Origin: Nakamurella alba
GTDB taxonomy: Bacteria > Actinomycetota > Actinomycetes > Mycobacteriales > Nakamurellaceae
NCBI RefSeq assembly: GCF_009707545.1
Contig: NZ_WLYK01000005.1
Span: 620,001-684,000, forward strand
DNA length: 64,000 nt
Reading direction: 5' to 3'
Both the position numbers and the translations under genes were made by a program. Positions 1 through 64,000 of the stretch are shown piece by piece. How positions within the stretch are numbered: position 1 is the first letter of the stretch; each line of letters opens with the position of its first letter. The notes below the pieces were generated by a model that worked only from the letters and a program-made list of their open reading frames with translations, made no database searches and had not been told where the DNA came from.

Positions 1-96
1 CACGACGGGACGACGACCGAACTGCTGCTCGACGACGATCCCGGGGCGCATCGCGCCTGGCTGCGAGAACTGTTGCTGTTGCTGCTCGATCGCTGA
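1..96 (+). CDS. C-terminal end of a CDS cut by the window edge
   Basis: Frame 1 is open from the first base and stops with TGA at 94-96, giving 31 residues that end in a leucine-rich helix (WLRELLLLLLDR). Such an amphipathic last helix is common at the C-terminus of TetR-family regulators, but no DNA-binding domain is in the window, so the family is only a guess. The gene is convergent with the LamG gene on the minus strand, 129 bp away. Confidence 0.5.
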   Translation, partial: HDGTTTELLLDDDPGAHRAWLRELLLLLLDR

Positions 97-225
97 CCCG
101 GCCCGTCGGCGGGACGAGGCTGTGGATGGCCGCGGGGAAGGGTCATCGCCCGGCGGGCCGTTTCCACGGCTCTCGGGCGGCGACCCGGGCGCCCAGCTCG
201 GTGCGCACTCCTGCGGAGTACGCGC

Positions 226-1371
226 TCAGGTGGTGGAGCCCATCCGGTAGTGGGCGAGCACTGTGGCGGCCGGCAGGGCCTGGTTGGCCGACGCGGCGCT
301 ACCGTAGTAGATCGCCACCGCGGAGAGCGACCCGACGAGTGTGTAGGGGTTCGCGCCGCCGAGCACCTGGGCGGTGCCGACCGCGGGGTCCGTGCTCGAC
401 CTCCCCTGGATGCACTGCACCCGCCACTTGCCGGTCCCGTAGGCCACGGCAGCCGCGGCGCTGGTCTGGTAGCTGACCGCGGCCACGCCGTCCACGTAGA
501 GGGTGAGCACCGCCGGATAGGGCGACCCGGCCGGCGGTGCAGGATTCGGCTGGACCGTGGCGACCAGGTGGTGCCAGGCGCCGTCCCGGATCGCTGTCGG
601 GCTGGTGAGGGTGGTGTAGACGGCGCCGCCGCGGGTGGCAACGGCGACGTTGGCGGCCGGGGTGCCGGCGGACAGTCCGGGCGTGTTGACGGCGAAGGCT
701 GGCAGCCCGGCGGGTGTGAGGTAGAGGGTGCGGTCGGCGGCGGAGGTGGTGGTCTCCTGCGACGGTGCGTAGCCGAGCACCAGCCCCCCGTTCAGACTGT
801 TGGTGCTCACCCAGGCCTCCAGGGTCAACGCCACCGGAGCGGGGGCGTTCCACACCGCCGCCCCCGAGACCTGGTTGTTGGTCCCGCTGGTGGCCGGCGG
901 CCGCATGCAGGTGCCGCCGAAGTTGAACGTCGTGCCGTAGGAGGGGGTCGGGTGGATGCCCGGCGGACCGGCGACCTGGAAGTTCGCGGCCGCCGGTTGC
1001 AGCAGGCCGAGCAACCCGTTGCACAGCAGCGTCAGCAGTTGGCCACCGTTGAGGGTGCAGTTCGGGGGTGCCGCGATCGCATAGTCGTGGCTGTTCCCGG
1101 AGATGTCGCCGACCCCGGTGGTGGTGGCGGTGTTCGCCGGCGCGGCGTCGGACATCGGCAGGTAGAGCGCCGGCGCATCGGCCAGCACGGCCTGTTGGTA
1201 GGTCGCGAAGGCGAAGGTGTTGCCGTTGTTCCGGGTGGTGGAGGTGAACACGGCACCGGTACCCGACCAGAGCAGCATCGGCACCAACGCCAGGGCGACC
1301 GTGAGCACCGCCGGCCAGGCGGCCCGCCGCAGCACGGACCGCCGGGCCGGGAGCTCAGCGTGGCGCGACAT
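226..1371 (-). CDS. Secreted LamG-domain protein, probable SipW substrate
   Basis: A 381-aa protein. The N-terminus has a basic stretch, a hydrophobic segment (about residues 18-38) and then FTSTTRNNGNTF, which resembles the signal-peptide region of SipW-dependent proteins (compare FTATTDNTGNT in the gene at 2163-2888). The remainder, from about residue 65, looks like a concanavalin A/LamG jelly-roll domain, with motifs such as LTLEAWVST and WHHLVATV. The ATG at 1371 overlaps the signal-peptidase gene by 17 bp, which supports translational coupling and this start rather than the longer upstream frame. By inference it is exported and matured by the neighbouring peptidase and binds carbohydrate or matrix at the cell surface. 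The ligand is unknown. Confidence 0.8.
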   Translation of the reverse strand: MSRHAELPARRSVLRRAAWPAVLTVALALVPMLLWSGTGAVFTSTTRNNGNTFAFATYQQAVLADAPALYLPMSDAAPANTATTTGVGDISGNSHDYAIAAPPNCTLNGGQLLTLLCNGLLGLLQPAAANFQVAGPPGIHPTPSYGTTFNFGGTCMRPPATSGTNNQVSGAAVWNAPAPVALTLEAWVSTNSLNGGLVLGYAPSQETTTSAADRTLYLTPAGLPAFAVNTPGLSAGTPAANVAVATRGGAVYTTLTSPTAIRDGAWHHLVATVQPNPAPPAGSPYPAVLTLYVDGVAAVSYQTSAAAAVAYGTGKWRVQCIQGRSSTDPAVGTAQVLGGANPYTLVGSLSAVAIYYGSAASANQALPAATVLAHYRMGSTT

Positions 1372-2059
1372 GCCGTCCGCCCTTGGACAGCTCCGGGTCG
1401 GACCGCCAGACCACCAGCGCCAGCAGCACACTGGCCCAGAACACTCCCAGCGGCACCCAGTGCCGCTGCTGCGCCCAGACCATCGGCAGACCGATCCACG
1501 GGACGAGAATGCGCCCGGTACCGATGATGTCGGCGCGGGTGATCTCCAGCGGGTCGGCCACCGAGTTGGCGTCGCCCTTCGTGGTGATCCGTCCGTCGAC
1601 ATCGGCGGAGATCCGGTGGGTGGTGACGGCCCCGGCCAGATCGGGGTTGTGGAAGGTGACGACCTGGCCCTTGCTGTAGTCGTCGCGTGCTTGCACGATC
1701 ACCACGTCACCGACCTCGATCTTCGGTGCCATCGAACCGGACCGCACCACGAAGGTGCTCCAGCCCGGCAGCAGGCCGACCAGGGTGACCAGCAGGGTCG
1801 CGCCGATCAGGAAGCACAGGTACAGCCGGGCAAGCTGGGACAGGGCGAACCGGAACCACCACGACGGCGGGAAGCGCAGTGTGCCATCGGGTGTCGGCTC
1901 GTCGATCGGGCGGCGCTGGGTGGGCAGGACCACCCGTGGTGCCGGCCGGTCGTCGGCCGGGCGCCGTGGTCGGGCGGGTGCCGGTTGCAGCAGGTCCAGG
2001 CCCACCTCCGTCCCACGGACCCTGGAGAGCCGGTGGTGCACCGGATGACTGGACATCAT
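1355..2059 (-). CDS. sipW: Signal peptidase I, SipW/ER type
   Basis: A 234-aa membrane protease of family S26B. The sequence shows a transmembrane segment (about residues 78-98), the nucleophile motif SGSMAP (Ser about 109), VTTHRI, where His replaces the bacterial Lys as in ER/archaeal-type enzymes (His about 148), the TKGDAN box, and a second membrane segment near the C-terminus. In Bacillus, SipW processes the matrix proteins TasA and TapA. Here the gene sits between a TasA/camelysin-like gene and a LamG gene carrying the same type of signal peptide, so those two are the likely substrates. The ATG at 2059 is preferred because AGGAG lies 8 nt upstream; a GTG at 2068 is possible. The N-terminal about 75 residues before the first TM are a Pro/Arg-rich cytoplasmic extension. 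Confidence 0.9.
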   Translation of the reverse strand: MMSSHPVHHRLSRVRGTEVGLDLLQPAPARPRRPADDRPAPRVVLPTQRRPIDEPTPDGTLRFPPSWWFRFALSQLARLYLCFLIGATLLVTLVGLLPGWSTFVVRSGSMAPKIEVGDVVIVQARDDYSKGQVVTFHNPDLAGAVTTHRISADVDGRITTKGDANSVADPLEITRADIIGTGRILVPWIGLPMVWAQQRHWVPLGVFWASVLLALVVWRSDPELSKGGRHVAPR

Positions 2060-2162
2060 CCGGTGCACTCCTGGTCGTGGGGTCCTGGCTCGGGCCGGGG
2101 TGGGTCCGGCTCACGCCGGTGGTGGGCCGGGCACATGCGGATGGCGGTGGCCGGCCGGGGGA

Positions 2163-2888
2163 TCAGCTGCCGGCGGTCTGCGTCCATACGAAGTCGGCGC
2201 CGGTGGTGCCACCCTGGATGGTGTTGCCGGTACCGGCGTCCAGGGTCCACTGGATGAGGAACAGGCCGTACTCACCCGCGGCGTTGCCCGCGGTGGTCCA
2301 GGTGGTGGCGACCGGGGTGGTGGTGACCGCGTTGAGGTGCGTGTCCGGCACGACGGTGCTGACGGTGCCCGGGGTGGTGGCGGTGGCGCCGGCCGGGGCG
2401 GACGCGGGAACCGCTGCGGCGATCCAGTTGTCGCACGCGGTGTGGGCCGCGGCGTCGCCGGTGGCGGCACTGGCGCCGTACTTGACGTTCAGTGTCAGCA
2501 CGTTGGAGATGTTCGGGGTGCCGGTCACCACGTTGGCCACGTTGAACCGGACCGCGGACGCGAAGTTGCCGGTCGCCTTCACCGCGATGCACTTGGCGCC
2601 GGTCGCGCCGGGCACCAGCACGTTGGTCTTCTGCGGGACGCCGTTGAGCGAGGTGCCGGCCGTGCTGAAGACGGCGGCCGTGGTGCCCTGGAAGGTGCCG
2701 GTGTCCCCGTCGTTGGTGAGCGTCAGAGCGCCTGCGGCCCAGGTGTTCCCGGTGTTGTCGGTGGTGGCCGTGAAGGCCGCCGTCGAGCCCTGCCAGACCA
2801 GGACGCCGAGAACGAGCAGGGCGACGGGCACGATCGCGGCGCGGATCCAGGAGCGCGAACGGAAGCCGGAGCGGTGGCGGTCGGACAT
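2163..2888 (-). CDS. TasA/camelysin-like secreted protein with SipW-type signal peptide
   Basis: A 241-aa protein. It has a basic N-terminus, a hydrophobic segment (about residues 18-36), then STAAFTATTDNTGNT, the typical start of SipW-processed CalY/TasA-family proteins. The mature part is a Thr/Ala/Val-rich beta protein with two cysteines (GAKCIAVK and HTACDNW) that could form a disulphide. It is the first gene of a three-gene minus-strand set (this gene, sipW, LamG). TasA forms amyloid-like matrix fibres in Bacillus; a similar structural surface role here is inference only. GGAGAT lies 9 nt before the ATG. Confidence 0.8.
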   Translation of the reverse strand: MSDRHRSGFRSRSWIRAAIVPVALLVLGVLVWQGSTAAFTATTDNTGNTWAAGALTLTNDGDTGTFQGTTAAVFSTAGTSLNGVPQKTNVLVPGATGAKCIAVKATGNFASAVRFNVANVVTGTPNISNVLTLNVKYGASAATGDAAAHTACDNWIAAAVPASAPAGATATTPGTVSTVVPDTHLNAVTTTPVATTWTTAGNAAGEYGLFLIQWTLDAGTGNTIQGGTTGADFVWTQTAGS

Positions 2889-3240
2889 GAGGGCGGGATC
2901 TCCAGGTGGGGGACGGGACTCGGGTCGGAGCCGGGCTGTCGGTGCTGTCTCCCAAGGGTGCCGCCGAACACCTTTCCCGGCCAGAGCGCAAGCCGCCGGA
3001 CGCGCCGAAGTTGCTACCGTGCGTCACTTCTCGCCGGAACGGTCGCCGACCGGGTTCGGCCGTGTCCGTTCCACCGGCGTGCCGCGCCGTCACCGGGTGT
3101 GACCGTGAACGGCCGGTCTGCCACACCCCGGAACACCATGCGGTCCGATCGTGGGCACCCGGGTGAAACGTTGCGGTGAACCAGTCCGTCGATCCACCTG
3201 TTCCGGACAACCGCGACATCGGTGCTGCAACCCGCCAAGG
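2889..3240. other. Intergenic, upstream of the SipW cluster
   Basis: This holds 352 bp without a convincing gene. It must contain the promoter of the minus-strand TasA/sipW/LamG set and the 3' end of the SRPBCC gene. Short inverted repeats occur, but no promoter element, terminator or RNA gene could be assigned with confidence. Confidence 0.5.
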
Positions 3241-3633
3241 TCAACGCAGCGTGACCAACCGGCCGAGCGAGTACCGCGCCACCGGCGCATATCCGAGGAC
3301 GACCGGGGCGGGGCCGTCGATCGTCGCGGACGTACCGCAACCGGTGTCGTCCGGATGGATCTCGTGGTCGAGTCGGAGCACGATCCCGAACGGGGCGCGG
3401 ACGGTCCAGGACCACGTCATCGACTCCGGATCGACGGCGTCGACGGTGAAGTCGACGGACAGTCCGGGCAGCGGACCGTGCACCGTGCCGGTCACCCCGG
3501 GAGCGATGGTGTCGGCAGAAGCTCGGACCCGGCGGATCTGCGGCGCCCATTCGCTCCAGCGCTGTGGGCGCAGGTACCGGTCCCAGGCCTCGGCCGGGTC
3601 GACCGGCCCGCGGGCCCGGACGGTCAGCTCCAC
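3241..3633 (-). CDS. SRPBCC (START/Bet v1-like) family protein
   Basis: About 130 aa. The pattern is typical of polyketide cyclase/SRPBCC proteins: an initial strand VELTVRARG, then PAEAWDRYLRPQRWSEWAPQIRRV (a helix followed by a W..W.P turn), and alternating beta strands ending in a C-terminal helix. These folds bind hydrophobic ligands; no ligand is indicated. The GTG at 3633 is chosen because the domain begins there and GGGG precedes it. An ATG at 3753 would add 40 residues without similarity to the domain. It lies 264 bp downstream of the metal-sensing ArsR gene on the same strand, so cotranscription is possible but unproven. Confidence 0.7.
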   Translation of the reverse strand: MELTVRARGPVDPAEAWDRYLRPQRWSEWAPQIRRVRASADTIAPGVTGTVHGPLPGLSVDFTVDAVDPESMTWSWTVRAPFGIVLRLDHEIHPDDTGCGTSATIDGPAPVVLGYAPVARYSLGRLVTLR

Positions 3634-3897
3634 GTGCGCGCCCCGATCGCTGCGGGCAAGCGTCGATGTTCCGCCGTCGACGCGCTGTCGGATCTCATTC
3701 CCCGCCGGTTCCGCTGGGCTGCCGGCGACAAACGCCGCCCCTGCGGCCTGCATGTCAGCAGTGGATGTTCCGATCGTTGCGGCCTCAGCACTGGAGCCGC
3801 GGAGAAGCCGGCGGACCCTGTGGGTGGGTGGTCACGCCCCCGGATCCCCCCGACAGTCGGGAGCCACACTGGACTCGGCGGGAGCGTGGGTGGGTCG

Positions 3898-4401
3898 TCA
3901 CGACCTGGACCGACCGGCGACCCGATATCCACGATCAGGGGGGGGAGGATCGGGGGCCAGGCCGCCGTCGGGGGCGATGTGCTCGAAGATCTGCTCGACC
4001 AGACCGAGGATGTGCGGGTCGTCGACCGCGTAGATGTGGTGTCGGCCGGAGTGGTGCACGGTGACCACCCCCGCACCGCGGAGCTTGGCCAGGTGCTGGC
4101 TGGCGGTGGCGACGGTGACGCCGGCCAGGCGGGCCAGGGTGCCCACGTCCTGGGGGCCGCGGGCGGCCAGCCAGACCAGGTGCAGCCGGACCGGCGTCGC
4201 GAGGAGGGCGAAGGTCTCGGCGGCCGAGCGCAACTGGGGTCCGGTCAGCGTGACGGCAGCGGCATCCGCAGAGGCCACCGAAGGATCGGTCGGCACATCC
4301 GTCGGACCGGCGATCCGGGGATCGGCGGCGGGGCCGGACGGGTTCGCGGCGGCCGACGACCCGCCCGCACCGGCGGCGACGCTGCGTTCGGTCGGGCTCA
4401 C
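3898..4401 (-). CDS. ArsR/SmtB-family metal-sensing repressor
   Basis: About 167 aa: a flexible Ala/Pro/Ser-rich N-terminal tail (about 60 residues), then a winged-helix ArsR domain (LLATPVRLHLVWLAARG, TVATASQHLAKLRGAGVV, HHSGRHHIYAV). The last helix reads DPHILGLVEQIFEH, that is D-x-H-x10-H. This matches the alpha-5 metal site of SmtB/CzrA/NmtR sensors (D-x-H-x10-H-x2-E/H), although the fourth ligand position here is Pro. A Zn, Co or Ni sensor is therefore likely. The GTG at 4401 is chosen because GGGGAGAA precedes it and because an operator-like inverted repeat (4450-4475) lies upstream; the frame could extend to a GTG at 4512. The divergent neighbour is a cation exchanger, its probable target. 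Confidence 0.8.
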   Translation of the reverse strand: MSPTERSVAAGAGGSSAAANPSGPAADPRIAGPTDVPTDPSVASADAAAVTLTGPQLRSAAETFALLATPVRLHLVWLAARGPQDVGTLARLAGVTVATASQHLAKLRGAGVVTVHHSGRHHIYAVDDPHILGLVEQIFEHIAPDGGLAPDPPPPDRGYRVAGRSRS

Positions 4402-4449
4402 CCCGCCATTCTCCCCGACGACGTCCCGGAGTTCGCCGCTCCGAACTTC

Positions 4450-4475
4450 TTCAAACATTTGCGCAATCGATTGAA
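4450..4475. promoter_or_regulatory. Putative ArsR operator, 26-bp imperfect inverted repeat
   Basis: The left arm TTCAAACATTTGC and the right arm GCAATCGATTGAA match at 10 of 13 positions, in an AT-rich island that stands out in this GC-rich sequence. The length and TTCAA...TTGAA ends resemble the 12-2-12 operators of SmtB/ArsR repressors. It lies about 50 bp before the chosen ArsR start and about 200 bp before the exchanger start, so it may control both genes. Confidence 0.6.
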
Positions 4476-4671
4476 TGATGGCAGGGTCGTCCACGTCGAA
4501 GGGGAGTAGCACCGCCCGGGGTCACCCGGGTGCGGACGGTCGACACACCGGCGCCACGGCGCCCGGCCGTCCACCGGCGTCAGCGCCGGCGAGCGAGACC
4601 TTCGGCCGGCAACGAGAATCCGCCGGCCGTCGCGTCCTCCCGGACCCCGGCCCCGTCACGAGGGAAGCACC

Positions 4672-5934
4672 ATGACCTCGCCGTCCATCGGTCGTGCGCA
4701 CGCAGCGCGGCTGACCCGCTCGCTCGGCATCTGCGCCGTGCTCATCGCCCCCGCCGTGACCCTGCGGGTGGGTGGCATCGAGACCTCGCCGCTGGTCCAG
4801 CTGCTGGTGTACGGCGCGGCCGTGGTCGCCGCATCCTTCCTGCTGGCCTGGGCCGCGGAGGCGGCGCAGAAGGACATCTCCGGCGGTCTGGCGATCGCCG
4901 TGCTCGCGTTGATCGCGGTGCTGCCCGAGTACGCCGTCGACCTCTTCTACGCCTACCGCGCCGGAAGCGACCCGGAGTACGTGCAGTACGCGGCCGCGAA
5001 CATGACCGGATCGAACCGGCTGCTGCTCGGCCTGGGCTGGCCGGTGGTGGTGCTGGTCGCGCTGGCCGCGGCGAAGCGGCTGCACAAGGGATCGACCCGG
5101 GCCCTGCACCTGGAGCCGGGCAACCGGCTCGAGCTCGGCTTCCTGATGGTGGCCGGCGTCGTCGCCTTCCTGATGCCGATCACCGGGCAGATCCACATCG
5201 GCTTCGGCCTCGCCGTGCTCGCCTGGTTCGGCTACTACCTCTACCGACTCACCCGCGGGGAGGTCGAGGAGCCGCACCTGGTCGGCACCTCGGCCGCGCT
5301 CGGCGCGCTGTCCCGCATCCGGCGGCGGATCGTGCTGCCCGGCCTGTTCGTGGTGGCGGCTGCGGTGATCCTGCTCTGCGCCGAGCCGTTCGCCACCAGC
5401 CTGGTGGACACCGGCACCCAGCTCGGCGTCGACCGGTTCCTGCTGGTGCAGTGGCTGGCGCCGCTCTCCTCCGAGGCGCCGGAGTTCATCATCGCGATCA
5501 TCTTCGCCAGCCGCGGGAACGGCGCGGCGGCGATCGCCACCCTGATCTCCTCGAAGGTGAACCAGTGGACGCTGCTGGTCGGCTCGCTGCCGATCGCGCA
5601 CCTGCTGGGTGGCGGCGGGTCCTCGCTGGTGCTCGACTCCCGGCAGGTCGAGGAGATGCTCCTGACCTCGGTGCAGACGATGATGGGCGTCGCGTTGATC
5701 CTGGCGCTGCGGTTCACCCGGGCGTCGGCCTGGACGTTGCTGGGACTGTTCGCCGTGCAGTTCGCCGTCACCGGCACCACCGGCCGGCTGATCCTCTCCG
5801 GCGTGTATGCGCTGATCGCCGTCGCCGCGTTGGTGCACCACCGGCGGCACGTGGTTCCGACCTTCCTCGCCCCGTTCCGGCCGCTGCCGGCCGATGCGCC
5901 GGAGGAGCGGGTCCCCCAGGTCGCAGCACGCTGA
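4672..5934 (+). CDS. Sodium/calcium exchanger (CaCA) family membrane protein
   Basis: A 420-aa polytopic protein with about 10-11 hydrophobic segments. Two alpha-repeat motifs mark the cation/Ca2+:cation antiporter superfamily: ALIAVLPEYAVDLFYAY followed by AANMTGSNRLL in the first half, and LSSEAPEFIIAIIFASRGN followed by STLISSKVNQWT-like residues (ATLISSKVNQWT) in the second half. The acidic residues in PEY and APEF are the conserved ion-binding positions. It should exchange Ca2+ or another divalent cation for H+ or Na+ across the membrane. It is divergent from a metal-sensing ArsR gene, which suggests metal-regulated efflux rather than bulk Ca2+ transport. GAGGGAAG precedes the ATG. Confidence 0.85.
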   Translation: MTSPSIGRAHAARLTRSLGICAVLIAPAVTLRVGGIETSPLVQLLVYGAAVVAASFLLAWAAEAAQKDISGGLAIAVLALIAVLPEYAVDLFYAYRAGSDPEYVQYAAANMTGSNRLLLGLGWPVVVLVALAAAKRLHKGSTRALHLEPGNRLELGFLMVAGVVAFLMPITGQIHIGFGLAVLAWFGYYLYRLTRGEVEEPHLVGTSAALGALSRIRRRIVLPGLFVVAAAVILLCAEPFATSLVDTGTQLGVDRFLLVQWLAPLSSEAPEFIIAIIFASRGNGAAAIATLISSKVNQWTLLVGSLPIAHLLGGGGSSLVLDSRQVEEMLLTSVQTMMGVALILALRFTRASAWTLLGLFAVQFAVTGTTGRLILSGVYALIAVAALVHHRRHVVPTFLAPFRPLPADAPEERVPQVAAR

Positions 5935-6106
5935 GTCCTGCTGTCCGGAAGCTGTTCGGGTGTCCGGATTCTGGGTCCGGGCCTGACTTCGGGGTGACCG
6001 ACGCCGCACATGGTCGCGGCCGGCCGGGGAACCTCTCGGGCATGGCGATGTCGAACCCCGCCGGCCCGATCGGGGCCGGAGTGCCCGCGGAGGCGGGCCG
6101 GCGACC

Positions 6107-7078
6107 GTGAGCGGAACCATGACCCGGCCGCCCCGCGGCTCGGTGCTGACGAGCGTGCTGGACTCCGCCATGGACCGGTTGGTGGTGCCGGGGTACAGCC
6201 GGCTCGGACCGATGGTCCGCCGACGCTGGTGGCCGGCGGACCCGGAGCCGTTCGACGGCACCCCGCACATCGTGGTGACCGGTGGGTCGTCCGGACTCGG
6301 TCGGGCGACGGCCGCCGGGCTCTCGGCCCTGGGTGCGGTGGTGCACCTGGTCGGCCGGTCGGCGGAGCGGCTCGAGTCCTCCGCGGCCACGATCCGGCAG
6401 GCGGTGCCGGGCAGCGAGCTGGAACTGCACGTCTGCGACATCGGTGACCTCGACGCCGTCGCCGAGCTGGCGGGTGAGCTGCCGGAGACGGTGCACGGGC
6501 TGGTGCACAGCGCCGGGCTGGTGCCTCCGGAGCGTGCGCTGTCGCCGCAGGGGCACGAGCTCGCCTACGCCACGCACGTTCTCGGCCCGTTCGCGCTGAC
6601 CGTGGCACTGCGGCAGAGGCTCTCCGGCGGGCGGGTGATCTGGGTGTCGTCCGGCGGCATGTACTCCGCCGGACTGGGCTTCGACCTGGAGTCGTCGTCG
6701 GGGAAGTACAGCGGGGTGCGCGCGTACGCCCGGACCAAGCGGATGCAGGTGGTGATCGCGCAGCAGTTGGCGGAGCGGTTCGGCCGGGATCCGGTGGTGC
6801 ACAGCATGCATCCCGGCTGGGCCTCCACTCCCGGGCTGTCCGACTCGCTGCCCGGCTTCGACCGGATCACCCGGCCGATCCTGCGTACCGCCGAGCAGGG
6901 GGCGGACACCATCGTGTGGCTGGCGGCCGCCGAGGAGGCGGGGCGCAGCACCGGGCTGTTCTGGTGCGACCGCCGGCCGCGGCCCACGCACTACCTGCCC
7001 TGGCAACGGGACGACCCGGCCGCGGTGGAGCACCTCTGGTCCAGCGTCGGCGCCGCGACCGGTCTCGACCTGCGCTGA
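6107..7078 (+). CDS. Short-chain dehydrogenase/reductase
   Basis: A 323-aa classical SDR with an N-terminal extension of about 45 residues. The Rossmann motif TGGSSGLG (about residues 55-62), HSAGL, the catalytic Ser in IWVSSGG and Y-A-R-T-K (Tyr-x3-Lys) are all present. The domain order and the C-terminal PTHYLPW tail recall DHRS12-type SDRs that act on lipophilic carbonyls; the substrate is not known. The GTG at 6107 follows GGAGG; an ATG at 6119 is an alternative. It stands alone between the exchanger gene and a leaderless gene. Confidence 0.85.
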   Translation: MSGTMTRPPRGSVLTSVLDSAMDRLVVPGYSRLGPMVRRRWWPADPEPFDGTPHIVVTGGSSGLGRATAAGLSALGAVVHLVGRSAERLESSAATIRQAVPGSELELHVCDIGDLDAVAELAGELPETVHGLVHSAGLVPPERALSPQGHELAYATHVLGPFALTVALRQRLSGGRVIWVSSGGMYSAGLGFDLESSSGKYSGVRAYARTKRMQVVIAQQLAERFGRDPVVHSMHPGWASTPGLSDSLPGFDRITRPILRTAEQGADTIVWLAAAEEAGRSTGLFWCDRRPRPTHYLPWQRDDPAAVEHLWSSVGAATGLDLR

Positions 7079-7217
7079 GCCCAGGGGGCCGCACCGACCG
7101 CGGGCCGTAGGGCCGCCGTCCGGTCCACATCCCGAGCGGATCGATCACGCCGTCACCCGCGCTTCCCGACCTGCGCTGAGCCACCGGCCGCGACGGGCGG
7201 GCGGCACGGTCGCGGCG

Positions 7218-7223
7218 TACCGT
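7218..7223 (+). promoter_or_regulatory. -10 box TACCGT of a leaderless transcript
   Basis: TACCGT is followed by exactly 7 nt and the GTG start at 7231. In actinobacteria this spacing puts the transcription start at the first base of the start codon. No Shine-Dalgarno sequence is present. Confidence 0.55.
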
Positions 7224-7230
7224 CGACGGG

Positions 7231-8148
7231 GTGGAGCGGCGACGGAGCGGCGGCCTGCTGGTGCTGGTCACCCTGCTGCTCGCGCTCGTCGTCGCCCGGC
7301 TCGCCGCCCCGGACGTGACCGGCTCCCCGGTGGCGGCGCCTTTCCCCGATCCGCCGGTCGTCGGGCAGTGCCTGCTGCAGGACGCCCGGGCGGGCACTGT
7401 CGAACTGCCGCCGGAGGCCTACGGCGACTGCGGCACAGCACATTTCGGTGAGGTGTTGCGGGTGTACGAGGACGGCGCGCAGGTGCCGCGGGTGGCGTTC
7501 GGCGCCTCGTCCCGACCGGACGACGAGGCCTGCGACCCGGCGCTGCGCGGGTACGTCGCGATCGGTCAGTTGTCGCCGGGCAATGACCGCGGGAACTACC
7601 GGACCTCCGGCTACGAACCGTGGTGGCCGCTGCTGCCCGGCGACTTCGCGCTGATCGGCCCGGACACCCTGGCCCGCAACGCCGGTCAGCACTGGATGGC
7701 GTGTGTGGTGCTGCCGCGGGCCGGCGGCCCGTACGCCGGCACCGTGGCGGGCGTCTACGACGGCGGGACCATGCCGGCCGCGTACGGCACCTGCCCGTCG
7801 GACTCGGTGATCGGGGTGCGCACGGTGCCGTGCGACGGCCCGCACCGCTTCGAGCTCTTCGCCACCACCGGCCTGACCTACCACCTCGACGACGCGGAAC
7901 AGTTGCACCGCTCGTGCGCCGCGTTCGTCGGGACGGCCTCCGGTGCAACGGTTCCGACCGCCGACGGGCGCCTCACCGTCTCTGTCGGCGTGGTCGTCTA
8001 CGACAAGGCCGGCTACCGCCACCCGGGGCGTCCGGAGGACGTCGGCGAGTCCCCGGGCCAGGCCTACTGCGGCGTCGCCGCCGAGCAGGGAGCCGAGCTC
8101 ACCGGCACCCTGGTCGGCCTGGGCGACGCCCCGCTGCCGGTGCGCTGA
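7231..8148 (+). CDS. Membrane-anchored septum-formation-domain protein
   Basis: A 305-aa protein with an N-terminal membrane anchor (about residues 8-26) and an extracellular part with many paired cysteines (GQCLLQ, YGDCGTAHFGEV, DEACDPAL, WMACVV, GTCPS, VPCDGPHRFELF, HRSCAAF, AYCGVA). The recurring C...(C)..H..E pattern is that of the actinobacterial septum-formation family. The role is presumed to be at the cell envelope; the biochemistry is unknown. A related protein is encoded at 55680-56543. Both genes are leaderless, which suggests parallel control. Confidence 0.75.
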   Translation: MERRRSGGLLVLVTLLLALVVARLAAPDVTGSPVAAPFPDPPVVGQCLLQDARAGTVELPPEAYGDCGTAHFGEVLRVYEDGAQVPRVAFGASSRPDDEACDPALRGYVAIGQLSPGNDRGNYRTSGYEPWWPLLPGDFALIGPDTLARNAGQHWMACVVLPRAGGPYAGTVAGVYDGGTMPAAYGTCPSDSVIGVRTVPCDGPHRFELFATTGLTYHLDDAEQLHRSCAAFVGTASGATVPTADGRLTVSVGVVVYDKAGYRHPGRPEDVGESPGQAYCGVAAEQGAELTGTLVGLGDAPLPVR

Positions 8149-8161
8149 CCGCCTGCAGGCC

Positions 8162-9649
8162 TCAGCGCTGCAGGATCTCGTGCACCGTCGCCGCGGCGCC
8201 CTTGCCGTCGAGGTCGGCGACGACCTGCCGGTAGGTCGCGACGAAGTCCGGGTGCGCGGCCAGGTCGAGCGCCGCGAACGGGGCGGCGCGGAGGGCGTCG
8301 AGCGGGTCGTCGCTGCGCAGCAGATCGACGTCCGCCTCGCTCAGATGCGGTTCGCTGACCTGGAACTCGCGCCCGAGATCGTCGACGCCACGCAGGTACT
8401 TGCGGAACCCGGCGATGACCAGCGCCTCCCGGGTGGTGTCGCCGCCGGACTCCAGCAGCAGCGCCAGGGTCTTGCGGTGGAAGGTCGGCAGCTTCGACGC
8501 CCCGTCGCCGGCGATCCGCTCCAACTGGTCGCCGATCGAGGGATTGGCGAACCGGACGATCGCGGACTCGGCGTAGTCCTCCGGGACCAGGCCGGGCGGT
8601 GCCTGCACGGTCGGGATGACGTCGCGGCGCAGGAACTGCCGGATGAGCTCGACGGTGTCCGGCTCGGCCATCGCGCGGTCGACGAGCCGGTGCCCGGCCA
8701 GCAGGCTGGGGTAGACGAGGAGCATGTGCGAGGCGTTGAGCATGCGGCCCTTGACCGCCTCGAAGGCGGCGACGTCGTCGCGCAGTTCGGCGCCGACCTG
8801 GTCGAGATCCGGTCGCCCGGCGGGGAACCGGTCCTCCATCACCCACTGGGTGAACGGTTCGGTGGTCACCGGGACCGCGTCGTCGATGCCGGTGCGGTCG
8901 CGGACGGACTGCGCGACGGCGGCCGGGATCGTCGGCGCGATCCGGTCCACCATGCTGTTCGGGAAGGCGACCCGGGCGTCGACCCAGGCGCCGAGGTCCG
9001 GGTCGACGGCGGTGGCGAACCCGACCAGCGCCTTCCGCGTGGTGTCGCCGTTGCTGCGCAGGTTGTCGCAGGACACCACGGTGAACGGCGCCGTACCTGC
9101 GTCCCGCCGTCGGCGCAGTGCCTCGGTCAGGTATCCGAAGACGGTGACCGGAGCCTCCGGCGACCCGAGATCGTGCTGCACGTCGGGGTTCTGCAGGTCG
9201 AACTCGCCGGTCACCTCGTCGATGTTGTAGCCGCCCTCGGTGACCGTCAGCGAGACGATCCGGATGGCCGGGGACGCCAGCAGGTCCAGGACCCTGCCCG
9301 GATCGCCGGGTGCGTGCAGGTAGTCGATCATCGCGCCGATGACCCGGGTCTGCGGCTCGCCGTCGGCGGCCTGCACGGTGACGGTGTACAGGTGGTCCTG
9401 GGCGGCGAACGCGGCCGCCTTCGCCTGGCCGGAGGCGGAGTTCGTCAGGCCGATCCCGATGATGCCCCAGTCGGACTGGCCGGGCCGGTGCAGGCAGTCG
9501 TCGACGTAGATCGCCTCGTGCACCCGGAAGAAGTTGCCGACGCCGATGTGCGCGATGCCGGGGGTGACGGCCGCACGGTCGTAGCCGAATCCTCTTACGT
9601 CCGGCCGGGTGTCGCCGAGATCGGTGATGGCGACCAGGTCCTGCGTCAT
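8162..9649 (-). CDS. Mannitol dehydrogenase family NAD(P)-dependent polyol/uronate oxidoreductase
   Basis: A 495-aa long-chain polyol-specific dehydrogenase. The nucleotide-binding motif HIGVGNFFRVHEA is near residue 35. The catalytic signature of the family is present as K-GRML-N-AS-H (Lys, Asn, His). These enzymes interconvert a polyol (mannitol, arabitol, sorbitol) and its ketose, or fructuronate and mannonate; length and context favour a polyol. AAGGAG precedes the ATG at 9649; a longer frame reaching 9769 lacks family similarity. It is the last gene of the polyol regulon and seems to have its own upstream region, with five 14-bp repeats and a hairpin separating it from the SIS gene. Confidence 0.85.
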   Translation of the reverse strand: MTQDLVAITDLGDTRPDVRGFGYDRAAVTPGIAHIGVGNFFRVHEAIYVDDCLHRPGQSDWGIIGIGLTNSASGQAKAAAFAAQDHLYTVTVQAADGEPQTRVIGAMIDYLHAPGDPGRVLDLLASPAIRIVSLTVTEGGYNIDEVTGEFDLQNPDVQHDLGSPEAPVTVFGYLTEALRRRRDAGTAPFTVVSCDNLRSNGDTTRKALVGFATAVDPDLGAWVDARVAFPNSMVDRIAPTIPAAVAQSVRDRTGIDDAVPVTTEPFTQWVMEDRFPAGRPDLDQVGAELRDDVAAFEAVKGRMLNASHMLLVYPSLLAGHRLVDRAMAEPDTVELIRQFLRRDVIPTVQAPPGLVPEDYAESAIVRFANPSIGDQLERIAGDGASKLPTFHRKTLALLLESGGDTTREALVIAGFRKYLRGVDDLGREFQVSEPHLSEADVDLLRSDDPLDALRAAPFAALDLAAHPDFVATYRQVVADLDGKGAAATVHEILQR

Positions 9650-9763
9650 GTGCTCCGGGCTCCTTCGTCGTGGTGCTGCCTGCTGCTCGGTCCCGACCGC
9701 TCGCCGGCTGACTCGAGGGTCGGGGGACCATTCCACCACCGCCGCGGTCGTGCGGTGCCGACG

Positions 9764-9833
9764 ACCCACCCGGAACGACCCGCCCGGAGCGACCCGTCCG
9801 GAGCGACCCGTCCGGAAGGACCCACCCGGAACG
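9764..9833. repeat. Five tandem 14-bp repeats upstream of the mannitol-type dehydrogenase gene
   Basis: The unit ACCC(G/A)(C/T)CCGGA(G/A)(C/G)G is repeated five times without gaps (starts at 9764, 9778, 9792, 9806, 9820). The array ends 3 bp before the hairpin at 9837-9871 and lies 115 bp upstream of the dehydrogenase start. It could be a cluster of regulator sites or a simple replication-slippage product. Confidence 0.85.
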
Positions 9834-9836
9834 ACA

Positions 9837-9871
9837 ACGACGGACCACCCCGGGCAAGGGAGGTCCGTCGT
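9837..9871 (-). terminator. Hairpin between the SIS and dehydrogenase genes
   Basis: A perfect 10-bp stem (ACGACGGACC with GGTCCGTCGT) encloses a 15-nt loop, 54 bp after the stop of the SIS gene in its direction of transcription. There is no clear T-run, so it may be a partial terminator or an mRNA-processing hairpin rather than a strong stop. Confidence 0.5.
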
Positions 9872-9925
9872 CGTCTCACGGGTGAACGGGTGGGACCGGA
9901 GCCGTGCGCAACGGTCCCGGCCGGA

Positions 9926-10486
9926 TCACTCGAGGTTGGTGTGGCGCGCGCGCATGAGCTCCGGCGACTCCTGCCGCAGGCCGCGCACCCGGTTGGTGAT
10001 GAGGTCGACCATCACGAACATGGCGATCTCGTAGCCGCTGCCCATCGGCAGCACGGCGGCCGAACCGCCGTCGTTCGCCATGGTCTGGGCGTTGATGACG
10101 ACGACCCGGTCGGCCAGGTCGGCCGGCGACTCGTCGGGCTGGGCGGTCAGGTAGAGGATCTTCGCCCCGGCCTTCTTCGCCACCCCGGCCAGCGCCTGCA
10201 CGGTGGAGATGTTGCCCGGCCCGCAGGACAGGATGACCAGATCGCCCGGTCCCGCTGCGGGGCAGGTCATCTCGCCGATGTAGTGGGCGTCCATGCCGGC
10301 GTGGAAGAGCCGCATGACCAGCCCGCGCATGACCAGACCCTCACGGCCGCCGGCGTAGGCGGCGATGACCTTGGCTTCCGCGATGTCCTGTGCGATCGCA
10401 TCCAGGGTCGCGGTGTCGACACTGTTGACGGCGACGGCGATCTCGTCGATCGCTCCGGCGCGGTCGTCGGTGGTGGGTTGCACCAT
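9926..10486 (-). CDS. SIS-domain sugar isomerase, 6-phospho-3-hexuloisomerase-like
   Basis: A 186-aa single SIS domain, the usual size of HxlB/PHI proteins. Recognisable blocks are VMRGLVMRLFHAGMDAHYIGEM, the region after the PHI-type TPAxxxGD (here CPAAGPGDLVIL), and AGAKILYLTAQPDSP-like residues near 110 (actually LTAQPDESPADLAD). The SIS signature SGSGET is replaced by SCGPGNIS, so the active site may be altered. PHI converts 3-hexulose 6-phosphate to fructose 6-phosphate in the RuMP pathway, but there is no hexulose-phosphate synthase nearby. In this regulon it may isomerise a sugar (phosphate) made by the dehydrogenases. GAAGGA precedes the ATG. Confidence 0.75.
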   Translation of the reverse strand: MVQPTTDDRAGAIDEIAVAVNSVDTATLDAIAQDIAEAKVIAAYAGGREGLVMRGLVMRLFHAGMDAHYIGEMTCPAAGPGDLVILSCGPGNISTVQALAGVAKKAGAKILYLTAQPDESPADLADRVVVINAQTMANDGGSAAVLPMGSGYEIAMFVMVDLITNRVRGLRQESPELMRARHTNLE

Positions 10487-10557
10487 GGGTGGTTCCTTCG
10501 GGTCTGTCGATGGGGTGAGGTGCCAGTGGTTCGGCGGTGGTTCGGTGCGGCTGCGGG

Positions 10558-11325
10558 TCAGTGCAGGATGTAGCCGCCGTCGATGACCACCACGGAGCCG
10601 GTCATGAAGGCGGAGGCCTCGGAGGCCATGTAGATGAGCGTGGGGGCGATCTCGTCCGGCAGGGCGTAGCGCTGCATCGGGGCGTCGTCGATCCAGCGCA
10701 CCTTGAAGTGCGGCTCGTCGACCGGGGCCATCTCGGTCTTCACGTAGCCCGGGGCGAGGGCGTTGACCCGGATGTTGAACGGCGCCCACTCGGCGGCCAG
10801 CGACTTGGTGAGCTGGTGCACCGCGGCCTTGGACGCGTTGTAGGCCGGCTGCCACTGCGGCCGGTTCACGATGATCGAACTGATCGAGCCGATGTTGATG
10901 ATGTTGCCGCCGCCGGCCTCCTTCATGTGCGCGCCGACGACCTGGGTGAGCCGCCAGAGCGACCGCAGGTTCACGTCGAAGACCTGGTCCCACTCGGCGT
11001 CCGGCACGTCGAGAGCCGGCTTGTGGATGGAGATCCCGGCGTTGTTCAGCAGGATGTCGACGCCACCCAGCCGCTCGACCGCACCGGCGAGTGCGGCGGC
11101 GGGACCTTCGGGGGCGGTGATGTCGACCTCGAACGCCTGCACCGACAGGCCCTCGCCGGTGAGGGTGGCGACCGCGGCGGCGTTGCGCTCGGCGTCGCGG
11201 GAGACGAAGACGACGTCGGCGCCGGCCTCGGCCAGCCCGCGGACGAACGCCAGTCCCAGCCCGCGGTTGCCGCCGGTGACCAGCGCCCGCTTGCCGGCGA
11301 GGGAGAAGGTGTCGAGAACGCTCAT
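10558..11325 (-). CDS. SDR-family polyol/sugar dehydrogenase
   Basis: A 255-aa classical SDR. It has TGGNRGLG (about residues 18-25), NNAG (about 92-95), the catalytic Ser in INIGSISS, Y-N-A-S-K, and the APGYVKTEM loop that follows the active site. The size and the C-terminal MTGSVVVIDGGY match sugar-alcohol and gluconate SDRs. It follows the two permease genes on the same strand, with 106 bp between. It probably oxidises the imported polyol or reduces a ketose intermediate; the substrate is not determinable. Confidence 0.85.
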   Translation of the reverse strand: MSVLDTFSLAGKRALVTGGNRGLGLAFVRGLAEAGADVVFVSRDAERNAAAVATLTGEGLSVQAFEVDITAPEGPAAALAGAVERLGGVDILLNNAGISIHKPALDVPDAEWDQVFDVNLRSLWRLTQVVGAHMKEAGGGNIINIGSISSIIVNRPQWQPAYNASKAAVHQLTKSLAAEWAPFNIRVNALAPGYVKTEMAPVDEPHFKVRWIDDAPMQRYALPDEIAPTLIYMASEASAFMTGSVVVIDGGYILH

Positions 11326-11431
11326 GACTGTGGCTCTTTCCTGATCGGTACGTCGTCGGACTGCGAACTGTTGGTCTGCGGAGTGGTATTCGGGACGGTG
11401 CGGTGCGAGGTCGGGCGGTGACCGGCGGGGG

Positions 11432-12532
11432 TCACCGGGCCCCTCCGTATCTTCGCTGGGTCAGGCCGTTCAGCAAGGCGGCGAGGATCAGTACGACGCC
11501 CAGGGCCAGCAGCTGGAATTGGGTGCCGGCGTTGCCGGTGAAGGCCAGGATGATCCCGGCGTTCAGCCAGACGATCAGCACGGTGGCCAGCACGACGCCG
11601 GCGATCCGGCCGATGCCGCCGGTGATGGCGACACCGCCGAGCACGGCGATGGTGATGGCGGGCAGTGCCATGCCGCTGCCGGAGGTGCCGGCATCCGGCC
11701 GGGCGGAGGCGAACTGGGCGGTGACGTACACCGCGACCAGCCCGGAGAGCACGCCGGAGATGATGTAGGCGCGCATCCGGGTGCCCGCCACGTTGACCCC
11801 GGCGTGCCGGGCGGCGACGTCGTTGGTGCCGATCGCGTAGAGCCGGCGGCCGTAGGTGCCGCGGGCGAGCACCAGCCAGAGCACAACGAGCACCGGCAGC
11901 AGGAAGGTGAACACGCCGAGCGGCACGTCCGGCACGTAGTCGCCGATGACCGGGATCGAGGTGGAGGAGGTCAGCGAGTAGAGGTCCTGGATCTCCGGGC
12001 TGTTGATCGGCTTCTGGCCGTTGATCACCAGCGCGATGGACTTGTACGCGTAGTAGGTGGCGAGGGTGGCGATCAGCGCCGGGAAGCCGATCCGGGCGAC
12101 CAGCAGGCCGTTGACCGCGCCGAGCACGCCGCCGGCGATCATCGCGTAGATCACCGAGATCCACAGCGGCCAGCCCCACTGCCCGTAGGCGAAGCCGAAC
12201 AGCATGCCGACCAGCGAGACGATCGCACCGACGGAGAGGTCGATACCGCCGCGCCCGGAGACGATGACCACCAGCTGTGCCAGGCCGAGCAGGGCGAGCG
12301 GTACCGCGTCGATGAGAGCGGCGGACAGGTAGTCGGTGTCGTAGTCGGCGGTGAGGTAACCGTTGGCGCCCATGGTCATCAGCACGCCGACGACCAGCAC
12401 GATGAGCACGACCAGCAGCACGATGCGCTGGGTCAGCACGGCCTGCAGCAGGCGGTCGGCGACGGACCTCCCGGCGGGTGCGGTGGCCGGAGCGCTCGGG
12501 CCGGACGCCGCCGGCTTCGTCTCGGTGCTCAT
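11432..12532 (-). CDS. Sugar ABC transporter permease (CUT2, RbsC-like), second permease
   Basis: A 366-aa inner-membrane permease of the branched-chain/ribose type, with about 8-10 membrane segments and the family signatures GGIDLSVGAIVSLVGM and AITGGIGRIAGVV. The ATG at 12532 overlaps the stop of the first permease gene (ATGA). The two permeases presumably form a heterodimer with the dual-cassette ATPase at 13563-15074. A Thr/Ala/Pro-rich 25-residue tail precedes the first membrane helix. Confidence 0.9.
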   Translation of the reverse strand: MSTETKPAASGPSAPATAPAGRSVADRLLQAVLTQRIVLLVVLIVLVVGVLMTMGANGYLTADYDTDYLSAALIDAVPLALLGLAQLVVIVSGRGGIDLSVGAIVSLVGMLFGFAYGQWGWPLWISVIYAMIAGGVLGAVNGLLVARIGFPALIATLATYYAYKSIALVINGQKPINSPEIQDLYSLTSSTSIPVIGDYVPDVPLGVFTFLLPVLVVLWLVLARGTYGRRLYAIGTNDVAARHAGVNVAGTRMRAYIISGVLSGLVAVYVTAQFASARPDAGTSGSGMALPAITIAVLGGVAITGGIGRIAGVVLATVLIVWLNAGIILAFTGNAGTQFQLLALGVVLILAALLNGLTQRRYGGAR

Positions 12533-13566
12533 GTCGCTCCCTTGGTGCTGCGGTTCTTGCTGCGCTGCCGGATGAGGTCGGTGCCGACCGCGATCACGAT
12601 GAACAGGCCGACGAACAGGTCGGACAGCTGCGAGGGCCAACCCAGTTGCGTCACACCGGATTTCACCGTCTGCACCAGCAGCGCGCCGAGCAGGGTGCCC
12701 AGCACGGAGCCACGGCCGCCCATGATCGAGGTGCCACCGATGACCACCGCGGCGATCACCGCGAGTTCCTGGCCGGTGCCGACGGACTGGTCCAGGCTGG
12801 AGGTGCCCTTGGCGATGGTGAACACCGAGGCGAGGCCGATCAGCAGCCCGGTGACGACGTAGGCCAGCAGTACCCGCCGCTGCACCCGGACGCCGGCCAG
12901 CCGGGCGGCGACCGGGTCGCCGCCGATGGCGAAGAAATGCCGGCCGCCGCGGGTGTGTCGCAGGTACCACCAGGCGACGGCGGTGAGCAGCACGGTGATC
13001 ACGAAGCTGTGCGGCAACCCGAAGGTGCGGCCGTCGACGCCGCGGCCGAACCAGGTGAGCGTGTCGGGCATCCCGCTGATCGGGGCGGAGTCGAAGATCT
13101 GCAGGCCGAGGAACTGGAAGAGGTTCGCCGTGCCGAAGGTGATGATGATGGCGTGCACTCGCCCGTAGGCGATGAGCAGGCCGTTGACCACACCGAGCAG
13201 CGCCCCGGTCACCAGTGCGACGAGCACGCACATGATCAGCGAGAGACCAGCGTCCCGCATGAGTTTCGCCGTCACCACCGAACAGACCATGATGGCGCCG
13301 CCGACCGAGACGTCGATGCCGGCGGTGATGATGACGAACGTCATCCCGATGCCGATCAGCGCGACCGGGGCGACCTCGACCAGCAGTGGGCCGAGGGACC
13401 CGGCGGTGAGGAAAGCGGGGGTGGCGAACCCGAGGATCGCCCACAGCACGACCAGCACGCCGACCAGGACGAACTCGGGCGGGGTGATCGGGTTGGGCAG
13501 GACCCGGCGCCGGGCCCGGACCGGTGGCGCCAGCGGATCGGCGCCCGGATCGATGGTGGTGCTCAT
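12529..13566 (-). CDS. Sugar ABC transporter permease (CUT2, RbsC-like), first permease
   Basis: A 345-aa permease with the signatures TAGIDVSVGGAIMVCSV and GGTSIMGGRGSVLGT. Its ATG overlaps the stop of the ATPase gene (ATGA at 13563-13566) and its stop overlaps the next permease start (12529-12532), so the three genes are translationally coupled. The two permeases differ clearly in sequence, as in RhaP/RhaQ or AI-2 (LsrC/LsrD) type systems. Confidence 0.9.
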   Translation of the reverse strand: MSTTIDPGADPLAPPVRARRRVLPNPITPPEFVLVGVLVVLWAILGFATPAFLTAGSLGPLLVEVAPVALIGIGMTFVIITAGIDVSVGGAIMVCSVVTAKLMRDAGLSLIMCVLVALVTGALLGVVNGLLIAYGRVHAIIITFGTANLFQFLGLQIFDSAPISGMPDTLTWFGRGVDGRTFGLPHSFVITVLLTAVAWWYLRHTRGGRHFFAIGGDPVAARLAGVRVQRRVLLAYVVTGLLIGLASVFTIAKGTSSLDQSVGTGQELAVIAAVVIGGTSIMGGRGSVLGTLLGALLVQTVKSGVTQLGWPSQLSDLFVGLFIVIAVGTDLIRQRSKNRSTKGAT

Positions 13567-15074
13567 GCCGCTCCCTGCTCGCTGTGGTCGCCGGCCGCCG
13601 CGGACAGCACGTCGACCTGGGTGGCCCCCGGACCGAACTCCCGCACCACGGTCCCGGCCCGCACCACGAGCAGCCGGTCGGCGATGCGCAGTGCCTCCGG
13701 CAGGTCCGAGGTGACCACGAGCACTGCGGTGCCCTGGTCGGCGAGATCGGTGATGATGCGGTGGATCTCCTCCTTGGCGCCGACGTCGACGCCCTGGGTC
13801 GGCTCGGCCAGCAGCAGCAGCGTGGGCCGCTCCAGCAGCTGCCGGGCGAGCATCACCTTCTGCGCGTTGCCGCCGGACAGCGAGCCGACCGGGCGGGTCT
13901 CGTCGGGGGCCTTCACCGCGAGCCGGCGCATCAGGTCCTTGGCCGAGGCCCGTTCCTTCGCCCGGTCGACGAACATCCGCCACCGGGAGAGTCGGCCGAG
14001 GTGGCCGATCGAGATGTTGAAGGCGATGGACTGGAAGGAGAACATTCCCTCGACCTTGCGGTTCGCCGGCAGCATGGCGATGCCGTCGCGGGCCGCCTCC
14101 TGCGGGCTGCGCGGTGCGATCGTCCGGCCGGCCAGCACGATCTCGCCGGCGGTGGTGCGCTCCAGACCGTCGATGCACTCGGCGATCTCGCCCGCACCGG
14201 AGCCGATCAGGCCGTACAGGCAGACGATCTCGCCGTGGCCCACGGTCAGGTCGACGTCGTGGAAGTGGCGGTCGCGGGCCAGGCCACGGAGCTCGAGGAC
14301 GGGTGACCCGGCGGGGACCTCACGCACGGGGTGGTCGTCGGAGAGGGCGTCGCCGACCATCAGTTCGGCGATGCGGCGGACCGACAGCTCGCCGATCGGG
14401 TAGGAGCCGACGGTCTGCCCGTCGCGCATGACGGTGACCTCGTCGGCGATCTCGACGAGTTCGTCGAGACGGTGAGAGATGTAGATGACGGCGACACCGT
14501 CCGCGGTGAGGCGGCGGATGACACCGAACAGCACCTGGATCTCGGCGTCGGTGAGGATCGCGGACGGCTCGTCCAGGATCAGGATGCCGCACTTGCCGGA
14601 AATGGCCTTGGCGATGGAGATCTGCTGCTGAGTGGCGACGGAGAGCCGGCCGACGGGCACGGTGGCGAGGTCGGGGGACAGGCCCAGGGTGCCGAGCAGC
14701 TCGACGACCTTCGCGTTCTGCGCGGCCCAATCGACGCGGCCACCGGAGAGCAGCTCGCGGCCGAGGAAGATGTTCTCGGCGACGCTGAGCTCGGCGAAGA
14801 GCTGCGGCTCCTGGTAGACGGTGTTGATCCCGAGGTCGATCGCGTCGACGGTGGTGGCGATGGTGACAGGCTCGCCCTCCCAGAGGATCTCGCCGGTGTC
14901 GGCGGCCTCCGCGCCGGCGATGATCTTGATCAGCGTCGACTTGCCGGCGCCGTTCTCACCGACCAGGGCGTGCACGCGGCCGGGGCGGACGTGGAAGTCG
15001 GCGTTGCGGATCGCGCGGACGCCGCCGTACCGCTTGGAGATGCCGGTCAGCGAGAGCCGGGTGTCGGTCGACAT
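13563..15074 (-). CDS. Sugar ABC transporter dual ATPase (RbsA/XylG type)
   Basis: A 503-aa protein with two ABC cassettes. The first has Walker A GENGAGKSTL (about residues 38-47), the signature region VATQQQISIAKA and Walker B ILILDEPSA. The second has the degenerate P-loop GLIGSGAGE, the signature LSGGNAQKVMLARQ and LLLLAEPTQGVDVG. This split, with a degenerate second Walker A, is normal for CUT2 ATPases. It energises uptake through the two permeases encoded downstream. A 254-bp gap with a hairpin separates it from the binding-protein gene. Confidence 0.92.
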   Translation of the reverse strand: MSTDTRLSLTGISKRYGGVRAIRNADFHVRPGRVHALVGENGAGKSTLIKIIAGAEAADTGEILWEGEPVTIATTVDAIDLGINTVYQEPQLFAELSVAENIFLGRELLSGGRVDWAAQNAKVVELLGTLGLSPDLATVPVGRLSVATQQQISIAKAISGKCGILILDEPSAILTDAEIQVLFGVIRRLTADGVAVIYISHRLDELVEIADEVTVMRDGQTVGSYPIGELSVRRIAELMVGDALSDDHPVREVPAGSPVLELRGLARDRHFHDVDLTVGHGEIVCLYGLIGSGAGEIAECIDGLERTTAGEIVLAGRTIAPRSPQEAARDGIAMLPANRKVEGMFSFQSIAFNISIGHLGRLSRWRMFVDRAKERASAKDLMRRLAVKAPDETRPVGSLSGGNAQKVMLARQLLERPTLLLLAEPTQGVDVGAKEEIHRIITDLADQGTAVLVVTSDLPEALRIADRLLVVRAGTVVREFGPGATQVDVLSAAAGDHSEQGAA

Positions 15075-15224
15075 GGTGCTCCGTTTCTCGGGGTGCTGTT
15101 CTGCTCGGTGCTGCGCTCGGTGCTGCTCGTTGCGGCGCTGCGGCAGCGGGATGCGTGGGAGCGCCGGTGCGCGGGTGACGCCGGGACCGCGCTGCTCGCA
15201 GCCGTTCCCGGGTACGACGACAGA

Positions 15225-15260
15225 GCGCGGTCCGGCCGACCGGGGTCGACCGGACCGCGC
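15225..15260 (-). terminator. Intercistronic hairpin between binding protein and ABC genes
   Basis: An 11-bp perfect stem (GCGCGGTCCGG with CCGGACCGCGC) with a 14-nt loop lies 69 bp after the binding-protein stop. Such hairpins often protect the binding-protein mRNA and reduce read-through into the transporter genes, giving excess binding protein. No T-run is seen. Confidence 0.55.
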
Positions 15261-15328
15261 AACTGTCAGATGTTCACTTCAGGTGGTGCCTGTTGCCGGT
15301 GGCGCGGGTACTGCGCCGCGAGCGGGGA

Positions 15329-16429
15329 TCAGTAGTTGTACTGGTCCACGTTCTCGGTGGTGAAGACCGTCGGGTCACCGAGCAGCAGCATCTTGCTGGC
15401 GGCGTCCCACTTCACGGCCGGCAGCGTCTCGCTGACGTCGTTGGTGGCGGCGAGCTCCTTGCCCTGGGCCAGCTGCTGGCCGGCCCACACGGTCAGGTAG
15501 CCGAGCTGCTCGACGTCCCACAGGATCGAACCCGAGGAGGAGCCGTCCTCCAGGTAGGGCTTCATGGACAGCGGGGTGCCGACGCCGACGGTGAAGATCT
15601 GGCCGATCTTGCCCGCGTCCTTGACGGCCTGGGCGACGCCGACGGCCGAGGTGGTGCACTGGCCGATGAGGCCGGTCAGATCCGGGTTGGCGTTCATCAG
15701 GTCGATCGACATCTGGGTGCCCTTGGCCTGGTCCTCACCCGAGTACACGACGTCGACGAGCTCGGCGTCCGGGTAGTTCGCGGTGACGTAGGCCTTCTCT
15801 GCGTCGATCCAGGAGTTCAGGTTCTCCGCGGTCTCGCCGCAGGACACGATCGCCCACTTGCCCTTGCCGCCCATGGCGTCCAGCAGGGTCTTGGCGGTGG
15901 TGTCGCCGATCCCCTGCGCGGTGGCCTGGTTGACGAAGACCTCGCGCACGGAGTTCGGGGCGTCGGTGTCGGCGGTCATCACCTTGATGCCGGCGTCCTG
16001 GGCCTCCTTCATCAGCGGGGCCATGGAGTCGGGATCGTTCGGGGCGACGACCAGCACGTCGACCTTCTGCTGGATGAACGAGCGGACGATCTGCGACTGC
16101 GCGGCGGCGTCAGCCTGGGTCGGGCCCTGGTACAGCCACTCCACGTCACCGAGGGCCTCGACGGCCTTCTCGGCACCGGTGTTCATCGCCTCGAAGTAGG
16201 GCGAGCCCTGCAGCTTCGGCACGAAGGCGATCTTGATCTTGTCGCCGGTGCCGCCACCCGCGCTCTCGGTGCCCGAGCCGGCCGGCTCGGACCCGGCGGT
16301 GGTGGCCGCCGCCGTGGTGCCGGCGGCGCCGGCATCCGTGGAGTCGTTCTTCTTGGTGCAGGCTCCGGCAACCAGGGCGACGGTGAGCGCCAGGGTCGCC
16401 ACGGCGGCGGAGCGCCGGGAAATCCTCAT
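15329..16429 (-). CDS. Sugar-binding lipoprotein of the ABC transporter (RhaS/LsrB-like)
   Basis: A 366-aa lipoprotein. The signal peptide ends in the lipobox VAGAC (Cys about residue 23), followed by a Ser/Thr/Gly linker to about residue 60. A type-I periplasmic-binding fold follows, starting IKIAFVPKLQGSPYFEAMN with the paired motif VDVLVVAPNDPD. The opening and the QGPTQADA block recall rhamnose- and AI-2-type binding proteins; the true ligand is unknown. AGGAGAA precedes the ATG at 16429. It is the first gene of the minus-strand polyol operon, behind a strong promoter at 16642-16670. Confidence 0.88.
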   Translation of the reverse strand: MRISRRSAAVATLALTVALVAGACTKKNDSTDAGAAGTTAAATTAGSEPAGSGTESAGGGTGDKIKIAFVPKLQGSPYFEAMNTGAEKAVEALGDVEWLYQGPTQADAAAQSQIVRSFIQQKVDVLVVAPNDPDSMAPLMKEAQDAGIKVMTADTDAPNSVREVFVNQATAQGIGDTTAKTLLDAMGGKGKWAIVSCGETAENLNSWIDAEKAYVTANYPDAELVDVVYSGEDQAKGTQMSIDLMNANPDLTGLIGQCTTSAVGVAQAVKDAGKIGQIFTVGVGTPLSMKPYLEDGSSSGSILWDVEQLGYLTVWAGQQLAQGKELAATNDVSETLPAVKWDAASKMLLLGDPTVFTTENVDQYNY

Positions 16430-16610
16430 CGACTTCTCCTCTTGGAGTGGAACGGGTGGAACGGGGACAGGAGCGTCCGCCGCGGTGCAGGCGCATCGCC
16501 GGAGGGGACCGGAGAACACCGCACCGAGGTCGGACCAGTTGTCGCACAGTGGATCCGGTCAGCAGCCGACGCGGGAGGACCGAGGTCGGCCACCCTGCCG
16601 AGCGTTGCAT

Positions 16611-16631
16611 ATTTCGAACCATCGTCCGAAA
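16611..16631. promoter_or_regulatory. Candidate operator for the IclR-type regulators
   Basis: An AT-rich block just downstream of the minus-strand -10 box contains an inverted repeat TTTCG/CGAAA separated by 10 nt, with further CGAAA/ACGAAAC copies adjoining (16627-16641). Its position across the presumed transcription start of the binding-protein gene suits a repressor site. The assignment to the regulators encoded next to it is inference. Confidence 0.4.
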
Positions 16632-16641
16632 AACGAAACGA

Positions 16642-16670
16642 ACGGTAGGGCAGGCGCTGGGCGCTGTCAA
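16642..16670 (-). promoter_or_regulatory. Promoter of the minus-strand polyol transport operon
   Basis: Read on the minus strand, TTGACA (16665-16670) is followed by a 17-bp spacer and TACCGT (16642-16647). This is a near-consensus sigma-A-type promoter, with transcription starting near 16635 and a leader of about 200 nt before the binding-protein gene. Confidence 0.65.
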
Positions 16671-16732
16671 CAGCGGAGGATCGTCTACTGTGACCGCAGT
16701 CGCGCTCAGGACCGGCGGAGAAAGGGGTGACG

Positions 16733-17827
16733 ATGCCCGTGGCCACCGATCGGGGTCGGGTCCCCGCCGTCGTGCGTGCCGCCGCTGTGCTGCAAGCGGT
16801 CTCCACCGCGGGTCGCCCGGTGGGCCTGGCCGAGCTCACCCTGGCCGTCGGTGCGCCGAAGAGCAGCGTGATGGGGGTGTGCCACGCGCTCACCGAGGAG
16901 CGGCTGCTGACCCGTGGGGCCGACGGCTCGTACATCCTCGGACCGCGGGTGCTCGAGTTCGGTTCGGCCGCCCGCGCCCAGCACCAGTCACTGCGCAGCA
17001 TCGGGTTCAGCTATCCGATCGACGAGCCGTTCTTCCGGGCGGAGATCAAGGCGCTGCGCGAGGAGACGTCGCGGATCGGGGCCACCGCGGACATCCGCTC
17101 GGCGGAGCTCGACACCGCGCGCCAGGTCTCCGATGTCGCCCGGTTCATCGCCGACGGCGTCGATCTGGTGCTGGTCGAGCCGGTCACCTCCGACGGGCTG
17201 CAGGAGGTGTTCGCGACCGCGCGGGCGGCCCGGATCCCGGTGGTCGCAGTGGGTTCCGCGACCATCGGTGCCGATGCCGTCGCCGCCACCGACAACACCA
17301 AGGCCGGTGCGCTGGCCGGCGCAGCACTGGTCCGGGTGCTCGGCGCGGAAGGGCGGATCGCCATCGTCGGTGGTACCCCGATCACCGCCAACGCCGACCG
17401 GGTGGCCGGCTTCCTGAGCGTCATCTCGGCGAACCCGGGACTGCGGGTGGTGGTCACCCGGTACGCCGGCCTGGACGAGATCTCCGGTGAGCGTGCCGCT
17501 CTCGAGCTGCTGGAGGAGGGTGCCGAGTTCGACGGCATGTTCGCCAGCAACGACCAGATCGCCCTCGGCGCGGCCGGCGTGCTCGCCGCGGCAGGGCGCG
17601 CCGTGCCGATCGTCTCGGTCGACGGCGGGCGGATGGCGATCGACCAGATCCTGGCCGGCGGCCCGCTGGCGGCCACGGCAGCACAGGACCCGGGTGGGCT
17701 GGTGCGCGCCGGGCTGGAGCTCGGCGCCGCGCTCTACGGCGGGCTCGGTGTCGGACGGCGCTCGGTCTACCTGCCGCCGCGGCTGATCGACACGCTGAAC
17801 GTGGGTGACTACCAGCCATGGGGCTAG
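16733..17827 (+). CDS. Chimeric regulator: IclR-type HTH fused to a periplasmic-binding-protein sensor
   Basis: About 364 aa. Residues 8-75 form an IclR-type winged helix (VPAVVRAAAVLQAVS, LAELTLAVGAPKSSVMGVCHAL, YILGPRVLEFG). From about residue 90 the protein changes to a type-I sugar-binding fold with the two-lobe layout of LacI/Peripla_BP_4 sensors (ADIRSAELDTARQ, GVDLVLVEPVTSDG, GRIAIVGGTPITANADR, FDGMFASNDQIALGAAGVL, VSVDGG). There is no signal peptide, so the sensor is cytoplasmic. Normal IclR proteins carry a GAF-like IclR domain and LacI proteins a different HTH, so the pairing is unusual. It is divergent from the ABC operon and probably senses the imported sugar. The ATG at 16733 fits the upstream GGAGAAAGG; a GTG at 16727 is possible. 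Confidence 0.8.
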   Translation: MPVATDRGRVPAVVRAAAVLQAVSTAGRPVGLAELTLAVGAPKSSVMGVCHALTEERLLTRGADGSYILGPRVLEFGSAARAQHQSLRSIGFSYPIDEPFFRAEIKALREETSRIGATADIRSAELDTARQVSDVARFIADGVDLVLVEPVTSDGLQEVFATARAARIPVVAVGSATIGADAVAATDNTKAGALAGAALVRVLGAEGRIAIVGGTPITANADRVAGFLSVISANPGLRVVVTRYAGLDEISGERAALELLEEGAEFDGMFASNDQIALGAAGVLAAAGRAVPIVSVDGGRMAIDQILAGGPLAATAAQDPGGLVRAGLELGAALYGGLGVGRRSVYLPPRLIDTLNVGDYQPWG

Positions 17828-18669
17828 ACGCATCCGCGGCGCCGACGGCCACCTCCGCAGCGCCGACGGCCACCTCCACGGCGTCGGCGACGGCCGCCAC
17901 GGCTGCTGCCGCATCCGTGACCGCGTCCACCGTCTCGACCGCTTCCCCCGCCGGACGGTCCGCGGCGCCGCGTACCCCGGCGGTGCACCGGGCGGTGACG
18001 GTGCTGGACGCCGTGTGGTCGGACCGCGCCCGTACTCCCGCCGCACTTGCCGGGACGCTGGGCCTGGCGAAGTCCTCGGTGGCCGATCTGCTCGGGACCC
18101 TGGAATCAGAAGGACTTCTCGCCCGGGCGGCGGAGGGCCGACTGCAGCTGGGCGGCAGGTGGGCGGCCTTCGCCGACCCGCGGGGTCGGGTGGACCGGCT
18201 GCTGCGCAGCTGCTCGCGCTTCCACGACCTGGACGGTCACACCCTCTCCGTCTCCGGGCTGGTCGGCACCCGGTCACTGTGCCTGGACGTCCGGCCCGGT
18301 CAGCTGCCGCTGCCACTGACACCGCGACCCGGGCAGTACACGGCGGCCGCCGGCTCCGCCGCCGCCGTGTCCCTGCTGTCCGCGCTCCCGGAGGCCGAAG
18401 CTGCGCGTGTGGTCGCGGATTTCGCTGCGTTCGAGGGCACCGGCGCGAGCGACCGGGAGGCCATCCTGGCACTGCGCCAGGAACGCAGACGCGGTACCGC
18501 ACTGCAGTTGAAGGTGGGCCGGTCGTTCCAGGTCGCCTGCGCCGACGCCGAGGGCCGGCTGGCGCTGACCGCCCACCTGCCGGACCGGCTCGACGACCCG
18601 GCCGAACTGCGGCGGATCTCCCGCGCAGTGCTGGCCGTGGTGGCCGACCTGCCGGACTCCGGCACCTGA
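17818..18669 (+). CDS. IclR-family transcriptional regulator
   Basis: A 283-aa protein overlapping the previous regulator by 10 bp. The first about 50 residues are an Ala/Thr/Ser low-complexity tail. It is followed by a winged helix (TPAVHRAVTVLDAVW, LGLAKSSVADLLGTLESEGLL) and a reduced IclR-like effector domain (SVSGLVGTRSLCLD, AAGSAAAVSLLSALPE, LALTAHLPD). Tight overlap implies coexpression of two regulators, which may act on the transport operon and on the dehydrogenase gene that follows. No ligand is evident. Confidence 0.75.
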   Translation: MGLDASAAPTATSAAPTATSTASATAATAAAASVTASTVSTASPAGRSAAPRTPAVHRAVTVLDAVWSDRARTPAALAGTLGLAKSSVADLLGTLESEGLLARAAEGRLQLGGRWAAFADPRGRVDRLLRSCSRFHDLDGHTLSVSGLVGTRSLCLDVRPGQLPLPLTPRPGQYTAAAGSAAAVSLLSALPEAEAARVVADFAAFEGTGASDREAILALRQERRRGTALQLKVGRSFQVACADAEGRLALTAHLPDRLDDPAELRRISRAVLAVVADLPDSGT

Positions 18670-18762
18670 ACCGCATTGCCCGGGCCTGCACGACCTGAAC
18701 CGCATCACCTGCACTCTGCACCGAACTGCAGCTCCACCCCGAAAAGTACTCAGGAGGAACAG

Positions 18763-19791
18763 ATGTCGACAGCAACAGCCGTCCCCGACACCATGCGCGC
18801 CGCAGTGCTGCTGGCCGCCGGTGAGGTCGAGATGCAGCAGCTTCCGGTCCCGACGCCGGCGCCCGACGAGGTGCTGATCCGCGTCGGGTCGGTCGGGGTC
18901 TGCGGATCCGACGTGCACTACTACAAGCACGGCCGGATCGGCCCGTTCGTCGTCGACTCGCCGCTGATCCTCGGGCACGAGTGCGGCGGCACCATCGTGG
19001 CGGTCGGTGCCGACGTCGACGCCGCGCGGATCGGGCAACGCGTGGCGATCGAGCCGCAGCGGCCCTGCCGGGTCTGTGCGCAGTGCAGTGCCGGCCGCTA
19101 CAACCTGTGCCCGGACATGAAGTTCTACGCCACCCCGCCGATCGACGGTTCCTTCTGCAAGTACGTCACCATCCAGGCCCCGTTCGCACATCCGGTGCCG
19201 GACAACCTGTCCGACGACGAGGTGGCACTGCTGGAGCCGCTGTCGGTCGGCATCGCGGCGAACCGCAAGGGCAATGTGATCCCCGGGTCCAAGGTGCTGA
19301 TCGCCGGCGGCGGCCCGATCGGTGTCATCGCCCTGCAGACCGCGCTGGCCTTCGGTGCCGCAGAGGTGGTGGTCAGCGATCCGGTCGCCGAGAGGCGTGA
19401 CCTGGCACTGACCTTCGGCGCGACCGGGGTGCTGGACGCGATCACCGAGCCGCCGGCCGAGGGCTACTTCGACGCCTTCCTGGACTGCTGCGGAATCCCG
19501 TCGGCGGTGGTGTCCGGGCTGGGCGCCCTGCGCGGGGCCGGCGCCGCAGTGCTGGTCGGCACCGGTTCGGACGAGATGAAGCTGCCGATCCCGACCATCC
19601 AGAACGGCGAGCTGATTGTCACCGGCATCTTCCGCTACACCGACACCTGGCCCGCCGCCATCCATCTCGTGGCCAGCGGCAAGGTCGATCTCAAGCGCCT
19701 GGTGACCGGGCACTTCACCCTCGAGGAATCCGCCGCGGCGCTCGAGTCCACCACCACGCCGGGTGCGTTGAAGTCCGTCGTGCGTCCCTGA
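18763..19791 (+). CDS. Zinc-dependent polyol dehydrogenase (sorbitol/xylitol dehydrogenase-like MDR)
   Basis: A 342-aa medium-chain dehydrogenase. The catalytic zinc ligands are Cys in GVCGSDVHYY, the His-Glu pair in LGHECGG and a Glu in LLEPLSV. The structural zinc loop is PCRVCAQCSAGRYNLC, the NAD motif GGGPIGV. The HYYKHGRIG segment is typical of sorbitol/xylitol dehydrogenases. AGGAGG lies 5 nt before the ATG. Together with the SDR and the mannitol-type enzyme it gives this regulon three different polyol oxidoreductases. A terminator hairpin follows at 19799-19827. Confidence 0.88.
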   Translation: MSTATAVPDTMRAAVLLAAGEVEMQQLPVPTPAPDEVLIRVGSVGVCGSDVHYYKHGRIGPFVVDSPLILGHECGGTIVAVGADVDAARIGQRVAIEPQRPCRVCAQCSAGRYNLCPDMKFYATPPIDGSFCKYVTIQAPFAHPVPDNLSDDEVALLEPLSVGIAANRKGNVIPGSKVLIAGGGPIGVIALQTALAFGAAEVVVSDPVAERRDLALTFGATGVLDAITEPPAEGYFDAFLDCCGIPSAVVSGLGALRGAGAAVLVGTGSDEMKLPIPTIQNGELIVTGIFRYTDTWPAAIHLVASGKVDLKRLVTGHFTLEESAAALESTTTPGALKSVVRP

Positions 19792-19798
19792 ATCGTCG

Positions 19799-19827
19799 CG
19801 CCCGCGGCCTTTCGTGGGCCGCGGGCG
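19799..19827 (+). terminator. Rho-independent-type hairpin after the polyol dehydrogenase
   Basis: A perfect 11-bp stem (CGCCCGCGGCC with GGCCGCGGGCG) with a 7-nt loop starts 8 bp after the stop codon. It is the strong GC-rich form common in actinobacteria, without a T-tail. Confidence 0.7.
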
Positions 19828-20009
19828 GGGTCGCGGCATTCCTGACGAGTGCGATGCCGGTGGACTTCTGCCGTCAGGCCTCGGAGCTTCAGCGACGGTA
19901 GTCCACGGGCCGGCGACATGATCGAGTGACGTCGGGGGTGCTCTCCGGGCTCTGCAGCACTGTGCCCGGACCGGGCTTCCGGTGGTCGGTGGCGGCGAGG
20001 GCGCCGACC

Positions 20010-20699
20010 TCAGTCCTTGGCGAGGCGGCTGCGGGCGGTGGACCCGTTCGGCGGGATGCGGGCCGCGGTCTTGCCGATCCGGCGGGTGGACCAGGCGTCG
20101 CCGATCCCGCCCACCGCGCCGCCGAGCAGCGGGATGCGCCGGGCGACGAAGGACGCCAGCCGCTTCCCGCCGGCGGCGGCGATGAGCTCGGCCGTCACCG
20201 CGCGCGAGATCGCCTCGCCCAACACCGGATCCGTGCCGACCGAGGCCAGGGTGACGGCGTCGACCGGACGCTTCAGCTTCTTGGACAACGCCTTGAGGTT
20301 GTCGTCGGAGAGCAGGCAGAGCAGCGCCGCGTCCCGGGTCCCCGGCTGGTCCAGCGCGTAGCCGCGCAGGTGCAGGATGCCGGCGGCGAGATGGCACTGC
20401 AGCAGTGCGATCCCGGCGATGTTCGCCGGGATGCCGATGGCCACGGAGACCAGGCCGCCGACGTTGGTGAGGAAGCCCTCGGCCGCGGCCAGCCGGACGT
20501 GCATGGTGGTCAGCGACTCGATCGCCTTGCCGGCCTCGCCGCCGGCGGCCTTGAGCTTGGCGTCCGCGCTCTTCGCCGCGCCGGGGATGCCGGGCACGCC
20601 GTCGATCGCCCGCTCCAGCAGCACCCGGACGGTGCGGCCGGTGACCGACGGCGCCACCCGCTTCGCGACCTCGCTGCCGACGGTTCCGGCGATGCCCAT
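20010..20699 (-). CDS. EcsC family protein
   Basis: A 229-aa protein with the layout of the EcsC family: an amphipathic Ala-rich N-terminal helix region, a central hydrophobic hairpin (GGLVSVAIGIPANIAGIALLQ, about residues 90-112), and a C-terminal glycine-rich hydrophobic part (IPLLGGAVGGIGDAWSTRRIG) that probably inserts in or lies on the membrane. EcsC itself is of unknown biochemistry in Bacillus, linked to an ABC transporter, which is absent here. CAGGAG precedes the ATG. The phosphodiesterase gene lies 19 bp upstream on the same strand. Confidence 0.8.
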   Translation of the reverse strand: MGIAGTVGSEVAKRVAPSVTGRTVRVLLERAIDGVPGIPGAAKSADAKLKAAGGEAGKAIESLTTMHVRLAAAEGFLTNVGGLVSVAIGIPANIAGIALLQCHLAAGILHLRGYALDQPGTRDAALLCLLSDDNLKALSKKLKRPVDAVTLASVGTDPVLGEAISRAVTAELIAAAGGKRLASFVARRIPLLGGAVGGIGDAWSTRRIGKTAARIPPNGSTARSRLAKD

Positions 20700-20718
20700 G
20701 CTGTGCTCCTGCTCCCGG

Positions 20719-21213
20719 TCAGCTGACCTGTACGAGTGTGGTGTCGATCAGGTACCCGTCCCGGACCTCGATCAGACCCATGGTGCCGTGCGGTTGCCGG
20801 CGCTTGTCGGTCGGCGAGCCGGGGTTGAAGAGATGGACGCCGTCCGGGTCCGGTTGGTCCAGCGGGATGTGCGAGTGGCCGAAGATCACCAGCGCGGTGG
20901 CGGGGAAGCGGCGGTGCATGCGGGCCGACCGGCCCTGCTTCTGCCCGCTGTCGTGGATCATCGCGACCGGGAGCCCGGCCAGCTCGCCCTCCCATGACTC
21001 CGTCGCGCCCCACGCCCGGACGTCGTCGCCGTCGTTGTTCCCGGCCACCGCGGTCACCGGCGCGAATGCGGCCAGCTCGTCGAGCACCGACGGCAGGCAG
21101 ACATCGCCCGCGTGCAGGATCAGGTCGACGTCGGTCAGCTGCTCGGCGACCCGGGGCGGGCAGGCCTTCCAGAACCGGGGTGCGTGGGTGTCGGAGAGCA
21201 CGGCGATCCTCAC
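20719..21213 (-). CDS. YfcE/MJ0936-type metallophosphoesterase
   Basis: A 164-aa calcineurin-like phosphoesterase. The metal-binding motifs are present in order: LSDTHAP (D-x-H), HAGDVC (GD), AGNNDGDD (GNxD), MIHDSG (usual HG region) and FGHSHIP (GHSH). This size matches YfcE-type phosphodiesterases that act on small phosphodiester model substrates; the physiological substrate is unknown. The GTG at 21213 places the first strand RIAVLSDTHA at the N-terminus and GGGGAAG precedes it. It is probably cotranscribed with the EcsC gene. Confidence 0.85.
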   Translation of the reverse strand: MRIAVLSDTHAPRFWKACPPRVAEQLTDVDLILHAGDVCLPSVLDELAAFAPVTAVAGNNDGDDVRAWGATESWEGELAGLPVAMIHDSGQKQGRSARMHRRFPATALVIFGHSHIPLDQPDPDGVHLFNPGSPTDKRRQPHGTMGLIEVRDGYLIDTTLVQVS

Positions 21214-21424
21214 CGCGCCATTCTTCCCCCGGTTCCGGGTCCCTGTCGGTCCTGCCCGACCCTGGTGCGGCTTGGCGCCGACAGGCTGCGTCTCGTCCCG
21301 CTTCGGCGCCGGCTCGGACCCGGCCCGGCACCCGTGCCTGTGTGCGGCGGGGGTCCGCGGGGAACCGTGAGTCGACGGACGGCCGCGCGCCCCGTGGGCG
21401 ATGCGGCCCTGGAAGGAGTGGGTC

Positions 21425-21835
21425 ATGAGCGAGAACGACAGCCCGGCCGGGGCGGAGCAGAAGGCCGCGAAGACCGAGGACTACGTGGGTGTACCGGTCA
21501 GCGACGCCGAGCTGGGCGAGGTGTGGACCACCGACGGTGCTGTGGAGGGCGGATCCGCGTCCGGTGCTCCGGTCGATGATGGTGCTGCCGCAGGAGAAGT
21601 CGCTGCAGGTGGTGATGGTGCCGGGGATCCGGGTGAGCCGGTCGACCCGCAGGAGTCGTCGACTGCCGAGATCGTGACCGACACCGCGCCGGCGCCGGCG
21701 GAGACCCCGACCGCCGAGGGTGAGGTCGACCCGGACACCCCGACCCAGGAGGGCGAGGAGGGCACCGCCGCCGACACCGCCGAGGAGACCGGCGGGCCGA
21801 CCGACGATCCGGAGCCGTCCGAGCCGACGGGCTGA
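21425..21835 (+). CDS. Small acidic low-complexity protein, unknown function
   Basis: A 136-aa, strongly acidic protein rich in Glu, Asp, Ala, Gly, Thr and Pro. The first about 35 residues (SENDSPAGAEQKAAKTEDYV, then VPVSDAELGEVWTTDG) look folded, and the rest is a disordered acidic tail. GGAAGGAG sits upstream of the ATG, which supports a real gene. There are no known domains, signal or membrane segments. The stop codon lies inside the first unit of the 95-bp tandem repeat described separately. Confidence 0.6.
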   Translation: MSENDSPAGAEQKAAKTEDYVGVPVSDAELGEVWTTDGAVEGGSASGAPVDDGAAAGEVAAGGDGAGDPGEPVDPQESSTAEIVTDTAPAPAETPTAEGEVDPDTPTQEGEEGTAADTAEETGGPTDDPEPSEPTG

Positions 21836-22100
21836 TCCCGCGCGAGCGACCGCGCAGTCTCCTGGATCCGGAGGTGATGGCCGCCGGCCGTCCGAGGAGA
21901 TCGGCCGGGCCGTCCGAACCCACAGGCTGATTCCGCGACGACGACCGCCCAATCTCATGAATCCGGAGGTGACGGCCGCCGGCCGCGTAGAGGAGATCGG
22001 CCGGGCCGACCGACCCCACAGGCTGATTCCGCGACGACCGCGGATCCGGGTTGCCTCCTGGATCCGGACGAGGTGGCCACCGGCCTCGCGGACCAGCGAC
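21825..22100. repeat. 95-bp tandem repeat, three diverged copies, starting at a stop codon
   Basis: The block beginning GGCTGATTCCGCGACGA recurs with GCTGA at 21831, 21926 and 22022, a period of 95-96 bp. Each copy contains TGGATCCGGAGGTG-like and GAGATCGGCCGGGCCG segments; the third is the most diverged. The TGA of the acidic-protein gene is part of copy 1. No coding signal is seen across the 424-bp gap before the next gene. Confidence 0.8.
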
Positions 22101-22259
22101 CCTCCCGGTAGGGCGGTCCATGCACCGTCATCAACGTCATCTCAGCGGAAGAGGCCTCATCCGGGCAGGTCAGCGAGCCATCGATCGCAGCCGCCCAACA
22201 CTCACCGACGAACCCGGTAGGATGTTGGAGACACGTCAACAATCGGCTGAGGAGATGTC

Positions 22260-23294
22260 GTGGGTAAGTCGCTGGAGCTGGGCATCGACACGTTCGGCGA
22301 CGTCACGCTGGACGCCGACGGCGAGCGGGTGCCGCAGCCGCAGGTGATCCGGAACCTGGTCGAGCAGGCGGTGCTGGCCGATCAGGTCGGTCTGGATTTC
22401 ATCGGCGTCGGCGAGCACCACCGCAAGGACTTCGCCGTGTCCGCGCCCGACGTCGTGCTCGCGACCATCGCCGGCCGCACCGAGCGGATTCGGCTCGGGT
22501 CCGCGGTCACCGTGCTCTCCAGTGACGACCCGGTCCGGGTGTTCCAGCGCTTCGCCACCCTGGATGCGCTGTCCAACGGTCGGGCCGAGGTGATCCTCGG
22601 ACGCGGCTCCTTCACCGAGTCGTTCCCGCTGTTCGGCTTCGAGCTCTCCGACTACAACACGCTCTTCGAGGAGAAGGTCGCGCTGTTCGCCGAGCTGCGG
22701 TCGGAGGGAGCGGTCACCTGGGAGGGCACCACCCGGTCCGCGCTCAAGGACCAGCACATCTTCCCGACCACCGAGTCCGGCGCGCTGCGCACCTGGCTGG
22801 GTGTCGGCGGCAGTCCGGAGTCCGTGGTCCGGACCGCGCACTACGGTTTCGGCCTGCTGCTCGCGGTGATCGGCGGCGAGCCCGAGCGGTTCCGCCCGTA
22901 CGTCGACCTCTTCCACCGCGCGCTTGGCGAGTTCGGCACCGGCCCGCAGCCGATCGGCATGCACTCGCCCGGTCACATCTCGGACACCGACGAGCAGGCC
23001 AAGGACGAACTTTGGCCGCACTACTTCGACATGATGTCGCGGCTCGGCCGCGAGCGGGGCTGGGCGCCGCCGACCCGGGCGCGCTTCGAGGCGGAGGCCG
23101 GTCCGGAGGGTGCGCTGCACGTCGGGTCACCGGAGACCGTCGCGACCAAGATCGCCCGCAACGCCAAGGCTCTCGAGCTCGACCGCTTCGATCTCAAGTA
23201 CTCCAACGGCACCCTGCCCCACCCGCAGTTGCTCCGCTCCATCGAGCTCTACGGCACGAAGGTCGCCCCGCGCGTCAGGGAACTGCTGGCCTGA
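22260..23294 (+). CDS. LLM-class flavin-dependent oxidoreductase
   Basis: A 344-aa bacterial luciferase-like monooxygenase fold (TIM barrel). Typical landmarks are LGIDTFGD, FIGVGEHHRKDFAVSAPDVV, RIRLGSAVTVLSSDDPVRVFQ, DALSNGRAEVILGRGSF and TWLGVGGSPESVVRTAHYG. These enzymes use FMN or F420 and act on diverse small molecules; no substrate can be inferred. The GTG start is preceded by GAGGAG. The stop codon is the first part of a 60-bp tandem repeat. Confidence 0.88.
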   Translation: MGKSLELGIDTFGDVTLDADGERVPQPQVIRNLVEQAVLADQVGLDFIGVGEHHRKDFAVSAPDVVLATIAGRTERIRLGSAVTVLSSDDPVRVFQRFATLDALSNGRAEVILGRGSFTESFPLFGFELSDYNTLFEEKVALFAELRSEGAVTWEGTTRSALKDQHIFPTTESGALRTWLGVGGSPESVVRTAHYGFGLLLAVIGGEPERFRPYVDLFHRALGEFGTGPQPIGMHSPGHISDTDEQAKDELWPHYFDMMSRLGRERGWAPPTRARFEAEAGPEGALHVGSPETVATKIARNAKALELDRFDLKYSNGTLPHPQLLRSIELYGTKVAPRVRELLA

Positions 23295-23545
23295 ACATGG
23301 CGGCCCGGGGGCCGCGGGTCGCTCGTCTTGTAGGGATCGCGCGTCCTGCGCTGAACATGGCGGCTGGCGCCGCGGGGTCGCTGGTCCCCGAAGAGATCGC
23401 GCGCCCTGCGCTGAACATGGCGAGCTGGCGCTCGCGGGTCGCTCGTCTTGTAGGGGATCGCGCGTCCTGCGCTTCTCGCCTCGTTCGTGCCTCTCTCCGG
23501 CTGCGATGCTCGGCCGCACGATCCCGACGAGCGACCATCTTCTTC
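23291..23545 (+). repeat. Repeat family R1, tandem array of 60-bp units (locus 1)
   Basis: CTGAACATGGCG recurs at 23291, 23351 and 23411, an exact 60-bp period; each copy continues with GCGGGTCGCT and ATCGCGC(G/C)TCCTGCG (variable between copies). A tail (GCTTCTCGC..., ending GATCCCGACGAGCGACC) follows copy 3. Copy 1 includes the TGA stop of the LLM gene. The same sequence recurs at 23872-24004 and, inverted, at 52030-52335. No reading frame is convincingly coding. Confidence 0.9.
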
Positions 23546-23592
23546 GTTGTTGGGCGCGAATTCCAACGTGTCTCGGGTACTGGTCCTGGATT

Positions 23593-23783
23593 GGGGACCG
23601 TTTCCATCGGCTGGCAATGGTTTCGGTCCCGGATCTTGGGTGTCGTGGCTGGATGCGGCCGGTCGGTGATTCCAGGCGGGACCGCGGTGGTTATCCCTCG
23701 GTGGCGCGGAATCTCGGCCTTGACTTTCTGATACCTGTGGATCGGGGATCATTTCCGTCGGCAGGCGATGGTTTCGGTCCCGG
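23593..23783 (+). repeat. Repeat family R2, two copies of the palindromic core (locus 1)
   Basis: Imperfectly palindromic cores at 23593-23633 and 23744-23783 have the form GGGGACC-TTTCC-TCG ... GGCAATGGTTTCGGTCCC, spaced 151 bp. The same core is found at 46.87-47.59 kb (five copies) and 60.8-61.0 kb (two copies). It lies between two R1 blocks, so the whole 23291-24026 gap is repeat DNA. Confidence 0.85.
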
Positions 23784-23871
23784 ATGTGGCATGTCGACCG
23801 GCTTGCACGGTCTGGACACTGCCGACAAGTCGCCGTTCATAGCGCCCGAGCACGAAACGAACGGTCGTCGG

Positions 23872-24004
23872 TCTGGACATGGCGAGCTGGCGCTCGCGGG
23901 TCGCTCGTCTTTGAGGGGATCGCGCGTCCTGCGCTTCTCGCACTCTGCTCGTACCTCGCGCCGTGCTGCGATGCTCGACCGCACGATCCCGACGAGCGAC
24001 CGGA
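23872..24004 (+). repeat. Repeat family R1, single full unit with tail (locus 2)
   Basis: The block GACATGGCGAGCTGGCGCTC onward is almost identical to copy 3 of locus 1 over about 60 bp. It continues into the same tail, ending GATCCCGACGAGCGACC. It ends 22 bp before the stop codon of the leucyl aminopeptidase gene on the minus strand. Confidence 0.88.
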
Positions 24005-24026
24005 CGTTGTCGCCCCGGCCGCCATG

Positions 24027-25466
24027 TCACAGCAGAAGTTCGAGGAGGGTGCGGACGCCGAAGCCGGTGGCACCGTCGACGGAGGCGTTGCCCTTCCAGC
24101 CCGGACCGGCGATGTCGCCGTGGACCCACGGGATGTGTTCCGGGACAAAGGCTCCGAGGAACAGGGCGGCGGTGATGGCGCGGCCGCTGTCGTGCATCGG
24201 GTGGTTCCGCATGCCGCTCGGGGTCTGCATCTGCGCGGCGTAACGCCGGGCGTAGGGCAGCGGCCACCAGGCCTCGCCGGCGGCGGTGCCGGCGGCCAAC
24301 AGGCGCTCGGTCGCCACCTCGTCCCGGCCGATCGCGCCGGCGATCTCGTCACCCAGCCCGACCACCACCTGGTAGGTGAGGGTGGCGAGGTCGACGATCA
24401 GGTCGGGCTCGTCACGGGCGGCGAGCGCCAGTGCATCGGCGAGGATCAGCCGGCCCTCGAAATCGGTGTCCATGATCTGGATCTCGACACCGTTGGCGGC
24501 CCGCACCACGTCACCCGGTCGCACCGCTCCAGGGCCGGGGAGGTTCTCGGCGAACGGCAGCCAGGCATCCACCGCGATCTCCGGCGCCAGCCGCGGCAGC
24601 ACCGCCATGGTAGCGAGAATCGCTCCAGCAGCGGCCTTGTCGTAGCGCATCCCCATCATGCCGGCCGGCGGCTTGAGCGACAGCCCGCCGGAGTCGAAGG
24701 TGATGCCCTTGCCGACGAGCGCCACCTTCCCGCCGGTCGCCCGTTCCGGACGGTAAGTCAGGTGCACCAGTCGCGGTCCGTTGACCGAGCCCTGTCCCAC
24801 CGCCAGGATGGCGCCGCAACCGAGTGCGGCCAGTCCGTCGGGTTCGACGATCTCGATGCCCAGTCCGGCGAGATCAGCGATCCGGGAGCAGATGTCGGCG
24901 GCGGAGGCCGGATCGACGATGTTGGCCGGGGCATCGGTGAACGACTTCGCCAGTGCGGTCGCCTGCGCGGAGACGATCCCGCCGGCGCCCGCTGCCGGTA
25001 CCCGGAGCACCACTCCGGCCGGGAGTCCGGTCACCGCTCCGTCGACCCAGGCGTGCTCCAGGTCGGGGTCGCCCAGCGGTTCCAGGACCACGTCGGATCC
25101 GGTGGGTGCGCCGCGCAGCGCGAGAGCGGCGGCATCACGGACGTTCTCGGCATCGACCACGTCGCCGAGCCCGACCCGGAGCACCGAGGCGTCGGCCGGG
25201 TCGACCGACAGCTGACCGTGTGCGCCGGTGAACGACAGCCAACCGCCGGCCCTGCCGCTGCCCGGAGTCGAACCATCGACGGGCACCCCGGGGTCGGCAG
25301 AAGTCCCGCCGTCGACTGTCATCCCACGGACACCTCGGAGGCGCAGCGCCCCGGCGGTACCTGCGTCCGCACCCTCCGCGAGGACGACGACATCGGGGTT
25401 GCCGCCGACGGCATGCCTGATGGACAGGTCGATCTCGGCCAGCCGGTCGCGGGCGGTGCCTGTCAC
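24027..25466 (-). CDS. pepA: Leucyl aminopeptidase (M17)
   Basis: A 479-aa cytoplasmic metallopeptidase with a variable N-terminal domain (about residues 1-170) and the M17 catalytic domain. GKGITFDSGGLSLKP supplies the catalytic Lys and a metal Asp, MRYDKAAAG another Asp, and TDFEGRLILADAL the Asp/Glu pair and catalytic Arg (usually NTDAEGRL; here DTDFEGRL). The terminal DIAGPGW is also conserved. It removes N-terminal residues from peptides. The GTG at 25466 overlaps the stop of the PPK2 gene (GTGA), so the two are coupled. Confidence 0.88.
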   Translation of the reverse strand: MTGTARDRLAEIDLSIRHAVGGNPDVVVLAEGADAGTAGALRLRGVRGMTVDGGTSADPGVPVDGSTPGSGRAGGWLSFTGAHGQLSVDPADASVLRVGLGDVVDAENVRDAAALALRGAPTGSDVVLEPLGDPDLEHAWVDGAVTGLPAGVVLRVPAAGAGGIVSAQATALAKSFTDAPANIVDPASAADICSRIADLAGLGIEIVEPDGLAALGCGAILAVGQGSVNGPRLVHLTYRPERATGGKVALVGKGITFDSGGLSLKPPAGMMGMRYDKAAAGAILATMAVLPRLAPEIAVDAWLPFAENLPGPGAVRPGDVVRAANGVEIQIMDTDFEGRLILADALALAARDEPDLIVDLATLTYQVVVGLGDEIAGAIGRDEVATERLLAAGTAAGEAWWPLPYARRYAAQMQTPSGMRNHPMHDSGRAITAALFLGAFVPEHIPWVHGDIAGPGWKGNASVDGATGFGVRTLLELLL

Positions 25467-26308
25467 AGCAGGGTGGCCGCGTGGTCCGGCACGTACCGGA
25501 ACTCGTCGCGCGGGGGTCGTTCGTAGTCGCCCACCGGTGGGCGTTCGGGGATCTCGATGGCCGGCGGGTCGATCCGCTCATAGGGGATCGTGGAGAGCAG
25601 GTGCGAGATGACGTTGAGCCGCGAGCGCTTCTTGTCCTCGCTCTCCACCGTCATCCACGGTGCCTCGGGAATGTCGGTGTGCACGAACATCTCGTCCTTG
25701 GCCTTCGAGTAGTCGACCCAACGGGTGATCGACTGCAGGTCCATGTCCGACAGCTTCCAGCGCCGCATCGGGTCCTCCAGTCGGGACCGGAACCGCGCCT
25801 CCTGCTCCACGTCCGACACCGAGAACCAGTACTTGCGCAGCAGGATGCCCTCCTCCACCAGCAGTCGCTCGAAGATCGGCGCCTGGTGCAGGAAGCGGCG
25901 GTACTCGTCGGTCGTGCAGAAGCCCATCACCCGCTCGACACCGGCGCGGTTGTACCAGGACCGGTCGAACAGCACGATCTCGCCGGCGGCCGGCAGGTGC
26001 TGCACGTACCGCTGGAAGTACCACTGCGTCTTCTCCCGCTCGGTCGGCGCGGGCAGCGCGGAGATGCGACACCACCGCGGGTTCAGGTACTCGGTGATCC
26101 GCTTGATCGCGGAACCCTTCCCGGCGGCATCGCGGCCCTCGAAGATCACCACCACCCGGGCGCCGGTGCGCTGGACCCACTGCTGCATGACGACGAGCTC
26201 GGCCTGCAGTCGGCGGAGTTCCTTCTCGTAGACCTTGCCGGGGATCTTCCGGGTGTCGGTCCCACCGTCGCCGGCCTGCGCTGTGGGACCTGCCGGATCC
26301 GCTGCCAT
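25463..26308 (-). CDS. ppk2: Polyphosphate kinase 2 family protein
   Basis: A 281-aa PPK2. The P-loop EGRDAAGKGS, the lid/DRSWYNRAG motif with Walker B Asp, and the block YWFSVSDVEQEARF are diagnostic. It transfers phosphate between polyphosphate and nucleoside di- or monophosphates; single-domain proteins of this length usually phosphorylate NDPs. The ATG at 26308 follows GAGAGGA; an in-frame ATG at 26332 is less well placed. A possible -10 box (TAGGCT on the minus strand, 26368-26373) faces the divergent VOC gene. It overlaps pepA by 4 bp. Confidence 0.9.
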   Translation of the reverse strand: MAADPAGPTAQAGDGGTDTRKIPGKVYEKELRRLQAELVVMQQWVQRTGARVVVIFEGRDAAGKGSAIKRITEYLNPRWCRISALPAPTEREKTQWYFQRYVQHLPAAGEIVLFDRSWYNRAGVERVMGFCTTDEYRRFLHQAPIFERLLVEEGILLRKYWFSVSDVEQEARFRSRLEDPMRRWKLSDMDLQSITRWVDYSKAKDEMFVHTDIPEAPWMTVESEDKKRSRLNVISHLLSTIPYERIDPPAIEIPERPPVGDYERPPRDEFRYVPDHAATLL

Positions 26309-26398
26309 GTCAGGTCCTCTCGTCCGCGCCACCGACCCGGCCGATCACGAACCCGCCGGTCACGAGCAGCCTAATGTGACCACCGATATCGTCGCCGG

Positions 26399-26800
26399 GT
26401 GGCCGGACCCCCGTTCGAGGTGACCCTGTTCGAAGTGACGCTGGACTGCCCGGACCCGCGGGAGCTCGCGGAGTTCTACCGGTCCGTCACCGGCTGGCCG
26501 TACGCACCGGGCCATCAGGACGACGATCCGGACGGCGACGACTGGCTGGTGCTGCTGCCGCCCGGCGGCGGGACCCGGCTGGCGTTCCAGCGGTCCGACG
26601 GCGCGGTGCCACCCTGGCCCGGCATCGGCCGCGCCCATCTGGACCTGGCGGTGCCGGATCTGGAAGCCGCGCACGTCCATCTGGTGACCTGCGGGGCCCG
26701 GGCGTTGACCGGGACGCCCGCGGAGGAGGGCCGGCCGGACGACCTCTTCCGGGTCTACGCCGATCCGGTCGGCCATCCCTTCTGCCTGACGCAGGTCTGA
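26399..26800 (+). CDS. VOC (glyoxalase/bleomycin-resistance fold) protein
   Basis: A 133-aa protein with one VOC domain made of two beta-alpha-beta-beta-beta modules: VTLDCPDPRELAEFYRSVTGW ... LAFQ, then RAHLDLAVPDLEAAHVHL ... FRVYADPVGHPFCLTQV. This form (glyoxalase-like, PF18029 type) is common in actinobacteria and generally uncharacterised. The GTG start is 6 nt after TATCGT (26387-26392), so the mRNA is probably leaderless. A repeat array starts just after its stop. Confidence 0.82.
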   Translation: MAGPPFEVTLFEVTLDCPDPRELAEFYRSVTGWPYAPGHQDDDPDGDDWLVLLPPGGGTRLAFQRSDGAVPPWPGIGRAHLDLAVPDLEAAHVHLVTCGARALTGTPAEEGRPDDLFRVYADPVGHPFCLTQV

Positions 26801-26805
26801 CGGGC

Positions 26806-27160
26806 TGGGTGATCGGTGCCGTCCGGCCGCGGGATTCGCGGTGGATCGGCGCGGCTCGGTGAGGCGGCGGGTGTCGAGTCGGGTCGGTCGCCCTGCGCGT
26901 TCCTGACCCGGGTGTGACGTGACGGACCCGGTGCCGCGGGCCGGACGATTGGTGCCGTCCGGCCGCGGAAATCGCGGTGCAACGGCGCGGATGAGGCGGC
27001 AGGTGGCGGCCGGGGCGCCGCGCCGGGTCGGTCATCCTTCGCGTCGAGGCCTGGAACGACGTGACCGGCCCGGACCTGCGGGCCGGACGATCGGTGCCGT
27101 CCGGCCGCGGGAATCGCGGTGAAAGGGCGCGGATCGGCGCCGCGGGTGGCCGTTCAGGCC
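26806..27160 (+). repeat. Repeat family R3, three tandem units of about 140 bp
   Basis: The core GATCGGTGCCGTCCGGCCGC recurs at 26811, 26947 (one mismatch) and 27089, giving periods of 136 and 142 bp. Each is followed by GCGGT...GGCGCGG and by spacer blocks such as GGGTCGGTC and GTGACGGACCCGG or close variants. The array begins 5-10 bp after the VOC stop codon and ends just before the SOS box of dinB. One inverted copy lies at 48716-48853. Confidence 0.88.
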
Positions 27161-27173
27161 GGGACGGCTCGTG

Positions 27174-27187
27174 TCGAACACATGTTC
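27174..27187. promoter_or_regulatory. SOS (LexA) box upstream of dinB
   Basis: TCGAACACATGTTC matches the actinobacterial LexA box TCGAAC-N4-GTTCGA in all positions except the last two (CC instead of GA). It lies 34 bp before the chosen dinB start, so dinB is expected to be LexA-repressed and damage-inducible. Confidence 0.75.
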
Positions 27188-27220
27188 CCTTTCCGACGCC
27201 AACTGTGCGACGATCGACAG

Positions 27221-28414
27221 GTGACCGCGCCCGCCGCCATCCTGCACGCCGACCTCGACGCGTTCTACGCGTCGGTCGAGCAGCGGGACGACCCCGCGCT
27301 GCGCGGGCGCCCGGTGATCGTCGGCGCCGGGGTGGTGATGGCGTGCAGTTACGAGGCGAAGCGGTGCGGGGTGCGCACCGCGATGGGCGGCCGGCAGGCC
27401 CGCGCGCTGTGCCCGGACGCGGTGGTGGTGCCGCCACGGATGCACGCCTACACCGCTGCCAGCAAGGCGGTGTTCGACATCTTCGACAACACCACCCCGC
27501 TGGTGGAGGGCATCTCGATCGACGAGGCGTTCCTGGACGTGAGCGGTCTGAGGCGCATCTCCGGGCCGCCGCTGGACATCGCGACCAGGCTGCGCCGCGC
27601 GGTCGCCGACGAGGTGGGACTGCCGATCACCGTGGGCATCGCCCGTACCAAGTTCCTCGCGAAGATCGCCAGCGCGGTGGCGAAACCCGATGGGCTGCTG
27701 GAGGTCCCGGCCGGCACCGAGATCGACTTCCTGCACCCGCTGCCGGTGGAACGGCTCTGGGGCGTCGGCAAGGTGACGTCGGTGAAGCTGCACGCCCGCG
27801 GTGTGCGCACCGTCGCCGACCTGGCAGCGGTGGGCGAGGCCGGGCTGGTCTCGATGCTCGGACCGGGCGCCGGCCGGCACCTCGCGGCGCTCGCCGCGAA
27901 CCGGGACCCGCGCTCGGTGCAGACCGGGAAGCGGCGCGGCTCGATCGGCTCGCAGCACGCGATGGGCCGCGGGCGGTGGACGATCCCGCAGCTCGACGCG
28001 GACCTGACCGCGATCGTCGACCGGGTGTCCCGACGGATGCGCAAGGCGCACCGGATCGGCCGGACAGTGGTGCTGCGGATGCGGTTCGACGACTTCGGCC
28101 GGGCCACCCGCTCGCGCACCCTGCCGATGGCCACGGCGCAGACGCAGGTGCTGCTGGACGCGGTGCGGAGACTGCTGGCCGAGGCGACACCGCTGATCCG
28201 GGAACGCGGGATCACCATGATCGGGATGTCGGTGTCCGGCCTGACCGCCGACGACGCCGTGCAGCTGGCGCTGCCGTTCGACCGGCACGACCGGGATGCG
28301 CTGGACGTCGCGGTGGACGGGGTGCGGGTGCGGTTCGGCAACGCGGCGCTGTCCCGGGCCCGGCTGATGGGCCGGTCGGCGGACGACTTCTCGATCCCGA
28401 TGCTGCCCGACTGA
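27221..28414 (+). CDS. dinB: DNA polymerase IV (Y-family)
   Basis: A 397-aa translesion polymerase. The catalytic motifs are LHADLDAFYASVEQ (first Asp) and GISIDEAFLDVS (Asp-Glu). They are followed by the helix-hairpin-helix thumb (LWGVGKVTSVKLHARGVRTV) and the little finger. Near the C-terminus QLALPF resembles the beta-clamp-binding motif. The GTG at 27221 starts the protein just before the first catalytic strand and lies downstream of the LexA box, which excludes the longer frame from 27119. It copies damaged templates at the cost of fidelity. Confidence 0.92.
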   Translation: MTAPAAILHADLDAFYASVEQRDDPALRGRPVIVGAGVVMACSYEAKRCGVRTAMGGRQARALCPDAVVVPPRMHAYTAASKAVFDIFDNTTPLVEGISIDEAFLDVSGLRRISGPPLDIATRLRRAVADEVGLPITVGIARTKFLAKIASAVAKPDGLLEVPAGTEIDFLHPLPVERLWGVGKVTSVKLHARGVRTVADLAAVGEAGLVSMLGPGAGRHLAALAANRDPRSVQTGKRRGSIGSQHAMGRGRWTIPQLDADLTAIVDRVSRRMRKAHRIGRTVVLRMRFDDFGRATRSRTLPMATAQTQVLLDAVRRLLAEATPLIRERGITMIGMSVSGLTADDAVQLALPFDRHDRDALDVAVDGVRVRFGNAALSRARLMGRSADDFSIPMLPD

Positions 28415-28545
28415 GTGCCGAGGCGGCGTCGTCACCGGTGGTACGGAGCGTGCCTGCCGCCACTCGCTACGGTGACACGCCCGTGGCACCGCTCACCTGA
28501 ACGAGGGTTGGTGATCATCACCCAGTGCCGAACGGGGCTCCGGTC

Positions 28546-28575
28546 TTGATCCCGGACGGTGCCGGGACCTACCGT
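28546..28575 (+). promoter_or_regulatory. Candidate promoter of the pseudokinase gene
   Basis: TTGATC (28546-28551), an 18-bp spacer and TACCGT (28570-28575) form a plausible sigma-A-type promoter about 70 bp before the GTG start at 28646. Confidence 0.45.
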
Positions 28576-28645
28576 CCTCGCACCGGTGAGATTCCCGTCC
28601 CGGTGCCCGTGACCGCGTGTTCGAGAGCAGGAAGGGACGTCCGTC

Positions 28646-29440
28646 GTGTCCGTGCCGGATCTGCTGCCCGAAGGTCTGGGTTTCCGGCGGCTGCTCTCCT
28701 CCAGCGACACCGAGTGGACGCTGCTGGCGCACGACCCGGAGTCCGGCGACGACGTGGTGGTGCACACCGCGCTCGTCCCGCCCGCCGCCCGCGAGGCCGT
28801 CCCGGGGATGGACCACCAGGCGCGCCGGCTGGCCGCCCTCCGGCACCCGGGGCTGGAGCTCGTCCACCGGCTGCTGCGCAGCGGCCCGCGGGTGCAGATC
28901 GTCTCCGAGTACCTGGATGCCCCGTCGCTGCGGGCCGACCTGGCTCGCGCGCTGCCGAGTGCGGTGCAACGAATCGCGCTGCTGCGCCAGATCGCCGACG
29001 CCCTTGCGACCGCGCACCGGTGCGGGGTGGTGCACGGCTCGCTCGGCCCGGACACGGTCCGGGTGCACGCCCGCCGCGGAGCGGTGCTGGTCGACCTCGG
29101 GCTGCACCGCCTCCGTCCGACGATCCCGGCGCAACGCGGCACGGCCCCGGCCCCGGAAGGGGTCGACGCGGACCTGATGGCGTTCGGCGAGCTCGTCTGG
29201 TGGACGATGCTGCGCCGCACCTCGGCCGACGTCCCGGCCGCCGACGATCCGCACCCGGCCGCCTGGCCGGAACTCCCCGACGAGGTCACCCTCGGCCTGT
29301 GGCGTGCGGTCGACCCGGATCCGCGGGTGCGGCCGACCGCCGCGGAGCTGGTGGACCTGGTCGCATCGGTGCGTCCTGCGGTGTGGGGTGGCCCGGTCAG
29401 CGGTCAGAGCGCCGGACGCCGGTCCCGTCGCACCTCCTGA
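28646..29440 (+). CDS. Protein kinase-like pseudokinase
   Basis: A 264-aa protein with an eukaryotic-like kinase fold but lost catalytic residues. The beta-3 VAxK lysine position reads VVVHTAL. The HRD-x-K-P-x-N loop reads HGSLGPDTV, so the catalytic Asp is Ser and the Lys and Asn are missing. DFG is DLG, so only the metal Asp is kept. C-lobe landmarks remain (ADLMAFGELVWWTML, DPRVRPTAAELVDLV). There is no membrane segment. It is therefore probably a scaffold or regulator, as the MviN/MurJ pseudokinase domain is in mycobacteria. The next gene, uppP, also belongs to the lipid-linked envelope pathway. GGAAGGGA precedes the GTG. Confidence 0.75.
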   Translation: MSVPDLLPEGLGFRRLLSSSDTEWTLLAHDPESGDDVVVHTALVPPAAREAVPGMDHQARRLAALRHPGLELVHRLLRSGPRVQIVSEYLDAPSLRADLARALPSAVQRIALLRQIADALATAHRCGVVHGSLGPDTVRVHARRGAVLVDLGLHRLRPTIPAQRGTAPAPEGVDADLMAFGELVWWTMLRRTSADVPAADDPHPAAWPELPDEVTLGLWRAVDPDPRVRPTAAELVDLVASVRPAVWGGPVSGQSAGRRSRRTS

Positions 29441-29614
29441 CGCATCCGGACGGCCGCTGACACCGACCGCACACGGGCATCCCCTACTCTCATCGGCGGA
29501 ACCGGACACGGAACCGCCGGACGAACAGCGGCCGGGCGCAGGCCCGCAGCTGATCCGCCCTGATCACAACGGTGTGCCGGACCGGCTTCGCGCAGCGCAC
29601 GGAGGACACACCGC

Positions 29615-30439
29615 GTGGGATTTCTCGAAGCGATCATCCTCGGGCTCGTCCAGGGCCTGACGGAGTTCCTGCCCATCTCCTCCAGTGCGCACCTGCGGAT
29701 CGTCGGCGAGTTCCTGCCGTCCGCGGAGGACCCGGGCGCCGCCTTCACAGCGATCACCCAGATCGGCACCGAGCTGGCGGTGGTCGTCTTCTTCCGGCGG
29801 ACCATCGCGCGGATCATCGGTCGCTGGTTCGGATCGCTGACCGGCCGGGTGCCGCGCAACGATCCGGACGCCCGGATGGGCTGGCTGGTGATCATCGGCA
29901 GCATCCCGATCGGCATCCTCGGCATCCTGCTGCAGGACACCATCCGCACCGCGTTCCGGTCGCTCTGGCTGGTCGCGTTGATGCTGATCGTCTTCGGCCT
30001 GCTGCTCTGGGCCGCCGACCACTTCGGCAAGCGCGACCGCGAACTCGTCGACATCACCCCGAAGCACGGCGTCCTGCTCGGGTTCGCGCAGGCACTCGCG
30101 CTGATCCCCGGCGTCTCCCGGTCCGGCGCCACCACCAGCGCCGGCCTCGCCCTGGGCTACACCCGCTCCGCCGCCGCCGAGTACGCCTTCCTGCTCGCCG
30201 TGCCGGCGGTGTTCGCCAGCGGCTTCTACGAGCTGTACTCGAGCTGGGGCGAGCCCGGCGCCTACACGCTGTCCGAGACCGCGGTCGCCACCGTCGTCGC
30301 CTTCTTCGTCGGCTGGGCGGTCATCGCCTTCCTGATGAACTACATCAAGACGAAGAGCTTCCTGCCGTTCGTGATCTACCGGCTGGTGCTCGGCGTCGTC
30401 CTGATGATCCTGCTCGCCGCCGGCGTGCTGACCGCCTGA
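29615..30439 (+). CDS. uppP: Undecaprenyl-diphosphatase
   Basis: A 274-aa integral membrane phosphatase of the BacA/UppP family with about 8 membrane segments. Its two hallmark motifs are [11 protein letters not shown] (about residues 17-27) and [11 protein letters not shown]. It dephosphorylates undecaprenyl pyrophosphate to recycle the lipid carrier for peptidoglycan and other polymers, and confers basal bacitracin tolerance. GGAGGA lies 8 nt before the GTG start. It is 174 bp downstream of the pseudokinase. Confidence 0.93.
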
Positions 30440-30450
30440 TCGAGCACCGC

Positions 30451-30606
30451 TCAGGGGCAGTGCAGGTACTGGGCGCGCGGCGGCGGGTCGGCGTAGCTGC
30501 AGGCGTCCGGAACGACGTGCTGGGCGAGCAGAGCCCAGCCGACGCAGCACAGCAGCACCAGCAGGGACATCGCGATGACGAAGCGCGTGGTGAGGGTGCG
30601 GCGCAT
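30451..30606 (-). CDS. 51-aa single-pass membrane protein coupled to the ferric-reductase-like gene
   Basis: A frame from an ATG at 30606 to a TGA at 30451 encodes 51 residues: a basic start (MRRTLTTRF), a hydrophobic segment (about residues 9-28, with CC inside it) and a short tail with two cysteines and CSYADPPPRAQYLHCP. Only one base separates it from the stop of the upstream flavohaem gene, a spacing typical of coupled translation. Function unknown; a small subunit or assembly partner of the reductase is inference. Confidence 0.65.
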   Translation of the reverse strand: MRRTLTTRFVIAMSLLVLLCCVGWALLAQHVVPDACSYADPPPRAQYLHCP

Positions 30607-30607
30607 T

Positions 30608-31936
30608 TCAGGCCATCGCGAATCGCTCGGAGTGGACCTGGGACCGCGGCACGCCCAGCTGGTCGAGAGCGGCCTCGGCGCCGTCCATCATCGCGTTGGA
30701 CCCGCAGAGGAAGTACTGCAACCGGTGCCGGTCGGCGGGCAGCACGTCGTCGAGGAGCGTCGCATCGATCCGGCCCTTGCGGCCGGTCCAGGACCCGTCG
30801 GGTGCCGAGAGTGTCTGCACCACCGTGAGTTCCATCCGCTGCGCGAGCTCCTCGAGCTCGTCGCGGCCGATCATCTGGTGCTCGTAGCGGTTGCCGACGA
30901 CGGCCCAGCAGGGCCGGCGGTCGCCGCGGTCGGCCAGGGTGGACAGCATCGAGAGCAGCGGGGTGATCCCGACGCCGCCGCCGATGAAGACGAAGCCCGG
31001 TCCCTCGTGCCGCTGCATGGTGAAGTGCCCCCACGGCCCGTCCAGGTAGACGGTCTCGCCCGGGGTGAACCAGTGCACCCGCTGGGTGAAGTTCGCCTCT
31101 GTCTTGATCGTGAATTCGAGATACTCGTGCTGCTCGGCCGAGGACGAGATGGAGAACGGGTGGTACTCGATCGAGAACGGTGACCGGCCCACGTTGATCC
31201 AGGCGAACTGACCGGGCTCGAACCGGAAACCCTTGTTGTGCTTGCCGTTCGAGTGCAGCGGACGCATCCGGATGGTGTGCCCGGGCCCGGGCTGCTCGCG
31301 CACGGAGACGACCTCCCAGCGCCGCCGCCAGCGGAGCACCGGCTTGATCACCCGCACCCACGCACCGATCCCGACGAAGGCCGCGGAGTAGGCGATCCAC
31401 AGACCGCGCTCCCAGGGCTGGTCGACGTAGTAGCCGATCATCAGCACGTGGACCAGGGCGGCTATCACGATCCCGGTCGCCAGCGCCGCGTGCAGCACCT
31501 GCCAGGCCTGGTAGGACAGCCGGATCCGGCGCCGCCACACGGATGTCGCGATCAGCACCAGCAGCAGCACCACCGACAGCACGGCGAACTTGGCGCGCCA
31601 CGGGGCGTGCACGACGTCGAGCAGCGACAGGAACCGGGAGTCCCAGACGAACAGCACGATCGGGTGGGCCAGCACGCAGAGGGTGATGATCCAGGTCATC
31701 TGCCGGTGCACCTGCAGCACGACGTCGATGCCGAAGGTGGTGGTGGCGCGGACGAACCGGGCGGCCAGCACGAACTGCAGACCCATCAGCGACAGCCCGA
31801 CGAAGCCGAGCGCCACCGACAGGTTGACCCAGAACCCGCGTCCCGGATCCAGGTTCACCAGACTCAGCGGCAGTGGTGCGATCGCCAGCAGCACGTAGAC
31901 GAGGGACCAGACGACGGCTCGCACGGGATGACGCAC
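30608..31936 (-). CDS. Ferric-reductase-like transmembrane flavohaem oxidoreductase
   Basis: A 442-aa protein with an N-terminal six-helix ferric-reductase-like haem domain (about residues 1-210; haem-ligand candidates in VHRQMTW, LAHPIVLF, VLHAALATG and LVHVLM). The cytoplasmic FNR-type domain has FAD motif YHPFSISSS, GPWGHF, NAD(P) motif IGGGVGITPLLSML and terminal CGSNAMMD. Such proteins pass electrons from NAD(P)H through FAD and two haems across the membrane; the acceptor (Fe3+, oxygen or another) is unknown. The GTG at 31936 follows GGAG. Confidence 0.85.
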   Translation of the reverse strand: MRHPVRAVVWSLVYVLLAIAPLPLSLVNLDPGRGFWVNLSVALGFVGLSLMGLQFVLAARFVRATTTFGIDVVLQVHRQMTWIITLCVLAHPIVLFVWDSRFLSLLDVVHAPWRAKFAVLSVVLLLVLIATSVWRRRIRLSYQAWQVLHAALATGIVIAALVHVLMIGYYVDQPWERGLWIAYSAAFVGIGAWVRVIKPVLRWRRRWEVVSVREQPGPGHTIRMRPLHSNGKHNKGFRFEPGQFAWINVGRSPFSIEYHPFSISSSAEQHEYLEFTIKTEANFTQRVHWFTPGETVYLDGPWGHFTMQRHEGPGFVFIGGGVGITPLLSMLSTLADRGDRRPCWAVVGNRYEHQMIGRDELEELAQRMELTVVQTLSAPDGSWTGRKGRIDATLLDDVLPADRHRLQYFLCGSNAMMDGAEAALDQLGVPRSQVHSERFAMA

Positions 31937-32066
31937 GGGCTCACGCTCCGGGTGGCCAGGAGCCGGCGGGCGGCCCGGACGGATGGACGCAGGGAACGGC
32001 TCTCCTGGCCCGGCTCAATCTAGGCCATCCGGTCGGCCGGCCGGGGCATGTGGTCCGCCGGACGTG

Positions 32067-33440
32067 TCACCCGACCCACCGTTGCACCAGCGAGATCACC
32101 CCGAAGATCAGCACCACGCCGGGCACCAGGGCCAGCACGGCGAGCAGTTCGACCCGGTCGAGCACCCGTGACGCCCGCGCGCCGGCGACGTCGGTCAGCC
32201 GGCCGAGACCGGCGGCGGCGACCACCACGCCGACCAGCACGAGACCGCCGAGCACCGCGACCCCGCCGCTCTCCGGCAGCCAGCCGGGCAGCGCGAGACA
32301 CGCGCCGACGGCCGCGGCCACCGGCACGGCGATCATCGGTGCCACGTGCGCGGCCCGGCTGAACATGCGGGACCGCAGGGCGAACACCAGGCCGCCGAGC
32401 GCGCCCAGGGCCGGCGAGAACCAGCCCGCCGCAGCGGTTCCGCCCATCAGCAGCAGGACGGAGAGGCCGCCGGTGACCGTCGCGCCGGCCACCGCGCCGG
32501 TGGCCAGCGAGGTCCCGCGGGCGACCGCCTCGGCGACCCGGGCGCGGGGCAACCTGACCCCTCGTTCGTCGGCGACTATCAGGTCGACCAGCCCGGCCCC
32601 ACCCAACGCCAGCTGGCCGGCGACGCCGCTGATCAGCACGGCCAGCACCAGACCGAGGGCGGCGGTGCGCTCGGCCGGCATGCCGAACCGCTCACAGAGC
32701 AGCGCCAGGGATCCGGCGACGACGATCACCGCACCGGCCACCATCGCCCCCAGCGACCGTCGGGCCACCGCGGCCAGCAGCCCGCCGACGGCCGCGGCCA
32801 GCAACGGGACCAGCGGAAACCCGTCCCAGTTCAGTGACGGGGTGATCAGTGAGGCCGGGACCGCGGTGCCCTCGCCGAACCCCGGCCGTCCGGCGGCGAT
32901 CCCGTAGACCACGCCGACGGCGGCGAGCGGGGAGATCAGCACCGCGGCCAGGCCACCGCTCCCCGGCAGCAGGGCGCCGGCCAGCAGCGCGGCGACCGCG
33001 CCGACCGCGGGCGCCAGCCAGCCGACGGTGCCGGTGGAGGCGGCGCCCAGCAGCACGGTGGCGAGCAGCACCGGGAGCAGCAGCCAGCCCACCGCGGTGC
33101 GGCGCGCGGTGCCGGACCAGGGCGGCGTCTGCTCGCCGACGATCTCGGCGACGGCGCGTTCGACGTCGTCGACGAACGGCGGTGGCGGCGCGGCGTCCGC
33201 TTCGGTGAGGTGCAGGACGGTGCCGTCGAGGACGCCGAGCTCGTCCAGCGAGCGCTCGGGGGACAGCGCCCCGATCGCCGGGGTGACCAGGCGCCAGCGG
33301 ACCGGGGTCGCGGCGGCGGGGACCGACAGCAGTCGCAGCACCGTGGGCATCTGACCGCCCAGCGGGGCGTCGGCCGGCAGCGACACATCGAGCTGGGCGT
33401 GCTCGCCGACCACGGTCACCCGGGTGAACCGTGTTCCCAC
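32067..33440 (-). CDS. eccD: Type VII secretion integral membrane protein EccD
   Basis: A 457-aa protein with an N-terminal ubiquitin-like domain (TRFTRVTVVGEHAQLDVSLP..., about residues 1-85, ending LDELGVLDGTVLHLTEA) and then about 11 membrane segments. This is the EccD/Snm4 layout, the channel-lining component of the ESX membrane complex. AGGAGG lies 7 nt before the GTG at 33440. It is divergent from eccC, with 161 bp between, so both may share a regulatory region. Confidence 0.88.
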   Translation of the reverse strand: MGTRFTRVTVVGEHAQLDVSLPADAPLGGQMPTVLRLLSVPAAATPVRWRLVTPAIGALSPERSLDELGVLDGTVLHLTEADAAPPPPFVDDVERAVAEIVGEQTPPWSGTARRTAVGWLLLPVLLATVLLGAASTGTVGWLAPAVGAVAALLAGALLPGSGGLAAVLISPLAAVGVVYGIAAGRPGFGEGTAVPASLITPSLNWDGFPLVPLLAAAVGGLLAAVARRSLGAMVAGAVIVVAGSLALLCERFGMPAERTAALGLVLAVLISGVAGQLALGGAGLVDLIVADERGVRLPRARVAEAVARGTSLATGAVAGATVTGGLSVLLLMGGTAAAGWFSPALGALGGLVFALRSRMFSRAAHVAPMIAVPVAAAVGACLALPGWLPESGGVAVLGGLVLVGVVVAAAGLGRLTDVAGARASRVLDRVELLAVLALVPGVVLIFGVISLVQRWVG

Positions 33441-33601
33441 CGGCCACCTCCTGGTCCCTGATCGGCCGATCCCGCCCCTCCCGGACAGGCCCGCCGTAGT
33501 GTAGGCGGGGCCTTTCGGGTGGTGCGGGGGATCGCCGGGAATCCCTGGTGAAGGCATCGGTGTCGGGGTGCCGTGGTACGCGTACAGGACGGAGGAGTGG
33601 G

Positions 33602-36600
33602 ATGTCGCAGCGGGTGATCCACCGGCCGGCGCGGACGCGGACCGAGCAGTACCGCCCCGCCCCGGTGCAGCTGATCCCGCCGCCGACCCCGCCGGAGACC
33701 GGCGGCAGCATCCAGGGCGCGATGCAGATCCTGATGCCGGTGATGGGCGGCGCCGGCTCGCTGATCATGATCGTGTCGAACAGGAACCCGGTGATGTTGA
33801 TCGCCGGCGGCATCATGCTCGGGGCCACCATCCTCGGCGCGCTGGCGATGTTCGTCGGCCAGCGCACCGGCGCCGCGCGCAAGGCGGCCGATCTGCGCCG
33901 GCGCTACCTCGACCACCTGGACCGGGTGCGTGGCGACCTGTCGGACTCGACGGCGCGGCAGCGGGATGCGGCGCTGCTGCACCACCCCGATCCGGACCTG
34001 CTGCCCGAGATCGCCAGGGATCCGGCCCGGATCTGGGAACGCCGCCCGGGTGACCCGGACTTCCTGGTGGTGCGGGTGGGCACCGGTCCGGCCCCGCTGT
34101 GGTCCCGTGTGGCCGCGACACCGGTGCGGGATCCGTTGGCGGAACCGGACATCGTCACCGCCGCCGCCGTGCACCGGATCGTGGAACGGGACCGGATGGT
34201 CGGCGGGATGCCGATCGGACTGCCGATCTCGGGCCGGGTCAGCGTGGTCGGGGCGCCGGCCGAGGTCCGCCGGGTGATGACCGCGGCCCTGGCCCAGCTG
34301 GTCACCCTGCACGGCCCGGAGGAGGTGCGGCTGCTGGCCTGCGTCCCGCGGTCGGGCAGCCGCTGGCTGGACCGGCTGAAATGGCTGCCGCACGCACTGT
34401 CCACCGAGGAGGTGGACGGGGTGGCCCCGGCGCGGCTGGCAGCCGCGCGGCCCGAGGAACTGATGGCGACGATCGGACCCGAGATCGCCCGCCGGGTCGG
34501 TGAAGCCACCCGGACGCTGCGGTCCCGGCAGGGTGATCCGTCCCGCTTCGGTCCGGCCCTGGTGCTGCTGGTCGACGGGCTGGCCGGTACCGCCGCCGAC
34601 CCGCTGTCCGGCATCCCCGCCGATCTCGACCCGGCCGGGATCGGCGTGCACGTGCTGACTCTCGTCCCGTCCCCGCACCTGGAACCGCGCCTGGTCGACG
34701 TCCGGCTGACCGTCGGCGACGGCGGGGTGCAGGTGCAGGACCTGCGCCCGCCGGACGACCACGACGACGTGCAGGCGGCGCGGGTGCGTGCGGTCGGCGC
34801 CGCCGCGGGGGTGCCCGACGAGATCGCCGACGGGGTGCTGGACGGGCTGGTCCGGGAGCTGACCGCGGTCCGGCTGGTGGAGGAGCGCGGGCCGGACGAG
34901 CCGCTCGCCGGCACCCTCTCGCTGGGCGATCTGGTGGGTGTGCAGGATCCCGGCGACTTCGACGTCGCGGCGACCTGGCGGCCCCGGTCGTTGCCCGACT
35001 TCCTTCGTGTGCCTTTTGGTCTCGGACCGTCGGGGGAGCGGGTGCACCTGGACATCAAGGAGCCGGCGCTCGGCGGGATGGGGCCGCACGGCCTGTGTGT
35101 CGGCGCCACCGGGTCGGGCAAGTCCGAGGTGCTGCGCACCGTGGTGCTGTCGCTGGCGATGAGTCACCCGCCGGAGCGGTTGGCGATGGTGCTCGTGGAC
35201 TACAAGGGCGGCGCCACCTTCGCCGGCCTGGAGGACCTGCCGCATTGCGCGGCGATGATCTCCAACCTGTCCGACGACACCGGGCTGGTCGACCGGCTGC
35301 ACGACGCGTTGTTCGGTGAGATGAAGCGCCGCCAGCAGGTGCTGGCCGCGGCCGGCAACCTGCCGAACGTCACCGAGTACAACCGGCGACGGGATGCGGG
35401 CGAGCCGATGGAGCCACTGCCGAACCTGTTCGTGGTGATCGACGAGTTCGGCGAGTTGCTCACCGCCAAACCGGATTTCATCGAACTGTTCCTGGCCATC
35501 GGCCGGATCGGCCGGTCGATCGGCGTGCACCTGCTCCTGGCCTCGCAGCGGCTGGAGGAGGGCCGGCTGCGCGGGCTAGAGTCGTTCCTGTCGTACCGAC
35601 TGGGCCTGCGCACCTTCAACGTCAACGAGTCCCGGTCGGTGCTCGGGGTGCCGGACGCCTACGAACTGCCGCCCATCCCGGGATCGGGCTACCTGAAGGT
35701 CGACACCACGGTGTTCCAGCGGTTCAAGGCCGCCTACGTCTCCGGGGTCTACACGCCGCCGGTGACCGGCGAGACCGAGATCGACATTGCGCCGGTGGCA
35801 GCACCTTTCCCGCTGTTCAACGACACGGCGGCGTACCTGGCGGCGGTCGGCGCCGAGCAGGAGGCCGCCCGGCCGGCGGCCCCGGTCGTCGCGGAGGACG
35901 TGCTGGCGCCGAGCGTGCTGGACGTCGCCGTCCGCCGGCTCGCGGAGGCCGGGAACCGGGTCGCGCAGATCTGGCTGCCGCCGCTGCCGTCCCGGCTGCC
36001 GTTGGACGAGGTGGCCGGCCCGGTGGTCCCGGATCCGGTGCTGGGCCTGCGGTTCGGCGCGTCGCTGCCGGGCGTCGGCCGGTTCGGCGGTCTGCGGATC
36101 CCGATCGGCCTGCTGGACCGGCCGGCGGACCAGCGGCAGGAGCCGTACGTGCTGGACCTCGGTGCCTCCGGTGGTCATCTGGCGATCCTCGGTGCGCCGC
36201 AGAGCGGCAAGTCGGTGCTGCTGCGGTCCATGGTCATCTCCGCGGCACTGACCCACCAACCCGGCGAGATCTCCTTCTACTGCGTCGATCTGGGTGGCGG
36301 TTCGTTGCGGGTGCTGGAGGGTCTGCCGCACGTCGCGGGGGTGGCGCCGCGGATGGACGCCGACAGGGTGCGCCGCACCATCGCCGAGGTCGCGACCGCG
36401 CTGGCCGAGCGCGAGCAGCTGTTCTCCCGCTGGGGGATCGACTCGGTGGAGGAGATGCGGGACCGGTTCCGGGCCGGGCGGCTGCACGAGCTCGACGTCG
36501 CCGACATCGTGCTGGTCGTGGACAACTACCCGGTGCTGCGCTCCGACTTCGAGGACCTCGCCGACCTGCTGCTCGACCTGGCCACCCGCGGGCCCGGGTA

Positions 36601-37753
36601 CGGCATCCACCTGGTGCTGACCTCCGGCCGCTGGGCGGACATCCGGATGCAGCTGCAGGCGGCACTGGGCAGCAAGGTCGAGCTGCGGGTCAACGATCCC
36701 GGCGACTCCACCGTCTCCCGCAAGGCCGCGGCCAACCTGCGCGCCGACACCCCCGGCCGCGCGCTGGTCGCCGACGCCCTGCAGGTGCAGGTGTGCCTGC
36801 CGGAGCTGGCGGGTGGTGTCGGAGCGGATCCCGGCGCCGTGTCGGATCTCTCGGCGACAGCGGAGGTCTCGCGGGCCGTGCCGGGCGGGGACGGATCGGG
36901 TGCTGCCGGCGCGGTCGGCGGTACCTCGGCATCGGCCACCGAGCAGCTTGTCGCGGACATCGCGGCGGCGTGGCCGGGCGCGCCGGTGCCGGCCATCCGG
37001 ATGCTGCCCACCCTGGTCGACCAGGCCGAGCTGCGGGTCCGGGCCGGTGAGCGGGCCGGCGTCGTCATCGGTGTCGACGAGACCGAGCTGAAACCGGTGG
37101 AGCTGGACACCGACGGCGCCGACCGGCACATCCTGTTGCTGGGCGATGCGGAGAGCGGCAAGACGTCGTTCCTGCGGCTGCTGGTCTCCGACCTGATCGC
37201 GCGCCGCACCGACGACGAGGTGGTGTTCGCGGTGTTCGACATCCGCCGCACCCTGCTGGACGTGGTGCCGGAGGACTACCTCGGCGCCTATGCCGGCACC
37301 GCTGCGGCGGCGGCGGGCATGGCGGGCGGTGTGGCCGGGGAACTGCGCAAGCGGCTGCCCCCGGACGACGTGACCGCGGCCCAGCTGCGATCCCGGTCGT
37401 GGTGGAAGGGTCCGGAGATCTACGTACTGGTGGACGACTACGACCTGCTGGCCTCCGGCGGACCGGGACCGCTGGCGCCGTTCCTCGAGTTCCTGCCGCA
37501 GGCGCGGGACATCGGCTTCCACATGGTGCTGTGCCGTCGGTCCGGTGGTGCCGGCCGGGCGCTGTACGAGCCGGTGCTGCAACGGCTGCGGGAGGTCGGC
37601 GCCACCGGCCTGCTGCTCTCCGGTGACCGACAGGAGGGCGCGATCTTCCCCGGCGTCCACCTCTCCGTGCAGCCCACCGGCCGCGGCACGCTGGTGCGCC
37701 GGGGCCGCAAGCCTCAGTTGCTCCAGCTCGGCTACCTCCCCGAACCCTCCTGA
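33602..37753 (+). CDS. eccC: Type VII secretion ATPase EccC (EccCa-EccCb fusion)
   Basis: A 1383-aa FtsK/SpoIIIE-type motor. Two membrane helices lie near residues 40-85, followed by three ATPase modules. Module 1 has Walker A GATGSGKS (residues 501-508) and Walker B with Asp-Glu near 614 (VVIDEF). Module 2 has GAPQSGKS (864-871) but a weak Walker B (VVDNYPVL). Module 3 has GDAESGKT (1181-1188) and VLVDDYDLL. The single-chain form with three modules is the standard in many non-mycobacterial actinobacteria. It recognises WXG100 substrates and drives export. GGAGGAG precedes the ATG at 33602. Confidence 0.93.
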   Translation: MSQRVIHRPARTRTEQYRPAPVQLIPPPTPPETGGSIQGAMQILMPVMGGAGSLIMIVSNRNPVMLIAGGIMLGATILGALAMFVGQRTGAARKAADLRRRYLDHLDRVRGDLSDSTARQRDAALLHHPDPDLLPEIARDPARIWERRPGDPDFLVVRVGTGPAPLWSRVAATPVRDPLAEPDIVTAAAVHRIVERDRMVGGMPIGLPISGRVSVVGAPAEVRRVMTAALAQLVTLHGPEEVRLLACVPRSGSRWLDRLKWLPHALSTEEVDGVAPARLAAARPEELMATIGPEIARRVGEATRTLRSRQGDPSRFGPALVLLVDGLAGTAADPLSGIPADLDPAGIGVHVLTLVPSPHLEPRLVDVRLTVGDGGVQVQDLRPPDDHDDVQAARVRAVGAAAGVPDEIADGVLDGLVRELTAVRLVEERGPDEPLAGTLSLGDLVGVQDPGDFDVAATWRPRSLPDFLRVPFGLGPSGERVHLDIKEPALGGMGPHGLCVGATGSGKSEVLRTVVLSLAMSHPPERLAMVLVDYKGGATFAGLEDLPHCAAMISNLSDDTGLVDRLHDALFGEMKRRQQVLAAAGNLPNVTEYNRRRDAGEPMEPLPNLFVVIDEFGELLTAKPDFIELFLAIGRIGRSIGVHLLLASQRLEEGRLRGLESFLSYRLGLRTFNVNESRSVLGVPDAYELPPIPGSGYLKVDTTVFQRFKAAYVSGVYTPPVTGETEIDIAPVAAPFPLFNDTAAYLAAVGAEQEAARPAAPVVAEDVLAPSVLDVAVRRLAEAGNRVAQIWLPPLPSRLPLDEVAGPVVPDPVLGLRFGASLPGVGRFGGLRIPIGLLDRPADQRQEPYVLDLGASGGHLAILGAPQSGKSVLLRSMVISAALTHQPGEISFYCVDLGGGSLRVLEGLPHVAGVAPRMDADRVRRTIAEVATALAEREQLFSRWGIDSVEEMRDRFRAGRLHELDVADIVLVVDNYPVLRSDFEDLADLLLDLATRGPGYGIHLVLTSGRWADIRMQLQAALGSKVELRVNDPGDSTVSRKAAANLRADTPGRALVADALQVQVCLPELAGGVGADPGAVSDLSATAEVSRAVPGGDGSGAAGAVGGTSASATEQLVADIAAAWPGAPVPAIRMLPTLVDQAELRVRAGERAGVVIGVDETELKPVELDTDGADRHILLLGDAESGKTSFLRLLVSDLIARRTDDEVVFAVFDIRRTLLDVVPEDYLGAYAGTAAAAAGMAGGVAGELRKRLPPDDVTAAQLRSRSWWKGPEIYVLVDDYDLLASGGPGPLAPFLEFLPQARDIGFHMVLCRRSGGAGRALYEPVLQRLREVGATGLLLSGDRQEGAIFPGVHLSVQPTGRGTLVRRGRKPQLLQLGYLPEPS

Positions 37754-37921
37754 GACACGCGTTGCGTCCGTGGAAGTGGCTGCAATAGCGACCAGATGCA
37801 CGGACGCACACAAGGTCTCGCGCGACAGCGTCCTGCATCCAGTGAGGTATAGCTCACCGGTTGCAGGACGCTACTGCCTGGCCGCTCGGCCCGTGCGCGC
37901 GCACCAGGGTGGTGCGGCGGG

Positions 37922-38515
37922 TCAGTTCCAGCCGCGGGCGGCGGCGTAGGCGGGGACCGCGGCGGTGAGGACGTCGCGGATGCGGGCGGCCTCGGCGGCG
38001 GCGCGCACCTGCGCGGGGTCGAACGGGTCGGCCGAGACGAGCGCATAGGCCTCGGCCTGCGCGGCGGCCTCGACCTCGGCCAGCGGCGGCGTGGAGGCGA
38101 GGGTGACGTCCAGGTCGGCCAACAGGTCCACCGCCTCGTCGGAGGCCCAGCCGGCGGCCTCGACCGCATCCTCGCCGTACTGTGCGGTCGCCGCGTAGGA
38201 GATCGCGCTGATCGCCCGCATCGCGTAGTAGGCCGGGCTGTTGCTGTCGTCGGCGTCCGCCTCGTCGGCCTCGTTCACCTCGGCGTCCACCTGCTCGGCC
38301 GCCGCCGCATCGACCGCACCGACGCCCGCACCGTCGCCGGCGCCCAGACCGGCCCAGAGCCGCTGCAGCCAGTCGTCGACCGCGGCGGCGGTGGCCGGCG
38401 AGGCCCAGCCACGGACCAGCGGCTGCAGGTGCGTCGCGCAGGCCAGGGCGTAGGCGGCCAGCCGCGGCCGGTCCAGCGCACTCAGATCGAGGTCGGGGGT
38501 GGGCGTCTCGGTCAT
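37922..38515 (-). CDS. Putative immunity protein for the RHS toxin
   Basis: A 197-aa, acidic, helix-rich, soluble protein (LAAYALACATHLQPLVRGW, YYAMRAISAISYAATAQYG, DEAVDLLADLDVTL, EAYALVSADPFDPAQVR). Its ATG overlaps the toxin stop by 4 bp (38512-38515), the usual arrangement of polymorphic toxin and immunity genes. It has weak resemblance in length and helix pattern to DUF416/YjaG proteins, which I cannot confirm. The low-complexity Ala/Asp/Glu stretch near residues 70-90 is odd. Neutralising the deaminase-like toxin domain is inferred from position. Confidence 0.7.
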   Translation of the reverse strand: MTETPTPDLDLSALDRPRLAAYALACATHLQPLVRGWASPATAAAVDDWLQRLWAGLGAGDGAGVGAVDAAAAEQVDAEVNEADEADADDSNSPAYYAMRAISAISYAATAQYGEDAVEAAGWASDEAVDLLADLDVTLASTPPLAEVEAAAQAEAYALVSADPFDPAQVRAAAEAARIRDVLTAAVPAYAAARGWN

Positions 38516-41500
38516 GAGGGCCACCAGAACATGCGGTGCGGTGTCTTCGCAAGCTCGCCGGTGGTGACGCCGGGGAACGTCGGACCGCCGGTCTGCCCGC
38601 CGCTGCCCGTGATCAGCGGCGCACAGGTCGACTCGCAGACGTTGCGGGAGGTGCCACCGGCGGTCGGTGACCACTCCGGTGATCCGTCGAGGTGCGACAG
38701 GATGGTCTGCTCGGCGTGCCCGACCCCGTCGACGTACTGCTCGCCGTCCCGCAGCTGACCCTCCCAGGTGCGCGGCATGGTCGGCGCCTCGGTGGCGATC
38801 AGCGTCCGCACCTCGCCGGTCTCGGTGTGCCGGACCTGGACGACCGCGGTAGTGCCGTTGCGGACCAGCCAGGGACGCTCCCGCTGCGACTGCAGGTCGG
38901 CCGCGCGGGTCTGCAGCCCGGCGGCCACGTCCTGACACTTGAGACCACTGGGATCGACCTCGCGGAGCGGGTTGTCGACGTAGCGGTGCGGATCCGGCGC
39001 GGGTTGCAGGCCCATCGGGTCGGGCGTGGTGAACCGCGCCGTCTCCGGGTCGTAGTAGCGGTACCGGTTGTAGTTCAGCCCCGACTCCGGATCGGCGTAC
39101 TGGCCGGCGAAACGGATCGGGCAGTTCGGCCGGTCCGGGTCGGTCGTGGGGTCCGGGACGAGCGGACTGCCCCACAGGGTGGCCTGCGGTGCCCGCCAGC
39201 GGATCGAGCGGCCGTCCTCGGCGACCAGTTCGGTGGGGGTCCCCACCGGATCGGTCACCACGGCGTCGAACTCGTCGGACCCGCCGCGGGCGATGTGCTG
39301 CGCGACCGGTACCAGGCCGTCGTCCGCGTAGTCCCACCCGGTGACTGTCACCGTGCCGTCGGCAGCTGTGCTGATCTGCTCGACCAGCGTCGGACCGTCC
39401 CAGACGAACTCGGTGCGGGCGCCGTCGGTGCCGTCGACCCCGCGCTGCTGCTTGGACAGCCGGCGGCCGAACATGTCGTAGGTGTAGGTCCAGGTGCTGC
39501 CGTCCGTGGGCCGCACCCCGACCAGCCGGTCCTCGGCGTCGTAGTCGAAGTGGGTGACGGCGGGCTTGGCGGACAGCCGGGTGGTGCTCCGGCTGACCAG
39601 CCGGCCGTCGGCGTCGTAGGCGTAGCGATGCCGCCCGGAGCGCACGACACGCGTGCCGTCGTACTCGCGGGTGCCGCCCGCGTCCATCAGTCCGTCCGGG
39701 ACGGGCATCGCTCCCGCGGACATCGAAAAGGCGAGATCGGTGATGTTGCCGGCACCGTCGTACCGGTAACCCTCGGTCCAGCCCGCGGCGTCCACCCGCT
39801 GCACCCGGCCGGCCGGGTCGAGCAGGTAGTCCCGGGCCACCCCGGTGATCCGGTCGTGGACACCGGTCGGCGTGCCGTCGGCGCGGTAGCGGAACTCCCG
39901 CGCGGTGAGCATCTCCGGGCCGCCGGAGGCATCGCCGTGCCGGCCGGCTGCCTGCGCGGTCCGCCGCCCGGCGATGTCGTAGCTGCTGTCGAGCACCGCG
40001 CCGGCGTCGAACTCCCGCCGGGTCTCACGTCCGGCATCGTCGATCCCGAATCGGATCTCGCGGCCGGCGGTGCCGAGGGCCACGGTGCGCCCGGTGGCGT
40101 CCCGCACCCGGGTGCTGGTGCGGCCGGAGGGCAGGGTGGTACCGGTGCGGCGACCCGCGGCGTCGAATGTCGAGGCGACCGTGCGGCCGTTCACCGTCTC
40201 CGCGATCACCCGGCCTGCCGGGTCCCGGGTCAGTGCGACGGTGACGGACCCGGAATCGGCCCCGATCAGGCTGCCCCGTCGGTCGTAGCGGTAGTGCACG
40301 GTGCCGGCGGAGGTGGAGCGGGAGACCAGGTCGCCGGCGAGATCGTAGGCGAAACCGGTGGTCTCGCCACGGGCGTCGGTGAGTGCCGTGGGCCGGCCGA
40401 CGGCGTCGTGGGTGTAGCCGACCGTGCGTCCGTCGAAGTCGGTCTCGGCCACCACCTGACCGGCGGCGTCGTAGACGTACCGCCAGCGCCGACCGGCCGG
40501 GTCGGTGACGGTGGTCAGTCGCAACTCGGTGTCGTAGGCGAACAGGTACCGGGCACCGGACGGATCGGTCCGGCTGACCGGCAGGTCGAAGATCCCGTTC
40601 TCGTACTCGGTCCGGCCCTGCGCCGGGTCGGTCCGGGACAGCAGGTTGCCCTCCGGATCCCATGCCCAGACCCATTGCGCGCCATCGGGTCCGGTCCGGC
40701 GTAGCGGCCGACCTTCCACAGACCACTCGGTGACGGTGCGGGCGCCGGCCGGGTCGACCAGCAGCACCTGCCGGCCGAAGGCGTCGTAGGCGTAGCTGCT
40801 GGTGCGGCCGAGGGCATCGGTGACCGCCACGATGCGCCCTGCCGCGTCGGTGTCGATCTCCACCCGGTCGCCGAGCGCGTTGATCGCCGCGGACACCGCG
40901 CCGGTGGGCGCGTACTCGGAGATCGACGTCGCCCCGGCCGGTGTGGTCTCGCTGATCAGCGAGCCGTTCTTGTCGAAAGCGCTGAGGTGGTGCTGACCCT
41001 CGGCATCGGTGGTCCGGACCGGACGGCCGTGTGCGTCACGTTCGATCCGCACCGTCGACCCGTCCGGGTGCACCACCTCGAGCATGCGGCCGAGGTCGTC
41101 GAGCACGAACTGGGTGGTGCGGCCCTCGGCGTCGGTCCGCATCAGCAGTCGGTCGAAGCTGTCCCGCAGGTAGGAGGTGATGCGGTGCAGCGGGTCGACG
41201 ACACGGGTGATCTGCCCGTCCTCGTTGAACTCGTAGACGCTGACCGCGCCGGTGGAATCGGTGACGGTGGTGCGGCCGAGCCCGTACGAGAACGCGTACG
41301 ACAGCACCCGGCCGCGGCCCGCGGTGCGGATGCAGCGGGACTGCTCGTCGTAGAGGTACTCGTACCAGATGCCGTTGCGGTCGTCCCAGCGGACGATGCG
41401 GGCCTGGTCGTCGTAGTGCAGCCGGAGCGGCAGGCCGGAGGAGTTGACGATCGAGGCGAGCCCGCGCAGGCCGTGGCCGTAGCTCAGCACCCGGGTCATG

Positions 41501-43128
41501 CCGTCCGGTGCGGCCGGATCGGCGAGCGACAGCCCGGTGAACCGGCCCCGGTCCGATTCGATCAGCAGCTGGTACCCACCGGTGTGCGAGATCCGCTGCA
41601 GCACACCGGTGTCGCCGTAGCCGAAGACGATGCGGTTGTCGTGGGCATCCCTGATGTGCTCGATCCGGCCGTCGCCCGCGTCGTCGAGGTCGGCCAGCCG
41701 GCGGGTGACCAGCTCGATCGGGTCGGTGAGGTCCCAGCCGTCACGTAGCCGGGTCAGCGCCCAGCGCCGGATCCCCCAGCGCGCGATCCGGCTCTCACCC
41801 TCGGTCAGCGTGAGCGCGTCCTCGAAGAGCAGCGCACCGCCGTCCTCGGTGAGGAAGAGCAGATCGTCGCCGGCGCCGCGGACCAGGCGCTGGTCCAGCG
41901 TGGACGCCCAGGAGGGGCCGAAACCGCCGCCCCAGCGGTACGAACTGAGGTGGGTGCGGCGCAGGACCAGCGGCAGTACCCCGGGGAGGGTGAGATCGGT
42001 GTGCGACAGTAGCATGTCGCCGGACACGACATCGATCGGATCGCCGCAGGCGGTGCGGTCGCCCAGCGGGGTCCGCGTCGTGGGGGATCCGGCACCGGTG
42101 TCGCCGGCCCGCCCGCCGCGACCGCCGCGACCGCCGCGGGCACCCAACGCGCCGAGTCCGACCACCATGGCCAGGTCCGCGGGTGAGGCCTCGCCGGTGG
42201 CGACCTGGTAGGAGGTGACGGCGATGTCGGCGCCCATGGCGATCTTCGCGGCACGCACCCCGGGTATCAGTCCCAGTGCGTCCAGCCCGATCTGGGTCCA
42301 GGAGCCCTCACCGGTGGCCAGTTTGACGGCCACGTCGATACCGATGGCCGCGGCGCCGGTGACCAGGGCGATGGGTCCCATGATCGGCGCGAGCCCGGGG
42401 ATCAGGGCCAGCACGCCGGCGATGCCGGAGATGGTCTTGAGGACGGAGGAGATGGCGGTGAGCACGTCGGCGTGCTCGGCGATCCAGTCGCCGACGTTCG
42501 AGCACAGCGAGTCGAACCAACCCGGCGGATCCTCGAAACGCATCCCCTTCGCCTCGTTGATCTTCGAGACGCAGGTGTCCACCGCGCTGCGGTGCTTGCT
42601 CTGGATGCCGTTGGCGGCGTCGATGGTGCCTTGCAGTGCCGCCTGCTTCGCGCTGAGATCCGCGGTGGCACCGGAGGTCTGCGGTTGGTAGGTGTCCGTC
42701 GGCATGGTCTCGCCGGGCTTGAGCAGCTTCTCCGCCTCGGCCTGCGCGGTGGCGTGCTGGGAATCCGCGGTCTGCGCGTGCGAGACGGCGGTCTGTGCGC
42801 CGGAGACCGCATCGCTCTGCTCGTCCCGGTCCGCCGCCAGGCTCGACAGCTGCGACTGCAGGGACTCCAGCGTGTCGGCGTAGGTGGTGAGTGCGGAGGC
42901 GACCATCGACCACGCCTCGCTGGTGGTCTCCAGGTTCGGCGGGAGGTCGTCGGACATCTGCGAGCGGTAGGTGTCGGCCTCGTCGCCGACGAACTCGCTG
43001 GAGTCCAGGCCGCGGATGTCCGAGGCCGCGGTCGACGTGTCGGTGGAGAACCCGCTCCACTTCGTTGCCGAGGAACGGATTTCACCCGGCGAACCACCGA
43101 GGACGAACGGATCTCCCAACCTGCTCAC
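38512..43128 (-). CDS. T7SS-linked RHS-repeat polymorphic toxin with deaminase-like C-terminus
   Basis: About 1538 aa. The N-terminus (about residues 1-240) is a helical WXG/T7SS-substrate-like region (RLGDPFVLGGSPGEIRSSA..., coiled-coil helices). A hydrophobic glycine-rich stretch follows (about 245-300). The RHS shell then runs with many YD/RHS repeats to RYYDPETARFTTPDPMGL and DPSGLKC. The last about 145 residues form the toxin: VGHAEQTILSHL (H-A-E) and SRNVCESTCAPLI (C-x3-C) match the zinc site of the cytidine-deaminase superfamily. RHS proteins encapsulate such toxins. The GTG at 43128 is chosen to begin at the conserved RLGDPF; an ATG at 43191 is possible. It sits in the type VII locus with a cognate immunity gene. 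Confidence 0.85.
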   Translation of the reverse strand: MSRLGDPFVLGGSPGEIRSSATKWSGFSTDTSTAASDIRGLDSSEFVGDEADTYRSQMSDDLPPNLETTSEAWSMVASALTTYADTLESLQSQLSSLAADRDEQSDAVSGAQTAVSHAQTADSQHATAQAEAEKLLKPGETMPTDTYQPQTSGATADLSAKQAALQGTIDAANGIQSKHRSAVDTCVSKINEAKGMRFEDPPGWFDSLCSNVGDWIAEHADVLTAISSVLKTISGIAGVLALIPGLAPIMGPIALVTGAAAIGIDVAVKLATGEGSWTQIGLDALGLIPGVRAAKIAMGADIAVTSYQVATGEASPADLAMVVGLGALGARGGRGGRGGRAGDTGAGSPTTRTPLGDRTACGDPIDVVSGDMLLSHTDLTLPGVLPLVLRRTHLSSYRWGGGFGPSWASTLDQRLVRGAGDDLLFLTEDGGALLFEDALTLTEGESRIARWGIRRWALTRLRDGWDLTDPIELVTRRLADLDDAGDGRIEHIRDAHDNRIVFGYGDTGVLQRISHTGGYQLLIESDRGRFTGLSLADPAAPDGMTRVLSYGHGLRGLASIVNSSGLPLRLHYDDQARIVRWDDRNGIWYEYLYDEQSRCIRTAGRGRVLSYAFSYGLGRTTVTDSTGAVSVYEFNEDGQITRVVDPLHRITSYLRDSFDRLLMRTDAEGRTTQFVLDDLGRMLEVVHPDGSTVRIERDAHGRPVRTTDAEGQHHLSAFDKNGSLISETTPAGATSISEYAPTGAVSAAINALGDRVEIDTDAAGRIVAVTDALGRTSSYAYDAFGRQVLLVDPAGARTVTEWSVEGRPLRRTGPDGAQWVWAWDPEGNLLSRTDPAQGRTEYENGIFDLPVSRTDPSGARYLFAYDTELRLTTVTDPAGRRWRYVYDAAGQVVAETDFDGRTVGYTHDAVGRPTALTDARGETTGFAYDLAGDLVSRSTSAGTVHYRYDRRGSLIGADSGSVTVALTRDPAGRVIAETVNGRTVASTFDAAGRRTGTTLPSGRTSTRVRDATGRTVALGTAGREIRFGIDDAGRETRREFDAGAVLDSSYDIAGRRTAQAAGRHGDASGGPEMLTAREFRYRADGTPTGVHDRITGVARDYLLDPAGRVQRVDAAGWTEGYRYDGAGNITDLAFSMSAGAMPVPDGLMDAGGTREYDGTRVVRSGRHRYAYDADGRLVSRSTTRLSAKPAVTHFDYDAEDRLVGVRPTDGSTWTYTYDMFGRRLSKQQRGVDGTDGARTEFVWDGPTLVEQISTAADGTVTVTGWDYADDGLVPVAQHIARGGSDEFDAVVTDPVGTPTELVAEDGRSIRWRAPQATLWGSPLVPDPTTDPDRPNCPIRFAGQYADPESGLNYNRYRYYDPETARFTTPDPMGLQPAPDPHRYVDNPLREVDPSGLKCQDVAAGLQTRAADLQSQRERPWLVRNGTTAVVQVRHTETGEVRTLIATEAPTMPRTWEGQLRDGEQYVDGVGHAEQTILSHLDGSPEWSPTAGGTSRNVCESTCAPLITGSGGQTGGPTFPGVTTGELAKTPHRMFWWPS

Positions 43129-43353
43129 CGCTTTCGCACCGGGCACCGGTGAAGGTGCCACCCCGACCGTGCGCTCGTCGGCGCACGACATGCTCGGGGG
43201 CGGACCGGTGCACGCACCGACCCGCCCCCTGGTACCGCTGTCCTGCCGACGTCGGTCCCACCCCTGGAACCCTGATGACGTCGGAGGTCTCGTCGGCCGT
43301 CCGCGACGGCCGTGTGCCGCACCCGCGCTCTCGCGACCGGGGCGGCGGCCCGA

Positions 43354-43653
43354 TCAGTGCGCGGACAGCGCGCCGCGCACCTGACCGCGCATGTCCTTGA
43401 CGGACGAGGTGTTCTTGCCCAGCGCCGAGTTCACGGCGGTGAGGATCTCCTGGACGGTGGTGGCGGCGGAGTCCCACTTGGACTGGATCCCCGCGTACAC
43501 CTCCATCTCGTCGCCGTCCCACGACGACTTCACGCTGGTCACGAAGCCGCCGAGGTCGCTCAGCGACGACTCGAGGCCCGAGATGACCGACGCCAGGTCG
43601 CCGGCGGCGGCCTCCGCGGTCGCCTCGTTGTACGAGAACACTCCTGCACCCAT
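43354..43653 (-). CDS. WXG100-family protein (first of a pair)
   Basis: A 99-aa helical-hairpin protein. Helix 1 is NEATAEAAAGDLASVISGLESSL, the turn SSWDGDEME sits where WXG occurs (W-D-G), and helix 2 runs VYAGIQSKWDSAATTVQEIL. The size and W-x-G motif define ESAT-6-like proteins, the dimeric substrates or chaperones of ESX secretion. It lies between the RHS toxin and a second WXG100 gene on the same strand, so it may help export the toxin. Confidence 0.85.
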   Translation of the reverse strand: MGAGVFSYNEATAEAAAGDLASVISGLESSLSDLGGFVTSVKSSWDGDEMEVYAGIQSKWDSAATTVQEILTAVNSALGKNTSSVKDMRGQVRGALSAH

Positions 43654-43797
43654 GCCTGTACTTCCTTCCGCTACGGATCTGCGACGCAGCCGGGAGCCGA
43701 TCGGTTCCCGGCACGCCGGAGAAGTTTCTGGAGATCGTTCGCCCAGGTCACCGGGCGTCCGGTACTGCTGACCGTGTGCGCCCCCCGGCGCGCCGGG

Positions 43798-44133
43798 TCA
43801 CCAGTTGAACTTGGCCGACTCCCACGAGGCGCCGCTCATGGTGGCGTTCATCTCGTCGGTCTGCTGCTGCTCGTACTGGTCGTACAGGCCGCCGGCGTTC
43901 TTGACGTTGCCCTTGATGGACGCCAGTGCGGAGTTCAGGTCCTTCATCGCCGCGTTCCAGGCGGCGGTCAGCGCCTCCCAGGACGTGTACGAGGTGCCCT
44001 GCCACTCCGAGGGCAGGTCCTCGATGGCCGAGATGAACGCCTGTGCCTGCGCATTCATCGACGACTCGGCCGTCTCCAGGTTCGATGCGTGCTTGTTGAC
44101 CGAATCCTCGCGTACCGCGAACTTCGGACCCAT
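43798..44133 (-). CDS. WXG100-family protein (second of a pair)
   Basis: A 111-aa ESAT-6-like protein: helix 1 NKHASNLETAESSMNAQAQAF, the turn SEWQGTSYTSW (W-Q-G), helix 2 EALTAAWNAAMKDLNSAL, and a C-terminal tail ending SWESAKFNW. GTGAGGGA precedes the ATG at 44133; the frame extending to 44313 has no similarity. It is probably the heterodimer partner of the protein at 43354-43653 and the first gene of the WXG-WXG-RHS-immunity set. Confidence 0.85.
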   Translation of the reverse strand: MGPKFAVREDSVNKHASNLETAESSMNAQAQAFISAIEDLPSEWQGTSYTSWEALTAAWNAAMKDLNSALASIKGNVKNAGGLYDQYEQQQTDEMNATMSGASWESAKFNW

Positions 44134-44218
44134 GTCCCTCACCCCGATCTCGGTTGCGGTGGTCGGCCCCGACGGCCGGCTCCGGGCAGACACTAACCCC
44201 GCGAGGGTGTTCCGCGTC

Positions 44219-44314
44219 GGGAGTTGTCCACAACGGTGCAGAACTCCCCGTTCGGCCCAGCGTTCGTCGCCCGCACGGGGGATGAAAGTCCTTGTGGAGG
44301 CGTGTTTGTCCACA
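44219..44314. promoter_or_regulatory. Upstream region of the WXG/RHS set with two TTGTCCACA boxes and a hairpin
   Basis: Between the WXG100 gene and the MinD-like gene lie two exact TTGTCCACA nonamers (44224-44232 and 44306-44314). The first is inside an inverted repeat GGGAGTT/AACTCCC (44219-44225 and 44242-44248). TTGTCCACA is the form of the DnaA box used by high-GC actinobacteria. A third copy is at 45294-45302. A regulatory role is inference. Confidence 0.4.
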
Positions 44315-44400
44315 TCTGTCCGGATCGCCGGTTGTGCATGGGTCGGATGTGCTACGAGAGGCGTTGCTGTGCAGTGACTGTGCGGCGCGCCAGTGCGTGC

Positions 44401-45303
44401 TCAGCCGGCGGCGGACGCGATACGGAGCGCGGTCACCAGGTCACGCCGCGCGAGGTTGTCGAGGCGTCCGCCGGACAGCGCCGCCGAACGGCGGAGGTGA
44501 TGGGTCGGGACCGGGGCCCGGAACGCACGTGCGGTCGAGGCGCGCCCACCGACCAGTACCACCGACAGCCCGACCGGCCGGTCCCGCCCCGGGGTGCGGG
44601 CGATCCGGTCCCGGAGCACCTCGATCGATCGCGCCGCGTCGTCGTCGGCCCGGGCGGTGAGCACCAGATGGTCGGCGACGCGCAGGATGCCGTGCAGGAC
44701 GGGTGCGCCGACCCCGGCCGGGCCGTCGACGACGACCAGGTCGGCCCGGTGCGGCAGGGCCTGCAGCGTGTGTTCGAGCTGCTGGGGAGCCACGGGTGCG
44801 CTACCGGGCGGGAGTGCGAGCACCGGGATCGCGGTGTCCGGGGTCAGTGCCGTCCGCAGGACGGCGCGCGGCAGCGGGGCGCCGCGAGGGTGGGCCAGCA
44901 GCCGGTCCCACCGGCCGGGCGAACCGGTCCCGGCGAGCAGCTCGCCGACGGACCGGGATCCCGCCGGGGCCGGTCCGCCGGCGTCCAGCAGCACCACGCG
45001 ACGCCGGGTCCAGCCCGACCATGCGAGCCCGATCAGCGCCGCCACCGTGCTGCGTCCGGACCCCTGTCCGGCGCCGAGGACCGCAACGGTGCGCAGCGGT
45101 CCGGGCCGTGGTCGGCGGAGATCGTCGACAGCGGCGGTGAAGTCGTCCACGTGCAGGGCCAGCGCCGGGTCGATCGCGGCGCGGGTCACCGCGGCCCATT
45201 TGGTCTGCACGTGCTCCACCGCCTCTCGTCGCCGTTCGCTGGTTGCGTCCCATCCTGCCCTGCGTCGGTGCGGTCGTGGGTGCCCCGGGGGAGTTGTCCA
45301 CAC
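44401..45303 (-). CDS. MinD/ParA-like P-loop ATPase of the type VII locus
   Basis: A 300-aa protein with a deviant Walker A region GAGQGSGRSTVAALIG (about residues 77-92; the final GK(S/T) Lys is Arg), RRVVLLDAGG as the A' strand, and ADLVVVDGPAGVGAPV as Walker B. The fold is that of the SIMIBI MinD/ParA class, members of which (EspI, for example) accompany ESX loci and can regulate secretion. Replacement of the P-loop Lys by Arg may weaken ATPase activity. The GTG at 45303 gives the full frame; GTG codons about 30 residues downstream are possible starts. Confidence 0.72.
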   Translation of the reverse strand: MWTTPPGHPRPHRRRAGWDATSERRREAVEHVQTKWAAVTRAAIDPALALHVDDFTAAVDDLRRPRPGPLRTVAVLGAGQGSGRSTVAALIGLAWSGWTRRRVVLLDAGGPAPAGSRSVGELLAGTGSPGRWDRLLAHPRGAPLPRAVLRTALTPDTAIPVLALPPGSAPVAPQQLEHTLQALPHRADLVVVDGPAGVGAPVLHGILRVADHLVLTARADDDAARSIEVLRDRIARTPGRDRPVGLSVVLVGGRASTARAFRAPVPTHHLRRSAALSGGRLDNLARRDLVTALRIASAAG

Positions 45304-45399
45304 AGTTCCGTCGACCTGCCCCGCGGGAGCGGCGGCGGGGGTAGCGTCCCCACGGGTCGGGTGGCGCTGTCGGGGTGCCGCCGGAAGGGAGACGTGACG

Positions 45400-45702
45400 A
45401 TGACCGACTATGCGAAGTACCCGTACGCGACGCTGCAGAGCCTCGGGTCCAATCTCACCGGGATCAGTGAGACGGTGTCCTCGTCGTCGAAGGGCTCCTA
45501 CGACGTGTCCGGGCTCAGCGGCGACCAGGGCGACATCAGCAACGCCCTCGGCGATTTCCGCGACGAGTGGGAGGCCAGCGTCGACAAGCTCGGCGAGAGC
45601 ATCGGCGGCTACGGCGAACTCACCACCCAGATCGGCGACATGTCGCAGGGTCTGGACCAGGCGCTGGCCGACGCGATGAACCCGGGTGCGACGTCGGCGT
45701 GA
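45400..45702 (+). CDS. WXG100-like small ESX protein
   Basis: A 100-aa helical protein (YATLQSLGSNLTGISETVSSS, then ISNALGDFRDEWEASVDKLGESIGGYGELTTQIGDMS). The length, hydrophobic heptads and position next to T7SS genes indicate an ESAT-6-like protein, although the turn motif is not a clear W-x-G. GGAAGGGA precedes the ATG; GTG at 45394 is an alternative. It starts a plus-strand three-gene set in which each gene overlaps the next by 4 bp. Confidence 0.75.
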   Translation: MTDYAKYPYATLQSLGSNLTGISETVSSSSKGSYDVSGLSGDQGDISNALGDFRDEWEASVDKLGESIGGYGELTTQIGDMSQGLDQALADAMNPGATSA

Positions 45703-46493
45703 GGATCGGAGAACTGCCGGCCGAGCACGTCGAGCTCGACCCGGCCGCGCCCCGGCCGCCGTTCCCGTTGTGGATGCGGCTGCCGGCCGAGTGGTCGCTA
45801 CTGGACACGAATCCCGCGACCTGGCAGCGCAGCGCGGAGGAGTTGGTGCGTACCTCGTTCGGCGGCGGGAAGCTGCCGGCGGCCGAACGTCGCGGGGTGC
45901 TGTCGGTGCTGGAGGACCTGGTCGCCGACTGCCAGCGCGCGGGCAGCGCGCTCAACCTGGTGACCGTCGGGCGGCTGAAGGCCGGCACCGCGTTCAGTGC
46001 GGGGATCCATGTCGCCTTCGCCGGTGACGAGCGGCCGGCCACCCTCGGCCGGGTGCAGGACGTGCTGAGCCGGTCGGGCACCACCACCGAGATCGGCACC
46101 GCGAGCGGGCCGGCGTTGCTGCACCGGGACCGCAGCACCATGGTGGTACCCGGCACCGCGACCATCGCCGCGCTCACCAACCTGCAGATCTTCCTCCCCT
46201 TCGCCGGGACCACGTGGACCGCCGTGCTGTCGACCTCGTCGGCGTTCGACGAACTGACGCCCCGGCTGGAAGCCCTCGTCCGCGAGATGGCGGCCGGGAT
46301 CCGGCGCACCGCAACGGATGCGGACGGCTCGGATGGTGTCGCCGTGGACGGTGTCGAGCCGGCTGGTGACGGCTCGGGCGAGGCCGGGTCGGACCTTGCC
46401 GGCGCGGTTCCGGACGCCGGCGGGCCGGGAGAGCCGATGGTGGAGCGGGCGATCGGGGCCCCGGTGGCCGAGCGGCCGGGAGCGGCGTCGTGA
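45699..46493 (+). CDS. Type VII secretion-associated protein, unknown function
   Basis: A 264-aa soluble protein. The first about 200 residues look folded (FPLWMRLPAEWSLLDTNPATW, GVLSVLEDLVADCQRAG, LVTVGRLKAGTAFSAGIHVAF, MVVPGTATIAALTNLQIFLPF, WTAVLSTSSAFDEL). The rest is an acidic Gly/Ala-rich tail. No known domain was recognised. The central beta-rich part, with two similar halves, resembles EspG/ESX-associated chaperone-like proteins only in its context. The GTG overlaps the stop of the WXG gene (GTGA) and its stop overlaps the next start. Confidence 0.72.
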   Translation: MRIGELPAEHVELDPAAPRPPFPLWMRLPAEWSLLDTNPATWQRSAEELVRTSFGGGKLPAAERRGVLSVLEDLVADCQRAGSALNLVTVGRLKAGTAFSAGIHVAFAGDERPATLGRVQDVLSRSGTTTEIGTASGPALLHRDRSTMVVPGTATIAALTNLQIFLPFAGTTWTAVLSTSSAFDELTPRLEALVREMAAGIRRTATDADGSDGVAVDGVEPAGDGSGEAGSDLAGAVPDAGGPGEPMVERAIGAPVAERPGAAS

Positions 46494-46699
46494 CCAGCAC
46501 CCGGGCCCGGATCATCCTGCAGGCGCACGCCACCCGTACCGCGACCGCGTTGGCCCTGCTGCTGCACGGCCGGGACCGCGGTCCGCGGGACCTGCGCAAG
46601 CCGCTGGGGGCTGTCATCGGCAGCGTGATCATCGCGGTGGTCATCGTGATCGCCGTGGCCGTCGGGACCAGGGTCGGAGCGATGCTCGACGCCCGATAG
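46490..46699 (+). CDS. 69-aa single-pass membrane protein of the type VII locus
   Basis: The GTG at 46490 overlaps the previous stop by 4 bp. Residues 1-38 are basic and helical (RARIILQAHATRTATALALL, then RDLRKPLG), 39-62 form a membrane helix (GAVIGSVIIAVVIVIAVAVG), and 7 residues follow. The topology (basic cytoplasmic part, one helix) is like the N-terminus of EccB, whose large extracellular part is missing here. It may be an EccB remnant or an independent small subunit; both are inference. A long repeat array follows. Confidence 0.65.
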   Translation: MTSTRARIILQAHATRTATALALLLHGRDRGPRDLRKPLGAVIGSVIIAVVIVIAVAVGTRVGAMLDAR

Positions 46700-46799
46700 G
46701 GCTCGGCGCGACCGGGCGCTGGTGGGCTCGGCGCGACCGGGGCTCGATACCGTTCGGGCAGCTGTGTCAGGGCCCCCGACAGCTGGGCCAGGCTCGTCG

Positions 46800-47620
46800 T
46801 CAATGGTGCACCGGCGCGGCCCGCTGTTGTTGACGCCCAACGGTTGTCCGACGTCCGGGCGCGGCTCCGGATCGGGGACCTTTTCCGTCGGGGAGCGATG
46901 GTTCCGGTCCCCGATTCCTTCGGCGCGGCAGCGCACCGTTCGATGCCGATGCCGATGCCGATGCCGATGCCGATGCCGATGGCGATGGCGATGGCGATGC
47001 CGATGCCGATGCCGATGGCGATGCCGATGCCGATGGGCGGCGTGGCGAGGTTCGCTGTTGTTGGCACCCAACGGTTGCCCCGCCACTGGGCGCTCCGGAT
47101 CGGTGTCGGATCGGGGACTTTTTCCGTCGCTGGGCGATGGTTTCGGTCCCCGATTCCTTCGGCGCGGCAGCGCACCGTTCGATGCTGATGGCGGTGTGGC
47201 GAGGTTCGCTGTTGTTGGTACCCAACGATCGTCGGACGGCCGATGCGCGGCTCCGGATCGGGGACCTTTTCCGTCGCTGGGCGATGGTTACGGTCCCCGA
47301 TCCGTGCGGCGGCAGCGCCCCGTCCGATGCCGATGGGCGGTGTGGCGAAGTCCGCTGTTGGTGACGCCTAACGGTGGTCCGACTTCCGGGTGCGCGGCTC
47401 AGGATCGGGGACCTTCTCGGTCGCGGGGCGATGGTTGCGGTCCTCGATTCCTACGGTGCCAGCCGCCGAAGGGCTCGTCGCCGATGGGGCAGCGGGGCGG
47501 GTCCGCTGTTGTCGCCGCCGCGGCTGCACAATGTCCGCGGGTGGTTCCTGAATGGGGACCCTTTCCGTCGCAGGGCGATGGTTCCGGTCCCTGATGTCCC
47601 AGGCCGACAGTGATCGCGGT
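46800..47620 (+). repeat. Repeat family R2, array of five units with a 147-bp period (locus 2)
   Basis: Palindromic cores GGGGACC...CGGTCCCC start at 46873, 47113, 47260, 47407 and 47554. The last four are exactly 147 bp apart. The first interval is 240 bp because a hexanucleotide microsatellite is inserted. Units also share GCTGTTGTTGG(C/T)(A)CCCAACG-like and CGATTCCTTCGGCGCGGCAG blocks to varying degrees. Because 147 is a multiple of 3, long open frames cross the array, but they are repetitive Arg-rich translations and are not taken as genes. Confidence 0.9.
46942..47037. repeat. Hexanucleotide microsatellite (GATGCC/GATGGC)
   Basis: Fifteen consecutive GATGCC or GATGGC units (46942-47031) are followed by a degenerate GATGGG. 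The other R2 units carry only one or two such hexamers at the equivalent place, so this copy has expanded by about 90 bp. Confidence 0.92.
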
Positions 47621-47705
47621 GCGGGCCGGCGAGCACCGACCATGCGCCACGGCGTCACGCTGCGGCGTGCGTAGGAGAGAACCAATGGAGATCTCCGCTA
47701 GACAT

Positions 47706-47728
47706 GTGACCATATGGTCACCTATCTT
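47706..47728 (+). promoter_or_regulatory. ArsR operator palindrome and -10 box
   Basis: GTGACCATATGGTCAC (47706-47721) is a perfect 16-bp palindrome. It is followed directly by TATCTT (47723-47728), which lies 6 nt before the GTG at 47735. This arrangement fits autorepression of a leaderless ArsR operon. Confidence 0.7.
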
Positions 47729-47734
47729 GAATGC

Positions 47735-48055
47735 GTGACCGACGACGGCCTGGTGTTCAAGGCGCTCGCCGATCCCACCCGCCGTCTCCTGTTGGACCGG
47801 CTCTTCGAGCGCGACGGCCGCACGCTCGGAGACCTCGAGTCCGGGACGGAGATGACCCGGTTCGGGGTGGCCAAGCACCTGCGTCTGCTGGAGGACGCCG
47901 GTCTGGTGGTCACCCGGCGGTCCGGGCGGGAGAAGCTGCACTACCTCAACCCCGTGCCGATCCGGCAGATCCACGACCGCTGGCTCGACAAGTTCACCAG
48001 CGGAACAGCTTCCGCGCTCCTCGATCTCAAAGCCCACCTGGAGGAACCGTCATGA
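47735..48055 (+). CDS. ArsR-family regulator (paired with AHSA1 gene)
   Basis: A 106-aa winged-helix protein: VFKALADPTRRLLLDRLFERDGRTL, MTRFGVAKHLRLLEDAGLV (recognition helix) and REKLHYLNPVPIRQIHDRW. There is no alpha-3 or alpha-5 metal motif. It belongs to the ArsR group found next to SRPBCC/AHSA1 genes, whose effectors are mostly unknown. The GTG at 47735 is chosen because of the -10 box 6 nt upstream; an in-frame ATG at 47714 lies inside the operator. It overlaps the next gene by 4 bp. Confidence 0.85.
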   Translation: MTDDGLVFKALADPTRRLLLDRLFERDGRTLGDLESGTEMTRFGVAKHLRLLEDAGLVVTRRSGREKLHYLNPVPIRQIHDRWLDKFTSGTASALLDLKAHLEEPS

Positions 48056-48600
48056 CCAGCAGCACCACAACCTCAGGCTCGCCCGGCAGCGGCACCGACG
48101 CCGCGACCACCCAGGTCTACAAGATCTACATCAAGGCCTCCGCGGAGGCGATCTGGACCGCCCTCACCGATCGCAACTGGACCGCACGATGGGGTTTCGG
48201 CGGCTACGTCGACATGGACCTCCGGCCGGGCGGACATTACGAGGTGCGGGCCTCCAAGGAGTTCCGGGCGGGTGCGCTCGCCCGTGGCAACGACCTGCCG
48301 GAGATCATCATCGAGGGCGAGGTGCTCGAGGTGGATGCGCCGCATCGGCTGGTGCACTCGTTCCACATGCTGATGGATCCCGGGACGGCCGGCGAGGCAT
48401 TCACCACCGTCACCTATGAGATCGTCGAACGACCGGGCGGGATGTGCTCGCTGACGATGGTCCACGAACTGGCCGGCGCACCGCAGCTGGCCCTGATCGT
48501 CGGTGGGGCGTACGAGGAGTACGGCGCCGGTGGTGGTCACGCCTGGACGTTGAGCGATCTGAAGTCGTTGCTGGAGACCGGTTCTCGCATGTCCGACTGA
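48052..48600 (+). CDS. AHSA1-type SRPBCC protein
   Basis: A 182-aa protein with a Ser/Thr-rich 20-residue tail followed by a START-like domain: VYKIYIKASAEAIWTALTD, W.ARWGFGGYVDMDLRPGG (residues RWGFGGYVDMDLRPGGHY), IIEGEVLEVDAPHRLVHSF and WTLSDLKSLLETG. It is translationally coupled to the ArsR gene (ATGA). This pair type is widespread in actinobacteria; the SRPBCC partner may bind the small molecule that the operon responds to, which is inference. Confidence 0.85.
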   Translation: MTSSTTTSGSPGSGTDAATTQVYKIYIKASAEAIWTALTDRNWTARWGFGGYVDMDLRPGGHYEVRASKEFRAGALARGNDLPEIIIEGEVLEVDAPHRLVHSFHMLMDPGTAGEAFTTVTYEIVERPGGMCSLTMVHELAGAPQLALIVGGAYEEYGAGGGHAWTLSDLKSLLETGSRMSD

Positions 48601-48715
48601 ATCCGTCGCCGCCTCCGCTCCGACGAGGACCGACCGTGTTCCACGTGGAACACGGCCGGTCAGGGGTCGATCTCGTCGATCGGGGTTTGGGGCTCCGCGA
48701 CCCGGCACCCGCCGA

Positions 48716-48853
48716 CCGCCGCCTCGCCGAGCCGCGCCGTTCCGCCGCGATTTCCGCGGCCGGACGGCACCGATCACTCGGGCCGCACGACCGGTCCCGT
48801 CACGTCGCTCCCGGGGGTTCAGGCGCGAAGGGTGAGCGACCCGACCGACCCGG
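48716..48853 (-). repeat. Repeat family R3, single inverted copy
   Basis: The core at 48746-48775 is the reverse complement of the R3 core TGATCGGTGCCGTCCGGCCGC and GGAAATCGCG. The flanks also match R3 units (GTCACGTC, GAGCCGCGCCG, GACCGGTCCC). It lies in a 370-bp gap between two convergent genes. The rest of the gap shows nothing recognisable. Confidence 0.82.
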
Positions 48854-48970
48854 GTCCCGGGACGACCCGCACCCGTCGGGGCCGGTGAGAGGAGACGAGG
48901 GAGAAGGGCGGCGGCACCGAGGTCCGGTGCGGCGAAGGACGGAGGTGGAACGGGCCGGCCGGCGCAGCTG

Positions 48971-49429
48971 TCAGGCAGCGACCTTGGACTGGAAGTCGAG
49001 CAGGATCGCGCCGTCGAGGCGGTAGGTCCAGCTGACCGTGCAGCCCATGCCGTCGGCGGTGCCGAAGCCGTCGAGGGTGCGGGTGCGGGCCATCCGGTCC
49101 AGCACCGAGGACGGGAAGCCGAGCTGGTCCAGGAACGACTGCAGGGCCGTCGGGTAGAGCTGGATGTCGACCTCGCGCAGCTGGATCTCGACGGTGTCGG
49201 AGTCGCCGGAGATGATCTGCCGCTCGGTGAAGTACTCGTAGGCAGCGGCCTGCAGCCCGTACATCGACGGCAGGTCGTCGACCAGCCGCAGCTCCGGGGC
49301 ACGCTGCGCGGGCAGCATGGTGCGGGCGTCGTCGACGGCGTTCAGATCGCGTACACCCCGGGAGTAGCCGGCAACGGCGCCGATCAGCAGGCAGGGGAGT
49401 GCGATCACGATGGCCAGGAGCAGCGTCAT
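48971..49429 (-). CDS. Hypothetical membrane-anchored protein
   Basis: A 152-aa protein with an N-terminal membrane segment (TLLLAIVIALPCLLIGAVAG, about residues 2-21), then an extracellular or cytoplasmic domain of about 125 residues (MLPAQRAPELRLVDDLPSMY, YEYFTERQIISGDSDTVEI, LQSFLDQLGFPSSVLDRM). GAAGGA precedes the ATG at 49429. No family was recognised. Confidence 0.65.
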   Translation of the reverse strand: MTLLLAIVIALPCLLIGAVAGYSRGVRDLNAVDDARTMLPAQRAPELRLVDDLPSMYGLQAAAYEYFTERQIISGDSDTVEIQLREVDIQLYPTALQSFLDQLGFPSSVLDRMARTRTLDGFGTADGMGCTVSWTYRLDGAILLDFQSKVAA

Positions 49430-49708
49430 CCGTGGTCGTCCTTCTCGTCCGGCGGACTGCCCCCCGATCGGCAATCGCGCATCACTTCGTGTTCGGTATC
49501 CAGGTTATGAGCCTGCGACCTGCGGGAACAGGGGTGACGCTCTTCCACGCGGCAAGTGCCCCCCGGTGGGTGAGCGGGGTCTGCGAGTGATCACCGAGGG
49601 TGTCCGCGTGCCCCACCGACGTGCCTGCTCTGCGCTGACGAGGGACACCCGTGCCTACCGGAGGGACCTACGCACGGTCACCGGATCCCCCGGCTCGATC
49701 ACGCCGCG

Positions 49709-50632
49709 CTACATCGGTAGCAGTAGCGAGATCAGGATCAGCACCGGGACGGCCGCGACGGTGGTGATCAGGCCGGCGTCCCGGGCCTGCACGGCGCCCC
49801 GCTCGTAGTGGGCGGCGAAGTTGTAGATGTTCTGCGCGGTCGGCAGGGCGGCGGTGACGGTGACGGCGCGGACGGTCACCGGGTCGAGCTTGAACACCAG
49901 TGCGGCCAGGGCCCAGGCCAGCACCGGCATGACCAGGGACTTCAGCACGGAGGCCACGATCGTCGGCACCCGCTCGGGTCCCGGTCGCAGCGGACGCCCG
50001 CCGTGCAGGCTCATGCCGAAGGCCATCAGCACCAGCGGGATGGCTGCGCCGCCGAGGATGTCCAGCGGTGCCGTGACGACCTCCGGCAGGGTGATGCCGG
50101 TGGCGGCGACCACCACACCGAGCAGCGAGGCGATGATCAGCGGGTTCCGGATCGGCTGGGTCAGCAGCTGGCGGCGCGACACCCGGCCGGACGTGGAGAT
50201 GTCCAGCGTCCCGAGGATCACCGGGGAGAGCAGCAGCAGCTGCAGCAGCAGCGTCGGGGCCACCCATTGCGGGTCGCCGAGCACGTAGACCGCCACCGGC
50301 AGGCCGATGTTGTTGGAGTTCACGTACGACGACGCCGAGGCGCCGATCACCGTCTCCGGGAGCTTCTGCTGGAACCAGATCCGTGAGGCGACGACGTACA
50401 GGACGGCCGCGAGCACGGCGCTGAGCAGGTTGACCAGCAGGAACGAGGAGAACAGCAACCGGATGTCGGCGCGGCCGAGCACCATGAACAGCAGCGCCGG
50501 GACGGCGATGTAGAACGCCACCCGGTTGAGGGCCGGCCCGACCTGAGGGCCCAGCAGCCCGGTCCGCCGGGTCACGTACCCGACGCCGATGACCACCGCG
50601 ATGATCGCGAAACCGGTGATCACACCGGACAC
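49709..50632 (-). CDS. AEC-family (auxin efflux carrier-like) transporter
   Basis: A 307-aa protein with about 10 membrane segments in two repeated halves: GYVTRRTGLLGPQVGPALNRVAFYIAVPALLF, SSYVNSNNIGLPVAVYVLG and a second half with PLDILGGAAIPLVLMAFGMSL and ALPTAQNIYNFA. The N-N-x-G-x-P and P-T-A-x-N motifs are those of the bile acid/auxin carrier fold. Bacterial members export or import small acids such as malate; the substrate here is unknown. It starts with GTG and is divergent from the M20 gene with 113 bp between. Confidence 0.85.
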   Translation of the reverse strand: MSGVITGFAIIAVVIGVGYVTRRTGLLGPQVGPALNRVAFYIAVPALLFMVLGRADIRLLFSSFLLVNLLSAVLAAVLYVVASRIWFQQKLPETVIGASASSYVNSNNIGLPVAVYVLGDPQWVAPTLLLQLLLLSPVILGTLDISTSGRVSRRQLLTQPIRNPLIIASLLGVVVAATGITLPEVVTAPLDILGGAAIPLVLMAFGMSLHGGRPLRPGPERVPTIVASVLKSLVMPVLAWALAALVFKLDPVTVRAVTVTAALPTAQNIYNFAAHYERGAVQARDAGLITTVAAVPVLILISLLLPM

Positions 50633-50745
50633 CGCACCACTTCCTGACCGCTGCCCGCCGGTTGCCCGGACCCTGTTGCCCCGGAAGAGTGTGCGCCCGC
50701 TCGTGGCGGTCGCAGCCGCACAACGGGCCCTCGTAGCCTTTCCGG

Positions 50746-52029
50746 ATGCAGATCACAGCGGCCGAGGCCAGGGTGCTGGCGGCCATCGACGAGCAGTGGA
50801 TCGTGGATGCGCTGGTCGCCGAGGTGCGAGTGCCCAGCGTGACCGGTACTGCGGCGGAGTCCGAGCTGCAGCACCGGCAGGCCGCCGAGCTGGCCGCTCT
50901 GGGGATGGACGTGGACCTGTGGTCGATCGACGTGGAGCAGACCCGCCGGCACCCGGACTTCCCCGGTGACGAGACCGACCGCACCGAGGCCTACGGGGTG
51001 GTGGCCACCACCGGCCAGGGTGAGCCTGCGCTGGTGCTGCAGCACCACGTCGACGTGGTGCCGATCGGTGATCCGGGGAAGTGGGAGCACGCGCCGTTCG
51101 ACGCCCGGATCGGGGGGACCACGGGGGGCGACGTGCTGCACGGTCGCGGGGCCTGCGACATGAAGGCCGGAGCGGTCGCGAACATGGCTGCGGTGCGGGC
51201 GCTGCTGACCTCCGGGGTGCGGCTCGAGCGACCGCTGGCCGTGCACTCGGTGATCAGTGAGGAGGACGGCGGGCTCGGTGCCTTCGCCACCCTGATCCGC
51301 GGACACCGGGGTGCCGCCGCGGTGATCAGCGAGCCGACCTCCGGCCGGCTGGTCACCGCGAACGCCGGCGCACTGACCTTCGAACTGCGGTGTCCGGGGC
51401 GCGCCGCGCACGGCAGCACCCGACTGGAGGGAGTCAACGCCTTCGACGCGTTCCTGCCGGTGCACCGGGCGCTCGCGCAGTTGGAGGCGGCCAGGAACAC
51501 TGCGCCCGACCCGCGGTTCGCCGACAACCCGCTGCCCTACCCGATCTCGATCGGGCGGGTGCGGACCGGTGACTGGGCCAGCAGTGTGCCCGACCTGCTG
51601 ATCGCGGAGGGCCGCTACGGGGTCCGGATCGGCGAGGACCCGGCGGACGCGCGACGCGAGTTCGAGCAGGCGATCGCCGCGGTGTGCGCCGCCGACCCCT
51701 GGCTGGCCGATCACCCGGTCGTGATCAGCTGGCCGGGTGGGCAGTTCGCCAGCGGTGCGATCGACGACGACCACGAGTTCGTCCGGGCCGTCGCCGATGC
51801 CGCGGCGGACGTCTCCGGCGGCGTCCGCCCGCCCACCGCCGCCGCGCCCTACGGCAGCGACCTCCGCCTCTACACCGGCCTCGGCGGCATCCCCACCCTG
51901 CACTGGGGCCCGGGTGACGCCCGCTTCGCCCACGCCCCACGCGAGCAGGTGCAGCTGGACGAGGTCTTCATGGTCGCAAGAGGTCTCGCCCTACTGGCGG
52001 TGCGAAGTTGTTCTCACCCCACGAGCTGA
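50746..52029 (+). CDS. M20-family peptidase/deacylase (ArgE/DapE-like)
   Basis: A 427-aa metallohydrolase. Metal and catalytic motifs are LQHHVDVVP (H-x-D), GRGACDMKAG (bridging Asp), ISEEDGG (Glu-Glu), ISEPTS and a C-terminal His in LHWGPGD. The dimerisation domain inserted between has GRAAHGSTRLEGVNA. Enzymes of this class remove N-acyl groups or cleave dipeptides; the substrate is not clear. TAGCCT lies 6 nt before the ATG, so it is probably leaderless. Repeat DNA begins at its stop codon. Confidence 0.85.
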   Translation: MQITAAEARVLAAIDEQWIVDALVAEVRVPSVTGTAAESELQHRQAAELAALGMDVDLWSIDVEQTRRHPDFPGDETDRTEAYGVVATTGQGEPALVLQHHVDVVPIGDPGKWEHAPFDARIGGTTGGDVLHGRGACDMKAGAVANMAAVRALLTSGVRLERPLAVHSVISEEDGGLGAFATLIRGHRGAAAVISEPTSGRLVTANAGALTFELRCPGRAAHGSTRLEGVNAFDAFLPVHRALAQLEAARNTAPDPRFADNPLPYPISIGRVRTGDWASSVPDLLIAEGRYGVRIGEDPADARREFEQAIAAVCAADPWLADHPVVISWPGGQFASGAIDDDHEFVRAVADAAADVSGGVRPPTAAAPYGSDLRLYTGLGGIPTLHWGPGDARFAHAPREQVQLDEVFMVARGLALLAVRSCSHPTS

Positions 52030-52335
52030 AGCTTGCCATGTCCGGTCGCTCGTCGGGATCGTGCGGTCGAGCATCGCAGCACGGCGCGAGGTACGAGCAG
52101 AGTGCGAGAAGCGCAGAACCGCGGGATCCCTTCAAAGACGAACGACCCGCGGCCGCCAGGCCGCCATGTTCAGAGTGCAAGAAGCGCAGAACCGCGGGAT
52201 CCCTTCAAAGACGAACGACCCGCGGCCGCCAGGCCGCCATGTTCAGAGTGCGGGAAGCGCAGGACGCGGGATCCCTGACAGGACGAGCGACCCGCGAGCG
52301 CCAGCTCGCCATGTCCAGCCAGGCCGCCATGTCCC
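52030..52335 (-). repeat. Repeat family R1, inverted array (locus 3)
   Basis: The gap holds R1 sequence in reverse orientation. The tail GGTCGCTCGTCGGGATCGTG comes first, then units containing GAAGCGCAGAACCGCGGGAT and GGCCGCCAGGCCGCCATGTT, with a 73-bp spacing between the two most similar copies (52161 and 52234), and a last diverged copy. It begins within about 10 bp of the M20 stop codon and ends just before the stop of the fusion gene at 52343. Confidence 0.88.
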
Positions 52336-52342
52336 GTTCAGA

Positions 52343-53293
52343 TCACCCCTTGTTCGCGAACTCCTCGGCGGTCGCGCCGCCGGGGAAGCGGCGGACGAAG
52401 TCGACGACGCCGACCCAGGTCGGGCGGAGTGCGATGCGCGCCATGACGAGTCCGGGCTTGTCGATGTCCGCTCGCACGGCCTCGGCCGCCTCGTCGCCGG
52501 AGTACCGGCGGTGCGCGGCGATGTAGTCGGGCTCGACGCCGTCGGTGGTCGTGACGACCGCGTCGCCCCGCAGCTGCAACATCTCCGGCGGCTGACCGGC
52601 GGTGTCGATGGTGATCGCGATCGCCCGGCTGCGGCGGATCCCCTCGATCTTCGCGGCGCCACCGAAGGTGCTGAAGACGACCTCGCCGTCGCGGAAGAGG
52701 AACAGCACCGGGAACAGTCGCGGGGTGCCGTCGGGTGCCACGTAGGCGACCCGGGCCAACTCCGTCGAGTGCAGCAGGCGCTGCGCGACATCGGTGTCCA
52801 GCAAACCGGTGTCACCCTGCGGCAGGGTCATCGGGTCGAGCAGCCCGGCCAGCCGGTCGAAGGTCTGGTCCCAGCCCTGCCGTGCGGTGTCCTCGCCGGA
52901 CAGCGGTCCGGGGGCCAGCAGCACGAAGGTCATTTCGGTGCCGTCTGCGGACGGCGCGAAGGTCACGGTCACCCGGGAGGAGGTGGGTGCCTCGTCGGCG
53001 CCGGACGGGTCCTGCCAGTCGAAGACGATCCGTGCCGGCGGCTCGAGAACCAGGTACCGGCCCGCGGTGGGGAAGCGGGTGCCGTCCGGACCGACGAGAG
53101 CGCCGGACCAGCCGCCGCCCACCCGCACGTCGATCTGCGCGGTCTCCGGATCGAGCTCGTAGCCGCGCGGTCCCATCCAGCGGGCGAGCTGGTCCGGTTC
53201 GGTCCAGGCCGCGTACACCCCGGCGGGCGGGACCGGGAAGTGCCGGACCAGGGTGATGGTGCGGTCGGCGGTGTCGGGTTCGAGCAGGGTCAT
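52343..53293 (-). CDS. Fusion protein: AHSA1/SRPBCC domain plus pyridoxamine-5'-phosphate-oxidase-like domain
   Basis: A 316-aa protein. Residues 8-155 are an AHSA1-type SRPBCC domain (VRHFPVPPAGVYAAWTEPDQLARWMGPRGYEL ... WDQTFDRLAGLL). Residues about 163-316 are a split-barrel PPOX/F420-type domain (LLHSTELARVAYVAPDGTPRLFPVLFLFRDGEVVFST, RAIAITIDT, LQLRGDAVV, RIALRPTWVGVVDF). PPOX-class proteins bind FMN or F420. The ATG overlaps the stop of the ArsR gene by 4 bp. The pairing of the two domains in one chain is uncommon as far as I know; the reaction is unknown. Confidence 0.8.
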   Translation of the reverse strand: MTLLEPDTADRTITLVRHFPVPPAGVYAAWTEPDQLARWMGPRGYELDPETAQIDVRVGGGWSGALVGPDGTRFPTAGRYLVLEPPARIVFDWQDPSGADEAPTSSRVTVTFAPSADGTEMTFVLLAPGPLSGEDTARQGWDQTFDRLAGLLDPMTLPQGDTGLLDTDVAQRLLHSTELARVAYVAPDGTPRLFPVLFLFRDGEVVFSTFGGAAKIEGIRRSRAIAITIDTAGQPPEMLQLRGDAVVTTTDGVEPDYIAAHRRYSGDEAAEAVRADIDKPGLVMARIALRPTWVGVVDFVRRFPGGATAEEFANKG

Positions 53294-53670
53294 GACGATG
53301 GTCCTTCCTGCTGGTGCGATGTGGTTCTCGGTGTGGGTTCTCCGGAGGCGTCCGGGCCGGCCTGGCCGAAGTGCTCGCCGAGCCGGTCGAAGCTCTCCGA
53401 CCAGTGCCGGCGGTACTGCTCGAGCCAGTCGTCGGCGGCGAGCAGCGGAGCGGCCTCCAATCGGCACGGGCGCCACTGGGCGGACCGTCCCCGGCTGATC
53501 AGCCCGGCGTGCTCCAGCACCTTCAGATGTTTGGAGACGGCGGGCAGGCTCATCCGGAACGGTGCCGCCAACTCGGTCACGGTCGCCTCGCCCGACGCGA
53601 GCCGGGCGAGGATCGCCCGCCGGGTGGGGTCGGCGAGTGCGGCGAAGGTGACGCTGAGTCGGTCGGACAC
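53290..53670 (-). CDS. ArsR-family regulator (paired with the SRPBCC-PPOX fusion)
   Basis: A 126-aa protein with FAALADPTRRAILARLASGEATVTELAAPFRMSLPAVSKHLKVLEHAGLI, the classic ArsR helix-turn-helix, then a 40-residue polar tail. No metal-site motif is present. The GTG at 53670 is preceded by AAAGAGG. A perfect 26-bp palindrome lies 19 bp upstream and is its likely operator. The following fusion gene is coupled by a 4-bp overlap. Confidence 0.87.
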   Translation of the reverse strand: MSDRLSVTFAALADPTRRAILARLASGEATVTELAAPFRMSLPAVSKHLKVLEHAGLISRGRSAQWRPCRLEAAPLLAADDWLEQYRRHWSESFDRLGEHFGQAGPDASGEPTPRTTSHQQEGPSS

Positions 53671-53688
53671 GATCCTCTTTCATATTGA

Positions 53689-53714
53689 ACCGTTCGGTTA
53701 ATTAACCGAACGGT
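53689..53714. promoter_or_regulatory. Perfect 26-bp palindrome, probable ArsR operator
   Basis: The half-site ACCGTTCGGTTAA is followed by its exact reverse complement TTAACCGAACGGT. It lies 19 bp upstream of the ArsR start, in a short AT-rich island (TTCATATTGAACCG... on the plus strand) that also must hold the promoter. Confidence 0.78.
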
Positions 53715-54052
53715 GAAATGCTAGCGATGGTGGGCGACCGTCGCAAGGGTGCGGTGGCGATCTTCACCGTCGGCGTCGCGATCCCTGCCCGAGGCGCGGC
53801 GATCGCCGTCGACTGCTCTTCGATCCCCACTCGCTGCTCGTCGATCCCATCTGTCGCTGCGCGCCCCGTCATCAGATGCCGTTGATCTCCGTGGAGATCG
53901 CGGCGTGGTCGGCGTCCCGGGTGATGCCGGGCTCGGCGGGAGACGGGCGTGCTGATGTACTACCGGTGGTGCTCGCCGGGTAACGGTGCGCAGTGATGAA
54001 CCGCTGGACGTGGCGAGCGTGGGTCCCCACCCACCGGAAGTGAGGCGCAGGC
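53715..54052. other. Intergenic between ArsR operator and zwf
   Basis: About 340 bp without a gene. It contains short GATC-rich direct repeats (GCGATC, CGATCCC, TCGATCCC near 53760-53860) and must hold the zwf promoter. A TAACGG near 53981 is a weak -10 candidate. No terminator or RNA gene was found. Confidence 0.4.
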
Positions 54053-55507
54053 ATGAGCACCCCCGAGGTCACCCCCGTCGGACCCGGCCCCGGCACCGAC
54101 GAGCCGGACCAGGAACCGACGATCTTCGTGCTCTTCGGGGCGACCGGCGATCTCGCGCACCGGATGGTGCTGCCGGCCTACTACGAGCTCTACCGGCGCG
54201 GCCTGATGCCGGCGCACTGGGTGCTGATCGGCAACGGTCGCGGGGACGTGTCGCACGAGGACTTCCAGGGCGACGTGCGCGGAGCGGTCGAGGGCACCGG
54301 GGTGCAGCTCGACGAGCAGGAGTGGTCGGCCTTCGCCGGCCGGTTGCGTTTCGCGGGAGGCGGTTTCGACGACACCGACCCGGGCAGCCTGCTCGACGTC
54401 ATCGACACCGTCCGCCACCAGGTCGGCGACAATGCCCGCTACATCCACTATCTCGCGGTGCCGCCGGTGGCATTCGGTCCGCTGACCGACGGGCTCAAGG
54501 CGCACGACCTGCTCACCCGGGCCAGGGTCGTCTACGAGAAGCCCTACGGCACATCACCGCAGAGCTTCCAGGAGCTCGACGACCGGGTGCACGCCGCGAT
54601 GGACGAGAGCCAGGTCTACCGGATCGATCATTTCCTCGGCAAGGAGGCGACGCAGGACCTGCACGTGCTGCGGTTCGCCAACACCCTGGTGGCGTCCATC
54701 TGGAACAACCGGCACGTGGCGCAGGTGCAGATCGACGTCCCGGAGACCCTCGACGTCGCCGACCGCGCCGCCTTCTACGACGCGACCGGGGCGTTCCGCG
54801 ACATGGTGGCCACGCACCTGTTCCAGGTCGCGGCCGAGATCGCCATGGAGCCACCGGTCTCGTTCTCCGCGGCGGACCTGCAGGATGCGCGTGAGTCGGT
54901 CATCGCGGCATTCCGGCCGCTCCGGTCCGAGGACGTGGTGTTCGGTCAGGTCGAGGGCTACCTGGACCTGCCGGAGGTGCGGGAGGGGTCGACCACCGAG
55001 ACCTATGCCGCCGCCCGGCTGTGGGTCGACACCGACCGCTGGCGCGACGTCCCGTTCGTGCTGCGCAGCGGCAAGCAGCTGGCGAAGTCGGAGCAACGGG
55101 TCACGTTGATCCTCAAGGAGCCGGACGGGCCGCTGGACGGGGTCCCGCTGCACGCCGGCGAGCTGAGCTTCTCCCTCGCCGGCGACGGGGAGATCGAGCT
55201 GTCGCTCGTGCTGAAGAAGCCCGGGCCCGGGCTGGACACCGTCCGCCAGACCATGCGGCTGTCGCTGGACGACGTGCCCGACTCGGACCCGCTGCCGCCC
55301 TATGTCGCACTGCTGCACGACGTGACCTTGGGCGACCGCAGCCTCTTCACCACCGGTGCCGGGCTCGAGCAGGCGTGGCGGGCCGCGGCGCCGATCATCG
55401 ATGCCCCGCCGACGCCGATCCGCTACGCCGTCGGCAGCGACGGTCCGGCCGAAGGTGATGCGCTCACCGACGGGATCGGTTGGGTGGCAGCGCAGTTCGA
55501 CAGCTGA
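54053..55507 (+). CDS. zwf: Glucose-6-phosphate 1-dehydrogenase
   Basis: A 484-aa enzyme. The NADP motif FGATGDLAHR is near residues 28-37, EKPYG near 163, the active-site signature RIDHFLGKE near residues 190-205, and the C-terminal substrate-binding block VLRSGKQL near 340. It oxidises glucose 6-phosphate to 6-phosphogluconolactone with NADP+, the entry to the oxidative pentose phosphate pathway. It stands alone, without tal, opcA or pgl, so it may be a second copy besides a canonical pentose-phosphate cluster. Confidence 0.92.
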   Translation: MSTPEVTPVGPGPGTDEPDQEPTIFVLFGATGDLAHRMVLPAYYELYRRGLMPAHWVLIGNGRGDVSHEDFQGDVRGAVEGTGVQLDEQEWSAFAGRLRFAGGGFDDTDPGSLLDVIDTVRHQVGDNARYIHYLAVPPVAFGPLTDGLKAHDLLTRARVVYEKPYGTSPQSFQELDDRVHAAMDESQVYRIDHFLGKEATQDLHVLRFANTLVASIWNNRHVAQVQIDVPETLDVADRAAFYDATGAFRDMVATHLFQVAAEIAMEPPVSFSAADLQDARESVIAAFRPLRSEDVVFGQVEGYLDLPEVREGSTTETYAAARLWVDTDRWRDVPFVLRSGKQLAKSEQRVTLILKEPDGPLDGVPLHAGELSFSLAGDGEIELSLVLKKPGPGLDTVRQTMRLSLDDVPDSDPLPPYVALLHDVTLGDRSLFTTGAGLEQAWRAAAPIIDAPPTPIRYAVGSDGPAEGDALTDGIGWVAAQFDS

Positions 55508-55679
55508 GCTGCCCCCGGGCCGGGTGGTCCGGCGCCAGGCAACCTGCGGCCGGGCCGTTGCATGCCGGCGATGCAGGCGGTGAGCCCGCACCGGGCGGGC
55601 GGTGCCTGTCGGATCGTCGACGGGGATCCGACGTCCGGTGCACTGCTGGTCGGCGCCGCCGAGGCCTATCCTCGGCAGG

Positions 55680-56543
55680 ATGGACCGGCGGCGCATCGGG
55701 GTGACCGTGGTGGCACTCGTGCTGCTCGCCGCGCTGGTGGTCCCCGGGGTGCTCGGCCGTCGGGTGCAGGGCACGGCGACTCTCGCACCGCCCGCGCCGC
55801 GGCCGGCCGCCGGTCAGTGCCTGCTCGACCTGTCGCCGAGCGGCCGGCAGCCGTACCCGTCGGCGCGGGTGGGACCGTGCGACGGCGGCCAGATCGGCGA
55901 GATCGTCGGTGTGCACGACATCTCGGTCGACCCGCTGCCGTGCTGGGCCGATCTCACCGGCTATCTCGGACTGCCGGCCAGCGTGTACCGGGTCGACGGG
56001 TGGGTGGTGCGGCTGGCCGCCGGGACCGTGGTGTTCGGGCCGGATCCCGGCCAGCGCGCCGCGGGGCAGCGCTGGGTCGGCTGCGCGGTCCGCCCGCCGG
56101 CGTCGACGTCGCAGACGCTGCGCTACTCCGGGTCGGTGCGGAACGCCTTCGCCGGCGGGCGGCCGCCGTCGCCGTTCGCACTCTGCGCCGCCTCGGCCGA
56201 GGACCTGCTGGAGTCGGGCACCATCAGCTGCGCCGTCCCGCACGGGTTGGAGACGCTCGGCAACCGGTCGACCGCCGACGAGGCCGTCACCCAGGCGGTG
56301 CTGGACGCGGACTGCCTGGCACTGGCCCGGATCCTCACCGTCGCAGACGACCCGACCCGTGGCGGGCAGCTCGAGATCAGAGCGCTGGCCTACGGTTTCG
56401 GCGGCGCCGATCGCCCGGAGCAGGGTCTGACGCACAGCCGCAACTCGCTGGCCACCTGCGTGGTGACCCCGGCCGATCCGGGACGGCGGCTCGGCGGCAC
56501 GGTGCTGGGCCTCGGGGGCTCGGCCGTGCCCTGGGTGGAATGA
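55680..56543 (+). CDS. Membrane-anchored septum-formation-domain protein (second copy)
   Basis: A 287-aa relative of the protein at 7231-8148. It has an N-terminal anchor (RRIGVTVVALVLLAALVVPGVLG) and a cysteine-rich exterior (GQCLLDL, VGPCDGGQIGEIVGVH, PCWADL, WVGCAV, FALCAAS, ISCAVPH, ADCLAL, ATCVV). Gene layout and terminal GTVLGLGGSAVP match GTLVGLGDAPLP in the other copy. TATCCT is placed 7 nt before the ATG, so it is leaderless like its paralogue. Confidence 0.75.
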   Translation: MDRRRIGVTVVALVLLAALVVPGVLGRRVQGTATLAPPAPRPAAGQCLLDLSPSGRQPYPSARVGPCDGGQIGEIVGVHDISVDPLPCWADLTGYLGLPASVYRVDGWVVRLAAGTVVFGPDPGQRAAGQRWVGCAVRPPASTSQTLRYSGSVRNAFAGGRPPSPFALCAASAEDLLESGTISCAVPHGLETLGNRSTADEAVTQAVLDADCLALARILTVADDPTRGGQLEIRALAYGFGGADRPEQGLTHSRNSLATCVVTPADPGRRLGGTVLGLGGSAVPWVE

Positions 56544-56552
56544 GCGGCGGAC

Positions 56553-57452
56553 TCAGGACCCCTGCCGCTCGATCCGCTCCACCTCGCGTTCGGCCTTCTG
56601 CACGGCTGCGCCGGCCCGGGCCAGCAGCTTCCGGTGGTCGGTCATCTCGGACTTCAGCGTCGCCAGACGCTTCTCCAGCACGGTGATCTCGAGCTGGGCG
56701 TCATCCAGGGCGGAAGTGGCGGTCTGCTCCGCGGCCCGCGCCTTCTCCAGCGTCTCGGTCGCGGATGCCAAGCGTGCCTTGTGCCTGCCGACCCGGTCGG
56801 CCTCCTGTGCCGCGGCCACCCGCTCCCGTTCGCGTGCGGCGACGCCGCGCCGCCGGTGGTCCTCGGCGGCGCGATCCGCCTTGCGCTGCTTGCGGTCCCG
56901 GTCCTGCTGCACCGACGGGCCCGGTGTGTCGGCACCGCCCCGGATCAGGGTGAGCTGCGGGGAGATGTCGGGGCCGAAGCCGTCCCAGCTGCCGGGGCGC
57001 TGCAGGGTGCCGGTGCGCAGGCCGGTGGCGAGCTGGTCGTCGCCGAGCGCGCCGTTCAGCGTGGTGCCGATCTCGTCGCGGACCGCCGGCGTGGCGTCGG
57101 GCCAGTCGGCCGCCTCCACCGCCAGGCCGATGAGCTCTGCGACCAACTCGCGGCGGCGGGCACCCAGCTCGCGCAGCAGCGGCCCGTCGGCGGAGCGTTG
57201 CGCACTGCGCAGCTCCTGACCGAGCTGCAGGAGATCGTCGATCGCATCAGGAGCCGTGCGGGCCAACAGGTTCAGTGCATGTGCAGGGCGAGTCGGCTTG
57301 CGCAGCGCGGCGATCGCGGTGGCCGCCTCCCGATCTTTCGACGTCCGGGCATCTTTCGCCAATTCGGTACGTAACGGCAGGAATCGGTCGAGCGGTGCCG
57401 CATACAGCTGCTGCACCGCTTCGGCAACCCGGTCGTCCGTCACACCGAACAT
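56553..57452 (-). CDS. Hypothetical coiled-coil protein
   Basis: About 299 aa. The N-terminal half is helical (VAEAVQQLYAAPLDRFLPLRTELAKDA, AIAALRKPTRPAHALNLLARTAPDAI, LLRELGARRRELVAELIGL). The C-terminal third (about residues 195-299) is a charged coiled coil, rich in Arg, Glu, Ala and Lys. There is no signal or membrane segment. This resembles actinobacterial hypothetical proteins with a PTRPAH segment, whose function is unknown. The start is uncertain (ATG 57452 or GTG 57443). It is divergent from the lipoprotein gene with only 38 bp between. Confidence 0.7.
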   Translation of the reverse strand: MFGVTDDRVAEAVQQLYAAPLDRFLPLRTELAKDARTSKDREAATAIAALRKPTRPAHALNLLARTAPDAIDDLLQLGQELRSAQRSADGPLLRELGARRRELVAELIGLAVEAADWPDATPAVRDEIGTTLNGALGDDQLATGLRTGTLQRPGSWDGFGPDISPQLTLIRGGADTPGPSVQQDRDRKQRKADRAAEDHRRRGVAARERERVAAAQEADRVGRHKARLASATETLEKARAAEQTATSALDDAQLEITVLEKRLATLKSEMTDHRKLLARAGAAVQKAEREVERIERQGS

Positions 57453-57490
57453 TCTGCCGCGCGGCGCCTCCGCTGGGTACGGTGCGACCC

Positions 57491-58768
57491 ATGGCCGTGG
57501 GACCGGGGCGTCGCACGGGGTGGACCGTGCCGCTGGTGCTGCTGGGTGTCGTGCTCGCAGCGTGCACCTCGGGGGCCACCCCGGCCGCTGTGCAACCGCC
57601 GGCCGCCGGCACCCCATCGCCGTCGGCGCCGTCCCCGACACCCGGGTCCAGCAGCCCGGGCAGCGCGTCGGAGGTGACCCCCGTCCCCACCCCGACCCCG
57701 TCCGGCCGGGGTGGAGTCGAGGTGCGCACCCTGGTGTCCGGCCTCGACATCCCGTGGGACGTCACGTTCACCCCCGACGGGACGATGTTGTTCGACGAAC
57801 GCGGGGGAGGGTTCTCGGCGCTGCGCCCGGACGGCGAACTGGTGCGGATCGAGGCGGACCTGTCCGACCTCTGGGTGGCGGGCGAGACCGGGCTGATGGG
57901 CATGGTCGTCGATCCGAGCTTCGCGTCGAACCGGACCGTCTACACCTGCATGGGACACCTCGGCGGGGTGCGGGACGTCCGGGTGGTCGCGTGGACCCTC
58001 GATGCCGGCTACACCCGGGCGGTGCGGGTGCCGGATCCGGTGGTCACCGGGATCGACATCACCACCGGACGGCACGGCGGCTGCCGACTGCGGTTCGACC
58101 AACGGGGCACGTTGGTGATCGGCACCGGCGACGCGGCGGTCGGCAGTCACCCGCAGGACCTCGGCGCCCTCAACGGCAAGATCCTGCGGGTCACCACCTC
58201 CGGGGCGCCGGCGCCGGACAACCCGTTCCTCGAGTCGGACGACCCGGCCACCCGCCTGGTCTTCAGCTACGGCCACCGGAACGTGCAGGGACTCGCGCTG
58301 CGGCCGGGAACCGGGCAGGTCTGGACGGTGGAGCACGGCGCCGGTGTCGAGGACGAGATCAACGCCCCGGTCTCCGGCGGCAACTTCGGGTACGACCCGG
58401 TCCCGGTCGACGGGCCCGGCTACGACGAATCGGTACCGATGACCGACCCGGCCCTGGGTCAGGTGCAGGAGGCGGTCGCGACCAGCGGCGCCACGACGGC
58501 GGGTTGGTCCGGTGCGACGTGGATCGACGGACCGCAGTGGGGTGAGCTCGACGGCGCGCTGGCCGTCGCGGCACTGGGCGGCGAGTCGCTGCAGGTCTTC
58601 CGGATCGACCGCGCCGGGGCGGTCCGCGGGACCTCGACCATCGCCGAGCTGTCCGGCACCCATGGCCGGCTGCGCACCGTGCAGAGCGGCCCGGACGGGG
58701 CGCTGTACGTCACGACCTCCAACGGGGGCGGACGGGACGAGATCCTCCGGGTCGCACCGGCGGCCTGA
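57491..58768 (+). CDS. Lipoprotein glucose/sorbosone dehydrogenase family (PQQ-type beta-propeller)
   Basis: A 425-aa lipoprotein. The signal peptide ends in VLAACTSG (lipobox Cys about residue 26), followed by a Pro/Ser/Thr linker to about 78. A six-bladed GSDH propeller follows: VSGLDIPWDVTFTPDG, GETGLMGMVVDPSFASN, GTGDAAVGSHPQDLGALNGKILR, YGHRNVQGLALRPG and VEHGAGVEDEIN. Family members oxidise aldoses with PQQ outside the membrane. TACGGT lies 7 nt before the ATG, so the mRNA is probably leaderless. Confidence 0.87.
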   Translation: MAVGPGRRTGWTVPLVLLGVVLAACTSGATPAAVQPPAAGTPSPSAPSPTPGSSSPGSASEVTPVPTPTPSGRGGVEVRTLVSGLDIPWDVTFTPDGTMLFDERGGGFSALRPDGELVRIEADLSDLWVAGETGLMGMVVDPSFASNRTVYTCMGHLGGVRDVRVVAWTLDAGYTRAVRVPDPVVTGIDITTGRHGGCRLRFDQRGTLVIGTGDAAVGSHPQDLGALNGKILRVTTSGAPAPDNPFLESDDPATRLVFSYGHRNVQGLALRPGTGQVWTVEHGAGVEDEINAPVSGGNFGYDPVPVDGPGYDESVPMTDPALGQVQEAVATSGATTAGWSGATWIDGPQWGELDGALAVAALGGESLQVFRIDRAGAVRGTSTIAELSGTHGRLRTVQSGPDGALYVTTSNGGGRDEILRVAPAA

Positions 58769-59104
58769 TCCGGCCCCGCCGTTCGCCGACCTGTCGGGCA
58801 CTCTTCTCGGGACCGGCCACCACCTCAGGGTGACGAGGCGCGGATCGTGGATCAGGAAGTCGACCCGGTCGGCGCAACGAAACCCGCCCGGCGCAACGCT
58901 GCGGCGTCGATGCGGTCGGGTGGGTGCGGCCGACGGCCTTGTCGCTGTGTGATCGGTGTGAACCATCAGCTCCGAAGTGGACCTGGGGGTGTCCGATAGG
59001 CCATTCTTGGTCCGAATCGTGCGCCGTGGGTCCTCCGGCGCTCCTGCCCGGGTCCGGGAGTCGACAGCCGCAGCTGACAGCCGCTACACAGTTGAGACCT
59101 CAGC
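58769..59104. other. Intergenic upstream of the riboswitch promoter
   Basis: About 340 bp with no gene, RNA or terminator that I can recognise. Short frames here look like shadows. Confidence 0.5.
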
Positions 59105-59133
59105 TAGACACATCAGTGTCCGTCTCGTAATCT
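59105..59133 (+). promoter_or_regulatory. Promoter of the riboswitch/NlpC-P60 transcript
   Basis: TAGACA (59105-59110), a 17-bp spacer and TAATCT (59128-59133) form a good sigma-A-type promoter, with transcription expected near 59140, just before the riboswitch. Confidence 0.6.
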
Positions 59134-59151
59134 GACCGAGACCTTCAGTTG

Positions 59152-59319
59152 GATCGCCGGTCGGGGATCGGGAGGTCACCGCCGAGTCGACGCCGTCGGG
59201 GAGTCGAGCCGGGAACCCAAGGTTCCACTGGGGTGAATCCCCTGAGCTACGCGCCTTCGCGGAGGTCGGGGGTAGGGCCACTTCCTGGCCCGAATCCGTC
59301 AGCTAACCCGGTAGGCGGC
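59152..59319 (+). ncRNA. Cyclic di-AMP riboswitch (ydaO/yuaA leader)
   Basis: The leader carries the conserved ydaO-yuaA blocks in order: GGATCGCCGGTCGGGGA at the 5' side, GGGGTGAATCC (59230-59240), GGGGTAGGGCC (about 59269-59279) and CGAATCCGTCAGCTAACC followed by CGGTAGGCGGC (59290-59319). In actinobacteria this class controls cell-wall hydrolase genes such as rpf and NlpC/P60 genes and is usually an OFF switch when c-di-AMP is high. It ends immediately before the AAGGAAGAAGGG ribosome-binding region of the next gene, so ligand binding could also block translation. Confidence 0.88.
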
Positions 59320-59341
59320 AAGGAAGAAGGGTTTCGCCGTC

Positions 59342-60676
59342 TTGGCGACACATGCATCGACGCCGGAACTTCGGCGCCGCCCGCGAGGTCTGCGGGCACT
59401 TGCTCTGGGCGTGGCCGCGACAACGCTGTTCGGGCTGATCGGCGCGCTGCCGGCCGCCGCGGACCCGGTCGGCACCGACGAGCCGGGCACCGCCTCCGAG
59501 GCGAAGACGGCCTGGGAGGAGTCGCAGCGCCAGGCCGAGATCTCCGCCGAGGCGCTCAACGGCGCGAAGCAGGCCAAGGCCGACGCGGACGCCGCCTCGA
59601 AGAAGGCCGCCGCCGCCCAGGTCGCCGCCGAGAAGGCCGCCGGCACCGCGAAGACCACCGCCGAGAAGGCCGCCGCAACCGCCAAGAGCTACCAGTCGGA
59701 TCTCGACCAGTTCGCCAGCGCCACCTTCCGCGGCGCGCGGACCGGGACGATGAGCCTGCTGCTCACCGCCGACTCCGCCGAGGACTTCCTCGACCAGGCC
59801 ACCGCCGTCGAGCGGGTCGCCGCCGACACCCACGCCACGATGGACACCGCGCTGCAGGCGAAGGCCGACGCCGCGACCGAGTCCACCAAGGCCGCGTCCG
59901 CCGCGGTGACCGCGACCCAGGCCGCGACCGAGGCGGCCACCGCCGCCGAGGCCGCCACCAAGGCCGAGACCGAGGCCGCCGCCAAGAAGACCGCCATGGA
60001 CACTGCGGTCTCCGACGCCAAGGCCCTCTACGACAAGCTGTCGGAGGAGGAGCGGCTGGCCGCGGAGCGTGCCGCCGAGCAGGCCCGTCGGGAGTCCGAG
60101 GCCCGGGCCGCCGCGCTTGCCGCGCAGCAGGCCGCCGCCGAGGAGGCCGCCGCCCGCGAAGCCGCCGCTGCTGCCGCCGCCGCGCCGTCCACCAGCGCCG
60201 CGGCCGAGGCCGACACCCTGGTGGCGCCGGCCTCCGAGGCGCCTGTCTCCGAGGCGGCCCCGCCCGCCGAAGAACCGGCGCCCACCACCGAGGCGGCCGC
60301 CCCGCCGGCCGTGTCCGGTGGCGACCAGCTCGGCCAGATCGCCGCGCAGGCGGCGCTGACCAAGGTCGGCGCCGGCTACTGCTACGCCTGTGACGGCCCG
60401 GACGCCTTCGACTGCTCGGGTCTGACCACCTGGGCGTGGGGCCAGGCCGGCATCGGGATCCCGCGGGCCAGCTACCTGCAGGCCGAGCTGCCGTCGGTGC
60501 CGCTGGACCAGCTGCAGCCCGGTGACCTGGTCACCTACTACAGCCCGGTGAGCCACGTCGCGATCTACGTCGGCGACGGCATGGTCGTCAGCGCCGCCAC
60601 CTACAGCGTCGGTGTCGTGCTGGTGCCGGTCGACGGTGCGGGCCCGAACCCGACCGGACACCGCGTCCCGCGCTGA
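59342..60676 (+). CDS. Secreted NlpC/P60 peptidoglycan endopeptidase
   Basis: A 444-aa protein starting with TTG, 11 nt after AAGGAAGAAGG; no ATG is in frame nearby. The signal peptide (about residues 1-40) ends ALPAAADP. A long Ala/Lys/Glu coiled coil follows (about 50-275, RipA/CwlO-like), then a Pro/Ala linker, then the NlpC/P60 domain (about 318-444) with catalytic Cys358 (DAFDCSGLT) and His405 (SHVAIYVGDG). It should cut stem peptides of peptidoglycan during growth or division. The c-di-AMP riboswitch in its leader couples it to osmotic/cell-wall signalling. A strong terminator follows. Confidence 0.92.
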   Translation: MATHASTPELRRRPRGLRALALGVAATTLFGLIGALPAAADPVGTDEPGTASEAKTAWEESQRQAEISAEALNGAKQAKADADAASKKAAAAQVAAEKAAGTAKTTAEKAAATAKSYQSDLDQFASATFRGARTGTMSLLLTADSAEDFLDQATAVERVAADTHATMDTALQAKADAATESTKAASAAVTATQAATEAATAAEAATKAETEAAAKKTAMDTAVSDAKALYDKLSEEERLAAERAAEQARRESEARAAALAAQQAAAEEAAAREAAAAAAAAPSTSAAAEADTLVAPASEAPVSEAAPPAEEPAPTTEAAAPPAVSGGDQLGQIAAQAALTKVGAGYCYACDGPDAFDCSGLTTWAWGQAGIGIPRASYLQAELPSVPLDQLQPGDLVTYYSPVSHVAIYVGDGMVVSAATYSVGVVLVPVDGAGPNPTGHRVPR

Positions 60677-60690
60677 TCCTCACTGCTTCT

Positions 60691-60726
60691 CGAAGAGCCC
60701 GCCCCTGATCCGGGGCGGGCTCTTCG
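60691..60726 (+). terminator. Strong terminator after the NlpC/P60 gene
   Basis: A perfect 15-bp stem (CGAAGAGCCCGCCCC with GGGGCGGGCTCTTCG) encloses a 6-nt loop, starting 14 bp after the stop codon. Confidence 0.85.
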
Positions 60727-60808
60727 GCGTTGTGGGCATGTGTTCCGCCGCCGGGGGGCCGGCGCCGGCTGATCCGGCGGGCCGACTGTGCGGCTGGCGG
60801 GCCGGGTC

Positions 60809-60992
60809 GGGGACCGTTTCACCTCGCCCACCGGTGGAAAGGTGGGCCCGCGATTCCTGCGGGCACGTCGGCGTGGGCCCCCGGGGATGTACCAGCGGGA
60901 GAGTCGCCTGATGTCGCGCACCTGCTCCGCCCGAGTGGCCCCGGGCTCGGGATCAGGGACCGTTTCCACCGCCCACCGATGGAAACGGTCCC
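60809..60992 (+). repeat. Repeat family R2, two cores (locus 3)
   Basis: Two palindromic cores start at 60809 and 60955 (146 bp apart). The second is an excellent inverted repeat, GGGACCGTTTCCA...TGGAAACGGTCCC. It recalls the R2 unit length of 147 bp at 47 kb. The rest of the 60727-61231 gap shows nothing else recognisable except a diverged AGGGACCAGCGGGAA segment near 61027. Confidence 0.75.
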
Positions 60993-61231
60993 GGATTCTC
61001 CCGGGACTGGATGCCGGCCCCCGGGTCAGGGACCAGCGGGAACCGGCCGGATCTCGGACCGGATCGACGGCGGAGCGGAGGGAGCGACATCCGGCGGCCG
61101 GCACCCGACCGGTGACGGCGCGCGGACGACCTGGCGGATCCGCCGGTGCCCGCACACACGAAAGTCCGGGGCGTTCCAGCGGGAACGCCCCGGACGAGCC
61201 GACCGGACAGGGCCGGCAGGACCGACGAAGG

Positions 61232-61417
61232 TCAGCGGGTGACGAGGACCACGATCAGCGCGGCGCAGGCGACGAGCGCGCAGATGATGACCGGCCAGGC
61301 CCAGCCCGGCATCCCGTTCCGTACCGGCTCCTCCTCCTCGACGAACCGACGGAACATCTGGGTGTCGGCGATGGATCCCTCGTCACGGGGGTGTTCAGGG
61401 CTGGTCATGGCTCCCAT
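61232..61417 (-). CDS. Small membrane protein, unknown function
   Basis: 61 aa (or 58 from the ATG at 61408). An acidic N-terminal part (SPEHPRDEGSIADTQMFRRFVEEEEPV) is followed by one membrane helix (WAWPVIICALVACAALIVVLV) ending VTR. There is no clear ribosome-binding site, so the start is uncertain, but the topology is gene-like. Confidence 0.55.
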   Translation of the reverse strand: MGAMTSPEHPRDEGSIADTQMFRRFVEEEEPVRNGMPGWAWPVIICALVACAALIVVLVTR

Positions 61418-61486
61418 GAAACACCAAGGAGCGGAAATCCTCGCCGTCCGCGCGGGTGGATGTGAACAGTCCGACCCGACGCAACC

Positions 61487-62218
61487 TCAGGCGTAGATCT
61501 CGTCCAGACGCTGCTGCCAGGCCGCGCTGACGGCCTCGGCGGTCGGGCCGTCGGCATCGGCGTCCGGGAAGCGGTGGACGGTGACGGCGACCGGGGCGCC
61601 GAAGAAGTTGCGGCCGAAGATGCGGATGAGCGCGTCGTCGGTGCGCAGGCCGATGAAGGCGTGGTTCCGGTGGTCGACCTCGACATCGACGACCACGCCG
61701 ACCGCCGGCAGCGCGAGTTGGATCCGGTCGCCCTGCTGCACCCCGTCCCCGATCCCCAGGGCGAGCAGCAGGGTGCGCAGTCCTTCCGGGTTCTGCGAGG
61801 AGGCGGGAGCCGTCGCCTCCGAGTAGCTGACGGTGCGGCCGGCGAAGTGCTGGACGTACTGGCGGAGCGTGTGCAGGTAGAAGTCGGTGTGCTGGTCGGC
61901 GCCGTCGTACTGGGTGTCCCAGTCCTCGGTGATCACCCCGCTGTGCACGTAGCGGACGGTCGCGCCGCCCGGGCGGGCGGAGATCTCGTGCTCGAGCTGG
62001 TTGAACCAACCGTCCTCGCCGTCGACCCGGGTGACGAAGTGGTGCGGCGGGTCCCAGACGGTGACCACGCCGCCGAACGCAGCGGCACCACCCACCCGCG
62101 GCTCGAACTCCATCGGCCACAGCCAGCCGCCGACGTTCGTGGTCACGGCGTCGAACACCTGCTCAGGGGTGCCCTCCACGTCGAAGGTGCGGGCGATGTC
62201 GAAACGCTTGCCGGTCAT
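61487..62218 (-). CDS. SRPBCC family protein (AHSA1-type) paired with an ArsR-like regulator
   Basis: A 243-aa protein. Residues 1-150 are an SRPBCC domain (FDIARTFDVEGTPEQVFDAVTTNVGGWLWPMEFEPRVGGAAAFGG, VTVWDPPHHFVTRVDGEDGWF, YLHTLRQYVQHFAG). The C-terminal 90 residues add a second beta-rich module. GAGGAG precedes the ATG. It lies 124 bp downstream of the helix-turn-helix gene on the same strand. Confidence 0.82.
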   Translation of the reverse strand: MTGKRFDIARTFDVEGTPEQVFDAVTTNVGGWLWPMEFEPRVGGAAAFGGVVTVWDPPHHFVTRVDGEDGWFNQLEHEISARPGGATVRYVHSGVITEDWDTQYDGADQHTDFYLHTLRQYVQHFAGRTVSYSEATAPASSQNPEGLRTLLLALGIGDGVQQGDRIQLALPAVGVVVDVEVDHRNHAFIGLRTDDALIRIFGRNFFGAPVAVTVHRFPDADADGPTAEAVSAAWQQRLDEIYA

Positions 62219-62342
62219 GGGGTGCTCCTCGGGGTCCGTGCGGTGGGCAGTGCGGTGGGTGGTGTGGGGGAATCGCGGTGGGTGGTTCCGGGGGAACGCA
62301 GCCGGTGATGTGGGGGGATCGCTGCGGGTGGTGCGGGAGACG

Positions 62343-62984
62343 TCAGGTCGGTGGTGCGGACGTGCGGACGGCCTTCGGACCGGAAACAGCTGCACCGTCA
62401 CCGGTCTCGCGCAGGGTCGGGTGCATGGCGAGCACCAGGCGGTGCCCGCGCGCGCCGGGTGCCTGCGGGCGGTGGTAGCGGTCGACCAGCTCGTCGACCG
62501 ACGCCGCGAGTTCGCGGGCGAAGGCGGCGCGGTCGGCGGCGGAGGCGAAGTCGATCCGGGTGTCGCCGGCGAAGGTGGCCAGCGGTTGCCCGGCGGCCCG
62601 CGCGCCGGCCACCAGGGTGCCGACCTCCCGCACCAACCGGGCGGACAGCGCCAGCAACCACCCGGCGGAGTACTCGTCTCGGGAGCGCGCCGGGTCGGGC
62701 GCGACCGGCAGGAGCGCGGCGGGGGAGATCACGAACGACGCGGCCACCGCCTTCAGTACCCGCTCGGTCATGTTGCCCTTGCGGCGCTCCTCGACCAGCT
62801 CGATCAGCCCGACCCGTTCGAGGGCGTGCAGGTGGTAGTTCACCTTCTGCCGGGACAGCCCCACCGACGCGGCGAGGGTGCTGGCGGACCCCGGACTGAC
62901 CAGGGCCGCCAGCAGCCCGGCCCGGACCGGATCCAGGACGACCTCCGCCGCCGCCGGATCCTCGATGACCGCCACCTCGTCCAT
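62343..62984 (-). CDS. ArsR-like winged-helix regulator
   Basis: A 213-aa protein. The HTH_20-type domain (LDPVRAGLLAALVSPGSASTLAASVGLSRQKVNYHLHALERVGLIELVEERRKGNMTERVLKA) covers about residues 17-85, and a helical C-terminal domain continues with LSARLVREVGTLVAGARA and FARELAASVDELVDRY. GAGGG precedes the ATG at 62984. Upstream, TGTCAAGACA (63015-63024) is an inverted repeat in an AT-rich patch and could be its operator. The adjacent SRPBCC gene downstream suggests a regulator/ligand-binder pair. Confidence 0.82.
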   Translation of the reverse strand: MDEVAVIEDPAAAEVVLDPVRAGLLAALVSPGSASTLAASVGLSRQKVNYHLHALERVGLIELVEERRKGNMTERVLKAVAASFVISPAALLPVAPDPARSRDEYSAGWLLALSARLVREVGTLVAGARAAGQPLATFAGDTRIDFASAADRAAFARELAASVDELVDRYHRPQAPGARGHRLVLAMHPTLRETGDGAAVSGPKAVRTSAPPT

Positions 62985-63211
62985 GGCGATCACCCTCGCA
63001 CCGAAAGGAAATGTTGTCAAGACAGTTGTATCTGTCGGTCGGTGTTCGCCTCGTGGGTGATGCGCCTCATGGCGGTCCGGGCGGGCGAAACAGCAGGGCA
63101 ACCGTGTGGCAGAGACCGATGCACCACAGGGTGTCGGGGACAATCAGCGGGCACCGGACACCGCCACCCGGGGCATCGTCACCAGGGGTGACGGAACGGT
63201 GGAGGTGACGG

Positions 63212-64000
63212 ATGACAGGCGCGCCACGGGCACGCATCGCGATGCTCGTCGCGGCCCTGCTCGCCGGCCTCCTCCAGTTCGTCACGCCGGTCCAGGTCCT
63301 GGCCGCGCCCGCACCGGCCACCCCGACCGCGACCACCCAGGCCCCGAGCACCAGCACCCCCACCACGCAGACCGCGGGCGGAGGTGTCGCCGGCGGCTAC
63401 GTCCCGATCACCCCGGCCCGGATCCTGGACACCCGGATCGGTACCGGAGCCCGACAGGGCGTGGTGGGCAACGGATCGCTCCCCGTCCGGGTCCGCGGCT
63501 GGGTGCCGTCGAGCGGCGTCGCCGCCGTGCTGATCCAGATCACCGCCGTCGCGCCGACCACGTCCGGTTTCCTCACCGCCTACCCGGACGGCACGACGCG
63601 GCCGGGTGTCGCCCAGCTCAACTACACCGCGGGCAGCAGCGGTACCGCCACCGCGCTGGTCACCCTGGGCGGCGACGGCCGCTTCCGGATCGCCAACCTG
63701 CCCACCGCCGTCGCCGGGCACGCCCACCTGGTCGTCGACCTGCTCGGCTGGACCCGCAGCGGCACCGCGGTCGCCGGTGGGTTCACCGCCCTGGCCACCG
63801 GCACCCGGCTGGCCGACACCCGCACCGGTCTGGGTCTGCGACGCGGCACGGTCACCGGATCGACGCCGCTGCCGGTGCCGGTGTACGGCCGGGCCGGGGT
63901 GCCGGCGGGGGTGAGCGCAGTGCTGGTCACCGTGACGGCAGTGGCCCCGGTCGGCGGCGGCTACCTGCGACTGGGCGGCACCGGATCCGCTCCGGCCACG
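63212..64000 (+). CDS. Secreted repeat protein, cut by the window edge
   Basis: The frame from ATG 63212 (GGAGG 8 nt upstream) is open to base 64000, giving 263 residues. A signal peptide (about residues 8-32, ending VLAAPAPA) and a Thr/Pro/Ala linker (about 33-55) are followed by two similar modules of about 125 residues. Each begins with a D-T-R motif (ITPARILDTRIGTGA; TRLADTRTGLGL) and contains GVAAVLIQITAVAPTTSGF or GVSAVLVTVTAVAPVGGGY. This repeat is common in secreted actinobacterial proteins of unknown function. The C-terminus, with possible enzymatic or binding domains, is outside the window. Confidence 0.82.
   Translation, partial: MTGAPRARIAMLVAALLAGLLQFVTPVQVLAAPAPATPTATTQAPSTSTPTTQTAGGGVAGGYVPITPARILDTRIGTGARQGVVGNGSLPVRVRGWVPSSGVAAVLIQITAVAPTTSGFLTAYPDGTTRPGVAQLNYTAGSSGTATALVTLGGDGRFRIANLPTAVAGHAHLVVDLLGWTRSGTAVAGGFTALATGTRLADTRTGLGLRRGTVTGSTPLPVPVYGRAGVPAGVSAVLVTVTAVAPVGGGYLRLGGTGSAPAT

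Follow-up and report, generated by a model that had tools for sequence, protein, structure and literature searches.

The closest experimental precedents for the locus described here are the deaminase toxins SsdA and DddA, which act on DNA according to the parts consulted of PMC7901873 and PMC9990079, and base editors have already been drawn from deaminase toxin tips. The sections consulted of the survey by Zhang et al. 2012 (PMC3482391) give Imm1 and Imm4 as the partners of the DddA-like SCP1.201 deaminases and list the immunity family Imm19 without an assigned toxin. Here we analysed a window of 64,000 nucleotides (the whole stretch of DNA under study) from an actinobacterium and propose, with a probability of about 0.68, that it encodes a zinc-dependent deaminase tip exported by an ESX system, which would attack a base and be blocked at home by a partner with a DUF416 fold. 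This proposal builds on the computed architecture, on a homologous family with conserved ligands, on the predicted fold and on one immunity family being paired with the tips. Helped by its N-terminal T7SS domain and the WXG100 partners, the RHS protein would leave via ESX, and its shell would free the tip inside a competitor, where H76, C103 and C107 would hold zinc while E78 moves protons; an amino group would be removed from a base, by precedent most likely cytosine in nucleic acid, leading to mutation or lethal damage, and in the producer the DUF416-fold partner would cap the active site.

Table 1 Features of the toxin locus (positions in the window; residues H76 to C107 in tip numbering).
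Feature	Position	Strand	Basis or remark
RHS toxin ORF, 1559 aa	38512..43191	-	ATG start
T7SS_signal domain PF21725, residues 32-180	42652..43098	-	40.6 bits, cut-off 27
DUF6531, RHS shell start, residues 383-456	41824..42045	-	Pfam
RHS-repeat-associated core, shell end, residues 1355-1417	38941..39129	-	TIGR03696, 73.6 bits
Deaminase-fold toxin tip (predicted), 143 aa, residues 1417-1559	38515..38943	-	relatives and predicted model
H76-A-E78, predicted zinc ligand and proton shuttle	38710..38718	-	model and alignment
C103-x3-C107, predicted zinc ligands	38623..38637	-	model and alignment
Putative immunity gene, 197 aa, all-helical, DUF416 fold	37922..38515	-	profiles and predicted model
ATGA, toxin stop/immunity ATG overlap, 4 bp	38512..38515	-	sequence
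EccC-like FtsK/SpoIIIE ATPase, 1401 aa	33548..37753	+	PF01580 E 2.7e-80, 3 stretches
EccD with YukD domain, 496 aa	32067..33557	-	
WXG100 protein, 99 aa	43354..43653	-	
Second WXG100 protein	~43798..44133	-	start chosen by eye; ORF to 44313
Inverted repeat, 23-nt arms, 87% complementary, terminator-like	37827..37872	.	between convergent immunity and EccC genes

Within the toxin ORF the T7SS_signal domain is followed by DUF6531, 16 RHS-repeat stretches, the Rhs_assc_core and finally the tip, and the polymorphic RHS toxin proposed in an earlier sequence-only reading is supported. That reading had the shell ending at DPSGLKC, which does lie at the shell end, the Rhs_assc_core stopping at residue 1417; the ORF itself is present as described, but the start taken at 43128 is an alternative in-frame GTG and the ATG lies at 43191. 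Its type VII secretion locus was likewise recovered, with EccD, the EccC-like ATPase and two WXG100 genes around a toxin carrying PF21725, so that both a signal domain and ESX neighbours, as in a T7SS effector, are found, and gene neighbourhood and signal domain together suggest export by the ESX system. EccB was not found, in a search whose control also stayed silent. A second inverted repeat (37763-37808) accompanies the one of Table 1 where the immunity and EccC genes converge, and both repeats are possibly transcription terminators. With a G+C content of 72.0% for the tip, 76.6% for the immunity gene and 71.7% for the 64-kb window, base composition gives no sign of a recent import of tip or immunity gene.

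The tip alone found no significant match in Pfam, NCBIfam or PDB sequences. The HAE and C-x3-C motifs noted from the letters are present at H76-A77-E78 and C103-x3-C107, and in the predicted tip model the former lies just before and in helix 77-86 while C107 opens helix 107-113, an arrangement that, on this model, matches the [HCD]xE motif and the two cysteines at two helix starts of the cytidine-deaminase-like superfamily. The model also resembles solved deaminases in the PDB, which backs the superfamily fold suggested earlier, and we infer a zinc-dependent deaminase toxin domain. The top fold matches further contain PDB 8ako_B, a chain of the ESX-1 EspB-EspK complex, suggesting that a T7SS chaperone may share a deaminase-like fold. 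A tip with the same fold and zinc site could also have free nucleotides, nucleosides or a different small molecule as its substrate for deamination and thereby drain or poison a pool; small-molecule deaminases do make up most solved structures among the fold matches listed, for which reason the rank of these matches may be biased, whereas DNA is the target of the toxins DddA and SsdA, and SsdA shows the lowest rmsd among the deaminase rows (2.8 Å over 95 aa, tip model 1-143). We therefore regard a small-molecule target as unlikely, although it is the best of the competing explanations.

Searching for relatives of the tip, we found only the tip itself to be credible in 17 genomes of its own genus, while an order-level search of 397 genomes gave three other matches (E 2e-18 to 2e-12) and plasmid records gave matches in Streptomyces goshikiensis, Embleya and Treponema. 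Alignments of these first relatives added 6 genomes out of 394 in the class and 19 loci in genome_contigs, where 30 stretches matched the pattern. Within the family of genome G736, which is probably Streptomycetaceae, since the tips of its loci L056 and L057 are the same as those of the named L021 and L023, they found tips in 32 of 249 genomes. Relatives with the same motifs also occur outside actinobacteria, in Clostridia (L024, L025) and in Treponema (L027, a remnant, of which L011 is the plasmid copy). All motif counts refer to 50 tips, comprising the window tip and 49 out of 60 loci (L006-L010, L014-L038, L054-L083) after removal of six duplicates (L018, L037, L054, L056, L062, L072), of L055 (not examined), L069 (frame not resolved) and L082 (partial), and of the degraded L068 (without the first-Cys stretch) and L076 (frame lost after the first Cys). 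Upstream of the tip, RHS or Hint sequence was recognised by eye in most loci read, the exceptions being L014, L025, L027 and L038 with short frames only. An unusual carrier is seen at L007:193-1905 and its near copy L008, where the tip is carried by a protein that has a lipobox-like start (judged by eye) and no RHS shell; the L007 carrier has no Pfam match.

The gene downstream of the window tip had been taken for a cognate immunity gene overlapping the toxin stop by 4 bp; the overlap is the shared ATGA, and the assignment as likely immunity gene is supported, one immunity family being paired with the tips; the gene would protect the producer. Its predicted model matches the solved DUF416 proteins 2q9r and 3f7c, whose titles give their function as unknown. 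No match to PF04222 (DUF416) was obtained for the window protein; one of the 10 members of immunity alignment A9 has one at E 0.0036, in a scan without cut-off, and the literature and database listings searched, as far as consulted, mention no immunity role for DUF416. Compared with shuffled sequences, the window protein scored 10 to 13 standard deviations above shuffles against the neighbours of L007, L008, L015 and L026, 3 to 5 against those of L014, L009, L029, L036, L034 and L016, and 1.4 against that of L037; the neighbours of L019, L010, L006, L020, L024 and L027 remained at shuffle level. When a profile is built without the window protein, it still recovers that protein at E 7e-9, ahead of 4,008 decoys. 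Overall, a gene of this DUF416 type (kind I) follows 26 out of 50 tips, which comprise 11 model rows, L017 (equal to the twelfth row, L037) and 14 others, among them L019 as a weak case (E 2.5e-4).

That the downstream gene is instead an unrelated DUF416-type cellular protein could be argued from the uninformative titles of the solved relatives and from the 249 genomes of the family of G736, in which 6 of 20 immunity-profile places are immediately downstream of a tip and 14 elsewhere. Toxin-less immunity genes are, however, common in polyimmunity loci according to the consulted sections of PMC3482391, and both the frequency of kind I genes downstream of tips and the overlap, which recurs with 4 bases between the L007 tip and its type I gene, argue for an immunity gene, making this explanation quite improbable. 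The 14 other places include the DUF416-type immunity genes without a tip at L089, L091, L092, L093 and L094, which follow a common ORF of ~233-236 aa and unknown kind; the contig of the L092 place bears a second immunity match (L103) close to its other end.

Other tips are followed by other proteins. A second kind stands after 6 of 50 tips (five model rows plus L057, whose score is identical to that of L023) and a third, Imm19, after 3 (L024, L025, L027, all model rows), and these two counts are not independent because the carriers are rows of their own models. Imm19 passes the Pfam cut-off for the neighbours of L024 (E 9e-13) and L027 (7e-9), while that of L025 is Imm19-like by profile. The neighbours of the remaining 15 tips, grouped by shuffle scores with L081 placed beside L080 by eye, fall into a ~340 aa kind (five), an L010/L080/L081 kind, an L070/L077 kind and five unplaced proteins; against twelve of these proteins the type I profile raised only that of L019 above decoys. 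The ~340 aa kind is a protein of 334-355 aa after L063, L071, L073, L074 and L079, a single tip clade in which it replaces the DUF416-type gene; the three of these five that were scanned had no Pfam match. A quick tree built from 48 of the 50 tips, without L025 and L027, which are too short, leaves 22 of 45 inner branches open; on it the immunity kinds cluster, with 10 changes against a shuffled mean of 18.9; kind I is found in both halves, and swaps of immunity genes are therefore likely. Together, this suggests that a single toxin tip family is paired with several unrelated protectors.

Investigating the motifs across the 50 tips, we observed that the first His is kept in 48 (HAE in 45; HAD, HTE and HSE in one each) and replaced in two, by Gly in L022 and by Asp in L083; L007 and L008, misread by the automatic pattern, were read by eye as GHAE with a further Cys. 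Between the first Cys and the following one, the spacing is C-x3-C in 37 tips, C-x2-C in 7 and longer in 6, so that the motifs are conserved beyond chance. C-x3-C is thus normal for this tip family and merges gradually with the classical spacing, which settles the doubt raised in the sequence-only reading about its departure from C-x2-C. Tips lacking the His (L022, L083) or the first-Cys stretch (L068) are possibly inactive. While these three loci would fit a deaminase fold that has decayed or taken on a binding or structural role, the retention of all four catalytic positions in the window tip, of the His in 48 of 50 tips and of candidate immunity genes beside the tips makes such a loss of catalysis very improbable here.

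The tip family, compact (~140 aa), widely spread and missed by the profile libraries used, is of interest for base editing, as related toxin/immunity pairs in other bacteria could supply new enzymes. Furthermore, the DUF416 fold gains a testable role in immunity, and the orphan immunity family Imm19 gains a candidate toxin. Tentatively, and with the odds against it, one may go further and see a deaminase clade unmodelled in the libraries searched, with a tolerant second zinc-Cys spacing of 2 to 9 residues, a substrate or base preference new to toxins (e.g., for adenine, for RNA, or for cytosine within an unusual context) and, besides the DUF416 fold, at least five other unrelated immunity kinds.

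Regarding known deaminases, overlapping rows were scanned against Pfam (11, 24 and 10 rows) and NCBIfam (11 and 10 rows), and in these scans no listed family, named deaminase families included, was seen over its cut-off, in line with the earlier statement that the tip cannot be placed in one. The alignment scans show no cut-offs, and their best E-values were 0.01 (Pfam) and 0.054 (NCBIfam). Weak matches were often deaminase models, namely XOO_2897, MsddA-like (E 0.045), Deam_C, dCMP_cyt_deam_1 and OTT_1508, with unrelated ones equally strong, e.g., Dak1 (E 0.01). We conclude that this is a real toxin in a probable pair with its immunity protein, from a tip family for which the libraries searched hold no Pfam or NCBIfam model.

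XOO_2897-deam (PF14440) resembles the tip as the best weak match among named deaminase models, but the best relative, L078, reaches E 8.2e-4 and 19.9 bits, below the cut-off of 27, the window tip has no match, and the profile-profile probability is 1.3% with eight PF14440 rows that are >80% identical. In the family of G736, PF14440 turns up in 119 of 121 genomes, compared with 32 of 249 for the tip family, and at its loci (L039-L053) looks housekeeping-like rather than like a polymorphic toxin tip. The DddA-like SCP1.201 family (PF14428, BaDTF1) showed no match at E up to 1 and differs in its Imm1 and Imm4 partners from a tip paired with the DUF416 type. BaDTF2/DYW_deaminase (PF14432) was likewise not listed at E up to 1. 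The SGW motif of BaDTF2 lies between strand 2 and the helix that follows; there the window tip reads RTW (P-R-T-W), and 4 of 50 tips carry S-G-W near that site, ahead of the HAE helix, so that kinship with BaDTF2 is suggestive only. SsdA, a BaDTF2 member and ssDNA cytosine deaminase toxin of Pseudomonas syringae, has a deaminase fold of similar size to that predicted for the tip and, like it, an all-helical immunity protein, whereas the window tip departs from it by P-R-T-W, by the missing PF14432 match, by C-x3-C and by a T7SS instead of a T6SS context; SsdAI is not among the fold matches of the DUF416-fold window protein, which excludes nothing. The sce3516-like deaminases are described with CxxC and SUKH immunity, and in the consulted sections of PMC3482391 they share with the tip HAE, the C-terminal hairpin division, occurrence in actinobacterial RHS/T7SS toxins and association with HINT, and the two could be the same clade.
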